From a virus, in IMG/VR virus record IMGVR_UViG_3300022074_000031, positions 1-64,000 of that record: DNA of 64,000 nt; one strand, given 5' to 3'. A program made the translations under genes and the position numbers. The notes below the pieces were generated by a model that did not search any database, was not told the DNA's origin, and saw only the letters and a list, made by a program, of their open reading frames with translations. Positions 1 to 64,000 of the stretch are shown in pieces; the stretch's first letter is position 1, and every line of letters starts with the position of its first letter.

Positions 1-2
1 AA

Positions 3-443
3 AGAGCGAGATTGGCTCGAATTGAATGGGAAAAAGGTGCGCCTGAGCGGGAGCGAAGAGCCCGAGAAGAGCAAGAGAAGGCGGCGGCACACAGAGCAAA
101 ATTGGAAGAAAGGCGCTTTGAGCAGAAGAAGACTGAATTAGCACTATCACCCAATGAAACTTTCAAAAACATGTGTGATTTCTATGGTGTTCCTATCTTT
201 GATGAATCATTCGCTAACGACCTCTGGGAAGCAGACTTCTTGGTGGGTATCAAAAGGCAATTATCAAATCGTCATGAAATGACACCGAATCAAATCTCAG
301 TTTTGAAAAGAATTATGACAGAGAATCCTGCAACGGATAAACAAATCAAGTATTTGCGAGACTTGGGTTGGAAAGGAGACATTCCTACAAAACATTTCGC
401 AAGCAAAAAAATTAAAGAAATATTGGAAGAAAGAGGTGCATAA
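3..443 (+). CDS. Partial hypothetical protein with charged N-part
   Basis: The reading frame is open to the left edge, so the gene is cut and its true start lies outside the window; a TTG at 12 is in frame but need not be the start. The visible N-terminal 45 residues are rich in Arg, Glu and Lys and look like a coiled coil. The C-terminal part contains the pattern TDKQIKYLRDLGWKGDI, a short helical motif seen at the ends of various phage proteins and not diagnostic of function. It is followed two bases later by the next gene. No function is assigned. Confidence 0.6.
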   Translation, partial: RARLARIEWEKGAPERERRAREEQEKAAAHRAKLEERRFEQKKTELALSPNETFKNMCDFYGVPIFDESFANDLWEADFLVGIKRQLSNRHEMTPNQISVLKRIMTENPATDKQIKYLRDLGWKGDIPTKHFASKKIKEILEERGA

Positions 444-444
444 A

Positions 445-552
445 ATGGGAATGATAAAAGATTTGATGTTTATAACAGCGGCAATAACTCTACCCGTGGT
501 CGGGCTAGCAATTGCTGGACTGCTGATTGACGAAGATGAGCCGAGGGTATAG
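445..552 (+). CDS. Small membrane protein (35 aa)
   Basis: ATG-initiated frame of 35 codons starting one base after the previous stop. Residues 7-28 form a single hydrophobic segment, followed by the acidic tail IDEDEPRV, consistent with a single-pass membrane peptide. No known family. Tight spacing with the upstream gene supports it being real. Confidence 0.5.
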   Translation: MGMIKDLMFITAAITLPVVGLAIAGLLIDEDEPRV

Positions 553-599
553 CGGGCTTTAAATAGGAAACAAAACATAGGAGAATACAGGAAGTGAGA

Positions 600-809
600 A
601 TGATGATTACACTACGAATTTTGAACGAGATGGGTCATACGACCCTAAGCATTGAGGCATCGGAAGTCATTGAGCATATCCACACCCACCCGACGCATTG
701 GGTGTTCGTGGATGGTGAGATGGTCGCCCGAGAAGGAATTGAAGAAATCAACTGGGATACGGTTCAGTCAGTGGACTTGACGCCAGCAATCGTTGGAGGG
801 GCCTACTGA
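600..809 (+). CDS. Candidate ubiquitin-like (beta-grasp) protein ending GGAY
   Basis: 69 residues from the ATG at 600, preceded by the Shine-Dalgarno-like GGAAGTGA. The sequence reads as beta-turn-beta (ITLRIL..GHTTLSI), helix (EASEVIEHIHT), strand (HWVFVDGEMVA) and a final strand running into VDLTPAIVGGAY. This order and length match MoaD/ThiS/SAMP-type beta-grasp proteins, which end in Gly-Gly. Here two residues (Ala-Tyr) follow the di-glycine, so activation by an E1 would first need trimming, as with ubiquitin precursors. An E1-like gene (4283-4840) and a JAMM protease gene (5343-6017) lie downstream in the same transcription direction. The fold is inferred from pattern only; an unrelated small protein remains possible. 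Confidence 0.45.
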   Translation: MMITLRILNEMGHTTLSIEASEVIEHIHTHPTHWVFVDGEMVAREGIEEINWDTVQSVDLTPAIVGGAY

Positions 810-840
810 AACCCTCCCGATTGTTTCCTATTACCCATCC

Positions 841-885
841 GGGGGTGTCGTTGTGTCCCGACCACATGACGGCATCCCCATTTTT
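841..885 (+). terminator. Hairpin plus T-tract between genes
   Basis: GGGGGTGTCG at 841-850 pairs with CGGCATCCCC at 870-879 (ten pairs including two G-T), with an inner TGTG/CACA pairing in the loop, followed by five T at 881-885 just before the next start. It may terminate or attenuate the small-gene transcript upstream. Confidence 0.45.
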
Positions 886-890
886 GGGTG

Positions 891-1271
891 ATGAAGACCG
901 ACTTTAAGCATTTTATTTCACCCGAAGCCCTCAAACTCCAACTCAATGTCTTGGGTTGGAAACTCATGAATCCCTACATCCATGAAGATGTAGCGGTTTT
1001 CAAACCAGACTTTTACCCAAATAACCATGTTATCGCTTTAGCGAATCGTGGCTACATTTGGGCAAAAGGATATACAATTATAAAATATAAAGACCAAGAA
1101 TTTAATTCTGTCGAGGAATTATTAGACAAATGGCAATACGCATTAACTGACTTTAATAACTGGAATTTTCTAGCAGAGAAAGAATGGGTTTTAACCAAGG
1201 ATGGCAAAGAAAGCCTTTATTTCTTTGATAATCTACAAACCATTCCCCTGCGGAAGAAATACAGGTGTTAG
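891..1271 (+). CDS. Hypothetical protein (126 aa)
   Basis: Starts at ATG 891, with a GTG at 888 as alternative, directly after a hairpin/T-tract. Mixed, aromatic-rich sequence (several Trp, Tyr and Phe) with no motif I recognise and no signal peptide or membrane segment. The gene end overlaps the next start by seven bases, typical of this block. Function unknown. Confidence 0.6.
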   Translation: MKTDFKHFISPEALKLQLNVLGWKLMNPYIHEDVAVFKPDFYPNNHVIALANRGYIWAKGYTIIKYKDQEFNSVEELLDKWQYALTDFNNWNFLAEKEWVLTKDGKESLYFFDNLQTIPLRKKYRC

Positions 1272-1615
1272 GTTTGCGAGAAAGGGAAAAGGCTTGCAGA
1301 CTGATTAGCGATTGTATTCAGTTATTCAATGAGTTAGATAAAAAAGACTTTAGAAGAATTGAACGGTGGGCAAAGTATGCTAAAGTTGATGAAGCATATT
1401 TTACTCCTTTCTCTCTCACCCAAAGTATATACGATTGCCTCTGGTCTATTCCAGAAGCAATAGATGAAGGGTTTTCTAAATATTTAGAGAGAAGAAAAAA
1501 AGAATACAATGAAATATTGGCTTATCATAATAAAAACTGTAAAGAAAAATGTATAGTTTGTGATGATAGGCAAGCAATCAAAAATTTATTGGGGATTGAT
1601 TATGAAAGAAAATAA
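1265..1615 (+). CDS. Hypothetical protein with C-terminal Cys cluster
   Basis: Probably GTG-initiated at 1265, overlapping the previous stop; TTG 1274 is an alternative start. Mostly helical and charged. Near the C-terminus the pattern NKNCKEKCIVCDD gives three closely spaced Cys residues that could bind a metal, perhaps with the His of AYHNKNC. No family recognised. Confidence 0.55.
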   Translation: MLGLREREKACRLISDCIQLFNELDKKDFRRIERWAKYAKVDEAYFTPFSLTQSIYDCLWSIPEAIDEGFSKYLERRKKEYNEILAYHNKNCKEKCIVCDDRQAIKNLLGIDYERK

Positions 1616-1763
1616 TCCTGAATATATTCTTAACAATAGAAAAGGCAACAAAGTTGCCACCATGTGCCGAGTTTGCGGCAAAAAATTATTTTCACCAGAT
1701 GAAATTAAAAAGGAAATGCACGATAAGTGCGATAAAGACAAATCAAATATATATATGATGTGA
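1602..1763 (+). CDS. Small zinc-finger-like protein (53 aa)
   Basis: The ATG at 1602 overlaps the end of the previous gene. The middle holds CRVCGKK and, about 20 residues later, MHDKCDK, so a Cys-Cys-His-Cys zinc site is plausible. A small nucleic-acid-binding or adaptor role would be typical for such viral proteins, but nothing more specific can be said. Confidence 0.5.
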   Translation: MKENNPEYILNNRKGNKVATMCRVCGKKLFSPDEIKKEMHDKCDKDKSNIYMM

Positions 1764-1767
1764 TAAT

Positions 1768-2940
1768 ATGTTGATTAAATTAAAAATAAGAAAACCAGAT
1801 GATAGCGACGAATATTATTATTCAGAAATAGAAAGTGATGCCTTCACAAGCGCGAGAGTTCACTTAAACTACAAGGGATTTCTCTCAATTAATAGAGGAA
1901 GTTATCAATCAAAAGACCCTGTGCATGAAGGAATTAAGTCTTCTGTAAAGCAAATTTTCTCAAAGAGAAGAAACACTCGCAGATATAGATACTCTGGAAT
2001 GTCAAAGGACTTGACATCAACAATCAGAATTAAGAATCTGACTATCTTTTTTCAAAAGAAGGGAGGAAGACACCATTTAAATGGTATTTATCTTTCCTTG
2101 GACAACCTATCAGATGTTTTGGCAAGAGTTATTTATAGGAGTTGTTTTACAGACGACGCAACAACACTGAACAAAGTTCTTTGGAAATACTTACACATTC
2201 CAGAAAATGTTGTTCATGCTCTTGAGAACCGTGTGCCATACTTCTTTTACGAAGATTATGAAAAACACGATGTTCGTCTTAATGTCCAAAGAACCGGTCC
2301 TTCCACCGTTGCATTAGAGATTAGCGATGGTATTTGGGGAGAAATGTCTTTCAAGGAGTTAGATAAATATTGTAATTTTTATGTTCACGAGCAGAAAAGA
2401 GGTTCTTGGCCCTACACATCCCCAAAGAATCTGTTTATGAAATTGATGGGAAGAGAGCCATCAAGAGCAGAATTAAACCTCATGATTGCCTTCTTACAAC
2501 AGAATAGAAAGAAAGACATTGTAGAGAAAAAGGCGTTCCAATTGATTAACGAAATGGTGTCTCAAAGACCCGATAAATTATTCCCCATCTGGAAAGATGA
2601 CAGGTTAACTCACTTATTCGTTAGAGGTAATCATTATGATTGGAAATTAGAGTGTAGAAACTATAAAGATTCTGGAACACAGAATGTTTCTACCTATATT
2701 TATCAACCCACTAGAAGAGGTGATGGAGAAGAAATTGATTGGCGAGGCCCAATTTGTATTGACAATGCCAATAATGATTCCTCTGTTGGCGACCAATTCG
2801 CCGCAAGAGCAATGGCTTTAATAAACGACAACTTTACAATTAAAATTGTAAGCACTATTGATTCTTATATCAGTGGCGAACCTAATGAAAATAGGATGGA
2901 TGAAAATGAAGAGATGCGACGAGTGCGGGATAATAGATAG
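1768..2940 (+). CDS. Hypothetical protein (390 aa)
   Basis: A long, well-formed frame from ATG 1768 with no Walker, zinc or membrane motif that I recognise. It is basic around residues 60-80 (RRNTRRYRYSG), which could contact nucleic acid. The 3' end overlaps the TFB gene in another frame by about 40 bases. Its position directly before TFB suggests an early-expressed gene, but the function is unknown. Confidence 0.65.
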   Translation: MLIKLKIRKPDDSDEYYYSEIESDAFTSARVHLNYKGFLSINRGSYQSKDPVHEGIKSSVKQIFSKRRNTRRYRYSGMSKDLTSTIRIKNLTIFFQKKGGRHHLNGIYLSLDNLSDVLARVIYRSCFTDDATTLNKVLWKYLHIPENVVHALENRVPYFFYEDYEKHDVRLNVQRTGPSTVALEISDGIWGEMSFKELDKYCNFYVHEQKRGSWPYTSPKNLFMKLMGREPSRAELNLMIAFLQQNRKKDIVEKKAFQLINEMVSQRPDKLFPIWKDDRLTHLFVRGNHYDWKLECRNYKDSGTQNVSTYIYQPTRRGDGEEIDWRGPICIDNANNDSSVGDQFAARAMALINDNFTIKIVSTIDSYISGEPNENRMDENEEMRRVRDNR

Positions 2941-3772
2941 TAGTTTTGATGAAGAAATGGGCGAGCATGTTTGTAATGGATGCGGCCTTGTTATCATAAC
3001 AGAAATGTTTGAAGAGACTGTTCATATTTTGAACAGTTCTGGCGAGAACATTCGCTCTGCTGATAAAGGACATTTAGGTTCAATTATCACTGGAGAGGGT
3101 TCCTACAAATTTAATCGCTTCAAAAGAAGCGTTATCCCCCAAAACATTCAGCAGGGTTTGATGCACTGCAATATGGTTTTGGCAAACTTCTCTCCTTCGG
3201 AGTCCTTGAAGGAAAGGGTAGAAAAAATCTACATGGAAGCGTATCGCAAAGGACTTTTTGCGAAATTTTCTTTTGAAGACCGGGCAACGGCAGTGGTCTT
3301 CTATGCTTTGAAAGAAAGAGGAACGCCAATACCGCTCAAGAAAGTGACTCAGGAGTTTGAGGTCAATCCGAAAAGAGTCCGTAAAATTGTTCGTAAACTC
3401 AACAGTTTGTATCGGAATCAAATCAATTTTACGGAGGTTAACCCAGCATATCAGTTAGAATATCATGTGTTGCAGATAACCAAAGATAGAGTTTATCTTC
3501 AACAGTGTTTAGAAGTATTGGCTCGTTTTGAGAATATTGTGAGCAATAGCAATTTTACAAAGAGTAAGTCTTATTATGCTTCTATTTGTTGGATTACAAC
3601 AAATGTCTTCGAAAGAAGTGAGCCAACACGAAAGCGAATTAGCGAGGCGTGCGAATATCATCATTCGTGCATCTATGAACAAACGAAGTCCCTCTTAGCC
3701 TTGATTGGGAAGACTTCAGTAAAACAACTAAGAGGCAAAGATATAAATAAAATAGGTGAAACGAATGTTTGA
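2900..3772 (+). CDS. tfb: Transcription initiation factor TFB (TFIIB-like)
   Basis: About 290 residues with an N-terminal zinc ribbon (Cys6, Cys9, Cys25, Cys28: CDECG...CNGCG) followed by a linker and two helical repeats of the cyclin-box kind (roughly residues 95-180 and 195-290). Archaeal TFB is about 300 residues with this layout. It recruits RNA polymerase to promoters bound by TBP. A viral copy probably steers host polymerase to viral promoters. The start is uncertain: ATGs at 2858, 2885, 2900 and 2906 are in frame, and I prefer 2900 because it lies just before the zinc ribbon and follows AGGATGG. The downstream MazG-like gene overlaps the stop. Confidence 0.88.
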   Translation: MKMKRCDECGIIDSSFDEEMGEHVCNGCGLVIITEMFEETVHILNSSGENIRSADKGHLGSIITGEGSYKFNRFKRSVIPQNIQQGLMHCNMVLANFSPSESLKERVEKIYMEAYRKGLFAKFSFEDRATAVVFYALKERGTPIPLKKVTQEFEVNPKRVRKIVRKLNSLYRNQINFTEVNPAYQLEYHVLQITKDRVYLQQCLEVLARFENIVSNSNFTKSKSYYASICWITTNVFERSEPTRKRISEACEYHHSCIYEQTKSLLALIGKTSVKQLRGKDINKIGETNV

Positions 3773-4088
3773 AAAAGAATGGAATAAATTAGCAAAGAAA
3801 ATCTATACCAATGCGGTAAATCATGGTTTTTGGAAAGAGGAGAGAAATGATGGAGAAGCAATTGCTTTAATGCATTCAGAATTATCTGAAGCGTTGGAAG
3901 CCATGCGAAACGATAATCCTTCTTCAAATAAAATCATTGAATTTAATAGTGTTGAAGAAGAATTAGCAGATGTGATTATTCGCATTATGGATTATGCCTT
4001 TGGTAAGGACTTAGATATAGCGGGTGCGATTCTCGCTAAGATTGAATACAATCAAAGCCGTGAGTTTATGCACGGTAAATCGTTTTAA
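3765..4088 (+). CDS. MazG-like nucleotide pyrophosphohydrolase
   Basis: 107 residues from ATG 3765, preceded by AGGTGA. Shows the all-alpha NTP-pyrophosphohydrolase signature: HSELSEALE (Glu39, Glu42) and, after a 23-residue gap, EEELADVIIR (Glu66, Asp69), the metal-binding ExxE/ExxD pairs. Such enzymes hydrolyse NTPs or dNTPs to monophosphate and pyrophosphate. In viruses they are thought to adjust nucleotide pools or alarmone levels. Length fits a single-domain viral MazG. Overlaps the TFB stop. Confidence 0.82.
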   Translation: MFEKEWNKLAKKIYTNAVNHGFWKEERNDGEAIALMHSELSEALEAMRNDNPSSNKIIEFNSVEEELADVIIRIMDYAFGKDLDIAGAILAKIEYNQSREFMHGKSF

Positions 4089-4100
4089 GGAGGAATAAAT

Positions 4101-4283
4101 ATGAGAGAAGATAAATTAATAACAGGTTTTACTTGTATTTGCCTTGGTGATGTGCCTTTTGGTCATTGTCCAACGGTGGTTCAATGGAAACCAACAGATA
4201 AAACAGCAGAATGTCTTGAGTGTCAGCGAGTCTGGGATTTAGAAGCAATTAGATATACAAAAGAAATGGGAGGATGGGATTAA
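4101..4283 (+). CDS. Small Cys-rich protein (60 aa)
   Basis: Strong ribosome-binding site (GGAGG followed by AATAAATATG). Cys residues are arranged as CICLGDVPFGHC and later CLEC, giving a likely treble-clef or ribbon-type zinc site. The stop overlaps the start of the E1-like gene (TAATG), so the two are probably translationally coupled; a role in the same pathway is possible but unproven. Confidence 0.6.
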   Translation: MREDKLITGFTCICLGDVPFGHCPTVVQWKPTDKTAECLECQRVWDLEAIRYTKEMGGWD

Positions 4284-4840
4284 TGAGAAAAATATTAGTG
4301 ATTGGAGCAGGTGGGATTGGAAGTTTTCTGATTCCTATTTTACACAGAGCAGGATTATATCGAATCTCTGTTGCAGACCCGGACAAAGTTGAGAATAAGA
4401 ATTTATCCTATCAAAACTTCAAGAAGGGACATGTAGGACAAAACAAGGCCATGGTGATGAGGGACGAATACGGTTCCGTGAGCCATGCGAGTACCTATCC
4501 TATTCTTGCAGAATCACAGATGCAAAATTATGATTTGATTATTTGTTGTGTGGACAATATCGGGTTGCGACGAACCCTTTACAACACAAGCGTTAAGTGG
4601 TTAGACTTACGGGCGCAAGGTAGGAACGCCGCACTTGTGAGCCATAAGGCCGACCCGAGGATGTATGATATGCTTTTAGCAGGCGAAGAAGGTTCTTTTA
4701 GTTGTCAAGGAGATTCATGGGATGGAACAAATAAAGGTGTTCATTATATGCAAGTCGCAATTGCAGGATTGGGCGCACAATGGATTCAACGCTGGTTTAA
4801 CGGCGAAGAAGTTAGAGAATATATGGTGGTGAATGTATGA
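4283..4840 (+). CDS. E1-like ubiquitin-activating / ThiF-MoeB-family adenylyltransferase
   Basis: 185 residues from ATG 4283, with GGGAGG upstream; an in-frame ATG at 4274 is weaker. Glycine-rich loop GAGGIG (residues 8-13), acidic adenylate-binding segment DPDKVENKNL (32-41), GQNKA (52-56) and CVDN (89-92) follow the ThiF/MoeB/E1 Rossmann order. The usual NLxRQ is NLSYQ, so the Arg is replaced by Tyr. Cys141 in SFSCQGDSW is a candidate catalytic cysteine that would form a thioester or persulfide with the Ubl. No zinc Cys pairs, so it is a minimal E1 without extra domains. Family members adenylate the C-terminal Gly of a beta-grasp protein. Its neighbours, a JAMM protease and a Myb-like protein, overlap or sit next to it. 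Confidence 0.85.
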   Translation: MRKILVIGAGGIGSFLIPILHRAGLYRISVADPDKVENKNLSYQNFKKGHVGQNKAMVMRDEYGSVSHASTYPILAESQMQNYDLIICCVDNIGLRRTLYNTSVKWLDLRAQGRNAALVSHKADPRMYDMLLAGEEGSFSCQGDSWDGTNKGVHYMQVAIAGLGAQWIQRWFNGEEVREYMVVNV

Positions 4841-5346
4841 GCCGAGGAATAAAATGGACAAAAAGAGAAGAAACATATGTGATTGGTTGGAAATCTCACT
4901 TTGAGAATGAAGACTTTCAAAAATTAGCAGACGATATGTATGAAGCATTCGGTAATCGCCGTTCTGCTCATGCTGTGAAAATGAAATGGAAGAAAATGCA
5001 AGAAACACACGCAATTGCAGAAGAAACTAAAACCCAGACTCATTCATCGGCTTGGGATGAAGAAAAGGATTTCTTTTTGTTGGTTAATTTCTACGATATG
5101 AGCATTGATGAAGTGCGAAATTATTTTGGTTTTAGTTATGCTGAATGTGCTGGTCGTCTTGAACGATTAATTGATAGCACAGAACTGACTCACATAGAGT
5201 TGGTTAAGAAGGCCGCTATGACCGTCCGAGAACGAAAGGAACCCTACATACCCAAGGCTACTTCAAGCCGTAAAGAGAAGCGTCTAATTGCTAAAATGAA
5301 CAAACTCAACGACAGACTCATGCGTCTCCGAGGTGGGGAAGAATGA
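4837..5346 (+). CDS. Myb/SANT-like DNA-binding protein ending LRGGEE
   Basis: 169 residues. The N-terminal part (IKWTKREETYVIGWK ... NRRSAHAVKMKWKKM) has the tryptophan spacing and recognition-helix look of a Myb/SANT-type helix-turn-helix. A second weaker repeat starts at AWDEEKDFFLLV. The C-terminus is basic and ends MRLRGGEE, which resembles the LRGG tail of ubiquitin plus two residues. It is translationally coupled on both sides, to the E1-like gene (ATGA overlap) and to the JAMM gene. It could be a regulator, or a partner or substrate of the E1/JAMM pair; the LRGG resemblance may be chance. Confidence 0.6.
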   Translation: MSRGIKWTKREETYVIGWKSHFENEDFQKLADDMYEAFGNRRSAHAVKMKWKKMQETHAIAEETKTQTHSSAWDEEKDFFLLVNFYDMSIDEVRNYFGFSYAECAGRLERLIDSTELTHIELVKKAAMTVRERKEPYIPKATSSRKEKRLIAKMNKLNDRLMRLRGGEE

Positions 5347-6017
5347 GCAAGAGCGGAGACTGGTTTATTCGGAAAAACCCCGAAGATGATGATTCGGGAT
5401 ATGATGAATGGCTAATGGAAGAGGGCTATGAAGCATGGCTAAAAGATAATGAAGGGGCTAAGAATATGGATATTGAAGAAGCAATAAAGACAATTACAGA
5501 AACAAGAATTGAGGCATGTCGCCATGTTGAAGACGCATGGAATAAATGTTTGATGGAAGCAACTTCATCAGTAAGTTGGGAAGACTTTACGGTTGTTCAA
5601 GATGCTGAACATTCCTTGGATTTGCATGATGCTATTTGGTATGCTTCTTCTGAAATTTTGCCGGGTTTTGAAGTCCAAGCAGTTATTGATTCAAAGAACG
5701 ACATTTATGTTTCTACGGGAACATCAGGCTACGTTGATTATTTGACGATTGACCCCTCAACACTCATTGGGATGAAACTTCCTATCAAGTGTTGGATTCA
5801 TACTCACCCATTTGGAGCCGCCTACTTTAGCGGCACGGATTGGAGAACAATCAACATTTGGGGAGAGAACATGGATTGTGCATATGTTCTCGGAAGCCAA
5901 ATGTCCACGAAAGGCCACTATGGTTTTTGGAGCAAGGACAACAAAAACGAACTTTCCATCTATGAAAATGGAGAACACACACAAACACAAAGAAAAAATG
6001 GAAGTGAAAAACAATGA
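5343..6017 (+). CDS. JAMM/MPN+ metalloprotease (deubiquitinase-like)
   Basis: 224 residues. The core motif HTHPFGAAYFSGTD (His153, His155, Ser163, Asp166) exactly fits the JAMM consensus HxHx7SxxD that binds zinc. A Glu upstream (Glu104 or Glu110) would be the catalytic base. The first 90 residues are acidic and helical without a recognised domain. JAMM enzymes remove or process ubiquitin-like proteins at Gly-Gly junctions (Rpn11, archaeal HvJAMM1, Mec+). Linked through an overlap chain with the E1-like gene, this suggests one pathway; the VGGAY tail of the 600-809 product is a plausible processing site. No signal peptide, so cytoplasmic. Confidence 0.85.
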   Translation: MSKSGDWFIRKNPEDDDSGYDEWLMEEGYEAWLKDNEGAKNMDIEEAIKTITETRIEACRHVEDAWNKCLMEATSSVSWEDFTVVQDAEHSLDLHDAIWYASSEILPGFEVQAVIDSKNDIYVSTGTSGYVDYLTIDPSTLIGMKLPIKCWIHTHPFGAAYFSGTDWRTINIWGENMDCAYVLGSQMSTKGHYGFWSKDNKNELSIYENGEHTQTQRKNGSEKQ

Positions 6018-6331
6018 AAAAAAGAGATTTTACATCATCAAGACAAAACTACAAATCAATTAAAAGCGGATTAGATACAGCGGCAAAGTATGGTGATAGG
6101 TCTAATCATTATTATGAGTCTCTTCCCCTGACGAAGAGGACAGAGCGCCACATGAAGACCCACCCGAATGATAAAAATGAACCCAAGACCGAAAAAGGCA
6201 TTCAATGGGCTAAGTCAAAGAAAACTGAGCGAGATAAAAAGTTGAAAGAGTTTTACAAGACCCATGTTTATACATGGATTTCCAATACTCGTCGTGGCTG
6301 GATTGCGCTTCCTTCGGAGGAAGAGGAATGA
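6014..6331 (+). CDS. Basic hypothetical protein (105 aa)
   Basis: Rich in Lys, Arg and Ser/Thr with an acidic end (PSEEEE). Preceded by GGAAGTGA and overlapping the JAMM stop. Probably disordered over much of its length. No motif recognised. Its coupling to the GroES-like gene by an ATGA overlap places it in the same transcript. Confidence 0.55.
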   Translation: MKKRDFTSSRQNYKSIKSGLDTAAKYGDRSNHYYESLPLTKRTERHMKTHPNDKNEPKTEKGIQWAKSKKTERDKKLKEFYKTHVYTWISNTRRGWIALPSEEEE

Positions 6332-6543
6332 AAGCCATGAATGACTTTGTGATTGTTGAACAAGAAGTTCAAAGTCATGGCATTATCACCATGAAAGAAA
6401 ACAATCTTGGCAAAGTGCTTTCCTGTGCTTGTGATGAAAACCTCGTTGGTAAAACGATTATTTTCTCTACGGCAAAAACTATTCAAGAGTACGATGGCTA
6501 CAAATTTATACCCTATGAAATGGTTATGGCGGTGGTTGGATGA
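6328..6543 (+). CDS. groES: GroES-like co-chaperonin (Hsp10)
   Basis: 71 residues, shorter than cellular GroES (about 97). The strand pattern NDFVIVEQ...GIITMKE..LGKVLSCA..NLVGKTIIFS and the end YEMVMAVVG follow GroES (start of barrel, mobile loop region, GxVlavG, vGD.V.F, i..ILA.v). The mobile loop (around SHGIITM) is shortened. It forms the lid of a group I chaperonin. The stop overlaps the GroEL start by four bases, so the pair is co-translated. Confidence 0.75.
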   Translation: MKAMNDFVIVEQEVQSHGIITMKENNLGKVLSCACDENLVGKTIIFSTAKTIQEYDGYKFIPYEMVMAVVG

Positions 6544-8024
6544 TTATCAACGGAGAAGAAGTAAAGCAAAAACTATTGCAGGGAATCAATTTAGTTGCCG
6601 ATACGGTTCAGCCGACACTTGGCCCTCAGGCAAAAACGGTTATTCTTCAAAATGACCCCCCGGTCGTAATTAATGACGGTGTGACGATTACAAAATATAT
6701 TTCTCACGAAGACCCTTATGTCCAAATGGGTGTGCAATTGGTTCAAAATTTGGCAAGCAAAGCCCAAGAAGGTTCGGGAGATGGAACAACAACGGCTTGT
6801 ATTCTTGCGAGAATGCTTTGCACGAAGATTTCTCAATTGCCTGAGATGAACGCCCATTCATTCTATGAAACTCTTGATACCCTGAAGGTAAAAATGCTTG
6901 AAGGCTTGGATGAATTGTCTATTAAAATTGAAGATGATGATATTCTTAATGTCGCCACCATTGCGGCAAACAATGACCCGAATCTCGGTGCTTTGATTCA
7001 AGCAGGGATTGAAGAGGTGGGTCGTGAGGGTGCTCTGACTGTTGAAGAATCAAAAACCCATATCACTGAATTGGTTGTGCGAGAAGGAATGCAGATTCCC
7101 GAAGGGTACATCAGCCATTTGATGGCAAACCAACCAAATGGTAAAACCATATTTGAGAACCCTTTGGTGTTCATGTCAAACATGAAATTCAGAAACTTCA
7201 AGGACATTATTGGTTTGTTGGAATATGCCGCAAACCAAAGCAGACCATTGGTTATCTTCTGTAAAGGAATGGACGGTTCAGCATTGAATAATCTATTGGC
7301 GAACATCATTAATAAAACTGTAGAGTGCGCTGTTGTTCTTGCTCCTAATTTTGGCGACCAGCAATTAGATGAGTTGAGCGACATTCAATGTTTAATGGGT
7401 GGTAAAGTCTTCACCGAAGAGAGCAAGGATAGTGCTTCACAGTTTGTCAAGAGCGATTTAGGGGAGTGTGAGCGAGTTATTATTTCAAAAGAGCGAACGG
7501 TTTTGGTTGGCGGTGAGGGTGAGACTTATTCACGAATCAATTACCTAAAAGAGCAAGTCAAATCAATGGAAGGATTTGAAGCGGCTCGCTTCAAGTCCCG
7601 TATCATCCGCTTGCGTGGAAAGGTCGCAACAATCAAAGTCGGTGCTTCTTCTTCAATCGAAATGCTTGAGAAAAAAGAACGACTTGATGATGCTTTGAAC
7701 GCAACAAAGGCCGCTTTAGAAGAAGGCATTGTTGTTGGTGGAGGCCGTGCTTTGATGGAAGTTGCTCAGAGAATTGATGCACCTAATTGGTTTAAGGATG
7801 CTATGACTGCTCCTTACGAAACACTCTTTGAGAACAGCAATCTATCCGTAGTCCCTCCCGAACAATACCCCATGGGCTTTAATGCTTTGACGGGCAAAAT
7901 GGCAAACTTGGAAGAAGAAGGAGTCTTTGACCCAGTAAAGGTTGCGAAGAACAGTCTTCTCGCCGCTATGTCAATTGCTCAATTGTTTTATTCTACGGAA
8001 GTAGCGGTGTTGGTGGAGGAATAA
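6540..8024 (+). CDS. groEL: Group I chaperonin (GroEL-like, Hsp60)
   Basis: 494 residues, against about 540 in bacteria. TVQPTLGPQAKTVIL, INDGVTI, the nucleotide-binding GDGTTT (residues 80-85, with the catalytic Asp81) and LEEGIVVGGGRALMEV are GroEL hallmarks. The TLGP element and the neighbouring GroES separate it from archaeal group II thermosomes. DDALNAT (about residue 383) corresponds to the hydrolytic Asp region. The C-terminus stops shortly after the equatorial domain (VAVLVEE) and lacks the GGM tail. It folds proteins in an ATP-driven cage, here probably virion or replication proteins. A bacterial-type chaperonin in an archaeal virus points to horizontal transfer at some time. Confidence 0.93.
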   Translation: MIINGEEVKQKLLQGINLVADTVQPTLGPQAKTVILQNDPPVVINDGVTITKYISHEDPYVQMGVQLVQNLASKAQEGSGDGTTTACILARMLCTKISQLPEMNAHSFYETLDTLKVKMLEGLDELSIKIEDDDILNVATIAANNDPNLGALIQAGIEEVGREGALTVEESKTHITELVVREGMQIPEGYISHLMANQPNGKTIFENPLVFMSNMKFRNFKDIIGLLEYAANQSRPLVIFCKGMDGSALNNLLANIINKTVECAVVLAPNFGDQQLDELSDIQCLMGGKVFTEESKDSASQFVKSDLGECERVIISKERTVLVGGEGETYSRINYLKEQVKSMEGFEAARFKSRIIRLRGKVATIKVGASSSIEMLEKKERLDDALNATKAALEEGIVVGGGRALMEVAQRIDAPNWFKDAMTAPYETLFENSNLSVVPPEQYPMGFNALTGKMANLEEEGVFDPVKVAKNSLLAAMSIAQLFYSTEVAVLVEE

Positions 8025-8026
8025 AT

Positions 8027-8161
8027 ATGAATGTTAGCGGCTATTGCTTATTGATTGGTATTTTTGCAGGTCTATATTGGCTTGGACTAAAAATCAATCC
8101 ACCTATTCATCAAACAACCGTCCCCGAGCCTAATAATTTATTGTGGGGCGATGAAGAATGA
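8027..8161 (+). CDS. Small membrane protein (44 aa)
   Basis: ATG 8027 follows the GGAGGAATAAAT ribosome-binding site, which is shared with the 4101 gene. Residues 4-22 (GYCLLIGIFAGLYWLGLKI) form one transmembrane segment, followed by a Pro-rich and acidic tail. The stop overlaps the next start (ATGA). No family. Confidence 0.6.
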   Translation: MNVSGYCLLIGIFAGLYWLGLKINPPIHQTTVPEPNNLLWGDEE

Positions 8162-8553
8162 AGAAGGCAATCACAGTTGTTTTACCCGCACCACATAAGG
8201 CGCAAATAAAATGCCCTATTTGTGAAGGGAATAAATGCCATGTCTGCAAAATGACAGGGCTATTAAAAATAGATGTTGCCCCAAAAATACCTATTCAAAG
8301 GGCTCACATCATTAAATATGTGGCAGAAAATATTAGAACGGTAGCATCGGAATTAACCAAAAAGTATGGTTTAACTCCTGAAGTGAATACTGTTGAAGTC
8401 CTTGAGGTAAATCAGGGACAGTATGAAATTGTTCAGATTTCATCTCTTGGCGGGGCTTGTTGGATTGTGAACAGATTAGATGATTTGGATACCCCCAGAT
8501 ACTTTACATCAAGGCAGGATTTAGATAAATTCAAACAGGGGTGGATGAGTTGA
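8158..8553 (+). CDS. Zinc-binding protein with DnaJ-like Cys motif
   Basis: 131 residues. The N-terminal segment KCPICEGNKCHVCKMTG (two CxxC pairs with following Gly) is like a single DnaJ-type cysteine-rich repeat. The rest is mixed alpha/beta with no recognised domain. Being right after GroES/GroEL, a chaperone-linked role is tempting, but there is no J-domain. Function unknown. Confidence 0.55.
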   Translation: MKKAITVVLPAPHKAQIKCPICEGNKCHVCKMTGLLKIDVAPKIPIQRAHIIKYVAENIRTVASELTKKYGLTPEVNTVEVLEVNQGQYEIVQISSLGGACWIVNRLDDLDTPRYFTSRQDLDKFKQGWMS

Positions 8554-8756
8554 GCGACCTAAAAATTACAGGTCGAATCATCCGAAACGAAAAGGATGAA
8601 ATTATTGTCAAGCGTGGAATATATTGGAATATTGAAGTGTTTGATATTCGTTGGTTTTTGAATGATAAACCAACGCGAAAAGGCATTCGCTTAAACCTTG
8701 AAGAAGCGAAAATGTTGTACGAAATATTAAGGAGAGAATTAGATGAAGACATTTAA
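8550..8756 (+). CDS. PC4-like ssDNA-binding transcription cofactor
   Basis: 68 residues from TTG 8550, with GGGGTG about eight bases upstream; GTG 8541 is an alternative. The pattern YWNIEVFDIRWF, then PTRKGIRLNLEEAKMLYEIL, closely follows the PC4/Sub1 domain (antiparallel sheet, RKGIxL, amphipathic dimer helix). PC4-type dimers bind single-stranded DNA and act in transcription or replication. The usual N-terminal extension is absent. The call rests on this pattern alone. Confidence 0.55.
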   Translation: MSDLKITGRIIRNEKDEIIVKRGIYWNIEVFDIRWFLNDKPTRKGIRLNLEEAKMLYEILRRELDEDI

Positions 8757-9030
8757 GAAACATACGGAGCAAGCAATGAGAGACGCCGCAGTTAAAAACG
8801 GCTGTAAAGGAAGAAGTATCACTTATGGGGCTGTTGGTTTTGCTAATATGTTCTGCGGTGAAATATGCGATGAGTTTTTACTTTTTGTTGAAAAGTCAAT
8901 GCCGCCTCTTGGTGGGAGGGGAACTCGCATTCATGCTGACAATGTGAAGGACTCCTATGCAAGATTCAAACTGGCTCTCTTGGAAGCGTTAAGAAATGCA
9001 GATTGGAACATTTCGGAGGAAGAGGAATGA
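8743..9030 (+). CDS. Hypothetical protein, possible histone-like helical fold
   Basis: 95 residues with a strong ribosome-binding site (AAGGAG). A short first helix, a long central helix (GAVGFANMFCGEICDEFLLF) and a segment RGTRIHADNVKDSY before the last helix recall the loop-2/helix-3 part of a histone fold (R-T-I-x-x-x-D-V). Ends in Glu-rich SEEEE. The similarity is weak; a structure prediction would decide. Coupled to the next gene by an ATGA overlap. Confidence 0.45.
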   Translation: MKTFKKHTEQAMRDAAVKNGCKGRSITYGAVGFANMFCGEICDEFLLFVEKSMPPLGGRGTRIHADNVKDSYARFKLALLEALRNADWNISEEEE

Positions 9031-9380
9031 CAGAGATACTCTACCGGATTGCATCGAACGACGAGCGTTTTAATTCATGGGCAAAAAAGAAAAAGAAGAA
9101 TCTTGAAGGTCGCTTTTTAGATATGTTCAATGTTGGCTACAATGAGTCAGTTAGTGCTGAATATTACACGAGAGCGACCTTTGTTTGTTTTTGGGAGATT
9201 CACACGAATGGTTCCTTGGCGAAGGTAGCGCCTTCGATTACACAGGCTTCTTTGATGCACCTTGTTCAAAGACTTCTTGAGAGGGATAGGCCAGAAGAAG
9301 CGCAATTAGCACACAATATGACAATCAACTTTGTTCGGCTACTATCTGTATTGGATGGTGAAAAGAATGAAGAAGAGTGA
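9027..9380 (+). CDS. Hypothetical helical protein (117 aa)
   Basis: Starts at ATG 9027 (overlap ATGA, preceded by GGAGGAAGAGGA). Contains the basic stretch KKKKK near residue 20 and otherwise helical sequence. No recognised domain. The next gene overlaps its 3' end. Confidence 0.55.
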   Translation: MTEILYRIASNDERFNSWAKKKKKNLEGRFLDMFNVGYNESVSAEYYTRATFVCFWEIHTNGSLAKVAPSITQASLMHLVQRLLERDRPEEAQLAHNMTINFVRLLSVLDGEKNEEE

Positions 9381-9594
9381 TTGGGTCTATTTGGCAAACG
9401 CCATGTGGACTTATTCTGAAAAGAATGAAGGCAGAATCAGTTGCCTTTTAAAACAACTGATAAGAGAAATAAACAACAATAAGGAGATGATTACAAATGG
9501 CATGGACAAATTTAGCGAGACTATTACAGGCGACAGACAGGATGAGGCCGACAGAAACAGTGAAAATGTTTTCAGAGGGAATGGAGAGTTTTAA
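9367..9594 (+). CDS. Hypothetical protein overlapping the ligase gene
   Basis: 75 residues from ATG 9367. The last 98 bases overlap the start of the DNA ligase gene in another frame, which is unusually long for this block; the ligase start at 9497 is well supported by AAGGAG. Helical and charged, no motif recognised. The C-terminal part could be shaped by the overlap. Confidence 0.45.
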   Translation: MKKSDWVYLANAMWTYSEKNEGRISCLLKQLIREINNNKEMITNGMDKFSETITGDRQDEADRNSENVFRGNGEF

Positions 9595-11041
9595 TACTAT
9601 AACTAGCCCAAAGCACACATTATTTTGCATCTTAGACAAAGATAGTTTGAAAGCAAACGGTATCGCCTTGGCTAAGGCAAAAAAATGGATTTCAAGCATT
9701 TTTAATATGTTTGATGATGAAATTGATAATGAGTTGTACTTACACAATGATTTAGGAGAAGTGGTCTATCAGTTAGACCCTTCGGCTGAAACTCAGAAAA
9801 AATATACGGTGAATTATATTCATCGTCTCCTTGAATTAAATTGTAGCAAGTTTGACTCAAAGGAGTATCGAATGATTGAACAGGCTATTCTAAATATGTC
9901 TGCAAACGAACGACGCTGGTTTGTTCGCTATTGGTTGCGAAAACCACGAAACGGAATCAATCGAGGAACCGTTGAAAAAATTCTTGCGAGATATTACCGT
10001 AAGAAAATCACAGATGTCAAAAAGCATTTGAACTTTAATTCTGTTGATATAGTTTCAAACTACTATAATATGGGAGAAGAACCAAAAATGGTTTTAAGCC
10101 ATGGTGGTTTTATTAAGCCTATGCTCGCAAAAGACTTGCCGATGAATAAGTGGCCGACAAAGAAAATCGTTGATTTCAAATATGACGGTAATCGCTATCA
10201 AATTCACAAAGAAGGTCAATCGGTAATTATCTTTAATCGTAAAGGCAAAATTGTTTCAAAGCAATTCCCAGAGGTTGCAGAGATTGTTCGCAATTATGAA
10301 GTGGATAATGTCATTTTTGATGGTGAGATTTATCCCATAAATGAAGATGGTTCTCCCGCAGAACACAAACTGATGGGAACGAGAGTTCACTCAAAGAATG
10401 TAGAGGAGGCCATGGAAAGAGTCGGGGTGAAATGGGTCATTTTTGACTGCCTGAAGTGGGCTGGAGAGACGATTATGACCCTGCCCTATGAGCAACGCCT
10501 TGAGCGATTCAAAGGTAATCCTGACCAAGCACAACGAATGCCGGAAGATGGTGATGTGATGGCTTTCTACAATGTCGCAATTAGTGAAGGGTTTGAAGGG
10601 ATTATTGTCAAAGATGCTTCTCTTCCCTATGAAGCAGGTAAGCGTTCTACTGGCTGGGCAAAATACAAACCTCCCCTGATTGAATTAGATGTTGTGATTC
10701 TTTCAGCGCAATATGGCGAAGGAAAGAAATCAGGCGTATTTGCTACATTTGAAATGGGAGTATCATCGGAGGATGGCTTCCAAAGTATTGGGTATGTTGG
10801 AACTGGGTTTAGTGATATGGATTTAATTTCATTAACAAATACACTACGAAGAAATATTGTGTCTTACGAGAATAATTCGTATTTGGTAAATCCAGTTGTT
10901 GTTCTTGAGGTACGGGCCGATTTAATTTCGAGGGATTCGTCGAACAATATCGGCTTGAGATTTCCACGATGTAAGCGTATTCGTGATGATAAATTCGTTG
11001 CAGACATTAATACTCTCAAAGACTTGGAGGCTATGGAATGA
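9497..11041 (+). CDS. lig: ATP-dependent DNA ligase
   Basis: 514 residues, close to archaeal Lig (about 560). The N-terminal DNA-binding-like helical region (1-200) is followed by motif I KYDGNR with the adenylated Lys at about residue 228. Further nucleotidyltransferase motifs are NVIFDGEI, EGFEGIIVKDA and GWAKYKPP, then a C-terminal OB-fold. It seals nicks with ATP, probably joining Okazaki fragments of the viral replisome. It starts after a good Shine-Dalgarno (AAGGAG) and ends overlapping the next gene (ATGA). A second ligase-domain protein lies at 51856-54795. Confidence 0.95.
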   Translation: MAWTNLARLLQATDRMRPTETVKMFSEGMESFNTITSPKHTLFCILDKDSLKANGIALAKAKKWISSIFNMFDDEIDNELYLHNDLGEVVYQLDPSAETQKKYTVNYIHRLLELNCSKFDSKEYRMIEQAILNMSANERRWFVRYWLRKPRNGINRGTVEKILARYYRKKITDVKKHLNFNSVDIVSNYYNMGEEPKMVLSHGGFIKPMLAKDLPMNKWPTKKIVDFKYDGNRYQIHKEGQSVIIFNRKGKIVSKQFPEVAEIVRNYEVDNVIFDGEIYPINEDGSPAEHKLMGTRVHSKNVEEAMERVGVKWVIFDCLKWAGETIMTLPYEQRLERFKGNPDQAQRMPEDGDVMAFYNVAISEGFEGIIVKDASLPYEAGKRSTGWAKYKPPLIELDVVILSAQYGEGKKSGVFATFEMGVSSEDGFQSIGYVGTGFSDMDLISLTNTLRRNIVSYENNSYLVNPVVVLEVRADLISRDSSNNIGLRFPRCKRIRDDKFVADINTLKDLEAME

Positions 11042-11490
11042 TTGAAGTTGGTGGACTAACCATTATGGAAATAAACGGAAAAAGAAACACCTATCGTTGC
11101 ATTAAAATTCAAAGCGGCATGGCACACCTCAAGAATGTTTTACATGACCAAGGACGACCAACAAAAATTCCCATTGGGGAATGCCCCTTTATGCAGGATG
11201 GAAAGTTGATTGTTCCTGAAAGACCCACTGAGAAAAGAACCCGGACACGGAGCAAAATAAACATCACCGCCATTCTCAAAGAAAACACCGACCTTCAAAT
11301 ATCAAGAACGGCGAAAAACTTTCTCTACGAATGGGTAGAGACAGCCATAGGAAATGTCATAACCAACGCCGAGCAGAACGCTTTGGAGCGGGGAGACGCC
11401 AGAATCACCGCCGCCCATATTCACTGGCTTGAGACAAACGAACGAGTAGCGGGATACTGGAAGCAAAATGAAGACTACATCAGGGATTGA
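11038..11490 (+). CDS. Protein with C-terminal histone-fold-like domain
   Basis: 150 residues. The N-terminal 65 residues are followed by a basic linker (EKRTRTRSK). The C-terminal 70 residues read LQISRTAKNFLYEWVETA, a long helix, then GDARITAAHIHWLE, the same order as an archaeal histone (short helix, long helix, R-x-T-V-x-x-x-D-I, short helix). A DNA-compacting or transcription role would fit the position beside the ligase and clamp loader genes. Start 11065 is an alternative. Confidence 0.55.
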   Translation: MIEVGGLTIMEINGKRNTYRCIKIQSGMAHLKNVLHDQGRPTKIPIGECPFMQDGKLIVPERPTEKRTRTRSKINITAILKENTDLQISRTAKNFLYEWVETAIGNVITNAEQNALERGDARITAAHIHWLETNERVAGYWKQNEDYIRD

Positions 11491-11854
11491 TAAAGTGTTC
11501 ATTTATCCAGAATTAAACGAATTGCTTTTTAAGTTTGAAAAAGTAAAAACATTCACCTTCTTTGTTTATGGTTCTCCTAATGAAGAAGAATTAAATATAA
11601 TAAATAAAGGGCTATATTTTAAAGTTGTCCACGCTACAGAAATTGTAAAAGAACGAGTTGTTGTGATTGTAGAACCTATTCTTGAAGAACAGGCAAACCT
11701 TCTAAACTGTTATCAAGGAACAAGAATGATTTTCGGCATCGCCCAAAATGACATTGATGAAGAAATAGTCCGAGACACAATTCTTGATGGTTTTAGTTAT
11801 CTTAGATACAAAGCAGAATATTTGGGAACGAAGGAGACTGAGAATAATGTTTAG
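11468..11854 (+). CDS. Hypothetical protein (128 aa)
   Basis: Alpha/beta pattern with hydrophobic strands (KVFIYPEL, VKTFTFFVYG, ERVVVIVEPI) and an acidic C-terminal half. No motif recognised. It overlaps the preceding gene by 23 bases and the following LAGLIDADG-like gene by eight. Confidence 0.55.
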   Translation: MKTTSGIDKVFIYPELNELLFKFEKVKTFTFFVYGSPNEEELNIINKGLYFKVVHATEIVKERVVVIVEPILEEQANLLNCYQGTRMIFGIAQNDIDEEIVRDTILDGFSYLRYKAEYLGTKETENNV

Positions 11855-12278
11855 TGGAGAGATGCTAACAGGAATCATATTAGCCAGTGGCAAGTTTTTC
11901 GTATCAATCAAAGTGGAAGAAAAAATGAGAATTGGTTATTCTACTAAAATTGGCATGGACATTAGAATGGATTCTTATGAGTTTTTAGAAATAACCCAAA
12001 GGAGTTTTCAAGCCCTCGGAATCAAAACCGTTATCAAGAAAAAAGAAGGAAAGCACCGACCTCGACCTATCTTAAGGATAAGAGGCGCAGAGACACTTAA
12101 TACTGTCAGAGCATTAATTGTTTTTAATGGTGCTCGTTCAATAAACCACGACGAGTCTCTCGGAACATTCTTCGAAATGCTAGATATTATCTTAAATAAA
12201 GGACACCGAACTTTAAAAGGCATAGAACAAATTTTAATACTAAAGGGTGAACTAAATGGGCCTAACGACAATGAATAA
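11847..12278 (+). CDS. Degenerate LAGLIDADG-type homing endonuclease-like protein
   Basis: 143 residues from ATG 11847. It begins MLTGIILASGKFFVSI, which aligns with the LAGLIDADG helix and first strand, but the metal-binding acidic residue is replaced (ILASG instead of IDADG). It ends with KGHRTLKGIEQILILKG, like the typical family ending H-x-T-x-x-G-x-x-x-I. One half-repeat would work as a homodimer. Loss of the acid suggests that cleavage is lost and the fold may be kept for DNA binding. It is a free-standing gene, not inside an intron or intein. Confidence 0.55.
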   Translation: MFSGEMLTGIILASGKFFVSIKVEEKMRIGYSTKIGMDIRMDSYEFLEITQRSFQALGIKTVIKKKEGKHRPRPILRIRGAETLNTVRALIVFNGARSINHDESLGTFFEMLDIILNKGHRTLKGIEQILILKGELNGPNDNE

Positions 12279-13098
12279 GCAAAGACCGATTTTACTTACA
12301 GGTAAAGTAGGTACAGGTAAATCACAAAAAGCAAAAACATTTGTGAATGACCCCGTTATATTCTACGCGAATTCGATTGATTATGATACTGGTTCAATAC
12401 CGATTGACCGCGGTATAATCATTGAAGATGTTCATTACAAACCAGAGAAAGAAGCAATACTTACCATTCTTAGAAACTATCGTGGGCAGGTCGTTCTTAC
12501 TTCTATCAATGAGAAAGGCGTCCCTAAGGAAATTAAAACCATGTGTCAAGTCAAAAGAGCGGGTTCAAAAAATCATCTGAGACAAAGGATTGAAACGCTC
12601 GCTCCAAGAAGTGAAGACCCCTTTTCTTATGAGAGGGACACTTATTCTTTGGTTATGGATTTTTTGAAAACAAAGGACAGGGACTTGGTTTGCGAGTTGA
12701 TGCTTTTTAACAAACCGTCTGATACCCAAGTTTTAACTTGGCTTTCAGAAAATATGCATCCTAACCGATTGGTATTTATTGACGGTGTGGTGAGAAGAAG
12801 GTGGAGTCAACGATACTTTTATGAAATGCTATCTTATGCACACATGGGGAATATGGCCGGACGGATTCAAATGCCCAAAAGAGGAACCTATTCCAAAGTG
12901 CCAAGTCTTTCAAGGAGACTCGGTGTGAGAAACCCTAAACTGCTCTCACAATTATTTCAAGATGAAGATTTCAGGTCTTGGTCGAAAACAAAGTTGAACA
13001 ATGCAGAATGTCGTCTGCTGAAACTTGGTGAAAAGAAACGGCGAAAAAAGACTGACCCAATCAAGGTTCAGCAAAAATCATTGGAGGAATTTATATGA
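12256..13098 (+). CDS. P-loop ATPase, divergent clamp-loader large-subunit-like, with PIP box
   Basis: 280 residues from ATG 12256, preceded by AAAGGGTGA. Walker A GKVGTGKS (16-23) and Walker B-like GIIIEDVHY are followed by helical sequence and a very basic C-terminus (KKRRKKTD). It ends QQKSLEEFI, a PCNA-interacting PIP box. Archaeal RfcL also combines an AAA+ module with a basic tail and a terminal PIP box, and the RfcS gene follows three genes later. I therefore infer a divergent clamp loader large subunit; a different AAA+ factor acting on PCNA is possible. It overlaps the LAGLIDADG-like gene. Confidence 0.6.
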   Translation: MGLTTMNKQRPILLTGKVGTGKSQKAKTFVNDPVIFYANSIDYDTGSIPIDRGIIIEDVHYKPEKEAILTILRNYRGQVVLTSINEKGVPKEIKTMCQVKRAGSKNHLRQRIETLAPRSEDPFSYERDTYSLVMDFLKTKDRDLVCELMLFNKPSDTQVLTWLSENMHPNRLVFIDGVVRRRWSQRYFYEMLSYAHMGNMAGRIQMPKRGTYSKVPSLSRRLGVRNPKLLSQLFQDEDFRSWSKTKLNNAECRLLKLGEKKRRKKTDPIKVQQKSLEEFI

Positions 13099-13373
13099 GA
13101 TTGAAACTACAAAAGAGAATACCAGAAAAAATTGCACAGGTTATGGAAGGCGACGAAGACCTTCCAACCCATGTTATCTACGATAGATTGATGGATGTTC
13201 TGGCCTACACCAGAAAGGGCGTATCAAAACGGTGGAGAAATACCCCGACAAAACAACAAGTGGGAGCGATTCTTTCTTCGGGACTTTACCCGCAATTTAT
13301 TAGAGTTAGCGAAAAAGGCAAGTACCCAACCTATTGGAAATATCTTGCACATTTAGATATGAGGGAACGATGA
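13095..13373 (+). CDS. Small basic protein, winged-helix-like (92 aa)
   Basis: Basic sequence with two short helices and VSKRWRNTPTKQQVGAIL, followed by an aromatic stretch (YPTYWKYLAHL), which could be a winged helix. Overlaps the neighbours on both sides (ATGA). Nucleic acid binding is likely from charge only. Confidence 0.5.
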   Translation: MRLKLQKRIPEKIAQVMEGDEDLPTHVIYDRLMDVLAYTRKGVSKRWRNTPTKQQVGAILSSGLYPQFIRVSEKGKYPTYWKYLAHLDMRER

Positions 13374-13510
13374 TGCGCCCAGTATGGCGAATTAAACAAT
13401 GCCCAAATTGTGGAAACACAGAAATTACTTTGGCAAGAAACGCATTTTGTTTGTTGTGCCGAAGACCGGCATTCAAATGTAAAATGCACATGAAAGACTA
13501 TATATGGTGA
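13370..13510 (+). CDS. Zinc-ribbon protein (46 aa)
   Basis: A small frame with CPNCGNTE and CLLCRR, the two CxxC knuckles of a zinc ribbon, and a basic tail. Its start overlaps the previous stop and its end lies six bases before the preferred RfcS start. Many viral zinc ribbons bind nucleic acid or RNA polymerase; nothing specific is visible. Confidence 0.6.
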   Translation: MMRPVWRIKQCPNCGNTEITLARNAFCLLCRRPAFKCKMHMKDYIW

Positions 13511-13515
13511 TTAAA

Positions 13516-14427
13516 ATGCTATGGACAGAAAAATATAGACCAACAAAAATTAGCGATATTAAAGGACAGGAACACTTCGTTATGGATGCCTGCTCTTGGA
13601 TTGAAATAAACGATATGCCAAATGTTCTTCTTTATGGGAACCCCGGAAATGGCAAGACCTCTGCTGGTATTGTTCTGGCAAAGGAGTTTCTTAAAGACAA
13701 TTTTAAGGATAACTTCTTTGAAGTAAATGCTTCTGACGATAGAAGACTTGAAACAGTTAGAACAACTATTCGTCAAGTTGCACAAAGCGGGACGATTGGC
13801 GAGGTTCCTTTCCGCATGATGCTTCTTGATGAAATGGACGGAATGACCACAGATGCTCAGAATGCCTTGAAGCGAATCATGGAAAGGTATTCCAATAACA
13901 TTCGCTTCATTATCACATGCAACGACCGAAATAAAATAATCTTTGCTTTACAGAGCCGATGTGCAAACTATCATTTTAAATCAATTTCTAATGAGAACAT
14001 GCTCGATATGGTCAAGGATATTCTTTTTAAAGAACAAATTGGTCGTTTTAGCGATGAAGAGTTAGCGGCCTTTATATACACTATGAATGGTGATATGCGG
14101 AGGGCAATCACCGAGATTCAAGCGGCTAAAGCCAGCAACTCAACCCTCCAAAGACAAATTGATATTTCATTGGAAGAATACCACCAAATGCTAATCAAAA
14201 TTACAAACAAAAATTCTAATATATTAGGTGAATTGCATGATTTGTTATACAAAGGCAGGACAGTTAAAGAAATCTGTCTTGGATTGCACGATGCAGTCAT
14301 TAATTCAAAGGGGCTTGATAGCGCCTTGAAATTTAAATTTCTCCGAACAATCGGAGAATGTGAATACCGCTCCAATAGTATGACCCCCAAAGTATTGTTA
14401 TCATGGATGGTGGGACAACTATTGTAA
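13516..14427 (+). CDS. rfcS: Replication factor C small subunit (clamp loader)
   Basis: 303 residues from ATG 13516 (MLWTEKYRPT, preceded by GGTGAT); ATG 13504 is possible. RFC boxes are clear: WTEKYRP, Walker A GNPGNGKT (41-48), Walker B MLLDEMDGM (102-110), sensor 1 FIITCND and the SRC motif with its arginine finger (LQSRCANYHF). Slightly shorter than archaeal RfcS (about 320). It loads the PCNA-like clamp onto primed DNA using ATP, probably as a heteropentamer with the 12256 product. Confidence 0.95.
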   Translation: MLWTEKYRPTKISDIKGQEHFVMDACSWIEINDMPNVLLYGNPGNGKTSAGIVLAKEFLKDNFKDNFFEVNASDDRRLETVRTTIRQVAQSGTIGEVPFRMMLLDEMDGMTTDAQNALKRIMERYSNNIRFIITCNDRNKIIFALQSRCANYHFKSISNENMLDMVKDILFKEQIGRFSDEELAAFIYTMNGDMRRAITEIQAAKASNSTLQRQIDISLEEYHQMLIKITNKNSNILGELHDLLYKGRTVKEICLGLHDAVINSKGLDSALKFKFLRTIGECEYRSNSMTPKVLLSWMVGQLL

Positions 14428-14455
14428 AAAGAAAAAAAATATGGAAGTGAAAAAC

Positions 14456-15664
14456 ATGGAAGAAAAAACTGTGAAAGAAATTGAAGCAGGTGCGAAGATT
14501 CTTGGTCTGACCACCGAAGAGGCAAATGCCAAGTTTGCCGAGATTTGTAGCGAAAGCCACATTGAGAAAAATAACCCAATCGGCCTCGGCCTTTGGAGAA
14601 ACTATGTCGCAAATGCGAAGCGCTCTGCATCAAGCGGAAAGCAACAACAAAGCGACTCTCTCTTCAAGCCAGCATTTGGATTCTTTTTGTCTCTTGATGC
14701 ACCCCGAGATATGATGTCTTGGAACCGAAACAAGGCAAAGGAAGAGTTCTTGCGTGATTCTGACAATGCCGTTGAAAACGGGATTGTTGCAGTTGCTCAA
14801 GAAAACGCTCTTGGAAAGTTTACTGTCTCCCGTTATTTCAACGGAAACTACGAAGAAAAGGTTGTGGGTGCATTACCCGAAGGAGCAGAAACGCTTGAAG
14901 ACGGTCGCATCTACATTCCGCTGGACGCTACGGCTACCTACATGAATGGTGGAAAGAACAACAACTACGGAAAGCCTTTGCCAAAGGAGCAATTCCGAAG
15001 AAGCGGTATTTTCTACGGTTCGGTCGCTGGAGGAGATATGCAACCGTATTTCTTCTCCTACAAGAACCAAGGAGGAATTGATTTTGCTCCAAACACCTTT
15101 GAATGGGTTCATTTCATTTGTGTTGCAGGTTCAAACGGGACTGACATTTACGGCGCAACCGATACTACACTCAAGAGTCTTCTTATCAATTCAGAGATTG
15201 ACCCCGAAGCAGACGCTTACCGTGATATGTCGGGCTTCTCTTATGAGAACTGTTTGAAAGAACACTTTGGCGACCACATCACGGCTTTGGTAGAAATTGA
15301 CAAAGCCCACATTTTGCTTCAAAGCAAGCCATCAAAAGAGCGTTTCATCATTACAGATGGAACAGTGTGCAACATGAATATGACTCCAACCAAGAACGGA
15401 AACCGAATTATCAACATTACGGATTTGAATGCCGAAGTGGATTTTGAGTCGGATAGCATGACAACTTGTTGGATGCCTGAACACATTGATTTAGATTTCG
15501 GTATTGGTTCAACAATTATTGTGATTGGCCGAACAAGCCAAAGAACGGTTGATGGTGAAACTGAACCAACAACAATCAATGTTGCTGGTGTGCTTTGCGT
15601 TGAGCGAGTGGGTTCCCCTGTTGAATCCGCTCAACCCGTGGAGAAGGACTTTGATTGGTTCTGA
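14456..15664 (+). CDS. Putative RPA-like ssDNA-binding protein
   Basis: 402 residues from ATG 14456, with GGAAGTGA just upstream (same leader as at 600 and 6014). An N-terminal helical part is followed by beta-rich sequence; the C-terminal third (IDLDFGIGSTIIVIGRTSQ...INVAGVLCVERV) has an OB-fold look. The protein ends VEKDFDWF, an acidic-aromatic tail like those of bacterial SSB and T7 gp2.5, used to contact partners. Its place between RfcS and PCNA supports a role in replication. The OB assignment is inferred. Confidence 0.5.
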   Translation: MEEKTVKEIEAGAKILGLTTEEANAKFAEICSESHIEKNNPIGLGLWRNYVANAKRSASSGKQQQSDSLFKPAFGFFLSLDAPRDMMSWNRNKAKEEFLRDSDNAVENGIVAVAQENALGKFTVSRYFNGNYEEKVVGALPEGAETLEDGRIYIPLDATATYMNGGKNNNYGKPLPKEQFRRSGIFYGSVAGGDMQPYFFSYKNQGGIDFAPNTFEWVHFICVAGSNGTDIYGATDTTLKSLLINSEIDPEADAYRDMSGFSYENCLKEHFGDHITALVEIDKAHILLQSKPSKERFIITDGTVCNMNMTPTKNGNRIINITDLNAEVDFESDSMTTCWMPEHIDLDFGIGSTIIVIGRTSQRTVDGETEPTTINVAGVLCVERVGSPVESAQPVEKDFDWF

Positions 15665-15750
15665 TTCCCCCTTTGCGCTGGAAACCAAAGGAACCGTGTA
15701 GGTGTGGCGGTAGAAGGATACCCGAATAGGTGCGAAGCCTATACCCTGAA
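15657..15750 (+). other. Structured non-coding intergenic segment
   Basis: About 95 bases with no frame of note and higher GC than the flanks. CCTTTG near 15670 can pair with CAAAGG near 15687, extended by GGTTC/GAACC, and ATAGG pairs with CCTAT across a 7-base loop near 15727-15743. It may be an untranslated leader, an attenuator or a small RNA. No tRNA features fit. Confidence 0.35.
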
Positions 15751-15761
15751 AGGTGAAAAAT

Positions 15762-16010
15762 ATGAAAGATTTGATAGGAGAAAGATTCTTAGTAAAAAAG
15801 AATGCATATGTCGTTGATTTGGCAAATGTTGATTTTATTACTTACAAAGAAAATGAAAACGAAATTGGAACTTACTGGGTAAAATTCCACATTGGACAGA
15901 AAGAAGCGAGGTATGTCTGTTATGACCTCGAATCGCTTCGTAGTATTATCCAATATTGGACGATGAGTAAGAATTCAAAAACAAGAATAGAAGAAAACAA
16001 ACTGGTGTGA
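15762..16010 (+). CDS. Hypothetical protein (82 aa)
   Basis: Starts at ATG 15762 after AAAGGTGA. Beta-rich N-terminal part (FLVKKNAYVVDLANVDFITY) and a helical C-terminus. No motif recognised. Sits between the SSB-like and Sak4-like genes, so a replication or recombination accessory role is possible. Confidence 0.55.
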   Translation: MKDLIGERFLVKKNAYVVDLANVDFITYKENENEIGTYWVKFHIGQKEARYVCYDLESLRSIIQYWTMSKNSKTRIEENKLV

Positions 16011-16015
16011 TAAAA

Positions 16016-16807
16016 ATGGGACTGACAAATAGCAAAGGCAATGCTTTACCAAGCGAAACATTCTTGGAATTGCATAAGAAACAAATGGAGAAGAAAAGAG
16101 AGAGCAGAAAGCCACGAATGGTTTTAGGTATTTGGGGCATGCCCAAAACTGGAAAAACTGGATTGGCACTAGATTTTCCCGACAGGAAAATCTATGTTCT
16201 TGATTGGGATAGTGGCGTGGAATCTACATGGATTACCTGCCACGATGCAACAGAAAGAATTGAAGTGTTTGACCCCATCGTGCAGGATAAAGATGCACAA
16301 TTGGACATTCATAAATCTGAGCAAAACTCAAGAGACTTTGTGAAATATGTCCATTCAAAGATTGAAGAAGGAGAAAATCCCATCTTTGTTCTTGATGGAG
16401 TCGATACTTGGTTTAGTAGTTGTATTCTCAAAGTTAATCCTGACCCAACAAAAGTTACGAAAATTATGCCGTTTCAATACGGTGCAAGAAATAAGACATT
16501 TGAAGCATTAATGGTTTCTATCTATCGTTTGAAGTGTGATGTTATTTACATTACTCACGAAGCAGAAAAATATGTAGATAATGTTCCTGTTGGCGTTCAA
16601 CCGGCATGGCGTGATTGGGGCGGAAAACTTGAGCAAGAGATTCACTGCACCCGAAAGAATATCAAGGGTGAAATGCACTATGTTGCACAATTGATTGGTT
16701 CAAGAACAAACGGAAACTTAGTCGGAACACGCTGGACAGTCCGTGAAGGAACCCCACCAAATGTTGTTTGGAACGGTATTCCCGAATTACGGGAGGGTAA
16801 AATTTGA
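16016..16807 (+). CDS. RecA/Sak4-like recombination ATPase
   Basis: 263 residues. Walker A GMPKTGKTG (41-49) follows a strand (MVLGIW), a second strand KIYVLDWDSG is typical of the AAA_24/Sak4 family, and Walker B is IFVLDGVDTW. Sak4 proteins are short RecA/RadA relatives that promote single-strand annealing with SSB. The gene lies between the SSB-like and PCNA genes. It lacks RadA's N-terminal helix-hairpin-helix domain, so it is not a full RadA. Confidence 0.75.
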   Translation: MGLTNSKGNALPSETFLELHKKQMEKKRESRKPRMVLGIWGMPKTGKTGLALDFPDRKIYVLDWDSGVESTWITCHDATERIEVFDPIVQDKDAQLDIHKSEQNSRDFVKYVHSKIEEGENPIFVLDGVDTWFSSCILKVNPDPTKVTKIMPFQYGARNKTFEALMVSIYRLKCDVIYITHEAEKYVDNVPVGVQPAWRDWGGKLEQEIHCTRKNIKGEMHYVAQLIGSRTNGNLVGTRWTVREGTPPNVVWNGIPELREGKI

Positions 16808-17568
16808 AATTTACAGTTAGCGCAAAAGAACTAGAACAAGCAATTGAAAGTATTCGTGTCAAAGGAAAGTCATTGACCTCAAAGGGTTTTGGAAACGGAA
16901 CAATGGGGGACTATATTTACATCGTTTTGGAAGGAAATGTTCTTTCAATCGTTAATGGCTCTGCCATTTTTATGGCGAAGATTTCGCTTGCCGTGGTCGG
17001 TGAAGAAAACGGAAACTGCGTTGTTGATGCTACGGTGGTTCTTCCCTACCTAAAGTCCTTCAAAGGCAATATCACGGTAGCGGGCGGCGATTTTATTTCT
17101 ATCTCCCAAACAGGAAAGAGAGCAAGTCTTCCTAAGGTTGTAAATCATCCTGCTATGGATGCGTTAGAAAACTCGTTGGACAGAACAAAAGAAATCACTT
17201 GGTCTGCCGCTTTGAACGAATTGCCCACCTTTGGCAAAACCACTTTTGAAGGAGCATTTTCTTTGACGTCTGAACAATTCAAATCGTGTATCAAGAATTG
17301 TGAATTAGTCAAAAGCGGAGTGTATCGTCTTGATTTTAACAAAGAGACAGCAACATTCTCTTCACAACAAAATGTTCAAAACAGATACACAGAAACAATT
17401 ACACCTGTTGTCGCTCTCGGAGAAGCGGCAACGCTGGATTATACCAGCCCTCTTCAAAACTTCTTTGGTAAGGAACAGTTGCTTAACTTCTATGTCAAGG
17501 ACGACTTTCCTCTTCTTATTGTGGCAGAGGATAGAATGATTTTGAAAGCCCCACAAATCGGTGATTAA
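16804..17568 (+). CDS. pcn: Sliding clamp (PCNA-like)
   Basis: 254 residues, near archaeal PCNA (about 250). It starts with TTG overlapping the previous stop, with GGGAGGG upstream. Features: N-terminal KFTVSAKELEQAIESI (first helix), a repeat of beta-strand hairpins, and the end LNFYVKDDFPLLIVAE..MILKAP, like PCNA's Y.tDyPl...y.lAP. It lies between the Sak4-like and polymerase genes. It tethers polymerase, ligase and the RfcL-like protein, which carry PIP boxes. Overall divergence from cellular PCNA is high. Confidence 0.82.
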   Translation: MKFTVSAKELEQAIESIRVKGKSLTSKGFGNGTMGDYIYIVLEGNVLSIVNGSAIFMAKISLAVVGEENGNCVVDATVVLPYLKSFKGNITVAGGDFISISQTGKRASLPKVVNHPAMDALENSLDRTKEITWSAALNELPTFGKTTFEGAFSLTSEQFKSCIKNCELVKSGVYRLDFNKETATFSSQQNVQNRYTETITPVVALGEAATLDYTSPLQNFFGKEQLLNFYVKDDFPLLIVAEDRMILKAPQIGD

Positions 17569-19206
17569 ATGATTATTAGCAAAATGAATGACGGTAAAAA
17601 TATATACACATCATGGAGAGAAAACGGAGAAAAGAAGTGGAATATTACCCCCTTTCGCCCATATTTTTATGTTCCAGAAGATGAGCATGTATCTTCTTAC
17701 AAACCTTCTAAATATATTGAAAGAGAGTTTGCCTACGAGGATGGAAACTTCATCAACTTGCAGGGAGACTCCTTAAAAAGAGTATATGTTGAATCGTCCT
17801 TTGATGTGCGTAAAGCCAAGGATGAGTTTCACAAAACCTATGAAGCAGATGTCCCGTACCATTTTCGTTATGCAGTAGATAAAGTCCATGAAATGCCAGA
17901 ATACGATATGAGAAAGTGGTATTGGGACATGGAATGGCAACAGGGTGGAGAATATCACGATTGCATTACAACGATTGTTGCTTACGATAATTACGACAGT
18001 GAGTATTTGCAGTGGGTTTGGTTTCCTGAGGAAACAGAAACAAAGGAAAACTGTTTTGTGTTTAGTAGCGAGAAAGATATGATAGATTCTTTCTTGAACA
18101 CCATGCTTCTAAAAGACCCTGATATGCTAATTGCTTGGTTTGGAAATAAGTTTGACTTGCCCCATCTTCTCAAGAGAGCATGTGCCTTGGGGATTGACCC
18201 TCGCATCATATCTCCAACAGCAAGCGTGAAGGGTGTTAAAACAAGCAGGGGAGGCTTTTCTTTTGCTTATGGTGAAAAGGGGTTCTCGCCCATCGAACAG
18301 CCCATAGGGGGCCGCATAACGCTCTCTCTTGACCTTGCTTTTGAGCGTCAATGGAATGACTCACAAAGAGGAACATTACCTTCTTTAAGTCTTGAATATG
18401 TTTCACAAACGCTTTTTGGTGAAGGTAAAGTAAAGAAGAGTAAGTTTGAAGATAGAAACGAATTCTTCCGAAGGGCTTGGTTAGAAGACACGGAGGTTTA
18501 TTTGGAATATGCTTTGGTTGATGTAGAGTTATTAGTGCGTATTGATGAAACAAACTTTTGCAGTGAAGCAATTCTTTCACTTCAACGATTGTTGAAAGCA
18601 CCGTTTGATGCTTGTTTCTATGCTTCGCACATGGGTTCAATTTATTTCATGCGGAATGCCACTTGGAAAGCACCAACAGGAAACCGGGATATTGAACGAA
18701 GGGAATATGACGGGGCTATGATTTACGACCCACTGAGCGAACAAACTCAAGGACTTCATTTGAATGTTGCCGCATTTGACTATGCCGGTCTTTACCCTTC
18801 AATGATGATTGCACGAAACATTTCATGGGAAACCAAGTCGGAAGAACCGACAGAGTTTGCCGTGAACATTTCAACACCAAGAGACTTTAGCAAAGTAAAG
18901 TATCGGGATATGCTCTACTATAAAACTGATAAACTCGGTCTTCTTCCGAGAGCCGTCCTTGAGTTGAAGGAGTTGCGAAACGATTACAAGCGACTGATGC
19001 GAGAGGCAAGAGAGACGAACAATGGGGAATATCAAAAGTGGTATAATAATCAAATGGCAGTAAAGCGATTAATGGCTTCTTTTTACGGAATCGTTGCCTT
19101 CCAAGGTTTTGGTTGGGCTGATGTTGATTTGGCGGCATCTATTACTGCGAGTGCAAGAGAAGCGATTAGATTAGCGGCATTTAAAGCAAAGGAGATTGAG
19201 ACATGA
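17569..19206 (+). CDS. polB: DNA polymerase B, N-terminal half (exonuclease, motifs A and B)
   Basis: 545 residues. Exonuclease motifs: Exo I WYWDMEW (Asp120, Glu122), Exo II GNKFDLPHLL, Exo III YLEYALVDVELL. Polymerase motif A is AAFDYAGLYPSMM (Asp404). Motif B is KRLMASFYG (Lys499), where the usual Asn is Ala. The frame stops at the helix after motif B (KAKEIET), exactly before where motif C should follow. Motif C and the thumb are encoded by a separate gene at 19687-20574. The halves probably assemble into one enzyme, as in the split PolB of Methanothermobacter, though the split point here is my reading. A proofreading replicative polymerase is expected. Confidence 0.92.
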   Translation: MIISKMNDGKNIYTSWRENGEKKWNITPFRPYFYVPEDEHVSSYKPSKYIEREFAYEDGNFINLQGDSLKRVYVESSFDVRKAKDEFHKTYEADVPYHFRYAVDKVHEMPEYDMRKWYWDMEWQQGGEYHDCITTIVAYDNYDSEYLQWVWFPEETETKENCFVFSSEKDMIDSFLNTMLLKDPDMLIAWFGNKFDLPHLLKRACALGIDPRIISPTASVKGVKTSRGGFSFAYGEKGFSPIEQPIGGRITLSLDLAFERQWNDSQRGTLPSLSLEYVSQTLFGEGKVKKSKFEDRNEFFRRAWLEDTEVYLEYALVDVELLVRIDETNFCSEAILSLQRLLKAPFDACFYASHMGSIYFMRNATWKAPTGNRDIERREYDGAMIYDPLSEQTQGLHLNVAAFDYAGLYPSMMIARNISWETKSEEPTEFAVNISTPRDFSKVKYRDMLYYKTDKLGLLPRAVLELKELRNDYKRLMREARETNNGEYQKWYNNQMAVKRLMASFYGIVAFQGFGWADVDLAASITASAREAIRLAAFKAKEIET

Positions 19207-19376
19207 AAACTAAATTTGTATTAGTGAAAGTAGATTACGACTCCGAAGAAACTTGGGATATTACTTTAGAAGAAGTCCAAGAGATTTTTCAAATGATGAA
19301 CAATCTAAAAAGGCATGCTGAAATTATTGAGATTACTCAGAGTGTGAATAAAAATGATGATGGACAGGACGAATGA
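19203..19376 (+). CDS. Small protein between polymerase halves (57 aa)
   Basis: The ATG overlaps the stop of the polymerase N-terminal half (ATGA). Sequence starts with a strand KTKFVLVKVDYD, then a helix with EEVQEIFQMM, and an acidic end. No family recognised. It is one of three small genes separating the polymerase halves. Confidence 0.5.
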   Translation: MKTKFVLVKVDYDSEETWDITLEEVQEIFQMMNNLKRHAEIIEITQSVNKNDDGQDE

Positions 19377-19485
19377 ATTACTGGAAGAGTTGCTCGCCAT
19401 GATAAATAGAAGCAATAAGATTTTGATGATGGTAAATGTCGTCAACATCGCAACAATTATTACCTTACTGGTGGTGGTATTATGA
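19354..19485 (+). CDS. Small membrane protein between polymerase halves (43 aa)
   Basis: Starts ATGATGATG inside the end of the previous small gene. An N-terminal helix (NELLEELLAMINRS) is followed by a hydrophobic stretch (VNVVNIATIITLLVVVL) reaching the C-terminus, so it is a tail-anchored type membrane peptide. The stop overlaps the next start. Confidence 0.45.
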   Translation: MMMDRTNELLEELLAMINRSNKILMMVNVVNIATIITLLVVVL

Positions 19486-19682
19486 AAGAAGAAAAACTAT
19501 ATTTAGAAACATTAAAAGAAATAAAACTGATGAAAGAACATATTGCTGATGAGATGGATTCTCTGTATGCTGATATGCAGAAACTCTCAGACATTCAAGC
19601 ACAAATTAAGGAATTACAAGAAACGGTAGCGAAACTTGCAGGTGAACCTGTCGGTATGTTATTTGTGAATTACCGAGGCTGA
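19482..19682 (+). CDS. Coiled-coil protein between polymerase halves (66 aa)
   Basis: Long charged helix with heptad-like spacing (LETLKEIKLMKEHIADEMDS ...). Its last residues are VGMLFVNYRG. No catalytic motif. It might be an oligomerisation or tether peptide, and its position directly before the polymerase C-terminal half makes a role in joining the halves conceivable. Confidence 0.5.
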   Translation: MKEEKLYLETLKEIKLMKEHIADEMDSLYADMQKLSDIQAQIKELQETVAKLAGEPVGMLFVNYRG

Positions 19683-19686
19683 TGAC

Positions 19687-20574
19687 ATGAAAGTGGTTTA
19701 TGGACATACCGATTCTATCTATGTGCAAATTGATTCCGTAGAGGCCGCACAAAAAGCAATTAAGGTGATTGAAGATGAAGTCAAAAAAAGTTTCCCGAAT
19801 ATTCTCGGACTTGAACAGCATCCCGTTAGTCTGGAATTTGAGAAGTATTTTTCGGCGTTGGGTGTTGGTACGGTTAAAAACAGAAATGCAGGAATGATTA
19901 TTTGGGAAGACGGCGAACACTTAGATGAGCCGAAGTTTACCATGACTGGCTTCACCGCTAAAAGAGTAAGCGAAACAAAACTTGCGAAGGGGTTCCAAAC
20001 TGAACTATTAAAAATGTGGGCAAGACAATGTACCTTTGAACAAATCAATAAATTCTTGCGGAGCAGTTATGAAGATGTTGTGAACGGTAGAATCCCCGTC
20101 GCTGACTTAGCAAAGCGAAGTCGGTTAAAGGAAGAACGGTTTAAATTGATGTGTCCCAAATGTCGCTCAAAATACAACATGAGAGAGATGGGCGGAGTAT
20201 ATAATTGCTCTAAATGTGGAACGCCTTCAAAAGAATTCTTGACCGAACAAAAGAAGCGACCAAGTATTGGTTCGGGTATTGCAGGTGTTCTTTATGCTTG
20301 GGAAAAGCAGAACACTACATTTGATGATTCCTACATTTTCTTGAAAGTATCGGGGGTCAATGACAAATATACGAACCCCCTAACGAAAGAAAAGCGTGAT
20401 GTGGAGTATGTCGCAGGAACAATCCTTTCGGATTTTGATTCCTATACCCCCGACTATCACCACTATGCAGAGCAACTCATAAAGAAAGCCAAACCTATCT
20501 ATGAAGCGATGGACTGGCAAATGGAAAACATTAGAACGATAAAAGGACAAACAACACTGGAGGAATGGTTTTGA
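19687..20574 (+). CDS. polB: DNA polymerase B, C-terminal half (motif C, thumb, PIP box)
   Basis: 295 residues starting MKVVYGHTDSIYV, so motif C begins at residue 5. The usual YGDTDS is YGHTDS: the catalytic second Asp (Asp9) is kept, the first is His. KNRNAGMI and FTAKRVSETKLAK match the palm-to-thumb KxY region loosely. A zinc ribbon (Cys156, Cys159, Cys174, Cys177) is inserted in the thumb. The protein ends GQTTLEEWF, a PIP box for PCNA. It has its own Shine-Dalgarno (GAGG eight bases upstream), so it is translated separately from the N-terminal half. Confidence 0.9.
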   Translation: MKVVYGHTDSIYVQIDSVEAAQKAIKVIEDEVKKSFPNILGLEQHPVSLEFEKYFSALGVGTVKNRNAGMIIWEDGEHLDEPKFTMTGFTAKRVSETKLAKGFQTELLKMWARQCTFEQINKFLRSSYEDVVNGRIPVADLAKRSRLKEERFKLMCPKCRSKYNMREMGGVYNCSKCGTPSKEFLTEQKKRPSIGSGIAGVLYAWEKQNTTFDDSYIFLKVSGVNDKYTNPLTKEKRDVEYVAGTILSDFDSYTPDYHHYAEQLIKKAKPIYEAMDWQMENIRTIKGQTTLEEWF

Positions 20575-21476
20575 ATAAAGATGAAGCATATGAAGCCGCA
20601 CTCGCGGAAATGAAAGAATTTACATATAAATGGATGCCAGAAAATTATTCTGACCCGTCTCAGCCGATATTAAAAATATCAAAGTCCTCTTTGATGTCGT
20701 ATGTTTGGTGTCCCAAAAAGTATGAGTTTTCTTATGTTGAGCGTTTGCCTCAAGACCAAACAGAAGCCATGCGTAAAGGAACCGTATTGCATAATCACAG
20801 AGAAGCATTCTTTGACGATTTTGATGTCAAAAAGGCAGAGAAAATGAACAACACTGAAATTATTGAATACTGCAATTCATTGATGCCTGTTGATGAATAC
20901 TACGACGTTTCTTTGACCGTTGCCGCCTTTGAAGCACAGCGATTTATTGAAGCAGTAGCAGAGGGCAAAGCCGATGAATTCCTGCCAGTTATTAATGAGA
21001 AAATGTTTGACTGTGAAGTTGTTATTCCCAAAGACACGCATAAAAAGTTTACACTACAACGAGACTACACGGTGCGCCTACAAGGTATCATTGACCGCAT
21101 TTTCATGGAAGACGGAAAATTGATTCCGTTTGAATACAAAACCGGCGGTTGGAAGGACTACAAATCAACGGCCATGAGAAAAGAAATGGCGTTCTATCAG
21201 TTGATGATTGAAAACTCAACAGAAGAAGTCCTCGCTAAACATGGTCTTACACGGGACATGGAAGTTTCTCATTGGGGTTGGTATTATCCAGTAGCAAACC
21301 ACATCACGGTTGAGCCGGTTAAGACAAGAACCATGACTTCTGTTATGAATCATATTGCAGAATTAATCCACGCTTATGAAAATAAACATTTTGCTACAAA
21401 GTTCTTTTACAAAACTTGTAGTCATTGTTCTTTCTTTGGTATTTGCGAAGGAGCGCAACAGGATTCGTGGTTATGA
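20571..21476 (+). CDS. PD-(D/E)XK nuclease, RecB/Cas4-like with Fe-S cluster cysteines
   Basis: About 301 residues. I choose the TTG at 20571 because GGAGG lies seven bases upstream; ATG 20565 is too close to it. An N-terminal Cys (YVWCPKKYEF, Cys47), then GIIDRIF...LIPFEYKTGG (the D and ExK catalytic residues), and a C-terminal cluster CSHCSFFGIC together give the four Cys that hold a 4Fe-4S cluster in Cas4/AddB-type nucleases. It probably resects or processes DNA ends in replication or recombination. It overlaps the polymerase stop. Confidence 0.85.
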   Translation: MNKDEAYEAALAEMKEFTYKWMPENYSDPSQPILKISKSSLMSYVWCPKKYEFSYVERLPQDQTEAMRKGTVLHNHREAFFDDFDVKKAEKMNNTEIIEYCNSLMPVDEYYDVSLTVAAFEAQRFIEAVAEGKADEFLPVINEKMFDCEVVIPKDTHKKFTLQRDYTVRLQGIIDRIFMEDGKLIPFEYKTGGWKDYKSTAMRKEMAFYQLMIENSTEEVLAKHGLTRDMEVSHWGWYYPVANHITVEPVKTRTMTSVMNHIAELIHAYENKHFATKFFYKTCSHCSFFGICEGAQQDSWL

Positions 21477-21847
21477 TGGAAGAGATGATTAGAGCAAAGG
21501 TCTTATCAAAACAATGGACATTTACAGAAATCTCAAATCTCAAGGCAACTATTGATTCGTTATGTTCGGAATTGTATTCGGAAATGACATTCATTGAAAG
21601 ATTTCAATTAATTAGAGAGATACGAATACAAGAAGTATTTGTCGGACAAACATACGAAGACTGTATGAGAGAAGCAGTAAAAATAACACTAAGCGGAGAA
21701 ATTGCAGAAACAATTCGTTCAATGCTTGGAGAAGCCACAGTTAATTTTGGAGGTAATAAAAATGAAATATCCACGGGAAGTCTGGGCGGGGAGCCACATA
21801 AGGAACGCCCCGCAAATGAAAAGAAAAATAGTGTCCTCAAGGAATGA
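21473..21847 (+). CDS. Hypothetical protein (124 aa)
   Basis: ATG 21473 overlaps the nuclease stop. Mainly helical first 85 residues, then a polar tail (GGEPHKERPANEKKN). The last 86 bases overlap the primase start in another frame. Function unknown. Confidence 0.5.
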   Translation: MMEEMIRAKVLSKQWTFTEISNLKATIDSLCSELYSEMTFIERFQLIREIRIQEVFVGQTYEDCMREAVKITLSGEIAETIRSMLGEATVNFGGNKNEISTGSLGGEPHKERPANEKKNSVLKE

Positions 21848-22790
21848 GTATATTAATTTCATAAACGCACAGAATAACAGAACCAATGTCTATACAACGG
21901 TTTATGATTTTGAGCGTTTCTATGAAACTGCAAAGGATGATTCATCGGTTATTCTTGACAGAGTATTTCTTGACTTTGATGCACACGATGATTCAATTAA
22001 TGATGCTTGGCGAGACTTGAAAACTATTATGGCTTTAGTCCATGAGAAGGACTATGAGCATACCCTCTTTTTCTCTGGCCGTGGTTTTCACCTATTTCTT
22101 TTCGGTGAATTGGCGAAAGATATGAGAAGTATTCAATTCTTTTTTCGAGACATTAAACAGTATTTGATTGAACAGGTTGGAAAGGACATAACGCTTGATG
22201 ATAGGGTAGGGCAAATTACTCGCCTTAGAAGAGTCCCAAATACCGTAAACATGTCCTCGTCTGATGAAAGCGGCAACCCTTACTTTTGCATTCCTTTGTT
22301 AAAAGAAGATTTAGAAGGCGATATTGAAGGCATCTTAAGTCTTGCTAAGAGGCCTCGTTATATTCCCTTTCGCAAGCAGGGAAACCGTAAGGTAGTGTTC
22401 CCGACAGCACCCCCCATTGAAGCCGTAGAGGGGGAGGTTTCTGTGCCTAAAACAGTAGGAAAACTCCCTATGCTCCCCTGTCTCCATAACGCAACCATGA
22501 CTGAAAATCCTTCTCATATAGCAAGAGCCTATTTGGTTTCGTGGTATCGGGATTTATTGTCGGGGTATCAAGACCTAAATACACACCAACTTAAAGAAGA
22601 AGTGCTGAACCTCGTCGTTGATGAATTGGAGAGAGTCTTTGCAGAGTCGGATGCAGTGTGGCTTGATTGGGATAAGAAGACAACAAAGAAACACGCGAAG
22701 TTTACGGTGTATAATAACTACAACACACCACATTGTCAAAAATTAATTAGTGAAGGTTTCTGTATCGGTAAGTGTTGGAGGTATGCATAA
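21762..22790 (+). CDS. DNA primase: PriS-like catalytic domain fused to PriL-like Fe-S domain
   Basis: 342 residues from ATG 21762 (GGAGGT upstream). Catalytic Asp pair FLDFDAHDD (Asp71, Asp73) and FFSGRGFHLF (Ser105 to His110) are the archaeo-eukaryotic primase motifs. The C-terminal 105 residues carry Cys240, Cys325, Cys334 and Cys338 with the spacing and flanking sequence of the PriL C-terminal 4Fe-4S domain (PHC...GFC..GKC). In cells these are two subunits; here they appear fused in one chain. It synthesises primers for the polymerase. The previous gene overlaps its start. Confidence 0.85.
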   Translation: MKYPREVWAGSHIRNAPQMKRKIVSSRNEYINFINAQNNRTNVYTTVYDFERFYETAKDDSSVILDRVFLDFDAHDDSINDAWRDLKTIMALVHEKDYEHTLFFSGRGFHLFLFGELAKDMRSIQFFFRDIKQYLIEQVGKDITLDDRVGQITRLRRVPNTVNMSSSDESGNPYFCIPLLKEDLEGDIEGILSLAKRPRYIPFRKQGNRKVVFPTAPPIEAVEGEVSVPKTVGKLPMLPCLHNATMTENPSHIARAYLVSWYRDLLSGYQDLNTHQLKEEVLNLVVDELERVFAESDAVWLDWDKKTTKKHAKFTVYNNYNTPHCQKLISEGFCIGKCWRYA

Positions 22791-23479
22791 TGCTAGTTAT
22801 TGACTCGAGGGAAAATTCAAAATTATCTGAATTGGTTTTACAAAAGGCCAAATCATTGACTATTCCCACTGAAAAGAGATGGATTCAAATAGGAGACTAT
22901 GTTTATGATGATGTCTGTTTTGAAGCAAAATCAGCAGTAGATTTTTTGGGTTCTGTTCTTTCAAAGAGACTATGGACCCAACTTGATAACATGGATAGAC
23001 ACTATCAAACAAATGTCGTGATTATCTATGGAAGCATGGATGATGCTATTCTTACCGTTCTTGAAAATTCCCAATCTAAGATGCCTCCAAAAGGCAGAGC
23101 AATTATGCTAAGAAATAAATTCTTAGGGGCAATCGGAAGAATTATTCTTGATATGGATGCGAAACCTGTTTGGGTTTCAACAGAAGAGGAAGCGGCACAA
23201 ATCATAACGGGCGTCTCTAAAATCAAACCTTTCAAGAGAGCCACTATACAACCTCAAGTATTCAAGAGGATAACAACAGACGACCTACGCTTAGATTTAC
23301 TGACAAGCATAAAAGGGGTTTCAATCAAAAAAGCGAAAGCCCTCATAAAAGAGTTTGGCTCTATTATGGAAATCGGTGAATGTTCTGAATTTGAAATTCA
23401 GGGCGTTGAAGGTATTGGAGAAACCTTAGCCAAAAGAATTATCTCCACATTAAACTCGGAAGAGAAGGTGAAAATATGA
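22790..23479 (+). CDS. ERCC4/XPF-type structure-specific nuclease with HhH domain
   Basis: 229 residues from ATG 22790 (TAATG overlap). Nuclease motifs: IDSREN (Asp5, Arg7, Glu8), GDYVYD (35-40) and FEAKSAVDF, where the usual ERK is EAK (Arg replaced by Ala). The C-terminal part (LLTSIKGVSIKKAKALIKEF ... GVEGIGETLAKRI) is a double helix-hairpin-helix. No helicase domain, as in crenarchaeal XPF, but no terminal PIP box either. It cuts flaps, forks or branched DNA, fitting recombination-dependent replication. Confidence 0.88.
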   Translation: MLVIDSRENSKLSELVLQKAKSLTIPTEKRWIQIGDYVYDDVCFEAKSAVDFLGSVLSKRLWTQLDNMDRHYQTNVVIIYGSMDDAILTVLENSQSKMPPKGRAIMLRNKFLGAIGRIILDMDAKPVWVSTEEEAAQIITGVSKIKPFKRATIQPQVFKRITTDDLRLDLLTSIKGVSIKKAKALIKEFGSIMEIGECSEFEIQGVEGIGETLAKRIISTLNSEEKVKI

Positions 23480-24975
23480 ATGAAGAATTTTACGACGACG
23501 AAAACATTGAAGAATATATGCAACAGAAGGAGCAATTAGATGCAAAAGCCATCTCAGGACTACCTTCTATTATTGAAAGATTTTACAAATCTGCAAGCGA
23601 GGTATCATTGAGAAACGAAATGCCTGCGGCTATCAGTGCATTTGTGATTCTTGGAAACCTCTGTAAAGACTTTGTAAGAATCGCAAACAACAGAAATATT
23701 GAAGACACAAGAATTCATTTTTGTTGGATTCAAACAAGCGGAACGGGTAAGTCCACTCTTTGGAATTTTGTTGGCCCTGTTGCAGAAAAAACATTTGAAA
23801 TGATTAATGAACACAGGCCCAACCACCCTTCATTTACAAGAAAGGATGGAATAGAAATGCCTCGTAAATACGATATTTTCGGAGTAACTGACTATACCGA
23901 TTCTGTACTAATCGGTAAATGGAAGCCAACTAAAAATGACGACGGCGAAGATGAAATGAAAAGGCAAGCGGGTATTCTTGAAGGTAGCGGATTAGCCCAC
24001 TGGGATGAATTTGAGTATTCTGGTATTTTTAGACAATCACAACACAAAGAACAGAGCATTGTTTATTTAAATACGCTAATGAATAGCCTTGCTGGAAAGT
24101 CTTGGATTATTTCAAAGGCACTTGATTCAATGGAAGGAATGACCATGAATTGTTATTCGGAGCGTTCTGTTATTGCTATGACCTATCCACCAAAGAATTT
24201 AAATGAAGTTATGGCCGAAAAGGGCGTCCTACAAAGAATGCTTCTCTATGTTTGGGAAGTACCTTTTCACACACAAAGACAAATGCGATTAGAACAATTA
24301 CAACTTGCCGGAACCTATTCCGATGTTCAAGCCCCCATTGATAAGTTTGCAGAAGGCTTCTACAAAATCTATCAGATGGTCCGAGAGCGGTGGAATGATG
24401 TAGGTCAAGACCCATTGAAAACTCTGGTCTTCCACGAATCTTATGTGCCTACATTGATTTTGGAATACAACCGTTTGGAAAAAGAATTGATGAATTGTCC
24501 TCCACATGTGGCTGAACTCGCATCAAACTTCCTTACTCGCCTTACTCAAATGATGATGAAATTAGCCGCTCTGTGTTGCATTGGTGAATCAGCGGATATT
24601 GTTAAGGCCGAGGAACGCTTCATTGTGAAGGGAGTCCATGTTCAAGCCGCTGGAAAAATTGTCCAAAACTGTTATAGCCAACTGGTAGGGTGGTTAGAAC
24701 GGAGCCTGCGAGCCAAGCGCAAGCAGATGCACGAAAAGTCTCTTGAAACCACCTTTATTGCGGTCTATGAGAATATCAAGTCTGGCAAATTTTCTAACAT
24801 AAAAACCGACGAGGCAGGATTTGTTAACAAAAACTTGTATCTGACTCAAGTAAGAGAAAAGGCAAAAATTTCGAGAGCGCAAATTTACCGACATTATGAT
24901 GTGGTTAGACACAGGTTTGAAGAAATAAAAGAAGGCCGAAGTTGGTATGTTAGATTATTGGAGAGTGTAGAATGA
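23476..24975 (+). CDS. P-loop ATPase, putative replicative helicase
   Basis: 499 residues. Walker A QTSGTGKST (86-94), Walker B-like GLAHWDEFEYS (Asp177, Glu178), a conserved segment SERSVIAMTYPP and GVLQRMLLYVW (a candidate arginine finger). The C-terminal 80 residues look like a winged helix (ISRAQIYRHYDVV). It resembles DUF3987-type or MCM-like phage helicases, and it lies in the primase/nuclease cluster with no other helicase candidate in the window. Helicase activity is inferred; no clear MCM zinc or hairpin signature is present. Confidence 0.6.
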   Translation: MNEEFYDDENIEEYMQQKEQLDAKAISGLPSIIERFYKSASEVSLRNEMPAAISAFVILGNLCKDFVRIANNRNIEDTRIHFCWIQTSGTGKSTLWNFVGPVAEKTFEMINEHRPNHPSFTRKDGIEMPRKYDIFGVTDYTDSVLIGKWKPTKNDDGEDEMKRQAGILEGSGLAHWDEFEYSGIFRQSQHKEQSIVYLNTLMNSLAGKSWIISKALDSMEGMTMNCYSERSVIAMTYPPKNLNEVMAEKGVLQRMLLYVWEVPFHTQRQMRLEQLQLAGTYSDVQAPIDKFAEGFYKIYQMVRERWNDVGQDPLKTLVFHESYVPTLILEYNRLEKELMNCPPHVAELASNFLTRLTQMMMKLAALCCIGESADIVKAEERFIVKGVHVQAAGKIVQNCYSQLVGWLERSLRAKRKQMHEKSLETTFIAVYENIKSGKFSNIKTDEAGFVNKNLYLTQVREKAKISRAQIYRHYDVVRHRFEEIKEGRSWYVRLLESVE

Positions 24976-25196
24976 TGAAGTGGGAAAATACCTATTTAGT
25001 GTTTCAAGTTGAAAAAGGCCCAAAGGCTATTATTGAGTCTTTGAATACTTATGGTGAAGAAGGTTGGGAATGTTGTTCTCAACTGATTGTTGCGAATAAG
25101 CAGATTGTTTGCTTCCTTAAGCGAAGAACCGATTCCGAAGAACCCGTGAATAAGGAAGAAGAGAAAATTAGCAAACTTTGGTCAAACGGTGATTAA
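24972..25196 (+). CDS. DUF4177-like small protein (74 aa)
   Basis: Starts KWENTYLVFQVEKG and has LNTYGEEGWECCSQL with a final strand IVCFLKRR, matching the DUF4177 pattern (LNxxGxEGWE). The family has no firm function. ATGATGA overlaps the helicase-like stop, so it is co-transcribed. Confidence 0.6.
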   Translation: MMKWENTYLVFQVEKGPKAIIESLNTYGEEGWECCSQLIVANKQIVCFLKRRTDSEEPVNKEEEKISKLWSNGD

Positions 25197-25198
25197 AC

Positions 25199-25792
25199 AT
25201 GTCTGTCCTCGCCCTTGACATTGAGACAAAAAACATGTCTTATGAAATTGGCGGATTCAGCAACACCCACATGTTTCAAGTTTCAACGGTTGCTACTTGG
25301 GACGGAAAGAACGGGACTGTTTATGTGGATGCCCCGCTTGACACCTTTCAAAAGTCAAATGTAGCAGTTAAGACACTCAAGCAATTGAAGTATGATTTGG
25401 ACGACCATTTCCAAAAAGGCGGTCTTCTTCTTGGGCATAATTTAGCCGCATTTGACCTGCCAGTTTTGCGAGACTCGATGGATATTTTCTGTATCACAAA
25501 ATACATGAAAGAGAAAAAGTATATTGATACTTCAAAAATTCTACTGAAAAATCACGGAGAAAGATTTCAATTAAAGAACCTCGTAAAATGCACCATGCAA
25601 GATTCTAAACTCATGGAAAGTGCAGATGCACCAAGACTTTGGAAAATGGGTCAGTATGATGATGTGGTAGAGTATTGTTTAAAAGATACTCAATTAGTGT
25701 ATGACCTTTGGAAACATGGTCAAGAATTTGGAATTGTCAAGGCATTCTCAATCGAAGAAGAACAGCATAAAGACTTGGAGGTGAATTGGTAA
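25199..25792 (+). CDS. DEDDy 3'-5' exonuclease (DnaQ/RNase H-like)
   Basis: 197 residues with LALDIETKN (Asp-x-Glu, Exo I), LGHNLAAFDLPVL (Exo II) and VVEYCLKDTQLVYDL (Exo III, YxxxD). It resembles the free-standing proofreading or predicted PolB-type exonuclease family. The polymerase already has its own exonuclease motifs, so this one may act in end processing or repair. Confidence 0.85.
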   Translation: MSVLALDIETKNMSYEIGGFSNTHMFQVSTVATWDGKNGTVYVDAPLDTFQKSNVAVKTLKQLKYDLDDHFQKGGLLLGHNLAAFDLPVLRDSMDIFCITKYMKEKKYIDTSKILLKNHGERFQLKNLVKCTMQDSKLMESADAPRLWKMGQYDDVVEYCLKDTQLVYDLWKHGQEFGIVKAFSIEEEQHKDLEVNW

Positions 25793-25941
25793 TGACGACA
25801 TGGGATTGGTTCGGACTTATCTTTTTCATTGGCGTTCTTATGCTTCTTTTCTTTGCGGCCTTTGGTGCAACTAACATCACCGAAGAGAGCGTAGAGGAAT
25901 ATATGAAGCGTTTGATGTCCGATGATAAGGGCGGAAACTGA
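25792..25941 (+). CDS. Small membrane protein (49 aa)
   Basis: The ATG overlaps the exonuclease stop (TAATG). Residues 6-25 form one transmembrane helix (WFGLIFFIGVLMLLFFAAFG), followed by an acidic cytoplasmic tail. No family. Confidence 0.6.
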   Translation: MTTWDWFGLIFFIGVLMLLFFAAFGATNITEESVEEYMKRLMSDDKGGN

Positions 25942-26093
25942 TGGGCTTAAAACAAAAATGCCCCTTCTGCGGAGAGCAGACTATTGCGAGAAGAATGAAA
26001 GGGTTCTACTTGGGGTCTGATAATCAGGCACTTTTATGGGAATGTAGGCTATGCCTTGGCGTTTGGTCAAAGAAGACCCGGAGGGGGGCTTAG
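25941..26093 (+). CDS. Zinc-ribbon protein (50 aa), last plus-strand gene
   Basis: Contains CPFCGEQ and CRLCLGVW, two CxxC knuckles of a zinc ribbon, and a basic end (KKTRRGA). TGATG overlap with the previous gene. The terminator hairpin begins within its last codons. Confidence 0.65.
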   Translation: MGLKQKCPFCGEQTIARRMKGFYLGSDNQALLWECRLCLGVWSKKTRRGA

Positions 26094-26116
26094 GCCCCTC
26101 TCCTCCGCTTTTTTTT
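26081..26116 (+). terminator. Terminator of the plus-strand block
   Basis: GAGGGG at 26081 and CCCCTC ending at 26100 form a GC-rich hairpin around GGCTTAGG, and eight T follow at 26109-26116. It closes the plus-strand operon, at the point where minus-strand genes converge. Confidence 0.75.
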
Positions 26117-26267
26117 GTCAAAAATTTTTCTGAGGGCCTGCAAACGATTTTCTTCGTTTGAAAAACTTATTCTCTATCCGTCCAAATGATTATGGTTTTT
26201 TTTGGTTCGATTGCGAACCATGTGATAATAAAACCAAATGCAAAACTTAACAGAAACAAAAGTAAAA
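26094..26267. other. Convergent intergenic region
   Basis: 174 bases between the two blocks with no gene. Besides the terminator it holds a hairpin CAAACGA/TCGTTTG near 26141-26160, the palindrome-like TCAAAAATTTTTCTGA, and GGTTCG/CGAACC across a short loop near 26203-26219 preceded by eight T. These probably stop minus-strand transcription or stabilise 3' ends. Confidence 0.5.
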
Positions 26268-28289
26268 TCAACCAATCAACCCTAAATTTGTCAAAGCAGT
26301 TATCAGCGCATTGATAGCGTCAGCATTGGCTTCGGGGTCAGCAGGAGTCCCGTTGGAAGAAATTGAATTGAGGGCGGAAGGCGCGGAAGGCCTTGAAATG
26401 GCAGTTGTTCCGAAGAAACCCATTTGTTTATCCCCAGTTGCACTATTACTTGCTCTGGCTAAAGAAAGAATAGCATCACTTCCAGCGACCAATTGCGTAG
26501 CAATGTTTCCAAATGAAATATCAAGTTGTCCTCCATCTCTTTGCCCAATTTGGAAAACTGGGTCATCTATTACAGAAGAAGAAGGCGGGGAAGTATTATC
26601 ATTTTGAATTTGAATATGGCCGAATTTATTAATTCTAATATTTCCTTCGCCTCCCCTTAACCTAAATGGATAGTTATCACTAGTTTCTTCAATATGTAAT
26701 CTATGTTCTGGAGCCGCAACACCAATCCCTACCTTTCCATCTGAAAGTATTCTCATGTGTTCAGTAGAAACCGTATCATCGTTCTCATCAATAGCGGCAG
26801 TCCCAAAAGTTAAATCTGCGCCCTTGTCGCCCGTTCCTTGGTCTTCTGCCGCCAATGCGGCGATAAAGGCAGAAGCCTCCAAAACCGATGAAGGGACATT
26901 TCCATCTGTAGAATCAAAACCAATACCGCCTAATAAATCAGTGTCGGCAGTTGTGGTATCCTCTCTCACAATCATAATGCCATTGTCGCCATCTGCACCA
27001 GTATGGCTAACTTGAAGTTTATTCATCGGAGAAGAAGTTCCGATTCCTATTCTATCGTTTCCAGCATCAGCAAAAATCAAATTTGCATTTGTATCGCCCT
27101 CTACTCTAAAATTTATATCTGCTCCAGCATCATTGATAACCGTCTCATCACTATCCAATTCAATTCTTGAAGTAATAGCGCCATTTTTCAAAGTTCTAAA
27201 GGTTATTCTTCCGTCTTCGCTTCCATCAGTAGGGTCTACGATTTCCGCAAAAATATCCACATAATCTGTTGCACTTCCTGCTGAATCTTTACCTCTAAAT
27301 CTTAAATGGGCTAAATCATCACCTGCGGCTGGACTCGCTGAATTACGAAAATAAACAACATCGGGAGAAGCGGAACCGCCATCTTCTGCAACCTCAACTA
27401 AAAAATCAATATCAGAAGAACTTGTTCCTTTAACATGTAAAATACCAGTTGGGTTGTCTGTTCCTATTCCTACTTTCCCACCGGATGTTATTCTTACTCT
27501 TTCTGCCGAGCCAGTTTTGAAAACCATAGGTTCTGATGAAGCATATGCACTTATTTCTGCTGTTCCAGAAGTTGGTGAATTTCCATATCCGAGAGCAATT
27601 TTATTTGCTTGAATATCTTCTGTTACTAACAATGAACCTTCCATCTTAACTTCTGTATATGGAAATGATGGGTCATTATCGCCATACAGAATTAATCTAT
27701 CTACGACGCTTGAACCATCCTGTACCTTAAAAATAATGTCTTTATCTTGCTCTATTGACTGAACTTCAATATCCCCAGCGTTACTTTTGATTGTTAGTCC
27801 TTCGGTATAGCCAGAATTATCTCTACCGATACTCAAGGAATGTTCTGTTTTGTGCACGGTTAAAAACTGAATACTACAAGGATTAACCCCAGTGTGTGTA
27901 ATAACTGCAATAATTGTATCACCAGAAGTAATATCAGGAACTTTATCAACAGCAGACGGATTTCTCAAAACAACCGTGGGAGTGCTACCGCTTGGCGCAA
28001 CAAGAAGATGATAGCCATTTGTATAGGTAGAAGAAAGAGTTAACGATGCTCCAGAAACAGAAACGAATTGTCCATCCCTAAAGATTTTACCTGCGGCAAC
28101 CGTTAAAGCAGTAGCGTTCGTACCAGAAATATCAAAACCATCAATTGCATAGTTTTGCCCCATTCCATCTGAAAGAGCCTTAATAATCCCACTATGAGGA
28201 AAATCTACGCCATCTTCAATTTGATTTGCGTTGCCTGTTGTGCTTTGCCCGTATGTATCTGGATTAAGTGCGCTTCCCATATTATTCAA
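26268..28289 (-). CDS. Tail fibre / receptor-binding protein
   Basis: 673 residues. The C-terminal two-thirds repeats a phage-fibre unit: SGGKVGIGTDNPTGILHVKG, then GNDRIGIGTSSPMNKLQV and SDGKVGIGVAAPEHRLHIEE. These glycine-rich beta repeats are common in trimeric fibres. The N-terminus (PDTYGQSTTGNANQI) probably attaches to the tail. It is the last gene of the minus block and is preceded by tail genes, so it probably recognises the host surface. Confidence 0.8.
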   Translation of the reverse strand: MNNMGSALNPDTYGQSTTGNANQIEDGVDFPHSGIIKALSDGMGQNYAIDGFDISGTNATALTVAAGKIFRDGQFVSVSGASLTLSSTYTNGYHLLVAPSGSTPTVVLRNPSAVDKVPDITSGDTIIAVITHTGVNPCSIQFLTVHKTEHSLSIGRDNSGYTEGLTIKSNAGDIEVQSIEQDKDIIFKVQDGSSVVDRLILYGDNDPSFPYTEVKMEGSLLVTEDIQANKIALGYGNSPTSGTAEISAYASSEPMVFKTGSAERVRITSGGKVGIGTDNPTGILHVKGTSSSDIDFLVEVAEDGGSASPDVVYFRNSASPAAGDDLAHLRFRGKDSAGSATDYVDIFAEIVDPTDGSEDGRITFRTLKNGAITSRIELDSDETVINDAGADINFRVEGDTNANLIFADAGNDRIGIGTSSPMNKLQVSHTGADGDNGIMIVREDTTTADTDLLGGIGFDSTDGNVPSSVLEASAFIAALAAEDQGTGDKGADLTFGTAAIDENDDTVSTEHMRILSDGKVGIGVAAPEHRLHIEETSDNYPFRLRGGEGNIRINKFGHIQIQNDNTSPPSSSVIDDPVFQIGQRDGGQLDISFGNIATQLVAGSDAILSLARASNSATGDKQMGFFGTTAISRPSAPSALNSISSNGTPADPEANADAINALITALTNLGLIG

Positions 28290-28620
28290 CCTCCAATAAA
28301 ATAAACAGTTCTAATGTTTCTGTTGTGGAAAATGGCCCAACTCCTTCAAAGTTCGTCCTATATACTAAATTGCTACCATCAAAAAGACCGACTTCACGGA
28401 TAACTTGTCCTTGAATGGAACTTCCTGCCACTGATACTTTGACTTCAAGCACATTTACATCCGACTTTGTTTTGACAATTGATGGAACAACACTCAAAGG
28501 AACATCTAAATCCGTAGCGGTCGGGCTTGTAGCGTTTCCTCCAAGTCCTATTTTTGCACTATCAAAGAGATTATCCTTGATGTGCGTTGCGATTTGACTT
28601 TTTAATTCGTCGGTTATCAT
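28282..28620 (-). CDS. Fibre-associated tail protein (112 aa)
   Basis: Overlaps the fibre start by eight bases. The segment QGQVIREVGLFDGSNLVYRT resembles the N-terminal region of phage tail-fibre/collar proteins. It may link the fibre to the large tail protein upstream. Confidence 0.55.
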   Translation of the reverse strand: MITDELKSQIATHIKDNLFDSAKIGLGGNATSPTATDLDVPLSVVPSIVKTKSDVNVLEVKVSVAGSSIQGQVIREVGLFDGSNLVYRTNFEGVGPFSTTETLELFILLEVE

Positions 28621-31600
28621 GCTAAATCCTCCTCCACTAAATCAGTGATTGTAATCGTTCCGCCGCCAAATCCAATCGGTAAGCCAAATCCGAGCGGGGT
28701 AGCGAAGCCAAGCGTCGTCCCTGTCGCACTTCTCTTACGGACCAGCAATTTAATCTCTTTGGTGTCCACCGTATCAAGAAAATTAAACGAGACTTCGTGT
28801 GCGGTCAATTCGTCGCTTCTTAATGCGGCCTTTGTCTCCTTGCTGGCAATAAGCAATTCGGAGAACACATCGGATAGGTCTTTACTATACCTACCAAGTT
28901 GTAGTTTAATGAAACCCGATATTTGATGTTCCATTTCTAAAACAATATATTCATTCATCTCTATGTTTTCTCTCGGTATGGAAACATTCACAATATCCCC
29001 AACCCTGAGTTGACTAATTCCTGTGCTATGCAAAGTGAAGGATAATTTTTGGTTCAATCTCGAATGTATTCTTAATAGTTTTGTGGCTCTCTTATCTACT
29101 TCTTCTTGAGTAAGTAAAGTATTATCTACCACTTCTAAAGTCTTTCTTCCTCTTTTTTCTATTGAACGAAGGTCTTTACGCACGGCTTTGTGAGCGTTTC
29201 CATAAACATTCACTTCATTGAAAAAGTCAAACAATGTAGAAACTTTATCAAAGTCCGTGATGAAAAACTCATCGCTATCATCAATGGTAATGTTTGTTCT
29301 CAATGAGTCTTCATCTTCGGGAATAATCTTGAATACATTGTTTTCTTCAACGAGTTTCATATCCTTTCTATCCAGAATATATCGGATTGCAGAATACAAA
29401 TCTACGCCTTGATAGTTTGGTGCTAAATACATTGGGGTATCTGTTGAAGTGGTTGTAAATTGTATCCCTTCCTGCTCAAGCAATTCGTTGATTAAATCTT
29501 CCCCTTCAAGACCTACGCTTACTGTTGAACCAATACATGCTCTTGTTGGGTCAATTTTTAACTCTTCTCTTGTATTTAGGGTAAAGGTTTCGGAAAAACT
29601 AACAACCCCTTTCATGGTTTTCATATCGGATAAAGTAAGAATAATATCTTGCTCTCCAGTAAAATCAAATTCCGACTTAACTGTAGCCGACATTTTCATA
29701 CTATTTTCTCCATCGGAAGCAAAAAGAGAGTGTTCTCCTTCTTCTAATATATCTAAAAAGTTTTCTGCATTTTTTACAATTAAGTGATTCTCATTATTAC
29801 TTTGCTTATCGGGGTCAACAGCCACAAACATAGACAAGAAAGATTCTCTTCTTGGTCCTTCTTTTGTTGAAGTTTTTTCCTTTGTTCCTTCTACAATTTC
29901 AATATCTTGATTTACTTCATATACTTTATTTTCTTCTGGCATTTTTGTATATTTTGATGAAAGCATATTCAAATGTATTTGTTCTGGCATAAAATCATAA
30001 AAGGTAGTTTCATTTGGCTTAAGTACACGATATGCCTCTTGATGGGTCAGTTGTTTATCGAGAACCAAGCGATGTTGCCTATCACTATCATTCCTAACAG
30101 TATGAGAAACAACATAAATTATGTCTTGAGGAATGACTCCATTCATATTTCTACATGAATTAGTATTTTCATCTCCCGAATCTACAGCCGCCTGTAAATC
30201 GGTATCGTATCCTGCTTCTGAAATTAAATAGCAACCTGTCAAGTCTATGAAATCTATCCATCCAATACTTCCAGTATAAACTGCAAAATTATATTGATAT
30301 AAGTCTCCATTGGAAGAAGATATTGTTGCTGTAGAATATCCACTAATTCCACTATCATAGTATAGTCTAGGTTTTATCCCAAACTTAACACCCGTTGCTT
30401 CATAGGGTTCACTACCCGACGCTGTTAATGTGTTAGAAGTTCCATCTGGATATTTATCTCCAAATTGATAGTTAATCGAAGTATTACCTAAGGTAATAAA
30501 GTTTGTGAAGTTATTTGTAGTTCCATCGTCAAAAATAACTTGATTTCCGATATTAAAAGGAATAGTTACTCCCTTTTCAATTGTATGTTTTTGCCCCTGT
30601 TCAATAGGATAAGTGTCTAAAATTACTCCAATACTATGTTTAAAAATCTGTCTAACATTTGTCGAAGGAAATACCTCATCCATTGGCTTTGTTGGTAATG
30701 CTCTTGGTGTGGCGGATAAAGTCCCACCTGCGTTAGAATATCTATATCGTATCGGTGTAGAAATAATATCCTCATTTGTCATATTTAATACGCCATCATT
30801 ATTGCCTTCCCAAACATCACCAGAATGAGATAGATAGTTATCAGTAATGATTGCACCTTTTTGAATATGTGCTCTATCTTTAGAAATAAAAGTATTTCCA
30901 TCCTTAGTTCCTTCTAAGAAAATAAGGTCTAATCTGCTTTGTTGGAAAACTGTCCCTACTGTAAATGTAGCATCATCATTTAAAATTGCGGCACTTGATA
31001 AAGTGATTGTTTTAGTTCCACTATTATAACTACTGACTGTTCCAATTCTTTTATAGTTTGCATCGTAAAGAATATCTGTTGCTGTTGGTGGATTTGAAGA
31101 CTCTACTGTATCTAAAATCAAAGTAGTAGTTGAGGCCGCTAAGGAATTTGTGATAGAAGTTGAACTCAATGTCCCAACAGCAGAAAATGTATATCCATTA
31201 ATTTGGCTTGCGCTAAAGTAATCTCTATTTTTAACAGTATCTTTTTCGGGATTAAATAAATTAAAATGAATATCAAAGCAAATCTCTGTTAATCTCATCA
31301 GTCCAAATCTTTTCAGAGTAGAAATGTCAGTATTATCAGTAATAGATATGGTTTGAAATGAGTTATCGGTTAATAATAGTTGATTACCTGAAGAAGTTTC
31401 CGTAAACTCTAATACTTTGTCTTTTAACTTACTATTTTCTACCAAAAATAAATTATAATTTATCAAATTTTTATTACCATCCATCAGACTATCTTTTCTT
31501 AATGACGAATATGGTAATAAATCAGAATTGATATATAAAAATAATGTTGCTGCATTACTTACCTTTTGGCTTATGGAAGACAACAAAGATTCAGTCTCCG

Positions 31601-34600
31601 AAACGCTTGATGAAAAATCATCAGGATATTTAGAGTCTTGATTTCTTCTAAGTCTTTCAAGACCAGAAAATAATGAGCCATATGCACTTCCAAAACCCCT
31701 CATATCAAAGTCCATGTGAATATCATTACCTGTGCCTGTCTTATCAAATTCATTTTTATTATCGGATAAAATATTTGGAGAAAATTTGTAAGCGACTGTA
31801 GAATAACTAAAGTTTGAATTACTCGGATAGGTTCGTCTAAAACCATATACCGCATTACTTGGCTCTTTCAATAAAATATTAAACTGTCCAAAAGACATAG
31901 AAATTGTTTTGTATAGTGATTGTCCATATTTTTTATTTGTATCTGTGTTACTACCATAGATATTATCTATGTTTAAAGGGACTGGCCCAGTTGATGTTAG
32001 TTTGCTATGAGGCAAAGAAAGCATTTTTCCTCCCCACAAATGCGCTCCATTTATTAAAAATAAATCATGAGTGTCTTTACTCACAGAATATATTTTATGC
32101 CCTGCTGTTGTAGTAAAGTCTCTATCTAAATATAATAAATTACTTTGGTCAGCAGTTCCTCTTATCATCTTTTTTGTTCTAACAAATCCTGCAAAGGTGG
32201 CTGTTTCTGTACTCGCACCAATAAAAACAGGGTCGTTTCGGTCTAAATTTTTAATGCCATCATTTGTGGCTTCAATAATATTCGGACTTGAACTATTAAG
32301 ATTTGCGCCAGTATGCTCAATGGTAGCCCTTTCTGTTAAAGTATATCCCTCAGTATTACCAAAATTAGGCATTTTTCTTCCCAAAGTGATAGGAACATAT
32401 GGGGCTAATTCAATTTCTGTAATATTATCTTTCTTTGAGGTAGAAACCACTTCAAAATCAATTAGAGTATTTACCGTATCAAAGGAGGACGACCCTGCAC
32501 TTCCATGCTCGTCCTTCAATAATGATTGGAAAGCAAAGTCATTTGAAATAGATGAGGGTTTATTGATTGCATAGCCAATCGCCCCCTCGCTTGTGTTTGC
32601 GCTCGTTGAGACTAAACTAGTGTCTTCTCCACCAAAGAAAATCGTTTCTGCTTCTGCGGCACTATTTGTTGCTGATGCGCTTATGGTGATTGTAGAGGTA
32701 TCAACGACTGAAACAATTGCTGTTCCCGTAGGAATACCGCTATGGCCCGATATAATCATACCCGCTTCCAAGTCCGAGGTATCTTCTCCTGTTGCTGCAA
32801 TGTTCACCGTAGTGTTTCCATTTGTTGTTGCGGTTAAACTAACCCTCTTGATTTTATTTCCTGCTGTAAAAATTAATCCCTTATTTGCCGCCCCTGTAAG
32901 AGAAGTTGGTTTGTTGGTGGCAAGATGAGAAGAACCAAGAGCCTTTGAGAGAACATAATTTTTTTCTGTGGCGATATATATTTCTTCCGAGTTGGCTTCT
33001 GTTATTGCGGGAGTAATTTCAATTCTTAAATTAACTGTTGCGTGAAATAGTAAATCTACAACTTCTCCTAAATATCCATTAACAGTAAATAACTTATCGC
33101 CAACAGCAGGGTAATTATCAAAATTAGAAGTTAAAGCAACAATACCTGTATCTACATAAATTGCTCCTAGAGCCACACTAAGGTTTGTGCCGGATTTAAT
33201 GGAGGCTAATTTATTATACGGGCTATTGCTAGAATAAATAATATCTTCACTAAACAAGGTATTTAAATTCACAACTGGAGAAAGCAACTTGCTAAACTTG
33301 TCTCTTCCCTGAATCTCCATAATAGTTTGACCGTCTTGTTTTTTATTTTCAATATTTTCTACTTCGCCGTTAAATCTCTCAATATGCAACTGATATTGCC
33401 CTCGGACAAAACTTAAAGGATTTGCAGTGTAAGAATCATCACTAAACAAAAGAGTAATCATTCCCTTTGTTGCATCACAGGCAGTAATAGTGGCAAATCT
33501 TTCATTATGATTTAAAGAGGAAAAAGACACATACATTTTACTAAACCTATTGTTTAGTAGTGGGATGTCAAGCATAAGTGTCCCGTCTGTGGCGTTATAT
33601 GCTCGCCTGTGGAGCGTTTCCCCGCTCGTTGGGGTGATTGTCTTCAAAGTAAATTCCCCTTCGCTCTCGGTCCGTGCATAGAGCCTCGTGCCATTATGCT
33701 CAAAGGTGATGGTCTGCGATGTTCCTGATAGACTACCTATGGTGTTGACAAGGATAATTTCATCTCCAAGTTTTACCTCATCCCCCGTGTTTAATACGGT
33801 TGCTAAATCGTATTCCGTATTAAAAGTAAAAGCCACGGAAGAAGAAGAGGAATCATAAGTAGCCTTCAACGCAAAGAATTCGTTTGTATCACCCCGATGA
33901 ACGGTATGTCTTACACGATATGCGTCAAATTCTTTTATCTTTCTCGGCATAATTCTGTTGTTATCAACAATAGATGTTTCTGAAAATCCACCCTTCCCAT
34001 CAATCGCTTCTGTATTTATGTGGTCATAAACACCATGGACTAAATTTGATTTCGTCGGAGAAAAATCATAACTTAGGTATCGTAAAGGGCCGGTAAAGGT
34101 GGGAGAAGTAAGAATATCATCACTCATTCTTCTCGCATTAATGTGGCTTCCTTGATAATTTGTTGTGTCTGTCGTAATCGTTGTTCCTTCGTTATAGGTG
34201 CAATTTGTGGCTTGTGCCGCATCTAAATCTCTTAATTTATCAGTTAATTTTATCTTGTATGAAAACCTGCTGTAATCTACGACAGACTTACCAAAGTCTT
34301 GCATTGTAGTAAAAACTTTACAATTATCTGCATTTGATAGAGTATAACTGTTGGCTGTGCCGCTTTCCCTCATAGCGTAAAACTTGCGATTATGATTTAA
34401 CTCATTGGATTTGTCCATTTTATCTGCATTGGTTTCTCTTGGAAAGAAATAAAACAGTGGTCTTGCTACTGCCATTCTTCTCCACAATTCTCCCTCAAAA
34501 TCATTTGTAGTTTCTCCTAAATCATTATCCTGAAGCATACCCATCGAGACGGCGACAACGCTCCCATTCTTGGTCATTTGAAAAATAATAAACTTGGCAT

Positions 34601-34988
34601 CCTTTGGTATTTCATTTCCTAACTTCGGTTCAAACTCAAAAGCATCGCCGTATTCGTCCTCAGTCAAAACTTCTGTAATTTTAGCAAAGTGATGTTGGTA
34701 GGGCTTATCAGAATAAATTAGAACAAAAAAGTCATTGTCATTTAGGTTTGTTGCTGTAGGGTTGAATCTAATTCCTGTTGTCGTCAGGGAATCATAGCAC
34801 TTGATTCTAAATCCTTTTGTTGTGTTTAGATTGGAATTTTCTGTAATTGTTCCTCCCCAACCGGTAATCGCAACAGAAGTGTCTTCTGTCGTAATTGCAG
34901 TATATATTCTATCTCCGTCAGTTGGGCTACTGTCCTTCAAATAAGGATTTGTTGGGGCATTAAAAATGTCATCTAATGTCAAAGCCAT
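28617..34988 (-). CDS. Giant tail protein (2123 aa), baseplate/tip-like
   Basis: The largest gene, about 6.4 kb. Beta-rich over most of its length. The C-terminal 400 residues (LRVGDIVNVSIPRENIEMNE ... HQISGFIKLQLGRYSKDL) look like tail-hub/late-control D-type domains. Near 32.63-32.86 kb it contains a small Ig-like module with GMIISGHSGIPTGTAIVSV, related to one in the connector gene at 41798-43135. It sits between fibre-type and LamG-type genes, so it probably forms the distal tail or adhesion apparatus. The N-terminal function is unknown. Confidence 0.65.
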   Translation of the reverse strand: MALTLDDIFNAPTNPYLKDSSPTDGDRIYTAITTEDTSVAITGWGGTITENSNLNTTKGFRIKCYDSLTTTGIRFNPTATNLNDNDFFVLIYSDKPYQHHFAKITEVLTEDEYGDAFEFEPKLGNEIPKDAKFIIFQMTKNGSVVAVSMGMLQDNDLGETTNDFEGELWRRMAVARPLFYFFPRETNADKMDKSNELNHNRKFYAMRESGTANSYTLSNADNCKVFTTMQDFGKSVVDYSRFSYKIKLTDKLRDLDAAQATNCTYNEGTTITTDTTNYQGSHINARRMSDDILTSPTFTGPLRYLSYDFSPTKSNLVHGVYDHINTEAIDGKGGFSETSIVDNNRIMPRKIKEFDAYRVRHTVHRGDTNEFFALKATYDSSSSSVAFTFNTEYDLATVLNTGDEVKLGDEIILVNTIGSLSGTSQTITFEHNGTRLYARTESEGEFTLKTITPTSGETLHRRAYNATDGTLMLDIPLLNNRFSKMYVSFSSLNHNERFATITACDATKGMITLLFSDDSYTANPLSFVRGQYQLHIERFNGEVENIENKKQDGQTIMEIQGRDKFSKLLSPVVNLNTLFSEDIIYSSNSPYNKLASIKSGTNLSVALGAIYVDTGIVALTSNFDNYPAVGDKLFTVNGYLGEVVDLLFHATVNLRIEITPAITEANSEEIYIATEKNYVLSKALGSSHLATNKPTSLTGAANKGLIFTAGNKIKRVSLTATTNGNTTVNIAATGEDTSDLEAGMIISGHSGIPTGTAIVSVVDTSTITISASATNSAAEAETIFFGGEDTSLVSTSANTSEGAIGYAINKPSSISNDFAFQSLLKDEHGSAGSSSFDTVNTLIDFEVVSTSKKDNITEIELAPYVPITLGRKMPNFGNTEGYTLTERATIEHTGANLNSSSPNIIEATNDGIKNLDRNDPVFIGASTETATFAGFVRTKKMIRGTADQSNLLYLDRDFTTTAGHKIYSVSKDTHDLFLINGAHLWGGKMLSLPHSKLTSTGPVPLNIDNIYGSNTDTNKKYGQSLYKTISMSFGQFNILLKEPSNAVYGFRRTYPSNSNFSYSTVAYKFSPNILSDNKNEFDKTGTGNDIHMDFDMRGFGSAYGSLFSGLERLRRNQDSKYPDDFSSSVSETESLLSSISQKVSNAATLFLYINSDLLPYSSLRKDSLMDGNKNLINYNLFLVENSKLKDKVLEFTETSSGNQLLLTDNSFQTISITDNTDISTLKRFGLMRLTEICFDIHFNLFNPEKDTVKNRDYFSASQINGYTFSAVGTLSSTSITNSLAASTTTLILDTVESSNPPTATDILYDANYKRIGTVSSYNSGTKTITLSSAAILNDDATFTVGTVFQQSRLDLIFLEGTKDGNTFISKDRAHIQKGAIITDNYLSHSGDVWEGNNDGVLNMTNEDIISTPIRYRYSNAGGTLSATPRALPTKPMDEVFPSTNVRQIFKHSIGVILDTYPIEQGQKHTIEKGVTIPFNIGNQVIFDDGTTNNFTNFITLGNTSINYQFGDKYPDGTSNTLTASGSEPYEATGVKFGIKPRLYYDSGISGYSTATISSSNGDLYQYNFAVYTGSIGWIDFIDLTGCYLISEAGYDTDLQAAVDSGDENTNSCRNMNGVIPQDIIYVVSHTVRNDSDRQHRLVLDKQLTHQEAYRVLKPNETTFYDFMPEQIHLNMLSSKYTKMPEENKVYEVNQDIEIVEGTKEKTSTKEGPRRESFLSMFVAVDPDKQSNNENHLIVKNAENFLDILEEGEHSLFASDGENSMKMSATVKSEFDFTGEQDIILTLSDMKTMKGVVSFSETFTLNTREELKIDPTRACIGSTVSVGLEGEDLINELLEQEGIQFTTTSTDTPMYLAPNYQGVDLYSAIRYILDRKDMKLVEENNVFKIIPEDEDSLRTNITIDDSDEFFITDFDKVSTLFDFFNEVNVYGNAHKAVRKDLRSIEKRGRKTLEVVDNTLLTQEEVDKRATKLLRIHSRLNQKLSFTLHSTGISQLRVGDIVNVSIPRENIEMNEYIVLEMEHQISGFIKLQLGRYSKDLSDVFSELLIASKETKAALRSDELTAHEVSFNFLDTVDTKEIKLLVRKRSATGTTLGFATPLGFGLPIGFGGGTITITDLVEEDLA

Positions 34989-36166
34989 TAATCATCCACC
35001 TCCTCAAATCGTAAATATAACACCGTATCATTCAAGTTTGGGAGGAGATTATTAACACCTACAAAGTCTTCCTTCCTAACATTCATAATACTCAACTCAT
35101 GCAATTCTCCCATAAATTGGTTGTTTGTTGTTGCTGAGTTTGCTCCCGTGGACCCGCTACCGTTAGCACCGATAAATAAATCTTCTCCGACCATAGAGAA
35201 TGATTCTGTTCTTGAATGTGTTCCTGTTTTAACCAAGCGACCATTAAAGAAGATATTTACAATCTTGCTATTATTATCCCAAGAACAAGCAATCTGATAT
35301 GTGTTGTTAATATAACTTGGTTCTTGAATATGGCGAATAAATATGGCATCGTTAGTATTGATAGTGATTGGAGAAGAAGCACCCAAAGTAATGGCACTAC
35401 TTGTAAAGGAAGAAATTGTTCCTATAGAGGTAAATTCTGTCCCTTGCCTCACAAACAATTCTGCGTTATTGAAGAGACTTCCGAAGTTGCTTCCGTCATA
35501 ATTAACTGTAGCGCCGGAAGAACCAGAGGTAGCAAGTGCTAATTTTCTATATTTTAATTTGCCATCCGTGTCAAAACCTTCTAAATCATTTGTAGAGGAA
35601 AAGTCAAATTGACCTCCTTCATTTGGTAGAATGACTGCATCACTCGTGAAGGTTTCCATTGACCCTGTTCCTAATTTTATGCCAACCTTTATTTTGTATC
35701 TGGCCGGATTATTTTCATTATGTAGCGTATCATTTACCAAACTTACTTGAAAGTTGGTGCTATGGAAAATTCTCATTTCGTGATTTTTACGATTCGCTCT
35801 TGGCAAATAAACTTCGCTTTGGTGATTATTCTGTGTTCCTGCCGTGTAAATAGATTGTTCCAATGCAGGCATAATTTTCTTGCTGGAAGACAAAATGCCT
35901 ATGCCATCGCTATGAGTCTGTTTTGTAAGGTTGCCCGTTTCAGGAATAAATCCGTCTCCGCTTGTGCTGTGAGTCCCATAGCCGTTGATTTCATAAGGCG
36001 TCAAAATACACTCAAAGGTAAAGTTGTCTTCTAAATCCCAGACTCCGTAGGTTATCCCTGTCCCCGAGGAAACGATATTGTCGCTATAATCTATTGTCAA
36101 AAATCCATTACACATAATTGGAAAAACAAGCGAACGCTGTTTTCCTGTGAAAATAGAATAAGACAT
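34988..36166 (-). CDS. LamG/concanavalin-like tail protein
   Basis: 392 residues. The C-terminal part (IACSWDNNSKIVNIFFNGRL ... EDLFIGANG ... FMGELHELSIMN) is a laminin-G/concanavalin A-like lectin jelly-roll. Such domains bind carbohydrates, so it may aid adsorption to host surface glycans. It overlaps the giant tail gene by one base. Confidence 0.7.
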   Translation of the reverse strand: MSYSIFTGKQRSLVFPIMCNGFLTIDYSDNIVSSGTGITYGVWDLEDNFTFECILTPYEINGYGTHSTSGDGFIPETGNLTKQTHSDGIGILSSSKKIMPALEQSIYTAGTQNNHQSEVYLPRANRKNHEMRIFHSTNFQVSLVNDTLHNENNPARYKIKVGIKLGTGSMETFTSDAVILPNEGGQFDFSSTNDLEGFDTDGKLKYRKLALATSGSSGATVNYDGSNFGSLFNNAELFVRQGTEFTSIGTISSFTSSAITLGASSPITINTNDAIFIRHIQEPSYINNTYQIACSWDNNSKIVNIFFNGRLVKTGTHSRTESFSMVGEDLFIGANGSGSTGANSATTNNQFMGELHELSIMNVRKEDFVGVNNLLPNLNDTVLYLRFEEVDD

Positions 36167-36175
36167 GATAAAACC

Positions 36176-36844
36176 TCAGGGCGTGACACTTGCTACGACA
36201 AATTCCATATTAAAAGTAACTTCTACTGTTTCGGCATTTAGTTCAAAACTGAAACTTTGAATAAAACCTGTAAGCCCAGTAGAAGTATTGGAGGTCGGAA
36301 AGTCTTTTGCGAATACTACGAACTTATTGTCTTTTTCTAAAGAGGCCCCTCTTGACCTAAATGTAAGGGGGATTTGTGCGGTTAGTGTTCCGTTTGATAA
36401 AGAAGAGGCCGATGGGTCGCTCGGATTATCTGCCTGTTTTCCTCTATCAACATAACTCTCATTAACTTTAGAATCAATCAATACCACCAATTCATTAATT
36501 GCTTGGTATCTCGCCGCACCCGTTGAATCAACACCGGAAGCAATCAGTTGGGCAACTTCATGAGCAGTAAAGGTTAGTGCGCCGGAGGTGTGGCTTCTTG
36601 TTAATTCTGTTTCTAATATGACCCCACTCAAAGAAATTCTTTTGTTTGACATTCCCAAGTCTAAAGCAATTGTGGAAGACTCGCCAGTGGCTAAACCGCT
36701 TAAAGGAATGGCGAAATTTGGAATTGTTTTATCTACGCTCACCGAAATGCTTTGCACCTTTAGAGGAATAATATCCTCAGTGGTGCTAGTGCCTTTATGC
36801 TGTTGTAATTTAAGATAAACATATTCTCCGCCAACTAATGTCAT
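36176..36844 (-). CDS. Tail protein (222 aa)
   Basis: Beta-rich protein (LKVQSISVSVDKTIPNFAIP; IALDLGMSNKRISLSGVILE) between the tape measure and LamG-type genes. It resembles distal-tail or tube-initiator proteins by position only. No motif is decisive. Confidence 0.55.
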   Translation of the reverse strand: MTLVGGEYVYLKLQQHKGTSTTEDIIPLKVQSISVSVDKTIPNFAIPLSGLATGESSTIALDLGMSNKRISLSGVILETELTRSHTSGALTFTAHEVAQLIASGVDSTGAARYQAINELVVLIDSKVNESYVDRGKQADNPSDPSASSLSNGTLTAQIPLTFRSRGASLEKDNKFVVFAKDFPTSNTSTGLTGFIQSFSFELNAETVEVTFNMEFVVASVTP

Positions 36845-36848
36845 GTTA

Positions 36849-38678
36849 TCACCTCAATGTGCTAGAAGATGTGCTTCTGTTAATTTTTGAATTAATCATT
36901 CTACCGATTTCATCTGCCATTCTTCTCATTTCTGCCTTTGAAGAATCCTTAGCATTGACTGTAATGTTAAAGTTATTGACTGTGCCGCCACCCATCTTTC
37001 TTGAGTCTCTGTTAGAATATACTCTTGAGCCTTGTGGTAATTTAACCAACTCTGGGCCTCTTTCTCCGACTACTTGCATACCCGAACCAACAACCCCACC
37101 ATTAGCAAGGAACTTTAATTTCTTCAATAATCCACCAACAACTGCGGCAATAACAATACCTATCAAAGTAGGGATAGTGAAGAAGAATAGAGATATAGCC
37201 AGCAATACAACCCCTATACTCTTTAAGCGAGCCTCTATACTCTTTCCACTAGCAAATATACCAAGCACATAATCAAGAGCAAGGTGTGCCGCTTTTAAAG
37301 CAACCCCAGTTAAAAACCCAATAACAGAACCTAAGAGAATGGTAAATACGCCCAAAGAAACTTGAAGAACGCCCCATATAATTTCCCAGAACCCTCCGAA
37401 AACCTTGAGCAAATCTCCTTCTACAAACCCGCTATATATTTCCATAAATCCATCAAAAATATCTCTAAAACCTTCTATTATTGTGGGCAATGTTTCTGTG
37501 AACATTTTTGATACAACTCCAAAACCAGTCATAATAGGTTTTTTAAGGGCATATATGAGGGAAAAGAAAATTGTGATGTATATTGTTGCCATGATTACAA
37601 ACTTAAGTAGGGCCTTTGCTAATACCTTTCCAAAGATAGAAAATGTCTTTTTTACATTGTCTGCTTTACCAAGAAACGCTCGTAATGAACCTCCTATGGC
37701 TTTTTTTCTTTCTATAGCATCTTTTATGGAAAAGTTTCGAGAAAGCATCCTACGAAGTCCACCGGGTTTCAAAAGTGCGCCAAATTGTTGTCCTCTGCTT
37801 CTAATAACTTCACGGTCGGTTCCAGTGGGGGAGCCGCTATAATCTGTATTCCTTGGCCTACCCTTTCCACGATATATGGTTGAGCCAGTCATTGCCGTTG
37901 TAATTGATTCAAAAGTAGGAAGTTTCCCTAATGCACCCATAACTCCTCCAACAAGAGTGGAGCCTAAACTGCTCGGCTTCATATCTGCTTCCAATGTTTT
38001 TATTGATTCAGATATTTCTTTATATTTCTCTGTATTCTTGGGTGTCTTTTCTAACTGCTTTTTAAGAGTTTTAATCTGCTCAGTGTAATTTTGGGCATTT
38101 CTTGCCCCTCTTCTCGTAGCACTACCTAACGCTTGAAGAACGGAAGCAAACTTGTTAATGACACTGAAAGTCCCGCTGGGCAGAAAACCATATGCAAATC
38201 TTCTAATTTTTGCCCCTTCTTGTCCTAAAATCGTAATTTCTTCTCTTGTTCCAGAAATAGCCTCTGCTAAAAACTCGAATGTATTTCCGCCTTGTCTCTT
38301 ATATTCTCTTAAAGTTTCAGGAGAAAAGACCTCAAAAGACTTTCCTTCTTTGTTGAGTTTTTCAATGGTTTTTCCTAAAACAGTCGTTCTTTTGTTAAAA
38401 TTCGTTACGACCTCTCCAACTCTGGAGATTTCTCTCCCCATAAAGTCCACTAATTTATTATTCTCTGCTATGTATTGACCTTGCTTTTTAAATGTTAAAT
38501 TCAAGGCTTCTCTTACATTTATATGTTCTTTCAATTCTCCGCTATTTTCCTTTACTGCCTTTTTAGCCTTATTTTGAAGAACAGTCATTTGTGCCAACTG
38601 TTCGTTCATAATAGCAAGTTCACGAAGCAATGGGCTCTTGAAACTTTGAGGGTTTCTTCGTGGGCCTTGAAAAACCAT
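36849..38678 (-). CDS. Tape measure protein
   Basis: 609 residues. Long N-terminal coiled coil with repeated helices, then hydrophobic segments in the middle (VIMATIYITIFFSLIYAL; SVIGFLTGVALKAA; GVVLLAISLFFFTIPTLIG), and the C-terminal signature GPELVKLPQGSRVYSNRDS with NNFNITVNA. This layout and the place after the tail assembly chaperone are typical of tape measures. By the usual rule of about 0.15 nm per residue, it would indicate a tail near 90 nm. Confidence 0.88.
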   Translation of the reverse strand: MVFQGPRRNPQSFKSPLLRELAIMNEQLAQMTVLQNKAKKAVKENSGELKEHINVREALNLTFKKQGQYIAENNKLVDFMGREISRVGEVVTNFNKRTTVLGKTIEKLNKEGKSFEVFSPETLREYKRQGGNTFEFLAEAISGTREEITILGQEGAKIRRFAYGFLPSGTFSVINKFASVLQALGSATRRGARNAQNYTEQIKTLKKQLEKTPKNTEKYKEISESIKTLEADMKPSSLGSTLVGGVMGALGKLPTFESITTAMTGSTIYRGKGRPRNTDYSGSPTGTDREVIRSRGQQFGALLKPGGLRRMLSRNFSIKDAIERKKAIGGSLRAFLGKADNVKKTFSIFGKVLAKALLKFVIMATIYITIFFSLIYALKKPIMTGFGVVSKMFTETLPTIIEGFRDIFDGFMEIYSGFVEGDLLKVFGGFWEIIWGVLQVSLGVFTILLGSVIGFLTGVALKAAHLALDYVLGIFASGKSIEARLKSIGVVLLAISLFFFTIPTLIGIVIAAVVGGLLKKLKFLANGGVVGSGMQVVGERGPELVKLPQGSRVYSNRDSRKMGGGTVNNFNITVNAKDSSKAEMRRMADEIGRMINSKINRSTSSSTLR

Positions 38679-38682
38679 ACTA

Positions 38683-39269
38683 TCACTTCTTTATTCCTCT
38701 TTCGAGTTTGTCCATTTCTTCTTTTTCAATTTCAAGCATAACTCGATGAACAGAGAGTAAGTCCATAACAAGGCTCGTCGGCATTTGGTATATTTCAAGG
38801 GGGCTTATAGATAATGCTTTCGCAAGGGTATAAACAATTATGAGAGAAATGTCCTTAGGGGAACCCTGTCCCCCCTTCAACATTTTTCTCAGTCTTCGTT
38901 TTTTTCTTCATCCCCCTCTAACGCCGTGAACGGGTTGGGGAGAATGTCTTTGATTTGATTCCCAACAAAGGGAGTCAAGCGGAGAATATCAACCGCCGAG
39001 AGCGAGGGTTCTGTCTTGACGACAAAGTTTTCAACCATGAATCTAAACATAGCGTTCAAATCTAATTCCATGTCTTGACGCTTTGCATCAATCTTCATCA
39101 TGGCATTCATGGCTTTGTCCACCTCAAGCCATGTAGGTTCTTTGACCCACACTTTGAGGTATTCATCACTTTCGGGTGCTACACGGATATAGTGTAGCGT
39201 AGGCTCAGTTAGTGCAAATAGCACGCTTTTGTCAGATACAATCTTCTTATCACTTAACATATTCTCCAC
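38683..39269 (-). CDS. Tail assembly chaperone, long form made by -1 frameshift
   Basis: Predicted fusion of about 195 residues: 124 codons of the upstream frame up to the slippery heptamer, then 71 residues in the -1 frame (continuing RRLRKMLKGGQG). The second frame has no other credible start apart from an internal ATG at 38883. This matches the gpG/gpGT arrangement directly before tape measure genes in tailed phages, where both forms bind the tape measure during tail assembly. Confidence 0.72.
38889..39269 (-). CDS. Tail assembly chaperone, short form
   Basis: 126 residues, ending EGDEEKNED at TGA 38889-38891. Mostly alpha with an acidic C-terminus (TALEGDEEKNED). Located between tail tube and tape measure, as for lambda gpG. 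It begins with ATG 39269. Confidence 0.8.
   Translation of the reverse strand: MENMLSDKKIVSDKSVLFALTEPTLHYIRVAPESDEYLKVWVKEPTWLEVDKAMNAMMKIDAKRQDMELDLNAMFRFMVENFVVKTEPSLSAVDILRLTPFVGNQIKDILPNPFTALEGDEEKNED
38898..38904 (-). other. Programmed -1 frameshift slippery heptamer (A AAA AAC)
   Basis: On the minus strand the chaperone frame reads GAA AAA AAC, giving A AAA AAC in exactly the frame needed for X XXY YYZ slippage. It lies seven bases before the zero-frame TGA. After slippage the -1 frame is open into the next 71 codons. Confidence 0.78.
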
Positions 39270-39308
39270 CTTCTAACCAACAAACAAACAAACGGTGTTG
39301 GTGGAATA

Positions 39309-39410
39309 TTATTCTGCTAATTTACTGGCTTTCTTTTGGACTTCTTTTTTGGTTTTCTTTGGCTTCTTTGCCAACTCTTCTTTGAGACGATACTTGTCGT
39401 ATTTATCCAC
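39309..39410 (-). CDS. Small basic protein (33 aa)
   Basis: GTG start at 39410 preceded by GGGGTGAT. Almost entirely Lys/Glu-rich helix (KYRLKEELAKKPKKTKKEVQ). It sits in the gap between tail tube and chaperone genes. Real but possibly non-essential; low information. Confidence 0.45.
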   Translation of the reverse strand: MDKYDKYRLKEELAKKPKKTKKEVQKKASKLAE

Positions 39411-39414
39411 AATA

Positions 39415-41055
39415 TCACCCCTGTAAAATCCAGTGTGTCCTTACTTCGCATGTATTGAGGTTTCTTGGCATAACTGTGCCTTCGATAGTAATTGGACCTT
39501 TATCATCAGGAATTGTAATGTTGGCGGTGCTTAGGTAGTAGTCTTGGAACTTTAAAAGAATTTGCTCATTGAGTGTGCCGTCTGGAGCATTTTTGTCAAA
39601 TTGAAGGGTAATCAGATTGGTCGCTCCTTCTTCAGTTTGGTCAAGAAGTTCCTCAAAGAGCCTGTTATCTGTAATCATAGCAGTAAAAGATAACTCATAT
39701 GTTCTTTGTGCTGGAATAGCAGTCTTCACCGACTTGTTGCCAACTCCAATAAATCTCTTGTCCTGAAGATTGTTGTTGATGGTTAGAGTCATGTTGGTAA
39801 TCTTCAAAAATTGCTGTCCAAAGATAGAGAAAGAGCCGGATGAGAAAAAGAAAGGCTCAAGAGATTCTTCACCAGTAGCGGCTAAGGTATTTGAGCCGCT
39901 TCCAAAGTTGAATAAATCAGCATTATCGGAAACCCCCGCACGACCTTCATAGGCTTCTCCGGTCTTCAATTTGTGAACGGCTCTTGAGTTTAGGTCCAAA
40001 GTCATTTTGACTTCTTCATTTTCGTTAGCCGTCATGGTCAAGGTATTCACACGGTTTCCTCTGGCAATCCTCACAAAGTTGTGAGATTCAGTAGCCAAAG
40101 AAGTGTCCCCTGTTCGGTATGCGTTAGAGGCTTCTAATTTACTCATATTCTGTTCCAGTCCAAAGGAGGGTAATTCTTCACCGTTTGCTTCTGCAAAGGT
40201 GTATTTGATTGGGTTTGTCAAAACTCCGCTGGCATTATATTCAGGTAATGTCAAAAGAGCCATATGTGTTGCTGTATCCTGATTAGCAACAGGAGGAATC
40301 ATGAAAGTAGAATCCTTGGCTGTCCTATAGAAAATTGGGCCAGTATTTGTAAATCCAGTAATGTCGTTGCTAAATGTTTTTGCCGTAGCAGTTTCTCCGA
40401 TGTCCAAATAGTGAACATTGTTTGCGTGGGCTGTTCTAATATCTGCGGGGTCTAAAGAACTGCTTCCTGTAAATGTAGCATTAATCTGTGTGCATTTGCC
40501 TAAAGCATAATAGAGCCATGTTCCTTGATTGGCAACAATATTTAGACTTCCTCCACTTGCAGTTTCAATACCCTTGTATTGATGAGAGAAGTTTCTACTG
40601 TTTCCAAGAGACAAATTTAACTGTTTCATTTCGACCTCAAGATTAGGGAAAGTTGAAGATTCCAAAACACCTAACCAATTATCAGCACTTAATCGTGCAT
40701 TACCGCTATCTAATGTTGTTGGAGCAGGTGCGCCATATCCTCTAATAACGATAAAATCAGTGGCATCCTCAACAGTTAAATCATGGGCAGGAGAAATCGT
40801 AAAAGAAGTAGTGTCATTAGCGGTAATCACATGGGTTGAATGAATCGTTGTAGTAGAGGTGCTGGCGTCGTATAAATCAAAAACGCACCCAACATACAAA
40901 TTCTCAACCATTCTAACATTGTCAGACCAAAGAGCATCTGCCACTAATTTTGTAGCGGTCGAGCCTGAGTTATTCAAAATGACCTTTAAATCCAATTCTG
41001 GAATCATCGTCAAAGACGCGCCGCTACCTAAAAATATATCTGTGTTAATCGCCAT
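39415..41055 (-). CDS. Major tail tube protein (putative)
   Basis: 546 residues, beta-rich, with several extended loops. The C-terminal half (FLKITNMTLTINNNLQDKRF; RTYELSFTAMITDNRLFEEL; ITIEGTVMPR) resembles tube proteins of siphovirus or myovirus type with inserted domains, such as the linker GYGAPAPTTLDSGNARL. It is directly upstream of the chaperone, the standard place. Larger than most tube proteins (150-350), so it carries extra surface domains. Confidence 0.65.
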   Translation of the reverse strand: MAINTDIFLGSGASLTMIPELDLKVILNNSGSTATKLVADALWSDNVRMVENLYVGCVFDLYDASTSTTTIHSTHVITANDTTSFTISPAHDLTVEDATDFIVIRGYGAPAPTTLDSGNARLSADNWLGVLESSTFPNLEVEMKQLNLSLGNSRNFSHQYKGIETASGGSLNIVANQGTWLYYALGKCTQINATFTGSSSLDPADIRTAHANNVHYLDIGETATAKTFSNDITGFTNTGPIFYRTAKDSTFMIPPVANQDTATHMALLTLPEYNASGVLTNPIKYTFAEANGEELPSFGLEQNMSKLEASNAYRTGDTSLATESHNFVRIARGNRVNTLTMTANENEEVKMTLDLNSRAVHKLKTGEAYEGRAGVSDNADLFNFGSGSNTLAATGEESLEPFFFSSGSFSIFGQQFLKITNMTLTINNNLQDKRFIGVGNKSVKTAIPAQRTYELSFTAMITDNRLFEELLDQTEEGATNLITLQFDKNAPDGTLNEQILLKFQDYYLSTANITIPDDKGPITIEGTVMPRNLNTCEVRTHWILQG

Positions 41056-41085
41056 GTTGCTTTCCTCCCCTATTTAACAAACTTA

Positions 41086-41598
41086 CTAGGGAATACTTAA
41101 CGCGAATCGTTTTGCTTCTAAACTTACTTTATATCCAAATAATCGCTTTGCTCGGTCATTTGACTCGCTTCTTGAACCTAAAAATAATTGCTGGAAACGG
41201 GAACCATCAGAGGCAGTATAACCTGTGCGCTTGCTCTCAAGGACTCTACGAAGTATCAGGTATATAGCCCTTAGCCTGTCTTTGCCGTAGTTTGCATCCA
41301 GTCCCGACCGCTCATCATGGAGGACTCTGATGTGTAAAGTGAACGAATAAGTTTCATTTCTCACATCGTAATGCACCGTTGGATATTGAATATTTTGTGA
41401 ATCTTCAAAAACCACAATTGTTGCAGGAGATTGATTCAGGTCAACCCTAACACCCTTATTTGCGGCAGTCGTTCTAATATCAATAACTTCAGGTATAACT
41501 CCATGGGAGGCCGAAATGTCTCCACTGGAAACAAGGGCAGTAGCGTTAGAAGACCAATTAGAATTGATTAGGTCTATGAGTAAAGAGACTTCATCCAT
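41086..41598 (-). CDS. Tail terminator / completion-like protein (170 aa)
   Basis: Alpha/beta protein with VHYDVRNETYSFTLHIRVLH and DRLRAIYLILRRVL, a pattern seen in tail-terminator and neck proteins. It lies between the connector and tail tube genes, fitting head-tail joining. Function by position and pattern only. Confidence 0.55.
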   Translation of the reverse strand: MDEVSLLIDLINSNWSSNATALVSSGDISASHGVIPEVIDIRTTAANKGVRVDLNQSPATIVVFEDSQNIQYPTVHYDVRNETYSFTLHIRVLHDERSGLDANYGKDRLRAIYLILRRVLESKRTGYTASDGSRFQQLFLGSRSESNDRAKRLFGYKVSLEAKRFALSIP

Positions 41599-41789
41599 TT
41601 CTGCACCTCCTCGTTAATTTTCTTGCTTATGAGTTTTTCATACTCTTCCATGGCAAATTGTTTTACTTCCTCTTCTGAGAATGAGACATCATATCCAAGA
41701 GCCAAAGACAATTCATCCATAGCGAGTTTTCTTTCCTTCTGAATTTTAAGCAGTTCATCAAATACTTTCATATCTATTTCAATAGCCAC
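41574..41789 (-). CDS. Hypothetical helical protein (71 aa)
   Basis: Charged helices (DELLKIQKERKLAMDELSLA) ending in a basic segment. It overlaps the terminator-like gene by 25 bases. Probably a small connector or chaperone; no family. Confidence 0.5.
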   Translation of the reverse strand: MAIEIDMKVFDELLKIQKERKLAMDELSLALGYDVSFSEEEVKQFAMEEYEKLISKKINEEVQKWMKSLYS

Positions 41790-41797
41790 GCTATCAC

Positions 41798-43135
41798 CTA
41801 ATCAAGAAAATATACAATGTCGGACTTGCCTTTGAGAATATCCATGGCCTCTTTCTTAAGAATATCGTATTTCTCTTTTGTAGAGATGTTTGCTCCAGTC
41901 TCAGCAATAAGAATGCTTTGGTCGTCATGCCTAATAATTTCTGCCGCAACCAGTTTTGTAGCGGCTTCGTGAACAGCGGCGGGAACCCTTGCATTTCCAG
42001 CAATATATGAAACAAGAACAGAGTTTCGTGTATGATAGGGGTAGTCCTGTAAAAAGAAAATCCTTCCTTCTTCATTCAAAAGCCAATAACTTCCGTCTCT
42101 CTTCATGTCTTCTTTATCTGTAAATGCTGATAGAGTGCAGGCATTAGGTATTTCGTCGGTGGTTGTAAAGGTAAGAACATTGGTTCCACTTCCGCTTGCC
42201 GCCGCAGAAAGAACAACATTTGTCGAGTCTGTGATAGAAGTGATAGTAGAGGTGGTTCCAGTGATACCTGTCCCGCTTACAGTCATTCCGACCTTAAGTT
42301 TGCTTGAATCGGCAACTGTTATCGAAGTGTTTGTATTTACCGTTGTGCATGTCTGTTTTATCGTGGCTTTGATAACACAATCGGCCCCGTCGTCCCCTGA
42401 AAGTAGGGATGAGATGAGGACGGTTCCCCCATTTCCTTCCTCCTTCTGGGCAAAGAAAAAGTCCGAAAGAGACAAATTACCATTTGTAGAGTCAAGTAGG
42501 CTTTTAGGAGAAGTTGCTCCAGTATATTGTGCTGTCGAAGGAAAATCTTCATTTACCAAAGAAGTAATTTCACTGGCAGTAGTTTTAATTCCAAAGGTAT
42601 TACAGAATTCTGTATTTGCCAAGTCGCTTATTGTATTTTCTGCAATAAGTTCAAAAGAAGCGCCACTATTTGGCAACTCTAAAATGATAGAATGCATATC
42701 CCTGAAACCATCATGCAATTGTATCTTTGCTTGAGCCGATGCAATTTCTTTATATTGACTGCCTTCCCAAACTAAAAGGGAAACAATTTTGCGAACCTTC
42801 ATTTGCCTCAATTGGATAAAACCTACATATCCTCCGTAGAGAGTTTGTCCGGGGTGATTTCTAAAAGAGAAATTGTGTATCTCTTTTTTGGTGATGATTG
42901 GTCTATAATTTCTTTTTAGTTTATCATCAACGATGCCTTCTACTCTTTTAATAATCTCGCCTACTTGCTTAACAGTAGGGAAAGTAGTATTTCCGAACTC
43001 TGGGACTTGGAGCAAATGAGCGACTGCTTTAAAATCAGTGTAGAATCCATATCCGTTAGCGTAAGACTGTGCGACTCCTGTTCCGGTATGATAGGAATTG
43101 TCATAATCGCTTGGCGAACTAGTAATTGCCATCAA
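41798..43135 (-). CDS. Head-tail connector-like protein with inserted Ig-like module
   Basis: 445 residues. The N-terminal part (LLQVPEFGNTTFPTVKQVGE and VDDKLKRNYRP) and the C-terminal part (PAAVHEAATKLVAAEIIRHD) resemble halves of a helical head-tail adaptor. Between them lies a beta-rich insertion (GMTVSGTGITGTTSTITSI) of Ig-like type, also present in the giant tail protein. The inserted module may be surface-exposed. Confidence 0.6.
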   Translation of the reverse strand: MMAITSSPSDYDNSYHTGTGVAQSYANGYGFYTDFKAVAHLLQVPEFGNTTFPTVKQVGEIIKRVEGIVDDKLKRNYRPIITKKEIHNFSFRNHPGQTLYGGYVGFIQLRQMKVRKIVSLLVWEGSQYKEIASAQAKIQLHDGFRDMHSIILELPNSGASFELIAENTISDLANTEFCNTFGIKTTASEITSLVNEDFPSTAQYTGATSPKSLLDSTNGNLSLSDFFFAQKEEGNGGTVLISSLLSGDDGADCVIKATIKQTCTTVNTNTSITVADSSKLKVGMTVSGTGITGTTSTITSITDSTNVVLSAAASGSGTNVLTFTTTDEIPNACTLSAFTDKEDMKRDGSYWLLNEEGRIFFLQDYPYHTRNSVLVSYIAGNARVPAAVHEAATKLVAAEIIRHDDQSILIAETGANISTKEKYDILKKEAMDILKGKSDIVYFLD

Positions 43136-44751
43136 TCTTCCTCCATGTCCTTTACTTCGCCTCTTATCTCAATATCATAATAGTCTTCTAAATCTTCTGT
43201 TCTTTCCTTAAATAAAGCAAGATGTTCCTGCATTCTTTTTGATGGCCTAACTGAGCCTTGAGAATAAGTACCTGTGTCCCAAAGAGCAACTTTAGCAGTT
43301 TTAAGATTTGTAATGACTTTGATATTAGAAAGGCGTTTTGCTAAAATTTGTTGCTCCTGAGAGAAGGCTCCCTCCCTAATCGTTGTCCCTTTTCTGTCCT
43401 TAGAAGGCAAAACAAATTTCACTTCTACCATATTTACTACAACTTTATTCATGTCTCCCAATCCGAAATCTAAGAATCTTTCAAATCGAGAATCTGCCAA
43501 AACTTGTTTGAATAAACTATTCGTTTGTATTTTAAATTTGAAGTCCTTTTGCTTCTCATTTTTATTTTTGAGAAAATCAATTTCAATCATATCACTTAAA
43601 GTAAATTGTGTAATATCTTTAGTTAATCCTCCCAAAGTAACTGCTGGCAAAGAAATGTTTCCTTTAAATTCTTCCTCTTCCTCTATATCATCCTCATCAG
43701 ATTCAAACATATTTTTATCAAACTTAAGGTCAACAACAGAAGTCCATCCTCCCGAAACAACCCCCCTATCCCTGATTTGTTTTGATTTTTCATCGAGTTG
43801 TGCTTGGGCTAAATCAGAAAGAGATTGTTTATACCCCTTTGTTTTACCTTTTACTTGATAAAACATTTCAGAGGGGTTAGAAATTAATTTGTAGTTAATA
43901 CTTAGGCTTTGGTCAATTAATCTGGCAGTGGCCTCGAACTTTGTTAAAGAAGAAAAGTGGTCAATCCCAATGAGAAGCATCTGTTCTTCTAAGGTTCTCT
44001 TTACTTTACCCTTTTCATAGTTTTCTTTCATTTGGTCTAAATGAACCTTTCTAATTTTATTTTCTTCGCCCCTATCTTCATTAATCATTCTTGCGATTGC
44101 TAGAGGACTTTTATCTTGTAATTTCTCTTTTACAACCTTTCTTTGTTTCTTTCTATCTTTGTCGGCTCTTTCCAGAACTTCCTCAAATGTTCCTCTTGTT
44201 TTTGTTGCGCCTTTTTTAGAAACAGAAACTTGTAATTCTATTGGCGAACTAACAATTCTAGGCTGTAAATCATAATTTCTTTTAAAGGCATCTAAGTCAA
44301 ACTTTGGTAATTTTTGCATATCTCTTCCAAATTTAAACCCAGATTGGCCACGAAGTCTGTCGTAATCATCCGAACCGACATGCACTTCATAGAGAGTTGT
44401 TGCTTCGGCATAATCTGTCAGAAGTTCTCTTAATGAATCATCATCTGAGGTATTGGCCCCGCCAAGATATTGTTCCCATGCTTCTGTATCCTTCTTGTAG
44501 AAATTGATAGCAATATCTTCATCCCCGAGAATTTCACTAACAATTTCGCTTAGAAGGTCTTTGTAATCTTCGGATTCTTCTTGACTTAATTCACTATAAG
44601 AGTATTTTAGTGATTCAAGCGTTTCAACTACGATTGATGAATGCTCGTTTGCATCAGCCGTTAAGTATCTTTCAAGGTGTCCACGAATAACATCTTTCTG
44701 TTGTGGCATAACCAAAGGGTTGCCAATGCCCCAAGAAATCTGATATTCCAA
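43132..44751 (-). CDS. Virion-block protein (539 aa), unknown
   Basis: Acidic and Lys-rich, with helices in the first 350 residues and a beta-rich C-terminal part. No known motif. Contains an acidic run (ESDEDDIEEEEEF). It overlaps the connector gene by four bases. Probably structural or morphogenetic because of its place between capsid and tail genes. Confidence 0.6.
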   Translation of the reverse strand: MEYQISWGIGNPLVMPQQKDVIRGHLERYLTADANEHSSIVVETLESLKYSYSELSQEESEDYKDLLSEIVSEILGDEDIAINFYKKDTEAWEQYLGGANTSDDDSLRELLTDYAEATTLYEVHVGSDDYDRLRGQSGFKFGRDMQKLPKFDLDAFKRNYDLQPRIVSSPIELQVSVSKKGATKTRGTFEEVLERADKDRKKQRKVVKEKLQDKSPLAIARMINEDRGEENKIRKVHLDQMKENYEKGKVKRTLEEQMLLIGIDHFSSLTKFEATARLIDQSLSINYKLISNPSEMFYQVKGKTKGYKQSLSDLAQAQLDEKSKQIRDRGVVSGGWTSVVDLKFDKNMFESDEDDIEEEEEFKGNISLPAVTLGGLTKDITQFTLSDMIEIDFLKNKNEKQKDFKFKIQTNSLFKQVLADSRFERFLDFGLGDMNKVVVNMVEVKFVLPSKDRKGTTIREGAFSQEQQILAKRLSNIKVITNLKTAKVALWDTGTYSQGSVRPSKRMQEHLALFKERTEDLEDYYDIEIRGEVKDMEED

Positions 44752-44761
44752 CTGAAACGCC

Positions 44762-45412
44762 TCACATTAACCATTTAGCCCAAGCCGCACCCTTTTGAAT
44801 TGCCGCACCTAAATGAAGTCCACTTGATGGTGGCTCATATGACATTTGCCCTTGAGCATCAACCCAATACGGCCTGCCGTAGCCATCTGTTCCGGTCGGA
44901 GGAATGGGGTAGCCGGAACCATTGTTCATAGCCCCTTGCATCTGTTGATATTGCTGAGTATTTCCCGTTAGTCCCGCCACAGCCATACCTGCGGAGGGTT
45001 GTTGTGGCTGTCCTCCACCAAAGCCTTGTGATTCAAGGTATTGTTGTTTTGCCATCTTTCTTTGCATAATAACTTCACTATTGATAGCCGCACCAAGAAT
45101 CTTTTGAATATCTAAATCAATATTTTCCTGAGTTATTCTTTGATATTCTTGCAGAGTATCCTGATTGACTGTCATTACTCCGGCATTGTTTGTGAATGAC
45201 AATTTACCCAACATATTCGAGACTGTTCTTTGAACGACATCCTCCATCAATTGTTCTATTGCGGTCAAAAACATTTCACCATGATATTGAAAAAACTCTT
45301 CTACATGGTTATCCTGTAAAGAAAGTAAATTATTTACATTCTTGAACTGCTTGTCGTTCTGTGCCTGAACTGCTCCTAAAACAGTCCCATTGCTCGTTCC
45401 TAAAAATCCCAT
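44762..45412 (-). CDS. Virion-block protein with Gln/Gly/Pro-rich C-terminus (216 aa)
   Basis: The N-terminal 120 residues are helical; then the sequence is Gln/Gly/Pro/Tyr-rich (GGGQPQQPSAGMAVAG, PIPPTGTDGYGRPYWVD) and probably disordered. Ends with WAKWLM. A structural or scaffold-like role is possible; no family. Confidence 0.55.
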   Translation of the reverse strand: MGFLGTSNGTVLGAVQAQNDKQFKNVNNLLSLQDNHVEEFFQYHGEMFLTAIEQLMEDVVQRTVSNMLGKLSFTNNAGVMTVNQDTLQEYQRITQENIDLDIQKILGAAINSEVIMQRKMAKQQYLESQGFGGGQPQQPSAGMAVAGLTGNTQQYQQMQGAMNNGSGYPIPPTGTDGYGRPYWVDAQGQMSYEPPSSGLHLGAAIQKGAAWAKWLM

Positions 45413-45414
45413 AT

Positions 45415-46068
45415 TTATTCCTCCTTTTCAAGTTGTTCTGGTGCTTTTACTCCATTTTGAATCATCAAGTAGTTTAGTCTATCTGTCAAAATATTGATTT
45501 GTCCGACCAATTCTATGGCCTCATTTGTGGCCGACCTATTATCCTGTAAGGTGGGTGGCTTAATAAAGTAGCCTGCCGCAGTGAGAGAAGCCACATCGGT
45601 TTTGCTTAGGTGAGTAGTGGGTTTTCCTGAGAGGGCTTTTGGCATCCTTGGCTTGAATGCCTTGAAGTCTAATCCATGCTTCTCAGCAAGAATTTGTTGC
45701 TCAAGCATTTCCAATTGCTTGAACATTGATGCGTGTTTAGGGCAGTATGTTCCTCTTAGTGGTCGCCCCTTCTTCACTTTTTCTAAGGGAATAGGGGGTC
45801 TTAAATGGTCGCCCGATTCCCAAATATGATGCATTCCGCAGACTACGCAACGGTCTTTGAGATTAAATTTCTTTCCGAACTTAAAGAAAAGAAAGGATTT
45901 AGGTTCAGGAGAAAGAACTTTAATAAGTTCTTTTTCTTTCTTTTTTGGCTTAATATTTATAAACTGGTATTCTATTACATTACCTGCCGTTCTTGCCTGT
46001 TCAATTGGATTCAACATTGGGTTGAATTGCGTTGGTGCATTTTGTCCTATAATTTGTTGTTGATACAT
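45415..46068 (-). CDS. Zinc-binding protein (217 aa)
   Basis: CVVCGMHHIWESGDHLRPP and later GTYCPKHASMF give a Cys/His zinc site (CxxC...CxxH). The N-terminus is Gln/Asn-rich and disordered. Genes on both sides are small virion-block genes. The site could bind nucleic acid or only stabilise the fold. Confidence 0.55.
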   Translation of the reverse strand: MYQQQIIGQNAPTQFNPMLNPIEQARTAGNVIEYQFINIKPKKKEKELIKVLSPEPKSFLFFKFGKKFNLKDRCVVCGMHHIWESGDHLRPPIPLEKVKKGRPLRGTYCPKHASMFKQLEMLEQQILAEKHGLDFKAFKPRMPKALSGKPTTHLSKTDVASLTAAGYFIKPPTLQDNRSATNEAIELVGQINILTDRLNYLMIQNGVKAPEQLEKEE

Positions 46069-46072
46069 TTAA

Positions 46073-46387
46073 TCACTCCTTAAAAATATAAAATCTTTCT
46101 TCATTTCTAAACTCTTCGGGGCCAAGTCTTTTCTTCTTAATTTCTAATAAATTATTTGTTGTTAATATTCTTGTAATGGCATTTCTAATTCGCCCTAGCG
46201 TTATTCTTTTATGTTTAACAGAATAATCTTTTCTTACTTGCTCTAAAAAGTCTAGAAATTCGTCTTTGACAAGTGTTTTTCCCTTGAATTTGTTAGCCAA
46301 ACTTAAAGTGATTTGCTTCAAAAAACTATAATTTAATTTCCTTGCTGACCCTCTACTCTTTAAAATATCTTTCCACACAGTAATCAA
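46073..46387 (-). CDS. Winged-helix-like protein with N-terminal WKDILK tag
   Basis: 104 basic residues. After the N-terminal ITVWKDILKSRG, the remainder (KHKRITLGRIRNAITRILTT...RFYIFKE) looks like a winged helix with a terminal wing. The N-terminal peptide matches the W-x-D/E/N-I-x-K element repeated in other virion-block proteins. It overlaps the GTPase gene by four bases. Confidence 0.55.
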   Translation of the reverse strand: MITVWKDILKSRGSARKLNYSFLKQITLSLANKFKGKTLVKDEFLDFLEQVRKDYSVKHKRITLGRIRNAITRILTTNNLLEIKKKRLGPEEFRNEERFYIFKE

Positions 46388-47052
46388 TAGTCCTTTATCA
46401 TTGTAGTGATTCCTCTATAAACCATTTCGGGTTCCGACTTTGCTGATACAATATACTTAAAACAAGGTATTCCTTTGTCGTTTAGTTTTCTCATTCCGTA
46501 TGCAAATGGTTCAAATATTTCATGTTTATCCATTTGTTGCCCCTCTGCTAATGGATATTTTTTTCCCCATATGTCATGCTTATTTGCCCAAATACCAATA
46601 GCAATAGGAAAGTCGGAGTCTCTTTTCTTTTTTCCATTTGACCATGTGCTTGAAATAATCGTATCAACTAAAAACTTCCATGCTAATTGGTGGTCTAAAT
46701 TTGAAGTGCTATCCAAATGCCTATGGTCAATCATAAATATAACATATTTAACTCGGCGTTCCTTCATATCTTTTTCCCATTCTTTCCAGTATATCGCTTC
46801 TCCCCCAATATCCGCGCTTCTTACTGTATGTGAATCTCCATCAATTTTGATATTCTTTCTTGATGCTCTATGTTTGCCAACTGTTCTTTGATTAATCTGT
46901 GGCACTTCTCCTCTCGTTCTTAATTGATGGCTTAGTGTTGTTTTGCCGACCATTGTTGCTCCGTAAACTCCAAAGTTTATTGCGTGAATTTTTTTGTAGA
47001 ATCCTATAATTGCTTCACCAACTAAAATAGCAAAGCCTGTCATTAATGACAT
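46384..47052 (-). CDS. Small GTPase of Arf/Ras-like type
   Basis: 222 residues. All main GTPase boxes are present: G1 GATMVGKT (31-38), G3 DIGGE (81-85), G4 NKHD (157-160) and G5 SAK (203-205); Thr57 in QRTVGKH may serve as G2. The hydrophobic N-terminal helix (residues 3-20) recalls the membrane-binding helix of Arf/SRbeta. In Ras/Arf the catalytic residue after DxxG is Gln; here it is Glu85, so intrinsic hydrolysis may be altered. A GTP-driven membrane or assembly switch in a virion block is unexpected. No GEF or GAP is visible. It overlaps the winged-helix-like gene. Confidence 0.8.
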   Translation of the reverse strand: MSLMTGFAILVGEAIIGFYKKIHAINFGVYGATMVGKTTLSHQLRTRGEVPQINQRTVGKHRASRKNIKIDGDSHTVRSADIGGEAIYWKEWEKDMKERRVKYVIFMIDHRHLDSTSNLDHQLAWKFLVDTIISSTWSNGKKKRDSDFPIAIGIWANKHDIWGKKYPLAEGQQMDKHEIFEPFAYGMRKLNDKGIPCFKYIVSAKSEPEMVYRGITTMIKDY

Positions 47053-47541
47053 TCAATTTGACCGCCTAATATTCTCTATATATCTCTCTTCTTCATCAAC
47101 AGTAAGTGGCCGACCCTCTTCTCGCCTAATATCTTGAAGCGTCGGTTCCCCTCTACCTCGATTTTTATACATTTCAAAGTATTTATCAATAAGTATTTCT
47201 GCTTTACTTTTATTTGTTGGTCTTCCCAAACGCTGTTTCATAGATGCCTCATTTGGTTGTATAGAAGTATAGAACCCACTTTCCTTTTCTAATCTTCCTT
47301 GCATCTTTCTATGAAAAGGAATTTTTTCTTTTAATTCTGGGGATAAATTTTCTTTGTCCCTGTTTGTAAGAAAATTGTATAATTTATAGTGTAGTCTAAG
47401 TTTGTCCTTATCTGATAACTCTTGGTATTCTTTTTCAGAAATAAGCATATTGTTGTATAATTCTTCAGGAAGATAACTTTGAGTCATTCTTTTAGCATCT
47501 GCTAAATTTTTAATATCAATCTTCAAAATATCAAACCACAT
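47053..47541 (-). CDS. Hypothetical protein with N-terminal WFDILK tag (162 aa)
   Basis: Starts MWFDILKIDIKN, then charged helices and a polar C-terminal half. The first residues match the W-x-D-I-x-K element. Adjacent to the GTPase gene (no gap) and the membrane protein genes. No function known. Confidence 0.6.
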   Translation of the reverse strand: MWFDILKIDIKNLADAKRMTQSYLPEELYNNMLISEKEYQELSDKDKLRLHYKLYNFLTNRDKENLSPELKEKIPFHRKMQGRLEKESGFYTSIQPNEASMKQRLGRPTNKSKAEILIDKYFEMYKNRGRGEPTLQDIRREEGRPLTVDEEERYIENIRRSN

Positions 47542-47542
47542 A

Positions 47543-47761
47543 TCAATGCCCCCACCCGTTTAACAAAGTGTCAAACAGGAAACCCATGATGTTTATATCA
47601 AAAACACCAAGAATGTTTCCAACAAGGAAACCTGAAAGGCCAGCACAAAAACCCCAAAAAACGGCTCTCATTTTCAAAAAGAAAATATCAGCAGAGTGCG
47701 CTCTTTGAGCATTATAAGCATAATCCGAATCAGAAAAGCCCATCAAATCTCCAAAGACCAC
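47543..47761 (-). CDS. Membrane protein (72 aa)
   Basis: One or two transmembrane segments (AVFWGFCAGLSGFLVGNILG; NIMGFLFDTLLN). Together with the next gene it forms a pair of small membrane proteins beside the GTPase gene. Possible lysis, membrane-anchoring or tail-tip role; no holin-specific signature. Confidence 0.6.
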   Translation of the reverse strand: MVFGDLMGFSDSDYAYNAQRAHSADIFFLKMRAVFWGFCAGLSGFLVGNILGVFDINIMGFLFDTLLNGWGH

Positions 47762-47770
47762 TTAACCACC

Positions 47771-48160
47771 TCATTGTAGTGTGGCTAAGAATTCTGTCCC
47801 AAGAGTATTTTCTTCCTGTTCAACAGGCTGAGAGTAGGCAAATGGAGAAGTATTGAATTGCTTTGCGCTTTCTCGCATCTTAATTTTCTGTTGTTCGTCT
47901 CTCGCCTTTCTTTCCCAGTATGCCGCAATTTTACGGTCGAGGAGCCACATCTCTATTCTATCATTTAGAGATAAGTCAAAGACTGCTTTCATAACCATGA
48001 TTGCACCAATTGTTCCCAAACCAAATAGAACAGAGTGTGCTAACGGGCCATAGGGGAAATTCATACCAAAGGCCGCATAAGCCCAAACATTTGTCCCGCT
48101 TAATGCTCCGACAAATAAAATTGTCATAACTAATCGAGTATCCTGATTTAGAGCCGCCAT
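47771..48160 (-). CDS. Membrane protein (129 aa)
   Basis: Two transmembrane helices (LVMTILFVGALSGTNVWAYA and VLFGLGTIGAIMVMKAVF) followed by a charged cytoplasmic helix (YWERKARDEQQKIKM). Location between decoration-type genes and the GTPase gene. Possible membrane-interacting virion or egress protein. Confidence 0.6.
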   Translation of the reverse strand: MAALNQDTRLVMTILFVGALSGTNVWAYAAFGMNFPYGPLAHSVLFGLGTIGAIMVMKAVFDLSLNDRIEMWLLDRKIAAYWERKARDEQQKIKMRESAKQFNTSPFAYSQPVEQEENTLGTEFLATLQ

Positions 48161-48169
48161 TATTTCACC

Positions 48170-48496
48170 TCAGTTGAATTCAACGGAAACTGCCGCACCT
48201 TCGCCTGAGCCCGAAGAAATGCTTAGGAACAGTCCATTTGTCGCTAGGACACCGTGCATATCATATTCCATCATTGTTGGGCCGAACACTGCCCCGGAAC
48301 CCGGAGGATTATCGCTCTGAACAATCATTCTTGCTAATTCTGTACCGCTTGCGGCAGAAGCATTGTCAAAGACCTTTATCGTTGTCGGGGCGCTTCCTGT
48401 AAAAACAGCATGAATTGAAACCAATCTACACTGGCCGGAAAAAATTGCAGTGCTGGCTGTCTTAACTCCACTTGAACGACATTGGGGCATACGCAT
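48170..48496 (-). CDS. Capsid-block protein (108 aa)
   Basis: Beta-rich with Gly/Ser loops (GVKTASTAIFSGQCRLVSIH; PTTIKVFDNA; VSVEFN). It fits small phage decoration or auxiliary head proteins in size and place. No motif is decisive. Confidence 0.5.
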   Translation of the reverse strand: MRMPQCRSSGVKTASTAIFSGQCRLVSIHAVFTGSAPTTIKVFDNASAASGTELARMIVQSDNPPGSGAVFGPTMMEYDMHGVLATNGLFLSISSGSGEGAAVSVEFN

Positions 48497-48545
48497 AACC
48501 TCTCTTCATTCCCTCACTTGAGGAGGGCATATTTAGCCTTTCCGC

Positions 48546-48869
48546 CTACTCCGACAGAGCAGAAGAAGCCTTTTTAGTTGTCTTCTTCTTTAAGGTTCTT
48601 TTTGCTTTGGGAAGCAATAAACCACACAATGCCGAAGTATCAAGGATTTCTTTGCCAAGTTGCTTTTGTAGGATAACTAATTGTTTTTCAGTTGTTTCCT
48701 CTAAAGCGGCTCTGTCTCCTTCTTGGAAAGTAAATAGGAGGTTCCTGTCGCCAATTTTAGCGACGGCCCACCACGCCTCTACTTCCAATTCCGCATTTGT
48801 TCGGAGCAAACCAAAAGGTGTTTCTAATCTACCGATGTTTGATTCATCGGAGAGTTTGACTAAAGCCAA
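48546..48869 (-). CDS. Capsid-block protein (107 aa) starting MALVK
   Basis: Starts MALVKLSDE like the neighbouring 48879-49232 product (MALVKAITV), has an aromatic core (EVEAWWAVAKIGDRNLLFTF) and a Lys-rich C-terminus (KKKTTKKASS). Possible capsid accessory or DNA-binding tail. The shared start suggests related leader sequences. Confidence 0.55.
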   Translation of the reverse strand: MALVKLSDESNIGRLETPFGLLRTNAELEVEAWWAVAKIGDRNLLFTFQEGDRAALEETTEKQLVILQKQLGKEILDTSALCGLLLPKAKRTLKKKTTKKASSALSE

Positions 48870-48878
48870 ATTAACACC

Positions 48879-49232
48879 TCAAAGGTTTCCATAGACACGA
48901 AGACGAACACTACCACCGTTAGCATCGTCAGCCAGTGTAGCGTTTGTTCCGTCTAAAGCCGTGAACATTAGGGCAATTGAGGTTGCTGATTCATAAGCAC
49001 CAGTAGCCGAACACTCAATTTGTGGCTGAACACCGTTTGCGTTATCATGTCCTGTAATCATAGCGGCATTAATCGTGCTTAATCCAAAATCGGAGGCAGG
49101 AATCACTGAACCAGCCGCAACAATAGAGGACACATCTGCGATTGCATCTACAAAGTATTCGTCTCCCGAAACACGGGGCGTAGTCATACCCTTATGGTCT
49201 GCTAAGACCGTAATTGCTTTTACTAGAGCCAA
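48879..49232 (-). CDS. Putative capsid decoration protein (117 aa)
   Basis: Beta-rich, Gly/Ala/Ser-rich protein directly downstream of the capsid gene, the usual place for a decoration protein. Ends GGSVRLRVYGNL. No specific family. Confidence 0.55.
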   Translation of the reverse strand: MALVKAITVLADHKGMTTPRVSGDEYFVDAIADVSSIVAAGSVIPASDFGLSTINAAMITGHDNANGVQPQIECSATGAYESATSIALMFTALDGTNATLADDANGGSVRLRVYGNL

Positions 49233-49242
49233 TTAAAACACC

Positions 49243-50577
49243 TCACTTAAGGTTGGTAATCTTGCCTTGACCCTTGAAGTAGGAACAACCCATTTCTGCA
49301 ATCGTGCGGTAAAGCGCACGGTTGCCGAGTTGTCCAACACCGAAGGGGTTTCCGTTGCTGATACCGTCTTCAAAGTATTGGGTAGGCTTCATAACTGCCA
49401 TCCAAAGGTGGTCAGTGTCCAGTAAGAGCATATCCGAAATCGTTCCCGAATCAGCGGAAGTGCTTTGCATTTGAGCAACTGGAATCAAAGGAATGTCGTA
49501 GTAGGTAGCCACACGGAAACCAACTTCTGCACCCTTGACGCCACGAACACCGTTCACGGTTGGGACAATTTCTTTACGGTCCATGAATCGCTCTTGGCTC
49601 TGCAATAGGTCGGAGAGCGTCTGAAGCGTATCATATCCGGTAAGAATGACCTTTGGAGAACCACCGTTTTGTCGCAATTCACGGAGAGTTGCGTTGAGGA
49701 TAGTCAAAGTAAATGGTCGAGAACCACCCGAAGCATAACTGCTTGCACCATTCACGACGGCATCAAGGAAAGAAGCACTATCACGGTTGGTTCCGTAAAT
49801 GTGGTATGCTTCCGAAATGTCGTTGGTAATTGACGAAACAGGGAAGTTATCCGAATCCATTTGGTCTAACTCAGCGTTGGACGAAACAATCTTGTAAAGC
49901 GAAGTGTAGTTTCGCTCAATGTTTGCGGCGGCGTTGCTCTTATCTGCTTGAAGGTATGCTTCAAGGGGAGACAGAAGCATAAGGTTCTGGGCTTCTGCGT
50001 GATGCTTACCCATATCCTCACGCATTTGCGCTCTAATATCGCCAATTCCGTCGTCAATCTGAGCCATTTCCATAGCCAATTCGCTGAAATCAAACTGATG
50101 AGCGACGGTCTTTGGACTCATAAAGAGCGTGGAGTATTCGGGAGCGATAGCAATCAATCCATCACCGGAAGTTGAAAGCGATGCATTCTCCGGAACACCA
50201 CCGATATGGTCAAGTCGTGGGGCGTCGGTTCCAGCCAAATCCGTTCCAGTTTGGGAAAAGGCGTGAGTGTTGCCTGTTCCACCAGCAGGACGCTTTGAAA
50301 GGACTCTCCAACCGCTTGAAGTGTAAGGACGCTTTGACATAACGGAAAGAGCGTTCACTTCTCGGTTAAGCATAGACCACACTTTTTGTCCAAAGAGGAC
50401 TTGATAGAGGTTTCCAGCAATACCCGAGGTTGGGGAGGTTTGAGTTGCGGCGTCATGTCCACCATGAATACCGCTAACGGCTCCGGCAGTCTTCAAGAGC
50501 ATGTTGTTTGCTCCGTTGAAGTTGTATCCGTAAGTCTGTGCTTCTAAATCTGCAATAGTGTTAATATATCCTACCAT
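49243..50577 (-). CDS. Major capsid protein (HK97-fold, putative)
   Basis: 444 residues. Contains an N-terminal region (LYQVLFGQKVWSMLNREVNA), extended central sequence (MSPKTVAHQFDFSELAMEMA) and a C-terminal beta-rich end (HLWMAVMKPTQYFEDGISNG), as seen in HK97-type capsid proteins of archaeal tailed viruses. It is directly downstream of the prohead protease-scaffold and upstream of decoration-type genes. Fold assignment is from context and pattern. Confidence 0.8.
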   Translation of the reverse strand: MVGYINTIADLEAQTYGYNFNGANNMLLKTAGAVSGIHGGHDAATQTSPTSGIAGNLYQVLFGQKVWSMLNREVNALSVMSKRPYTSSGWRVLSKRPAGGTGNTHAFSQTGTDLAGTDAPRLDHIGGVPENASLSTSGDGLIAIAPEYSTLFMSPKTVAHQFDFSELAMEMAQIDDGIGDIRAQMREDMGKHHAEAQNLMLLSPLEAYLQADKSNAAANIERNYTSLYKIVSSNAELDQMDSDNFPVSSITNDISEAYHIYGTNRDSASFLDAVVNGASSYASGGSRPFTLTILNATLRELRQNGGSPKVILTGYDTLQTLSDLLQSQERFMDRKEIVPTVNGVRGVKGAEVGFRVATYYDIPLIPVAQMQSTSADSGTISDMLLLDTDHLWMAVMKPTQYFEDGISNGNPFGVGQLGNRALYRTIAEMGCSYFKGQGKITNLK

Positions 50578-50586
50578 GTTATCACC

Positions 50587-51819
50587 TCAAAGGTTTCCTC
50601 CAAAAGCCATTTTGTGGATTTCGTTCCAATCCATTTCGGCTAATTCATCCATTGATGGGAGTTTTACGGCGGCTTCTTCCTGAGCCTTGATGATTTCTTG
50701 CTTCTCAGAAGTCAAAGACTTTCGGAGAGCGGTAAATTCATCCTTAAGGGAAGCAATTTCAGAAGCGGCGTCATATTGAGACTTTGCGAGAATATTCTCA
50801 CGGTTAGACTTTTCAGCCTCAAATCGTGCGACGAATTCCTTTTGGAGATTATCGTAGGCCAACTTTTCAAGTTGTTCTTGACGGAAAGCCTCGTAAGCCT
50901 TCTCAATGTTTCCAACAGAAAGGTCAAGAGTTTCTAACTCTTGGTTGTTAAATGCCTTAACAACGGGCATATCGGAAGCCTTTGGTCGGCCATTTTCGAT
51001 AATAATTCTGTCAGCAGGTTCACCGATTTCAACACCTGCTCCGTCGAGAGTGGCGACATAGGCTTTGTTTTCCATATCGGTGTCCATCATTTCGGCCATC
51101 TTGTCTTCATCGTCAAGTTTGTCCATTTCTTTCATCTTTTCGGCCATCTTGTCTTTTTCGGACATCATCTTGTCCTCTTGGTCAAGTTTGCCCATATCTT
51201 CTTCTTCTTCCTTTCGGAGAGTATTCACCTCATTCATCAGTGCATCCAACTCTTCCAGTGCTTTTTCCAGTTTACTCATTTTTTTCACCTGTTTTTTGTC
51301 TTGTTTCAAAATGTCAAATTTTGCTTCGGGGTTAATTCCTTTTTCACAAATTGTGACTTCATGTAATTCTAACTTGCTAATTTCATTGTATTGACCTAAT
51401 TCGGGATGGCTTTTCTTAACCTTTTGAATTGCTTGTCCTCCAATACTAAATGACCTCAGCGAACCTTTTCTAATTCCTCTATTAATTTCTTTTGCTTTTT
51501 CTATGTCGTCTCTTAATTTAATTACTACAAAGAATCCGACATCATCAACTTCTGTTTTGTATAGTTTTCCAGTTTTATCCCGGTATGATTTTATAACTTC
51601 TCCGACTTGAACATTTGAATGGTTTGTCATTACATTTCTAAACTTTGGGTTCTCCATGTATTTATTTACTGCTTCTTTAAGTGCTTTGAGAGTGATTAAA
51701 TCGTTTTGCTTATCAACAATTTCAATGCTTGCATATCCACCAATCATTAATTCGTCGCTTTTGAGAATTCTGAAATCCATTGGTTGCTCGCTCTTTAGTA
51801 GGAGGGACATTTCCAACAC
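50587..51819 (-). CDS. Prohead protease fused to scaffold
   Basis: 410 residues. The protease part has NHSNVQVGEV (His67), SLRSFSIGG (Ser123/Ser125) and ELHEVTICEKGINPEAKF, the pattern of XkdF/U35-type serine proteases (His, Ser, then L-x-E-V-S...N-x-x-A). From about residue 170 the sequence becomes Met/Asp/Glu/Lys-rich coiled coil, typical of a scaffold domain. The protein ends MDWNEIHKMAFGGNL, nearly the same tail as the 55275 gene. It guides capsid assembly and then cleaves head proteins. Confidence 0.82.
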   Translation of the reverse strand: MLEMSLLLKSEQPMDFRILKSDELMIGGYASIEIVDKQNDLITLKALKEAVNKYMENPKFRNVMTNHSNVQVGEVIKSYRDKTGKLYKTEVDDVGFFVVIKLRDDIEKAKEINRGIRKGSLRSFSIGGQAIQKVKKSHPELGQYNEISKLELHEVTICEKGINPEAKFDILKQDKKQVKKMSKLEKALEELDALMNEVNTLRKEEEEDMGKLDQEDKMMSEKDKMAEKMKEMDKLDDEDKMAEMMDTDMENKAYVATLDGAGVEIGEPADRIIIENGRPKASDMPVVKAFNNQELETLDLSVGNIEKAYEAFRQEQLEKLAYDNLQKEFVARFEAEKSNRENILAKSQYDAASEIASLKDEFTALRKSLTSEKQEIIKAQEEAAVKLPSMDELAEMDWNEIHKMAFGGNL

Positions 51820-51855
51820 ACCTTCGTTATCGCATCAAGTATATAACCGTCATGG

Positions 51856-54795
51856 TTATCTCGGGATTTTCTTAACGGAGAATTTGTCCTTGTAGATGTT
51901 CCACAGCCCTTCGTCTCCTTCCTTATCTGCTGGTTTTTGTTCGTATCCAGTCCAAGCAAGCCACATTTTATTTTCACCCACCGGGAGGTATCTCACATGG
52001 AACTTGGTTTCAAACTTATTTCCCTCTAAGAAATACTCGTGGTAGCCTTCTCTTTGAATACCGAGCCTTACCTTTCCACTATCCACGACTTTCTCATTAT
52101 CGGTATTCTGTGCGACCTCTGCCGGGTATTTTCCAGCGGCCCCGAATAAATCAAACAATTCTTCTTCATTTTGAACATCAATCAACCAATTGATTGTTTC
52201 GCCGCCAAGACTCATCACCATGTTTAGGTTGTTATCTTTACGAGAATAGAGTTTGAATTCTCCCTCTCTATATTTTTCAGGAGTTTTATATTCTGCTTTT
52301 AGCATAGCGTATTTATCTGTAAAACTAGAGTCTCCCCTAATACAATTTTGATATTCTTCTAGGGCTTGTTCTAATGGGGTATAATCCACATCAGCAATTT
52401 TTTCATTGAAAAAGTCTTCTACAACTTCCAATAACACATCACAATCTAAAGAATCTACGGCGTCTTTTAGAACCTTAACTTCTTCTTCATATGTTTTTCC
52501 CCATTCATCCCGTTCCTCTTCTACTATATTATCACGAAGATTAGCATAAGTGCCATATTGACTAGAAAGAGCATCTAGACTCTGTATTCTGTTTGCTTTA
52601 ATAGCCTCTTTTAATTTTTTACAACATTCACCATTTTTATTTGAATAGTCAATGGTAATATCTTCAATTTCCTTTTCTTCAGGTTCAGCATCTCTATGAA
52701 TTAGAACTGGCGATTTGAGGAGTCTTTTAAGAATAGCCTCGCCGCGTAGTTTATTGTCTGTAAAGTCAATGTGTTCTCTTTGATTCGCCCACTCCTTTAG
52801 CCCCCTCAAACCGCCATCTACCACATCTTGATACAAGTCTTTGTGTTTAGCAGTCAAAAAATTATGAACCTCCTTGACTGTCTTAGGCCCATTGTCCTGT
52901 AAATAGTTTGTAATAGCAGTCGTAAGTGTTCCTGCCTTTGTTTTCATGATTTCTTCCGCTTGCGATTTCCAATTATCTAAATCAATAATAGCATTCTTTG
53001 ACATCAAGTTATCTTCTTCAAAACCATAAATAGTAAATCCGCTCATATCGCTCTTACAAATAATAGTCGCAGTTCCATGGATATGGTCAGTAATGGTGAT
53101 GCCTTTCTTTAATCCTTCAATAGAGTAGTTTAGAGATTTCTTAGTGTCTTGGGCTAATAACTCCAGAGTAACTACTTTATCTGGATATTCTACTTCGGGG
53201 ACTTCAATGACTTTAGCCGAATAAAGAGTATATCTTTCACCAGCATCTTTTACTTCATCAACCTTGACTCGGATAATATCTCCAACATCAACAACAATTT
53301 TAGTATTGAGTGCTTTTCCAACATTCATATATTTGATTCCCTCTACTTCTTGAGTAAATTTAGTATCTTCTTCTACTGGCCCGACACCAACTGTATAGGA
53401 ATATAGATTACTTTTAGTCTTTTTCTTATTAAGAACAATGACATCTAAATCAACAAATTTTTTCCATTTTATCCACTTTGGGTTTTTCTTTGTTCCAATA
53501 TAATATGTTGATGTCGCGTCTTTAATGACCACGCCCTCGGAAGTTGGCATATCCATAATCTTTTCAGCGTATTCAGCAATATCTTTCAAACTATCTGCTC
53601 TGCGAGTGTCCTTCTTTGATGGGAAGTTTAAAACATCGGTGGAGTGTTGAGAATAGTTGTTAAAAAGAATTGTCATTCTGTTTTCTAATTCTTCATCAAG
53701 AAGAGTCTGATTATCATGTCGCATAATATCAAAAACATGGCACTTGAGAGTAGCCTTAGGATATTTATTTTTAAAAACATGTGCGATTGTATCTGCTCTG
53801 TGTAAAGAGTCCTCCCCATCAAAAAGAATTAATTCTGCATCTAAGATACAATCTCCGAAATGCTTTGCTTTTAATTCTTCCACAATGTCTTTACATTTAT
53901 CTGTGATTAACTTTTTATTGTATGAAAACACTTTGATATTGTTATCAATTTTGTGTAGTTGTATTCTCATACCGTCATATTTTTCTTGAACGAACCACTC
54001 CCCGCTAAAGCCTTTTAGTTCGTTAATATCATCAATTTCAAAAATTCTATACATAGGTTTGTTAGGAACAATAAAATCAGTTAATGACTTCTGCTCATCT
54101 TCTTTTTTAATTTCTACAGACTTTTCCTCTTTCTCTGGGTTAATACCTTCAATATCCTTAAGTTCTTCTAACTCTTCTTTATCGTATCTTGAAAGCATAA
54201 GAAGTTCTAACATCTCAATAGCGGACTCAACTGCTTTTTCCGTTCGTTTAGAGTCTTTTCCGTCCCCGTAATGTTCGATAATATAGAGGGCGATGTCGTC
54301 CACTTCAAGGTCAAGTCCTTCTAAACCATATGTTATGTCGTCAGGTTCCATGTCTTTAATTGCATAAACCTCCTTAGGAAGAGGCTCTTTGTCTTCTCTT
54401 AAAGCATAATGAACAAATTTAACCATCTGCTCTGGGCTTTCAAGTAAGGCTTCCAAAACATTTCCCTTGAATCTTTTAGAAAAAGGGTCTTTGACCAAAT
54501 CTGAGGCATAGCGAAGCATTTTGATTCCTTCATACAACTCCTTCGCTCTAAGGCTGGAAGGGTCTTTAACATCATTATTTTCAATGAGTCCCTGCGAGAT
54601 GTAGTCTTTCATTTCGTTGCCTGCGGCGTCTAATTCATTATACGACTCAATGATAGAATCCACTACGCTTCTCCAACGGCCCCCATACTCCTTGGGGTCA
54701 TTGGCGGCAGAAAGATAGGCTACTCTTGTTTTCTCAAACAGACGAAGAATTTCCTCCGAAGGACGCTTATCCTTCTCAATGTTTGAGAGGCGCAT
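51856..54795 (-). CDS. Large protein with ATP-dependent DNA ligase domain and PIP box (979 aa)
   Basis: N-terminal 230 residues are helical and acidic. Residues 235-242 read QKSLTDFI, a PCNA-interacting PIP box. A nucleotidyltransferase domain follows, with motif I EKYDGMR (catalytic Lys272), DAELILFDG, EGVVIKDA and KWIKWKKF, then an OB-fold to about residue 560. A 400-residue C-terminal region of unknown role follows, ending KDKFSVKKIPR. Most ligases are 500-600 residues and lie with replication genes; this one sits on the minus strand beside the prohead protease. It may join DNA ends during packaging or repair, or be a virion component. Confidence 0.82.
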   Translation of the reverse strand: MRLSNIEKDKRPSEEILRLFEKTRVAYLSAANDPKEYGGRWRSVVDSIIESYNELDAAGNEMKDYISQGLIENNDVKDPSSLRAKELYEGIKMLRYASDLVKDPFSKRFKGNVLEALLESPEQMVKFVHYALREDKEPLPKEVYAIKDMEPDDITYGLEGLDLEVDDIALYIIEHYGDGKDSKRTEKAVESAIEMLELLMLSRYDKEELEELKDIEGINPEKEEKSVEIKKEDEQKSLTDFIVPNKPMYRIFEIDDINELKGFSGEWFVQEKYDGMRIQLHKIDNNIKVFSYNKKLITDKCKDIVEELKAKHFGDCILDAELILFDGEDSLHRADTIAHVFKNKYPKATLKCHVFDIMRHDNQTLLDEELENRMTILFNNYSQHSTDVLNFPSKKDTRRADSLKDIAEYAEKIMDMPTSEGVVIKDATSTYYIGTKKNPKWIKWKKFVDLDVIVLNKKKTKSNLYSYTVGVGPVEEDTKFTQEVEGIKYMNVGKALNTKIVVDVGDIIRVKVDEVKDAGERYTLYSAKVIEVPEVEYPDKVVTLELLAQDTKKSLNYSIEGLKKGITITDHIHGTATIICKSDMSGFTIYGFEEDNLMSKNAIIDLDNWKSQAEEIMKTKAGTLTTAITNYLQDNGPKTVKEVHNFLTAKHKDLYQDVVDGGLRGLKEWANQREHIDFTDNKLRGEAILKRLLKSPVLIHRDAEPEEKEIEDITIDYSNKNGECCKKLKEAIKANRIQSLDALSSQYGTYANLRDNIVEEERDEWGKTYEEEVKVLKDAVDSLDCDVLLEVVEDFFNEKIADVDYTPLEQALEEYQNCIRGDSSFTDKYAMLKAEYKTPEKYREGEFKLYSRKDNNLNMVMSLGGETINWLIDVQNEEELFDLFGAAGKYPAEVAQNTDNEKVVDSGKVRLGIQREGYHEYFLEGNKFETKFHVRYLPVGENKMWLAWTGYEQKPADKEGDEGLWNIYKDKFSVKKIPR

Positions 54796-54804
54796 TTAGC
54801 CACC

Positions 54805-55275
54805 CTACATTCTGTTTCCACTTAAGCCGAAAGCATCTTCAATACTCATGGTTCGGGCAGCAGTTTCAATAATTTCTTTAATCTCAGCATCGTTGAACGG
54901 AGCATCGGTTTTAGCCTTATTGTTTGCTAATAATCTAATTCTTTCCATCATTTTACTCTTATCTCCTTGCTGAATCCGCTTTTGAGCCATTTCAGCCATT
55001 TCTTGATAAGAAGTCGGCTTTTGAGGATTAGATTTTTTGAACTGGGTTGTTTCGCCAGCCTTTCCGTAGCCCGAATGAGTCCCCTCTTGATTCTCAATTT
55101 TGGTCTTATCTTTCTCGGCTTTTGGTCGCTTAACCTTGACCTGTTCCATTCTGTCGTCCTTTTCATCAGGCAAGCGATTTCCCTCCATGGATTCACGGAG
55201 TAATTCCTTTACCTGTCTTGCTTTTTCAACAGTCATTGAAATGATTCTTTCTTCCTTCTTCACTCTTTCTGGCAT
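54805..55275 (-). CDS. Disordered charged protein (156 aa)
   Basis: Lys/Glu-rich with Asn/Ser/Gln-rich stretches (HSGYGKAGETTQFKKSNPQK) and a helical C-terminal end (PFNDAEIKEIIETAARTMSI). It overlaps the next gene by one base. Probably a virion or scaffold-associated protein; no family. Confidence 0.5.
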   Translation of the reverse strand: MPERVKKEERIISMTVEKARQVKELLRESMEGNRLPDEKDDRMEQVKVKRPKAEKDKTKIENQEGTHSGYGKAGETTQFKKSNPQKPTSYQEMAEMAQKRIQQGDKSKMMERIRLLANNKAKTDAPFNDAEIKEIIETAARTMSIEDAFGLSGNRM

Positions 55276-55526
55276 TATTGACCACCTGCCTTTTCAACCA
55301 TTTTATGAATATCCGACCAATCCATTGAATTGACATCTACACTAGCAGAAGCAGATAGACTATCAATCATGGGGGTAGGAGTTTCAGCAACAACAAAGCC
55401 GGACTTCATCAGTAAATTGTCTTTATTATATACTGCTTTTTCAAGGCTTTCAATTTTTGCAGATAAGGCTTTGATAATTTCAAGCATTTCTTGGTTAATT
55501 GTATTTTCTTCTGGCATATTAATCAT
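55275..55526 (-). CDS. Small protein ending in a scaffold-like MDWSDIHKM tail
   Basis: 83 residues. A coiled-coil region (MLEIIKALSAKIESLEKAVY) is followed by a tail SMDWSDIHKMVEKAGGQ. This tail is nearly the same as the C-terminus of the prohead protease-scaffold (MDWNEIHKMAFGGNL). A shared capsid-binding peptide is plausible. Gene neighbours are head genes. Confidence 0.6.
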   Translation of the reverse strand: MINMPEENTINQEMLEIIKALSAKIESLEKAVYNKDNLLMKSGFVVAETPTPMIDSLSASASVDVNSMDWSDIHKMVEKAGGQ

Positions 55527-55878
55527 CTCTCTTTTTCTGTGGATAAATCAAATCACGAAGTTGTCGGTAAAGAAGTTCATACTCCTTACGAAGTTTGGTA
55601 GCCGTGGCGACAATATCAATGTTGCGCTCGTCCATTGACTTCATCTTCTTGTTCAGTTTCTTGTCGGACTTGGTGAGGTCAAGTTCTCGTAGAGTCTCAA
55701 TCAGTTCGCCCAACTTGGTGAAGTCTTGACCAAAAAACTCCGTGGGTTCGGCGGCTTGAAGGGTCTTCTTGAGTCGCTTCTTTTGTTTTCCGTCCAAAGA
55801 GTCAAGTATCTTCTTTGGTGGGGAGACTTTCTTCTCAATAGCGAAGTCTCTTCCTTCATTGTAATAATCCCATGTCAT
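55519..55878 (-). CDS. Hypothetical charged protein (119 aa)
   Basis: Starts MTWDYYNEGRDFAIEKK, then Lys/Glu-rich helices and a basic C-terminus (DLIYPQKKRDD). Overlaps the neighbours by eight and four bases. Possible head-assembly accessory protein; no family. Confidence 0.5.
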   Translation of the reverse strand: MTWDYYNEGRDFAIEKKVSPPKKILDSLDGKQKKRLKKTLQAAEPTEFFGQDFTKLGELIETLRELDLTKSDKKLNKKMKSMDERNIDIVATATKLRKEYELLYRQLRDLIYPQKKRDD

Positions 55879-57581
55879 GTTTTAATCTCCCTTTCTTTCT
55901 GTAATAGGTCGTCCACTCTATCTAATAATACATCCAGATTTTCAACAGCATCCTCAATTTTGATTGAGTTTCTAATAAATTTGTCAGCCTCTTGAATCAA
56001 GTCTAATGCTTCTTCATCAGAGAGCAAAGCAGTAAATTTCTTATCAGTCTCTAAGATGTTCTTTAATTTTCGTTCTTCAGTTTTTTCATCCTTGGCTTCT
56101 TTATATTGCCTACCAATAGAAGTAAAAGAACCTAAAATAGTCACATTGATTAATTCATTGAGTGCTTCAGAATATTCTTGCTTTTCTGTAGATAATGCTC
56201 TCAATTTAGGGTTCAATCTTTTTAGTCTCTTAGAAGAGAAAAAAAGCAAAGACCCCGTTTCTTTAGCCGCATTTCTAAATGAAAACAATTCTTCATTATA
56301 TTTTTTTCTGGCTTTTATTTTGTCTTCGAGACTCTTTCTTTTATTTTCATTAGGTTTCTCTTTCTCTTTTTCTTCCTTTAAGGAGTCTTCTAAAGTATTC
56401 ATTTCTTCTTGAGAGAATGGCTTATAGTCAATGCTCTCTTTAACTATTTTAAATGCTGCTTCAATTTCATTAGAAAATCTAGCAGCATCTCTTAAAGTGG
56501 CACGGACTTCTTTCTGCTGTTGCCTTTCTTCTTCGATTAAGTCTAAAATTTTTCTATTTGTTTTGGCAAGAAGTTTTTCTGCGTCAGATTTAGGTTTATC
56601 TAAATTAATCTTTCCTTCGGCAATTGTTTGTGCAAGTTCCTTTTCTTTTCTTTGTTGCTCTCTTAGTCGCTCCAAATTTTTTCCTTCCAGAAGACTACCC
56701 ACTTCTGGAAGTTGCCGTTTTAATGATTCTCTGGCAAGAGACTTAATATTTTTTCTTTTGTCTTCTAATTGTTGAATATTTTTATCTATTGCATCAATAG
56801 TTCTTTCAATGTCTTCAACTGCTCCTTCTGTGATTGCCTTTTGTTGCATCAATCGTTCAACTGTTAGAGTAAAGTCCTTATCTTTGCCGGTTCTTTTTCT
56901 TTCAATAGCAAAAATGTCCCCGGACTCGGCTCTTTCTTTTCTAGATTCTTCCTTCCTTCTGCTAGCAAGTTTTCTTGCTCTTGCTATATCTGTTTCCCTA
57001 ATTTTGCTATCCTTTGCATTTTCAGGTAAAAAGCCATGTCTGTTATAATGTAAATAAAGAAATGCCTTTTCGAAGGTTAATGTATCACCGTTTCTATCTT
57101 GGAACTCATCATAGGTTTTGCTTGCTATTTCTTGATAATTTTGAAATAGTTCGGTAAGATTAATTTCGGGATTTGATTCGAAGTCCCTGTCTTCATCATC
57201 CTCGGTTAAGTCTCTTTGGGCCTTTTCAGAAATAGGAGGAATCTGCGGCTCTAAAACAACATCCCCGTCCCTTTCTGTGGTGAATTCATATTGTCCTAAT
57301 AAATCAACATTTTCAGAAACGCTAAGGGCTAATATATTATACGCCGTAGCAGACTGTTTTTTATCTATGACTCTATTGTAGGCAGTAATGTTTTCAAATT
57401 CAAATCCAGTGGCTTTGCTATCGTCAACGATAATTTCAATATCTTCGGATAATTTTGTGAGAGAAGGTAATATCCTTTGAGCAAAACTAAAATTCCTAAA
57501 TAGACTTTGATACCTCTTATACATTTCACGACTTACATCTCCCCCTTTGTCGGTTTCCGCTTTGCGGAGAAGAAAGGTCAT
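55875..57581 (-). CDS. Large coiled-coil protein (568 aa)
   Basis: Nearly all charged helix with Lys/Glu/Arg/Gln, several heptad-like stretches and no catalytic motif. It lies between the portal cluster and head-assembly genes. A structural, internal scaffold or injected-protein role is possible, but no family is recognised. Confidence 0.6.
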   Translation of the reverse strand: MTFLLRKAETDKGGDVSREMYKRYQSLFRNFSFAQRILPSLTKLSEDIEIIVDDSKATGFEFENITAYNRVIDKKQSATAYNILALSVSENVDLLGQYEFTTERDGDVVLEPQIPPISEKAQRDLTEDDEDRDFESNPEINLTELFQNYQEIASKTYDEFQDRNGDTLTFEKAFLYLHYNRHGFLPENAKDSKIRETDIARARKLASRRKEESRKERAESGDIFAIERKRTGKDKDFTLTVERLMQQKAITEGAVEDIERTIDAIDKNIQQLEDKRKNIKSLARESLKRQLPEVGSLLEGKNLERLREQQRKEKELAQTIAEGKINLDKPKSDAEKLLAKTNRKILDLIEEERQQQKEVRATLRDAARFSNEIEAAFKIVKESIDYKPFSQEEMNTLEDSLKEEKEKEKPNENKRKSLEDKIKARKKYNEELFSFRNAAKETGSLLFFSSKRLKRLNPKLRALSTEKQEYSEALNELINVTILGSFTSIGRQYKEAKDEKTEERKLKNILETDKKFTALLSDEEALDLIQEADKFIRNSIKIEDAVENLDVLLDRVDDLLQKEREIKT

Positions 57582-57585
57582 GGTA

Positions 57586-57813
57586 TCACCAAGGAATGTT
57601 TTCTTTTCTTCCTGTTCTTTTGGGAGGTAAGGTAATCACATCAGGAATATCCCGACTCGAAGGAGCAGGTTTTGGAGTAGTATCCACGGGAATTCCTGCA
57701 ATATCCAAATTCCTGTTAGTTGGTCTATGTAGGGCGGCATTTTGGTTTAATGCCTTGACCTGCGCTAATTCTTTCCTAAGCCTCATTTCCTTTTGTTTCA
57801 TGTCCTCTGTCAT
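57586..57813 (-). CDS. Hypothetical protein (75 aa)
   Basis: Helical N-terminus (MKQKEMRLRKELAQVKALNQ) and a Pro-rich tail (PVDTTPKPAPSSRDIPDVI). Probably disordered at the end. No family. Confidence 0.5.
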   Translation of the reverse strand: MTEDMKQKEMRLRKELAQVKALNQNAALHRPTNRNLDIAGIPVDTTPKPAPSSRDIPDVITLPPKRTGRKENIPW

Positions 57814-58139
57814 ACTGCATCACCTAATTTGCCTTTTGTTTCGACCAAAATATCAATAATTTCCTGCGTGGACATCGCTCCGAGTTTATCCATAAACGCA
57901 TCCATTAAATCTGAGCGAGTCATGTTTGCTAATTGCTCTCTTTCTTCCTTATAATCGGGAAAGTTCTCTTCTTGAACATCTTTTGCGGCTAAATCTTCAA
58001 TCGGGTTCCCGCCTTTCATTCTCGTTTGTGTAGGTCTTCTGACTTTACCCGGCTTAACGGATTCTGGAATCTCTTTCCCTCTACCGACCTTGCCCTTTCT
58101 ATCTCTTGATTTGATGATATTTTCCCAATCACTCATCAT
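57810..58139 (-). CDS. Protein with N-terminal WENIIK tag (109 aa)
   Basis: Starts MMSDWENIIKSRDRKGKVG, matching the repeated W-x-[D/E/N]-I-x-K element. A basic linker is followed by helices ending in MDAFMDKLGAMSTQEIIDIL. Overlaps the portal gene by four bases, so it is co-expressed with the packaging genes. Confidence 0.55.
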   Translation of the reverse strand: MMSDWENIIKSRDRKGKVGRGKEIPESVKPGKVRRPTQTRMKGGNPIEDLAAKDVQEENFPDYKEEREQLANMTRSDLMDAFMDKLGAMSTQEIIDILVETKGKLGDAV

Positions 58140-59785
58140 GGTATCCTCCTTTCATTTCTTGTATCAACATTTTGATTTCCGGCCTCTCTCGGTAGTCCGG
58201 CCATTCGCTTATCTGGCCCTACGCTCATTCTACTTTTATTTCTTGTGGCCGGGGGGTTCTCTTGAGGTTTTGCACCGCCGGTTTCTGCAAACATTCTCGT
58301 TTGTTCGTCTAAATCTCTCTGGTCTAAATTAGAGCCGGCCAACGGGTCTTGTTTCGCCGGTTCTCCCTCTGATTTAGGAGGTGCTGATTCTTCAGGTTGC
58401 GGTTCCGGCTTCTTAAAAGTAAAGTTGCCGTCCTCATCCATATCAACTTCAAATCCGAGATTTTTAGTAGAAGCCGCAATATTAACTTCAATTTCACGCT
58501 TACGAAGAACAGCAATTTCGTCTTCTTCCTCGCTTGGAGGCAATTTTAAATCCCAATCTGTGATACCAAATTGTTTCGTTAGGAATGGAAATACGTAATT
58601 GTTGTAAACATTCTGCGCCATTTGAACAGCCCTATTGGTAACGAGAATTTGCATACCTTCGTTATTTAACCCGCCGCTTGTGGTATTATCGGCCATGAAG
58701 ACTTTGCTCACACCATAGAAAGCAGATATTCTGTCTCTTAAATCATCCTTGACGGAGACATAATCCATTTCTTTGAGGCTGTCCATAAATTTAATCCACT
58801 CAACAGAACCCTTTCCACCTTCTGCTTCAATGCCCATCACAGGAATAAAATGCGGGTCAGTTTCCATCTTTTCTTTAACAGAACGCCAGAAAGAGCGCAT
58901 CGAATCCATGTTTCGTGTTTGCACCGCTAAAAGTCCCCGAGGCATACGGCTTTTCGTGTAGGAGGAATTTACATAATTCTCCATAGCAAGAAGAGTTGTG
59001 ATGTGATTATAGAGGGTGATAACGGGCGATAGTCCGTACAGGCGGGAAGGACTATACTTGCTGAAATGAAGCACCTCTCCCTTGATAAAGTGCTGGTCTT
59101 TGCCTCCGACACGATTCACATAATGAACGGGGTGGGTAGTGCTTCCGCATTTGTCGCATCGCTCATGCGGCTCAACAGAAAAAAACTCTCTGTGATTTAC
59201 ACAAGTAAAACCTTTTGTCCCCCTCTGGCCCAATTCATCGGAATAAATAGCCATAGTAACTGGGTCGCCGCGATAGAGTTCTTTTACTCGGTGCATTCTA
59301 ATTTTTTGATTTCCGTCAATGAAGTATTCTTTGACAAGGACGATGTAAGCATCATCCATAATGTTCAAGTCGTCTTCAAGTTCTTTAAATACATCAATGA
59401 ATAATTGTTCTGCTTTGTTGACATAACCCTCAATAAACTTCTCAGCATATTTCAATTGGCCGACATCAGGAACCTTCAAGTCTCTACTTCCGCACCGGGA
59501 ACATTCGATAACTGGTCTTTTATGTTCCTTTTCACAATTATTGCATCTTGCCTCGTATGCCTTTTCCCAAACATATCCTCTTCTAAAGATTTCCTGTTTA
59601 AGTTGAGTGATACAGGTTCTCGCAATAACTGAATTTTGAACAATGTGGTAAATAATGGGAGCGGTCATTAGGTTATTCTGTTGCCTTTCTTGAATACCTA
59701 TATTGTAAATGGACCTATCCTCTGGTTTTGGAGTTGTTCTCCTAAATAAATTGGTAAAACTGAAACGGCGTTTCTCTTCAACCAT
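58136..59785 (-). CDS. Portal protein with zinc-binding insertions
   Basis: 549 residues. Portal-type sequence PIIYHIVQNSVIARTCITQL (early helix), FSKYSPSRLYGLSPVITLYN (wing/stem region) and NEGMQILVTNRAVQMAQNV. Two Cys clusters interrupt the N-terminal half: RCNNCEKE with ECSRCGSRD, and CVNHRE with HERCDKCGSTTHP, forming two likely zinc sites that ordinary phage portals lack. The portal is the ring through which DNA is packaged. C-terminal 100 residues are Pro/Glu/Arg-rich and disordered. Confidence 0.82.
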   Translation of the reverse strand: MVEEKRRFSFTNLFRRTTPKPEDRSIYNIGIQERQQNNLMTAPIIYHIVQNSVIARTCITQLKQEIFRRGYVWEKAYEARCNNCEKEHKRPVIECSRCGSRDLKVPDVGQLKYAEKFIEGYVNKAEQLFIDVFKELEDDLNIMDDAYIVLVKEYFIDGNQKIRMHRVKELYRGDPVTMAIYSDELGQRGTKGFTCVNHREFFSVEPHERCDKCGSTTHPVHYVNRVGGKDQHFIKGEVLHFSKYSPSRLYGLSPVITLYNHITTLLAMENYVNSSYTKSRMPRGLLAVQTRNMDSMRSFWRSVKEKMETDPHFIPVMGIEAEGGKGSVEWIKFMDSLKEMDYVSVKDDLRDRISAFYGVSKVFMADNTTSGGLNNEGMQILVTNRAVQMAQNVYNNYVFPFLTKQFGITDWDLKLPPSEEEDEIAVLRKREIEVNIAASTKNLGFEVDMDEDGNFTFKKPEPQPEESAPPKSEGEPAKQDPLAGSNLDQRDLDEQTRMFAETGGAKPQENPPATRNKSRMSVGPDKRMAGLPREAGNQNVDTRNERRIP

Positions 59786-59839
59786 GCTCGCCGCCCTCTC
59801 TCATGTGCCTACAAGGAACCCTCTTTATGAAGATGCCCC

Positions 59840-60010
59840 TCAATATGGCTTAGTCCAATGCTTGGCCTGTTCTATTTGACATGTCAAGCAGAGGTCGCTT
59901 ATTCTGCTAGATTTTTTACATTTTCTGCAAACAGTAGCGAATCTAATTTTCTTAGGTAGTTTTTTTCTCACCTTATGTTTGAAAATATTGTAGTGTTGGC
60001 GAGGCATCAT
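59840..60010 (-). CDS. Small zinc-ribbon protein (56 aa)
   Basis: Starts ATGATG overlapping the end of the LAGLIDADG-domain gene. Basic N-terminus (KHKVRKKLPKKIRF), then CRKCKKSS and CLTCQIEQ, two CxxC knuckles. It fills the gap between the portal and the 60007 gene. Probably nucleic-acid binding. Confidence 0.6.
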   Translation of the reverse strand: MMPRQHYNIFKHKVRKKLPKKIRFATVCRKCKKSSRISDLCLTCQIEQAKHWTKPY

Positions 60011-61617
60011 TCATCACCCGTTGGATAAACCGCACCCAATCTCCTACCAAACTGTTCGTTCCATGTTCTTAACCATGCTTTTAATTCCCTACCCTCGGGC
60101 GCATAACCTAACGTCCTACCCCTTGGCGTGGTGATTAATTCTAAATGCTCCTTATCACTAAATCCTTCGCCTGATAATCCAGCATCCTCTCTCGCTCTGT
60201 TTGATTGCCAAGCCCAATTTCTATATGTCAAATAATCTACAATGTCTTCTGGTTCATTCTTAATAATTGTTCCAATTTGTTCCATAGAATCCATCACAGA
60301 CATTTTACAATTATCTTTATATTTTTGAATATCATCAAGATTAATGTTTTCCTTTGACCAATCAAACCCAACATGGTCTTTATGGTTTTCCCACTTCATT
60401 AATTTGAAAATTTCATCGCAACGGTTTTTATACCAATCGCTTTTCTTGTATGATTTTTTCATGCGAATTAATTCCAATAATAAATTTGCGTTGCCTTTTT
60501 TCAACCTGAAGTGCGGTAAGCACTTTGTTAGAAGATTGGCCACATCATTTTGAGAGTAAAAGTTTAGGCGATTAATTAGCCGAGTATCCTGCGGAGATTT
60601 TTGGTCAAGATGCATACGGCCAAATCCGATTGATTTATACATTTCTTGCATGAAAGCCTTACCTCTTTCCCCCGTAGCAACTAATCCAACTCTCGGGTTC
60701 ATTTTTCGGTCGAGTGTGATGTAGCCATCAGAGTCAATAAATGCCGCCGTATATGCCCAAATATTTTTCTTAATTTCGTCGGGCATTTTGTAAAATGCAC
60801 CGTTAACAGAAACAATTCCAAGTTTCTTAATTTCATTTGAAATGACCTTGGGGCTTGAGGCTTTGTGTAAATCGGTGGGCATCATGTCATGTATCATTCT
60901 TGCACCAATTCCATGGTTTTCACAAACAGCCTTTAGAATAAAATCTCTTTGTTTTTCTTTCTTTGACTTTACCAAAGATTGATTGCTGATTTTAGTTATT
61001 GTTTCTCGAAAAGACCTTTTAGCCTTTTTCATCTCCTTTGAAAGCAGAGCATAGTCCTTTCCATAAACCATATCGTTCTGTTGCGTTTCTGCTTCCCAGT
61101 ATTTACAAAGTGAATCAACTACTTTTCTTCTCTGCTCTGTTGATTTCATCTTATGCAACTTTCGCAAATCCTTTTCGTTAAAACGCATTTTAAGAAGAGA
61201 GTTCTTGTATGGAGCGAGCCAATAAATTGAATCAATGCACTTAAATAAGTGGTCGGAGTAGGCATCTATCATTGTATCAATGGCCTTTGCCATGTTGTCT
61301 CGATTGTCTCCTTTTAGTTTTCTTCTGGACATTCGCATTTGTTTGATAAGGTCGGGAATATTTTTTTCTTCAACCGTATATTCTTGAGGAAAATCATCAA
61401 GCATTTTTCTTGCTTCACTCGCATTTATTTTCAGAACATCGCAAAGGGTATTTATTTCTTCATATTCGGACATGACAAAATCTGAATAAAGGGCTTTAAA
61501 GACCTCCGCATCAACATCTCTGTTTGCCTCTTCTTTAATTTCTTCTTCTCTTCTTTGAAGTTCGGCTAACTCCCTCGCCTTCTCAGAGATTTTGTCATAT
61601 TGCTCTGCTGTCGGCAT
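60007..61617 (-). CDS. Packaging-region protein with embedded LAGLIDADG domain (536 aa)
   Basis: N-terminal 280 residues are helical and include a helix-turn-helix-like part (VISNEIKKLGIVSVNGAFY). At residues 288-299 the sequence AYTAAFIDSDGYI is a LAGLIDADG core with acidic residues kept, followed by the alpha/beta pattern of a single homing endonuclease repeat. A C-terminal segment follows. It lies between the terminase and portal, where a small terminase subunit could be expected. It may be a DNA-recognition protein derived from a homing endonuclease, or an active nuclease fused to a virion protein. Confidence 0.65.
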   Translation of the reverse strand: MPTAEQYDKISEKARELAELQRREEEIKEEANRDVDAEVFKALYSDFVMSEYEEINTLCDVLKINASEARKMLDDFPQEYTVEEKNIPDLIKQMRMSRRKLKGDNRDNMAKAIDTMIDAYSDHLFKCIDSIYWLAPYKNSLLKMRFNEKDLRKLHKMKSTEQRRKVVDSLCKYWEAETQQNDMVYGKDYALLSKEMKKAKRSFRETITKISNQSLVKSKKEKQRDFILKAVCENHGIGARMIHDMMPTDLHKASSPKVISNEIKKLGIVSVNGAFYKMPDEIKKNIWAYTAAFIDSDGYITLDRKMNPRVGLVATGERGKAFMQEMYKSIGFGRMHLDQKSPQDTRLINRLNFYSQNDVANLLTKCLPHFRLKKGNANLLLELIRMKKSYKKSDWYKNRCDEIFKLMKWENHKDHVGFDWSKENINLDDIQKYKDNCKMSVMDSMEQIGTIIKNEPEDIVDYLTYRNWAWQSNRAREDAGLSGEGFSDKEHLELITTPRGRTLGYAPEGRELKAWLRTWNEQFGRRLGAVYPTGDE

Positions 61618-61626
61618 AGGCTCACC

Positions 61627-63051
61627 TCAAAAATTCAAACCGATTCCACGGTAGCCTGTCCTTACAGGTTTCGCATCCTCAAAGAGTCCCAAATCATCAA
61701 GGAGTATGAAGTTATCCGATGCTTGGTAAGTAGCCGCATTCGCTAAGGCAAGGCTCATCACCATATCATCATGTGCGCCGACACCCTCAAACTTTCCTCT
61801 CTCGGTAATGGCAAACATAGACAACTCTTCGATTAGCGCGGATGAAACGCGGCGACTCTCCTCATTTCCATACGGAAAATTCATTTTTGAGTTTTCTAAA
61901 GTCATTTGCAGATTAAGAATAATTTCTTGCTTCTTTTTGCGAGTGGTGTTGAAGTCGTGAACATTGAGGTCAGCAACCTGTCTTAATTCTTGTGTGAACG
62001 ATTTAGCAAAGGTGTTTGTTTCAAAAAGAATTGCCTCCGGTCTAAACATCTGACCAATGATTTTGACCTTCTGTATATTTTCTCGGAACTGAACATTCTT
62101 TGCCCGGTCAATATACACAATTGATTTATTTTCATTCTCATCCATTTCAAGAACAGTAATCACATTGTAGTCTCCATCCGTCGAAATAGCGGGGTCAACC
62201 CCAACAAAGTATTTCATTCCTTCTCTGCGATGTGGTTTTAGAACCAAGTCCTTATTCTTTGCCGCATCTAAATATTCTGGATTGAACAGAGAGGTTCCCG
62301 TTGAAATAGGAACGCACATATATTCTCGGGTGAACATCATTGAGCCGACTTCTGCTTTACGGGCCATCAATGCTTCATAGTTCCAACGGTCAGGCCATAG
62401 AGGTTCATTGAGTGAATTTAAACATGGGTATGTTCTAACCGTGTACGCTGGATTTTCTGCCAGTTGTTGATAAATGTCGGTGTATGAGAAAGGCGTCCCA
62501 ATAACTCTAAGAGATGCCGTGTGGTGAAGCGTGGGAATCATATCACCATAAAACCAATCCGTTACTTTTTGGATACCAGTCATACTGAATTCTTTTAGAG
62601 GGTCGTCAATAACGATTTCTTGAGGGTGCAAACCACGAATCTGCGAGCCAACAGAACGCTCAAGGATTTGGTTTCCATTGGTGAGAGTAATGTTTCCGAT
62701 AGCCCAACCCCTTGCAGGTTTGAATTTCTTGAGCATGGGATGGGTGAACATTTTGTCAATGTCCCTCATGTGAACGAGAGTCTGCTTTTGGTTAGAAGAA
62801 ATGTAAAGCATTTGAAAGGGTGGCTCCTCAAAGATAAGTTTCCACACAACCCATGAATGCATAAACACTGATTTACCGTGGTCGCGTGAACAGATAATAA
62901 CTGTTCTTTGGGTGTTGTTCATTAACTCATGCCATTCTTGAATGTAGGAAGGGAAGTCAAAACCAAGAACATTTTGAAAGAAATAAGGGAATGAATTTTT
63001 GGATAACTTCATATCCATTTCATGTTCAAAGTTAAACGTATCTAATTCCAT
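61627..63051 (-). CDS. terL: Terminase large subunit
   Basis: 474 residues. ATPase: Walker A SRDHGKS (55-61) after VIIC, Walker B EIVIDDP (Asp149-Asp150). Nuclease: VGVDPAISTDGDYN (about 283), AILFETNTF and VGAHDDMVMSLALA give the RNase H-like metal site. It translocates DNA into proheads through the portal and cuts concatemers. Coupled to the portal cluster in one transcript. Confidence 0.93.
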   Translation of the reverse strand: MELDTFNFEHEMDMKLSKNSFPYFFQNVLGFDFPSYIQEWHELMNNTQRTVIICSRDHGKSVFMHSWVVWKLIFEEPPFQMLYISSNQKQTLVHMRDIDKMFTHPMLKKFKPARGWAIGNITLTNGNQILERSVGSQIRGLHPQEIVIDDPLKEFSMTGIQKVTDWFYGDMIPTLHHTASLRVIGTPFSYTDIYQQLAENPAYTVRTYPCLNSLNEPLWPDRWNYEALMARKAEVGSMMFTREYMCVPISTGTSLFNPEYLDAAKNKDLVLKPHRREGMKYFVGVDPAISTDGDYNVITVLEMDENENKSIVYIDRAKNVQFRENIQKVKIIGQMFRPEAILFETNTFAKSFTQELRQVADLNVHDFNTTRKKKQEIILNLQMTLENSKMNFPYGNEESRRVSSALIEELSMFAITERGKFEGVGAHDDMVMSLALANAATYQASDNFILLDDLGLFEDAKPVRTGYRGIGLNF

Positions 63052-63057
63052 TCCAAT

Positions 63058-63624
63058 TCATTCCCCAGACATCCTTTTTCTTCTTTCTTCTAGTTCCTTT
63101 GCCATTTGCTTACCTTCGGACACCATATCATCTACAATATCATTATAGTCATACTCAAGGTCAGTACTTTGGCTTATTATTAGTCCGTCAGGAGTATTTC
63201 TTTCAAGTCCCGTTAACCTATCTATTACTGAGTTTATCGGGCCAAATCGTAATAATTCATTTGGTGCTTCTGTTCTATATGCTTGAATTTCAAGAACTAG
63301 TGATTCTTCAAGCCATTCTCTCAAATAACGGTCTTTAAAACTATTTGCTGCGGATATTAACTCTTCTATATTTTCTCTATCCTCTTCATATTTTTCGGCT
63401 AAAATCTTTAAATCACTTAAAGAAATTGTTGCTCTAAAATCGCCCTGCGTTGCACCCATCAACTGCCCCCTGTGCGTTTCTTCGTGTATGATACTTCTTA
63501 GCGCACTATCAAAATCAAACTTTGGGCCTAAATATATTTCATCGTCGGCAGGATTATATGCCGCCGATTGCGGAGGCATATTCCTATCAAAACGAATTTT
63601 GATAATATCAAACCAATCCATCAC
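63058..63624 (-). CDS. Zincin-like metallopeptidase with N-terminal WFDIIK tag
   Basis: 188 residues. Starts MMDWFDIIKIRF, matching the shared W-x-D-I-x-K element. RSIIHEETHRGQ contains HExxH (His47, Glu48, His51), and a later Glu in LEESLVLEIQAYRTE could be the third zinc ligand. It looks like a small zincin domain. It is just upstream of terminase. Role possibly in head or tail processing or in entry. Confidence 0.65.
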   Translation of the reverse strand: MMDWFDIIKIRFDRNMPPQSAAYNPADDEIYLGPKFDFDSALRSIIHEETHRGQLMGATQGDFRATISLSDLKILAEKYEEDRENIEELISAANSFKDRYLREWLEESLVLEIQAYRTEAPNELLRFGPINSVIDRLTGLERNTPDGLIISQSTDLEYDYNDIVDDMVSEGKQMAKELEERRKRMSGE

Positions 63625-63875
63625 GAATCCCTTGCACTTCTAAAAATATTCGCAAAGGCTCCTTCAATATTAGAAACTCTTGCTTCAAAACCTAAAAGTA
63701 ATCTCTTAAGTTCTTCTAAATCAACATTCTCTCCACCGACAAATTCATATACGATTTCTTTCATATCGTTAATAATGTCAACCATGTTTCCCAATTGTTG
63801 GACTAATTCTCGGCCATCTTGTTTTAGTCTATCTTCTGTCATTTTACTAACCATTTTTACGACCCCTTCTTCCAT
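63621..63875 (-). CDS. Small coiled-coil protein (84 aa)
   Basis: Charged helices with heptad-like pattern (MTEDRLKQDGRELVQQLGNM) and a second helix with EELKRLLLGFEARVSNIEGA. It overlaps the neighbouring genes. A small-terminase-like or chaperone role is possible from position, without direct motif evidence. Confidence 0.5.
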   Translation of the reverse strand: MEEGVVKMVSKMTEDRLKQDGRELVQQLGNMVDIINDMKEIVYEFVGGENVDLEELKRLLLGFEARVSNIEGAFANIFRSARDS

Positions 63876-64000
63876 TTCTTGCTCTTTGACTTGGTTTTAC
63901 TCGAACTCCATTTTACTTTATCCGCCCAATATGCCGCAGAAAGTTTGCCCCTCTTGATGTTCTTAGCATGGCGAGATTTGAACGCTCTCCGCTGTCCAGC
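63857..64000 (-). CDS. Partial basic protein at right edge
   Basis: 47 residues visible, open to the right edge, ending with TAA at 63857-63859. Extremely basic and Ser/Lys-rich (RHAKNIKRG, SSSKTKSKSKKWKKGS). A DNA-binding or virion-internal role is plausible. Its true start lies outside the window. Confidence 0.5.
   Translation of the reverse strand, partial: AGQRRAFKSRHAKNIKRGKLSAAYWADKVKWSSSKTKSKSKKWKKGS

What the first reader, a model, noticed from the sequence alone, without database searches (positions are those of the whole stretch)
600..6017. Candidate viral ubiquitin-like system: Ubl, E1-like enzyme and JAMM protease
The plus block encodes a minimal E1/ThiF-like adenylating enzyme (GAGGIG loop, candidate catalytic Cys141), a JAMM protease with an exact HxHx7SxxD motif, and a 69-residue beta-grasp-like protein ending GGAY, where two residues mask the di-glycine. 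Established knowledge: E1s adenylate C-terminal Gly-Gly of Ubls, and JAMM enzymes process or remove them; archaea use SAMPs with similar partners. Inference: the virus carries its own activation, processing and removal set, acting either on viral/host proteins or as a sulfur carrier.
Basis: partly seen in the sequence, partly recalled or inferred. Interest (0 to 1): 0.9.

Follow-up and report, generated by a model that had tools for sequence, protein, structure and literature searches.

The report
Archaeal virus ubiquitin-like tagging kit
A widespread group of ocean viruses, probably infecting archaea, carries its own small ubiquitin-like protein together with the enzymes to activate it, remove it and very possibly attach it to other proteins, so these viruses may tag proteins during infection much as eukaryotic cells do.

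Summary
Confirmed and extended. The window is a 65-kb magrovirus-like viral record. All three named genes are real. (1) The 69-aa protein folds as a ubiquitin-like beta-grasp (AlphaFold pLDDT 88). Its C-terminal Gly-Gly is invariant in 101 of 101 relatives, encoded by varying codons, and followed by only 0-2 variable residues. (2) The ThiF/E1-like enzyme has one invariant cysteine in the loop after the Rossmann core (131/131). (3) The JAMM protease has a complete, invariant active site (131/131). In 20 long records picked blindly by terminase, 19 carry all three and one carries none. In 197 loci the order Ubl>E1>JAMM on one strand never changes. New here: the 390-aa gene between Ubl and E1 (1768-2940) is always present, has an invariant cysteine (123/123) in an E2-like G-x-I-C-x-D motif, and its predicted fold retrieves mostly ubiquitin-conjugating enzymes, although no single match is significant. 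No rhodanese, MoaE or cysteine synthase was found, which argues against a sulfur-carrier role. Most likely this is a virus-encoded reversible protein-tagging system, with targets unknown. The E1 had been noted in archaeal viruses before (RaFAH, PMC8276007); I found no report of the Ubl, the JAMM or the E2-like part.

The parts
600..809 (+). Ubl: 69-aa ubiquitin-like beta-grasp protein ending PAIVGG-AY
   Evidence: AlphaFold pLDDT 87.7, pTM 0.71, order bb-a-bb-a-b; Foldseek list dominated by SUMO, ISG15, ubiquitin and MoaD; Gly-Gly 101/101; codons vary
1768..2940 (+). 390-aa protein with a candidate E2/UBC-like C-terminal domain (about residues 248-365, DNA about 2509-2862) and invariant Cys330
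   Evidence: Cys330 123/123; between Ubl and E1 in 200/200 loci; Foldseek 31 of top 50 rows E2/UEV but all E>0.4; hhalign to an E2 profile E=0.0078, 104 collinear columns, Cys330 on the E2 catalytic Cys, 0 of 100 shuffles as good; Pfam negative
4274..4840 (+). E1-like (ThiF/MoeB family) adenylating enzyme, 185-188 aa, invariant Cys144 (=Cys141 from the ATG at 4283)
   Evidence: PF00899 4.6e-19; profile hits UBA5, Cap2, Uba4, MoeB, NEDD8 E1; Cys 131/131
5343..6017 (+). JAMM/MPN+ protease, 224 aa, E110/H153/H155/S163/D166
   Evidence: all five residues 131/131; profile hits AMSH-LP 2.6e-5; Prok-JAB matched by 34 of 37 members, best 1.9e-5
841..879 (+). 16-bp hairpin with U-rich tail just after the Ubl stop; a similar hairpin of different sequence follows the Ubl in relatives
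   Evidence: z -2.8 to -6.2 in the window and four relatives
2900..3772 (+). TFIIB-like protein (zinc ribbon) in the same block, context only
   Evidence: PF08271 4.1e-4, below the Pfam cut-off; Cys6, Cys9, Cys25, Cys28 conserved in 84 relatives

Best explanation
A virus-encoded, reversible ubiquitin-like protein-modification system. Proposed cycle: the JAMM protease trims the 0-2 residue tail to expose Gly-Gly; the small E1 adenylates the Gly and takes the Ubl onto Cys144 as a thioester; the Ubl is passed to Cys330 of the E2-like 1768-2940 protein (or, if that is not an E2, transferred directly as in archaeal sampylation); it is attached to lysines of host or viral proteins; the JAMM removes it again. 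Shown: the genes, their invariant residues, their co-inheritance, and the predicted Ubl fold. Inferred: thioester chemistry, the E2 role, targets and purpose. The genes sit in the replication/transcription block with a viral TFIIB, clamp loader, polymerase and chaperonin, so action during early takeover or replication is more likely than a virion role.
For: Beta-grasp model, with Foldseek hits mainly SUMO, ISG15, ubiquitin and MoaD. Invariant Gly-Gly with variable codons and a 0-2 residue tail. E1 family membership and invariant Cys. Complete JAMM active site with AMSH-like and Rpn11-like profile hits. All-or-none co-occurrence in 20 records chosen by terminase; fixed order in 197 of 197 loci. 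JAMM kept intact where no tail needs trimming. E2-like protein: Cys330 123/123, E2-dominated fold list, collinear profile alignment with the cysteines matched. No sulfur-relay partners found. Purifying selection.
Against: No activity has been shown. E2 assignment: no Foldseek hit is significant (best E2 E=0.45), hhalign probability is only 5%, Pfam sees nothing, and the canonical HPN motif is absent. The E1 has Tyr46 where the aligned E1s have Arg (NLSYQ against NLNRQ, invariant), so its ATP handling may differ. No dedicated E3 was found. The host was not identified directly.
Confidence: 0.72

Rival explanations
1. Sulfur carrier: the Ubl C-terminus is thiocarboxylated (MoaD/ThiS/Urm1/CysO style) for tRNA thiolation, cofactor or cysteine synthesis, and the JAMM releases a product, as Mec+ does with CysO (recalled from memory).
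For: Within the Ubl Foldseek list the best TM-score is to a MoaD (3rpf_C, TMq 0.56); bacterial sulfur operons with Ubl+E1+JAB exist (PMC1779556).
Against: No rhodanese, PLP cysteine synthase or MoaE in G000 and 19 relatives; E1 has no fused rhodanese; an invariant-Cys E2-like protein is always present. Host enzymes could supply missing parts.
Confidence: 0.13
2. The conjugation machinery acts without an E2 (as sampylation by UbaA), and the 1768-2940 protein is an unrelated conserved replication or host-takeover protein that lies between by synteny. (This is a variant within the best explanation, not exclusive of it.)
For: The whole early block is syntenic, so its position is weak evidence; Foldseek and Pfam are not significant; UbaA performs sampylation as a noncanonical E1 (PMC4895103).
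Against: Invariant Cys330 in an E2-type motif, E2-dominated fold list, collinear alignment beating 100 shuffles and 20 non-overlapping decoy families.
Confidence: 0.35
3. The Ubl/JAMM pair is a virion-assembly device like lambda TAPI/TAPK, and the E1 has another role.
For: Phage tail clusters pair a Ubl with a JAB (PMC1779556); some BFVD hits of the Ubl model are tip attachment proteins.
Against: The genes lie in the replication block, not the tail cluster; they are inherited with the E1; the JAMM has no fused NlpC domain.
Confidence: 0.04
4. RiPP-like or MccB-type chemistry: the E1 modifies a peptide and the small protein is a leader.
For: MccB and PaaA appear among E1 profile hits.
Against: The partner is a folded beta-grasp protein with invariant Gly-Gly and a JAMM is always present.
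Confidence: 0.02

Closest known systems
Archaeal SAMP system of Haloferax volcanii (SAMP1/2, UbaA, HvJAMM1/2)
   Same: Ubl with C-terminal Gly-Gly, one E1/MoeB/ThiF-type enzyme, JAMM desampylase, archaeal setting (PMC4895103, PMC4443979)
   Different: Cellular, not viral; no E2 is described in that system; this Ubl has no significant sequence match to any solved structure; most viral Ubls carry a 1-2 residue tail; a candidate E2 is present here
Bacterial Bil and Bub operons and the 6A-6E E1/E2/JAB operons
   Same: Ubl, E1, E2 and JAMM encoded together (PMC11354881, PMC1779556)
   Different: Those are bacterial, Bil being an anti-phage system; here a virus owns the set; the E1 is a minimal ~185-aa single domain rather than the two-domain BilD type; genes are spread over 5.4 kb with other genes between
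PRTRC plasmid cassette (ThiF-related) and crAss-like phage E1/JAB pair
   Same: Mobile-element E1 (TIGR03736 matched at 4.7e-12); in crAss-like DAC15 an E1 at 30% identity lies next to a Prok-JAB protein
   Different: E1 scores below the PRTRC cut-off (45.8 against 144.75 bits); neither Ubl nor JAMM of this virus has any match in 50,697 phage records
Lambda-type TAPI/TAPK tail genes
   Same: Ubl plus JAB in a tailed virus (PMC1779556)
   Different: Tail cluster, no E1, JAB fused to NlpC
MoeB/ThiF reported as common in predicted archaeal viruses (RaFAH, PMC8276007)
   Same: Very likely the same E1 gene; the authors already suggested ubiquitination
   Different: I found no mention of the Ubl, JAMM or E2-like partners in the passages read

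Membership tests
Ubiquitin-like (beta-grasp) modifiers | Beta-grasp fold | tested here: met
   AlphaFold model with bb-a-bb-a-b order, pLDDT 87.7; PDB hits mainly SUMO/ISG15/Ub/MoaD, prob up to 0.98 but best E 0.008
Ubiquitin-like (beta-grasp) modifiers | C-terminal Gly-Gly, free or after short processing | tested here: met
   101/101 Gly-Gly; tail 0-2 residues
Ubiquitin-like (beta-grasp) modifiers | Detectable sequence homology to a known Ubl family | tested here: not met
   No Pfam hit in the window protein; 3 of 32 members touch ThiS at best E 0.047; no PDB Ubl by profile
Ubiquitin-like (beta-grasp) modifiers | Covalent attachment to targets | not testable with these tools
   needs biochemistry
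E1/ThiF/MoeB (PF00899) | Adenylation domain with GxGGxG and the conserved D/N/K/D pattern | tested here: met
   PF00899 68.9 bits against cut-off 28.1; invariant G11, G13, G14, D35, D37, N43, K58, D94
E1/ThiF/MoeB (PF00899) | Arg in the N-x-x-R motif contacting ATP (role from memory) | tested here: not met
   Tyr46 in 131/131 where aligned E1s have Arg
E1/ThiF/MoeB (PF00899) | Catalytic cysteine after the Rossmann core | tested here: inconclusive
   Cys144 131/131, but the alignment to UBA5 ends there and cannot tell catalytic from zinc position
JAMM/MPN+ metalloproteases | Glu plus HxHx7SxxD active site | tested here: met
   E110, H153, H155, S163, D166 in 131/131
JAMM/MPN+ metalloproteases | Profile similarity to known JAMMs | tested here: met
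   AMSH-LP 2.6e-5 and C. subterraneum Rpn11 0.006 by profile; window protein alone below the Prok-JAB cut-off (18.1 against 25 bits)
E2 ubiquitin-conjugating enzymes (1768-2940 protein) | UBC fold | tested here: inconclusive
   31 of the top 50 PDB rows are E2/UEV but all E>0.4; hhalign E=0.0078, prob 5%
E2 ubiquitin-conjugating enzymes (1768-2940 protein) | Invariant active-site Cys | tested here: met
   Cys330 123/123, aligned with the E2 Cys
E2 ubiquitin-conjugating enzymes (1768-2940 protein) | HPN motif and Pfam UQ_con match | tested here: not met
   no HPN; no UQ_con match
Sulfur-carrier operons (MoaD/ThiS/CysO) | Rhodanese, MoaE or cysteine synthase partner | tested here: not met
   absent in G000 and 19 relatives
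Bil/Bub operons | Adjacent Ubl-E2-E1-JAMM operon with a two-domain E1 | tested here: not met
   E1 is a single ~185-aa domain and genes are interspersed; PADLOC hits only the adenylation part

The most novel reading that the evidence does not exclude
A whole clade of marine archaeal viruses encodes a complete four-part ubiquitin-like pathway of its own (Ubl, single-domain E1, divergent E2, AMSH-like JAMM) that tags host or viral proteins to take over the cell: a virus-owned conjugation pathway with a modifier not detected in any cellular genome searched.
Probability: 0.55. Interest if true: 0.92.

Novelty: new variant of a known kind. Interest (0 to 1): 0.82.

Why it matters
Viruses of eukaryotes hijack ubiquitin, and bacteria use ubiquitin-like tagging against phages. 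A prokaryotic virus carrying a near-universal set of its own would show the reverse: viral tagging as a takeover tool. It would add a third branch (archaeal viral) to the history of ubiquitin signalling, give a very small E1 and a possible primitive E2 for study, and make it directly testable what abundant ocean viruses of uncultured archaea do to their hosts.

Tried and rejected
Gly-Gly as a by-product of a GGAGG ribosome-binding site: rejected, since Gly codons vary (14 of 16 pairs) and the next gene starts about 80 bp after the Ubl stop. By contrast, the common EEE ending of the JAMMs looks like such an overlap. Search bias of the co-occurrence: removed by picking records with the terminase. 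The one record lacking all genes (G019) also lacks the 1768-2940 gene, so the block is missing there. A weak UQ_con hit at 64585-64782 of the record lies antisense to other ORFs: chance. Cellular origin of the Ubl: only three hits in 84,980 species, all in one Altibacter MAG; at least two of those contigs carry further genes of this viral block, so misbinned virus is the likely source. Named magroviruses were not found in the phage collection. Philosof 2017, the founding magrovirus paper, is not held, so its annotation could not be checked.
Full report
WHAT THE WINDOW IS. The window is bases 1-64000 of a 65,321-bp IMG/VR virus record. It has two opposed gene blocks: a replication/transcription block on + (TFIIB-like, GroEL-type chaperonin, PC4-like, ATP-dependent ligase, and ERCC4- and PD-(D/E)XK-type nucleases by Pfam; clamp loader, clamp and family-B polymerase by reading the ORFs) and a virion block on -. 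Relatives reach 91-97 kb. This matches the ICTV description of Magrovirales, the viruses linked to Poseidoniales archaea (opposed replication and virion modules, family-B polymerase, clamp, clamp loader, ligase, GroEL/GroES, 90-110 kb; PMC10768690, PMC12999244). The placement is an inference from gene content: no named magrovirus turned up in the phage collection, where the closest polymerases include those of Halorubrum tailed viruses at about 25% identity.

OBSERVATION. E1: PF00899 at 4.6e-19; a profile of 32 relatives hits UBA5, MccB, Cap2, Uba4, MoeB and NEDD8 E1 structures. JAMM: the window protein alone is below the Pfam cut-off (E 0.0025), but 34 of 37 relatives match Prok-JAB (best 1.9e-5), and the profile hits the human deubiquitinase AMSH-LP at 2.6e-5 and C. 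subterraneum Rpn11 at 0.006. The Ubl has no sequence family but folds as a beta-grasp with the element order of ubiquitin and MoaD. Its PDB neighbours are mostly SUMO, ISG15, ubiquitin, BAG6 and MoaD, at modest scores (E 0.008-0.06; best TM 0.56 to a MoaD).

THE C-TERMINUS. In 98 distinct Ubls the sequence after Gly-Gly is 0 residues (17), 1 (12) or 2 (69), never longer, and its letters vary freely while Gly-Gly is absolute. An overlapping ribosome-binding site cannot explain this, because 14 of 16 Gly-Gly codon pairs are used. This is what a modifier with a short removable tail looks like. The JAMM stays intact in all 21 distinct pairs where no tail exists, so it must do something besides trimming; deconjugation is the simplest reading.

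CO-INHERITANCE. Scans of IMG/VR confirmed 97 relatives of the E1, 224 of the Ubl and 314 of the JAMM. In the 197 loci that hold all three, order and strand never vary (several loci share a contig). To avoid search bias I fetched relatives by terminase and searched 20 of the longest records: 19 have Ubl, E1, JAMM and the 1768-2940 protein; the one exception lacks all four, so the whole block is missing there. dN/dS against close relatives is 0.04-0.22 for the Ubl, 0.05-0.10 for the E1 and 0.15-0.22 for the JAMM. In 84,980 bacterial and archaeal genomes the Ubl was found only on three contigs of one Altibacter MAG; one of them (L133) carries all four genes and another (L131) carries the 1768-2940 gene, so misbinned virus is likely.

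A FOURTH PART. The 390-aa product of 1768-2940 lies between Ubl and E1 in 200 of 200 loci. One cysteine, Cys330, is invariant in 123 of 123 full-length sequences, in a motif W-x-G-P-I-C-I-D-N that recalls the E2 active site G-x-I-C-L-D. Its AlphaFold model (pLDDT 85.8) retrieves ubiquitin-conjugating enzymes or E2 variants in 31 of the first 50 PDB rows, although none is significant (best E2 E=0.45). Profile-profile alignment of its C-terminal domain to an E2 profile is collinear over 104 columns with Cys330 on the catalytic cysteine (E 0.0078, probability 5%). None of 100 column shuffles and none of 20 non-overlapping decoy families score as high. HPN is absent and Pfam does not see it. I treat the E2 role as likely (about 0.6) but unproven.

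MECHANISM. Shown by sequence: modifier with Gly-Gly, activator with an invariant Cys, protease with a full active site, and a fourth protein with an invariant Cys, all inherited together. Inferred: trimming, E1 thioester, E2 relay, lysine conjugation, removal. In Haloferax, UbaA and JAMM2 govern proteasomal turnover of the transcription factor TBP2 (PMC4895103). The viral genes lie beside a viral TFIIB, so tagging of host transcription factors is an attractive target hypothesis, but nothing here tests it.

RIVALS. Sulfur carrier: possible, but no rhodanese, cysteine synthase or MoaE was found (the controls rang). E2-less conjugation: viable if the 1768-2940 protein proves not to be an E2. Tail-assembly or RiPP roles: unlikely (gene location, folded partner).

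KNOWN OR NEW. The E1 gene is very probably the MoeB/ThiF gene that RaFAH called one of the most prevalent in predicted archaeal viruses (PMC8276007). Full-text searches for Ubl, JAMM or ubiquitin in magroviruses found nothing further; the founding paper of 2017 was not available. The chemistry is a known kind (SAMP, Bil, Bub). A virus-owned set, its unrelated Ubl sequence, the minimal E1 with Tyr in place of the usual Arg, and the candidate E2 make it a new variant.

Noticed in passing
window 841-879 and just after the Ubl stop in relatives: A strong hairpin with U-rich tail follows the Ubl gene in relatives; its stem sequence changes but pairing is kept (z -2.8 to -6.2), so the Ubl may be the last gene of its own transcript. 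No Rfam family.
   Followed up: partly
L336 (Bacteroides phage DAC15) 4551-6660: crAss-like phage carries an E1-like protein (PF00899 2e-14) next to a Prok-JAB protein (6.5e-5), all annotated hypothetical: a possible parallel system in gut phages.
   Followed up: partly
window 5343-6017 and other early genes, 3' ends: Many early genes end in E-E-E before the stop, as if a GGAGG ribosome-binding site for the next gene were built into the coding end.
   Followed up: no
L131, L132, L133 (Altibacter sp. EAC109 MAG): A bacterial MAG in the genome collection holds three contigs of this virus group, probably misbinned.
   Followed up: partly
window 4837-5346: A Myb/SANT-like small protein between E1 and JAMM in part of the clade (PF13837 0.0027), with no conserved cysteine.
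   Followed up: no
window 11038-11490: Possible viral histone-fold protein (PF00808 0.0095, below cut-off).
   Followed up: no
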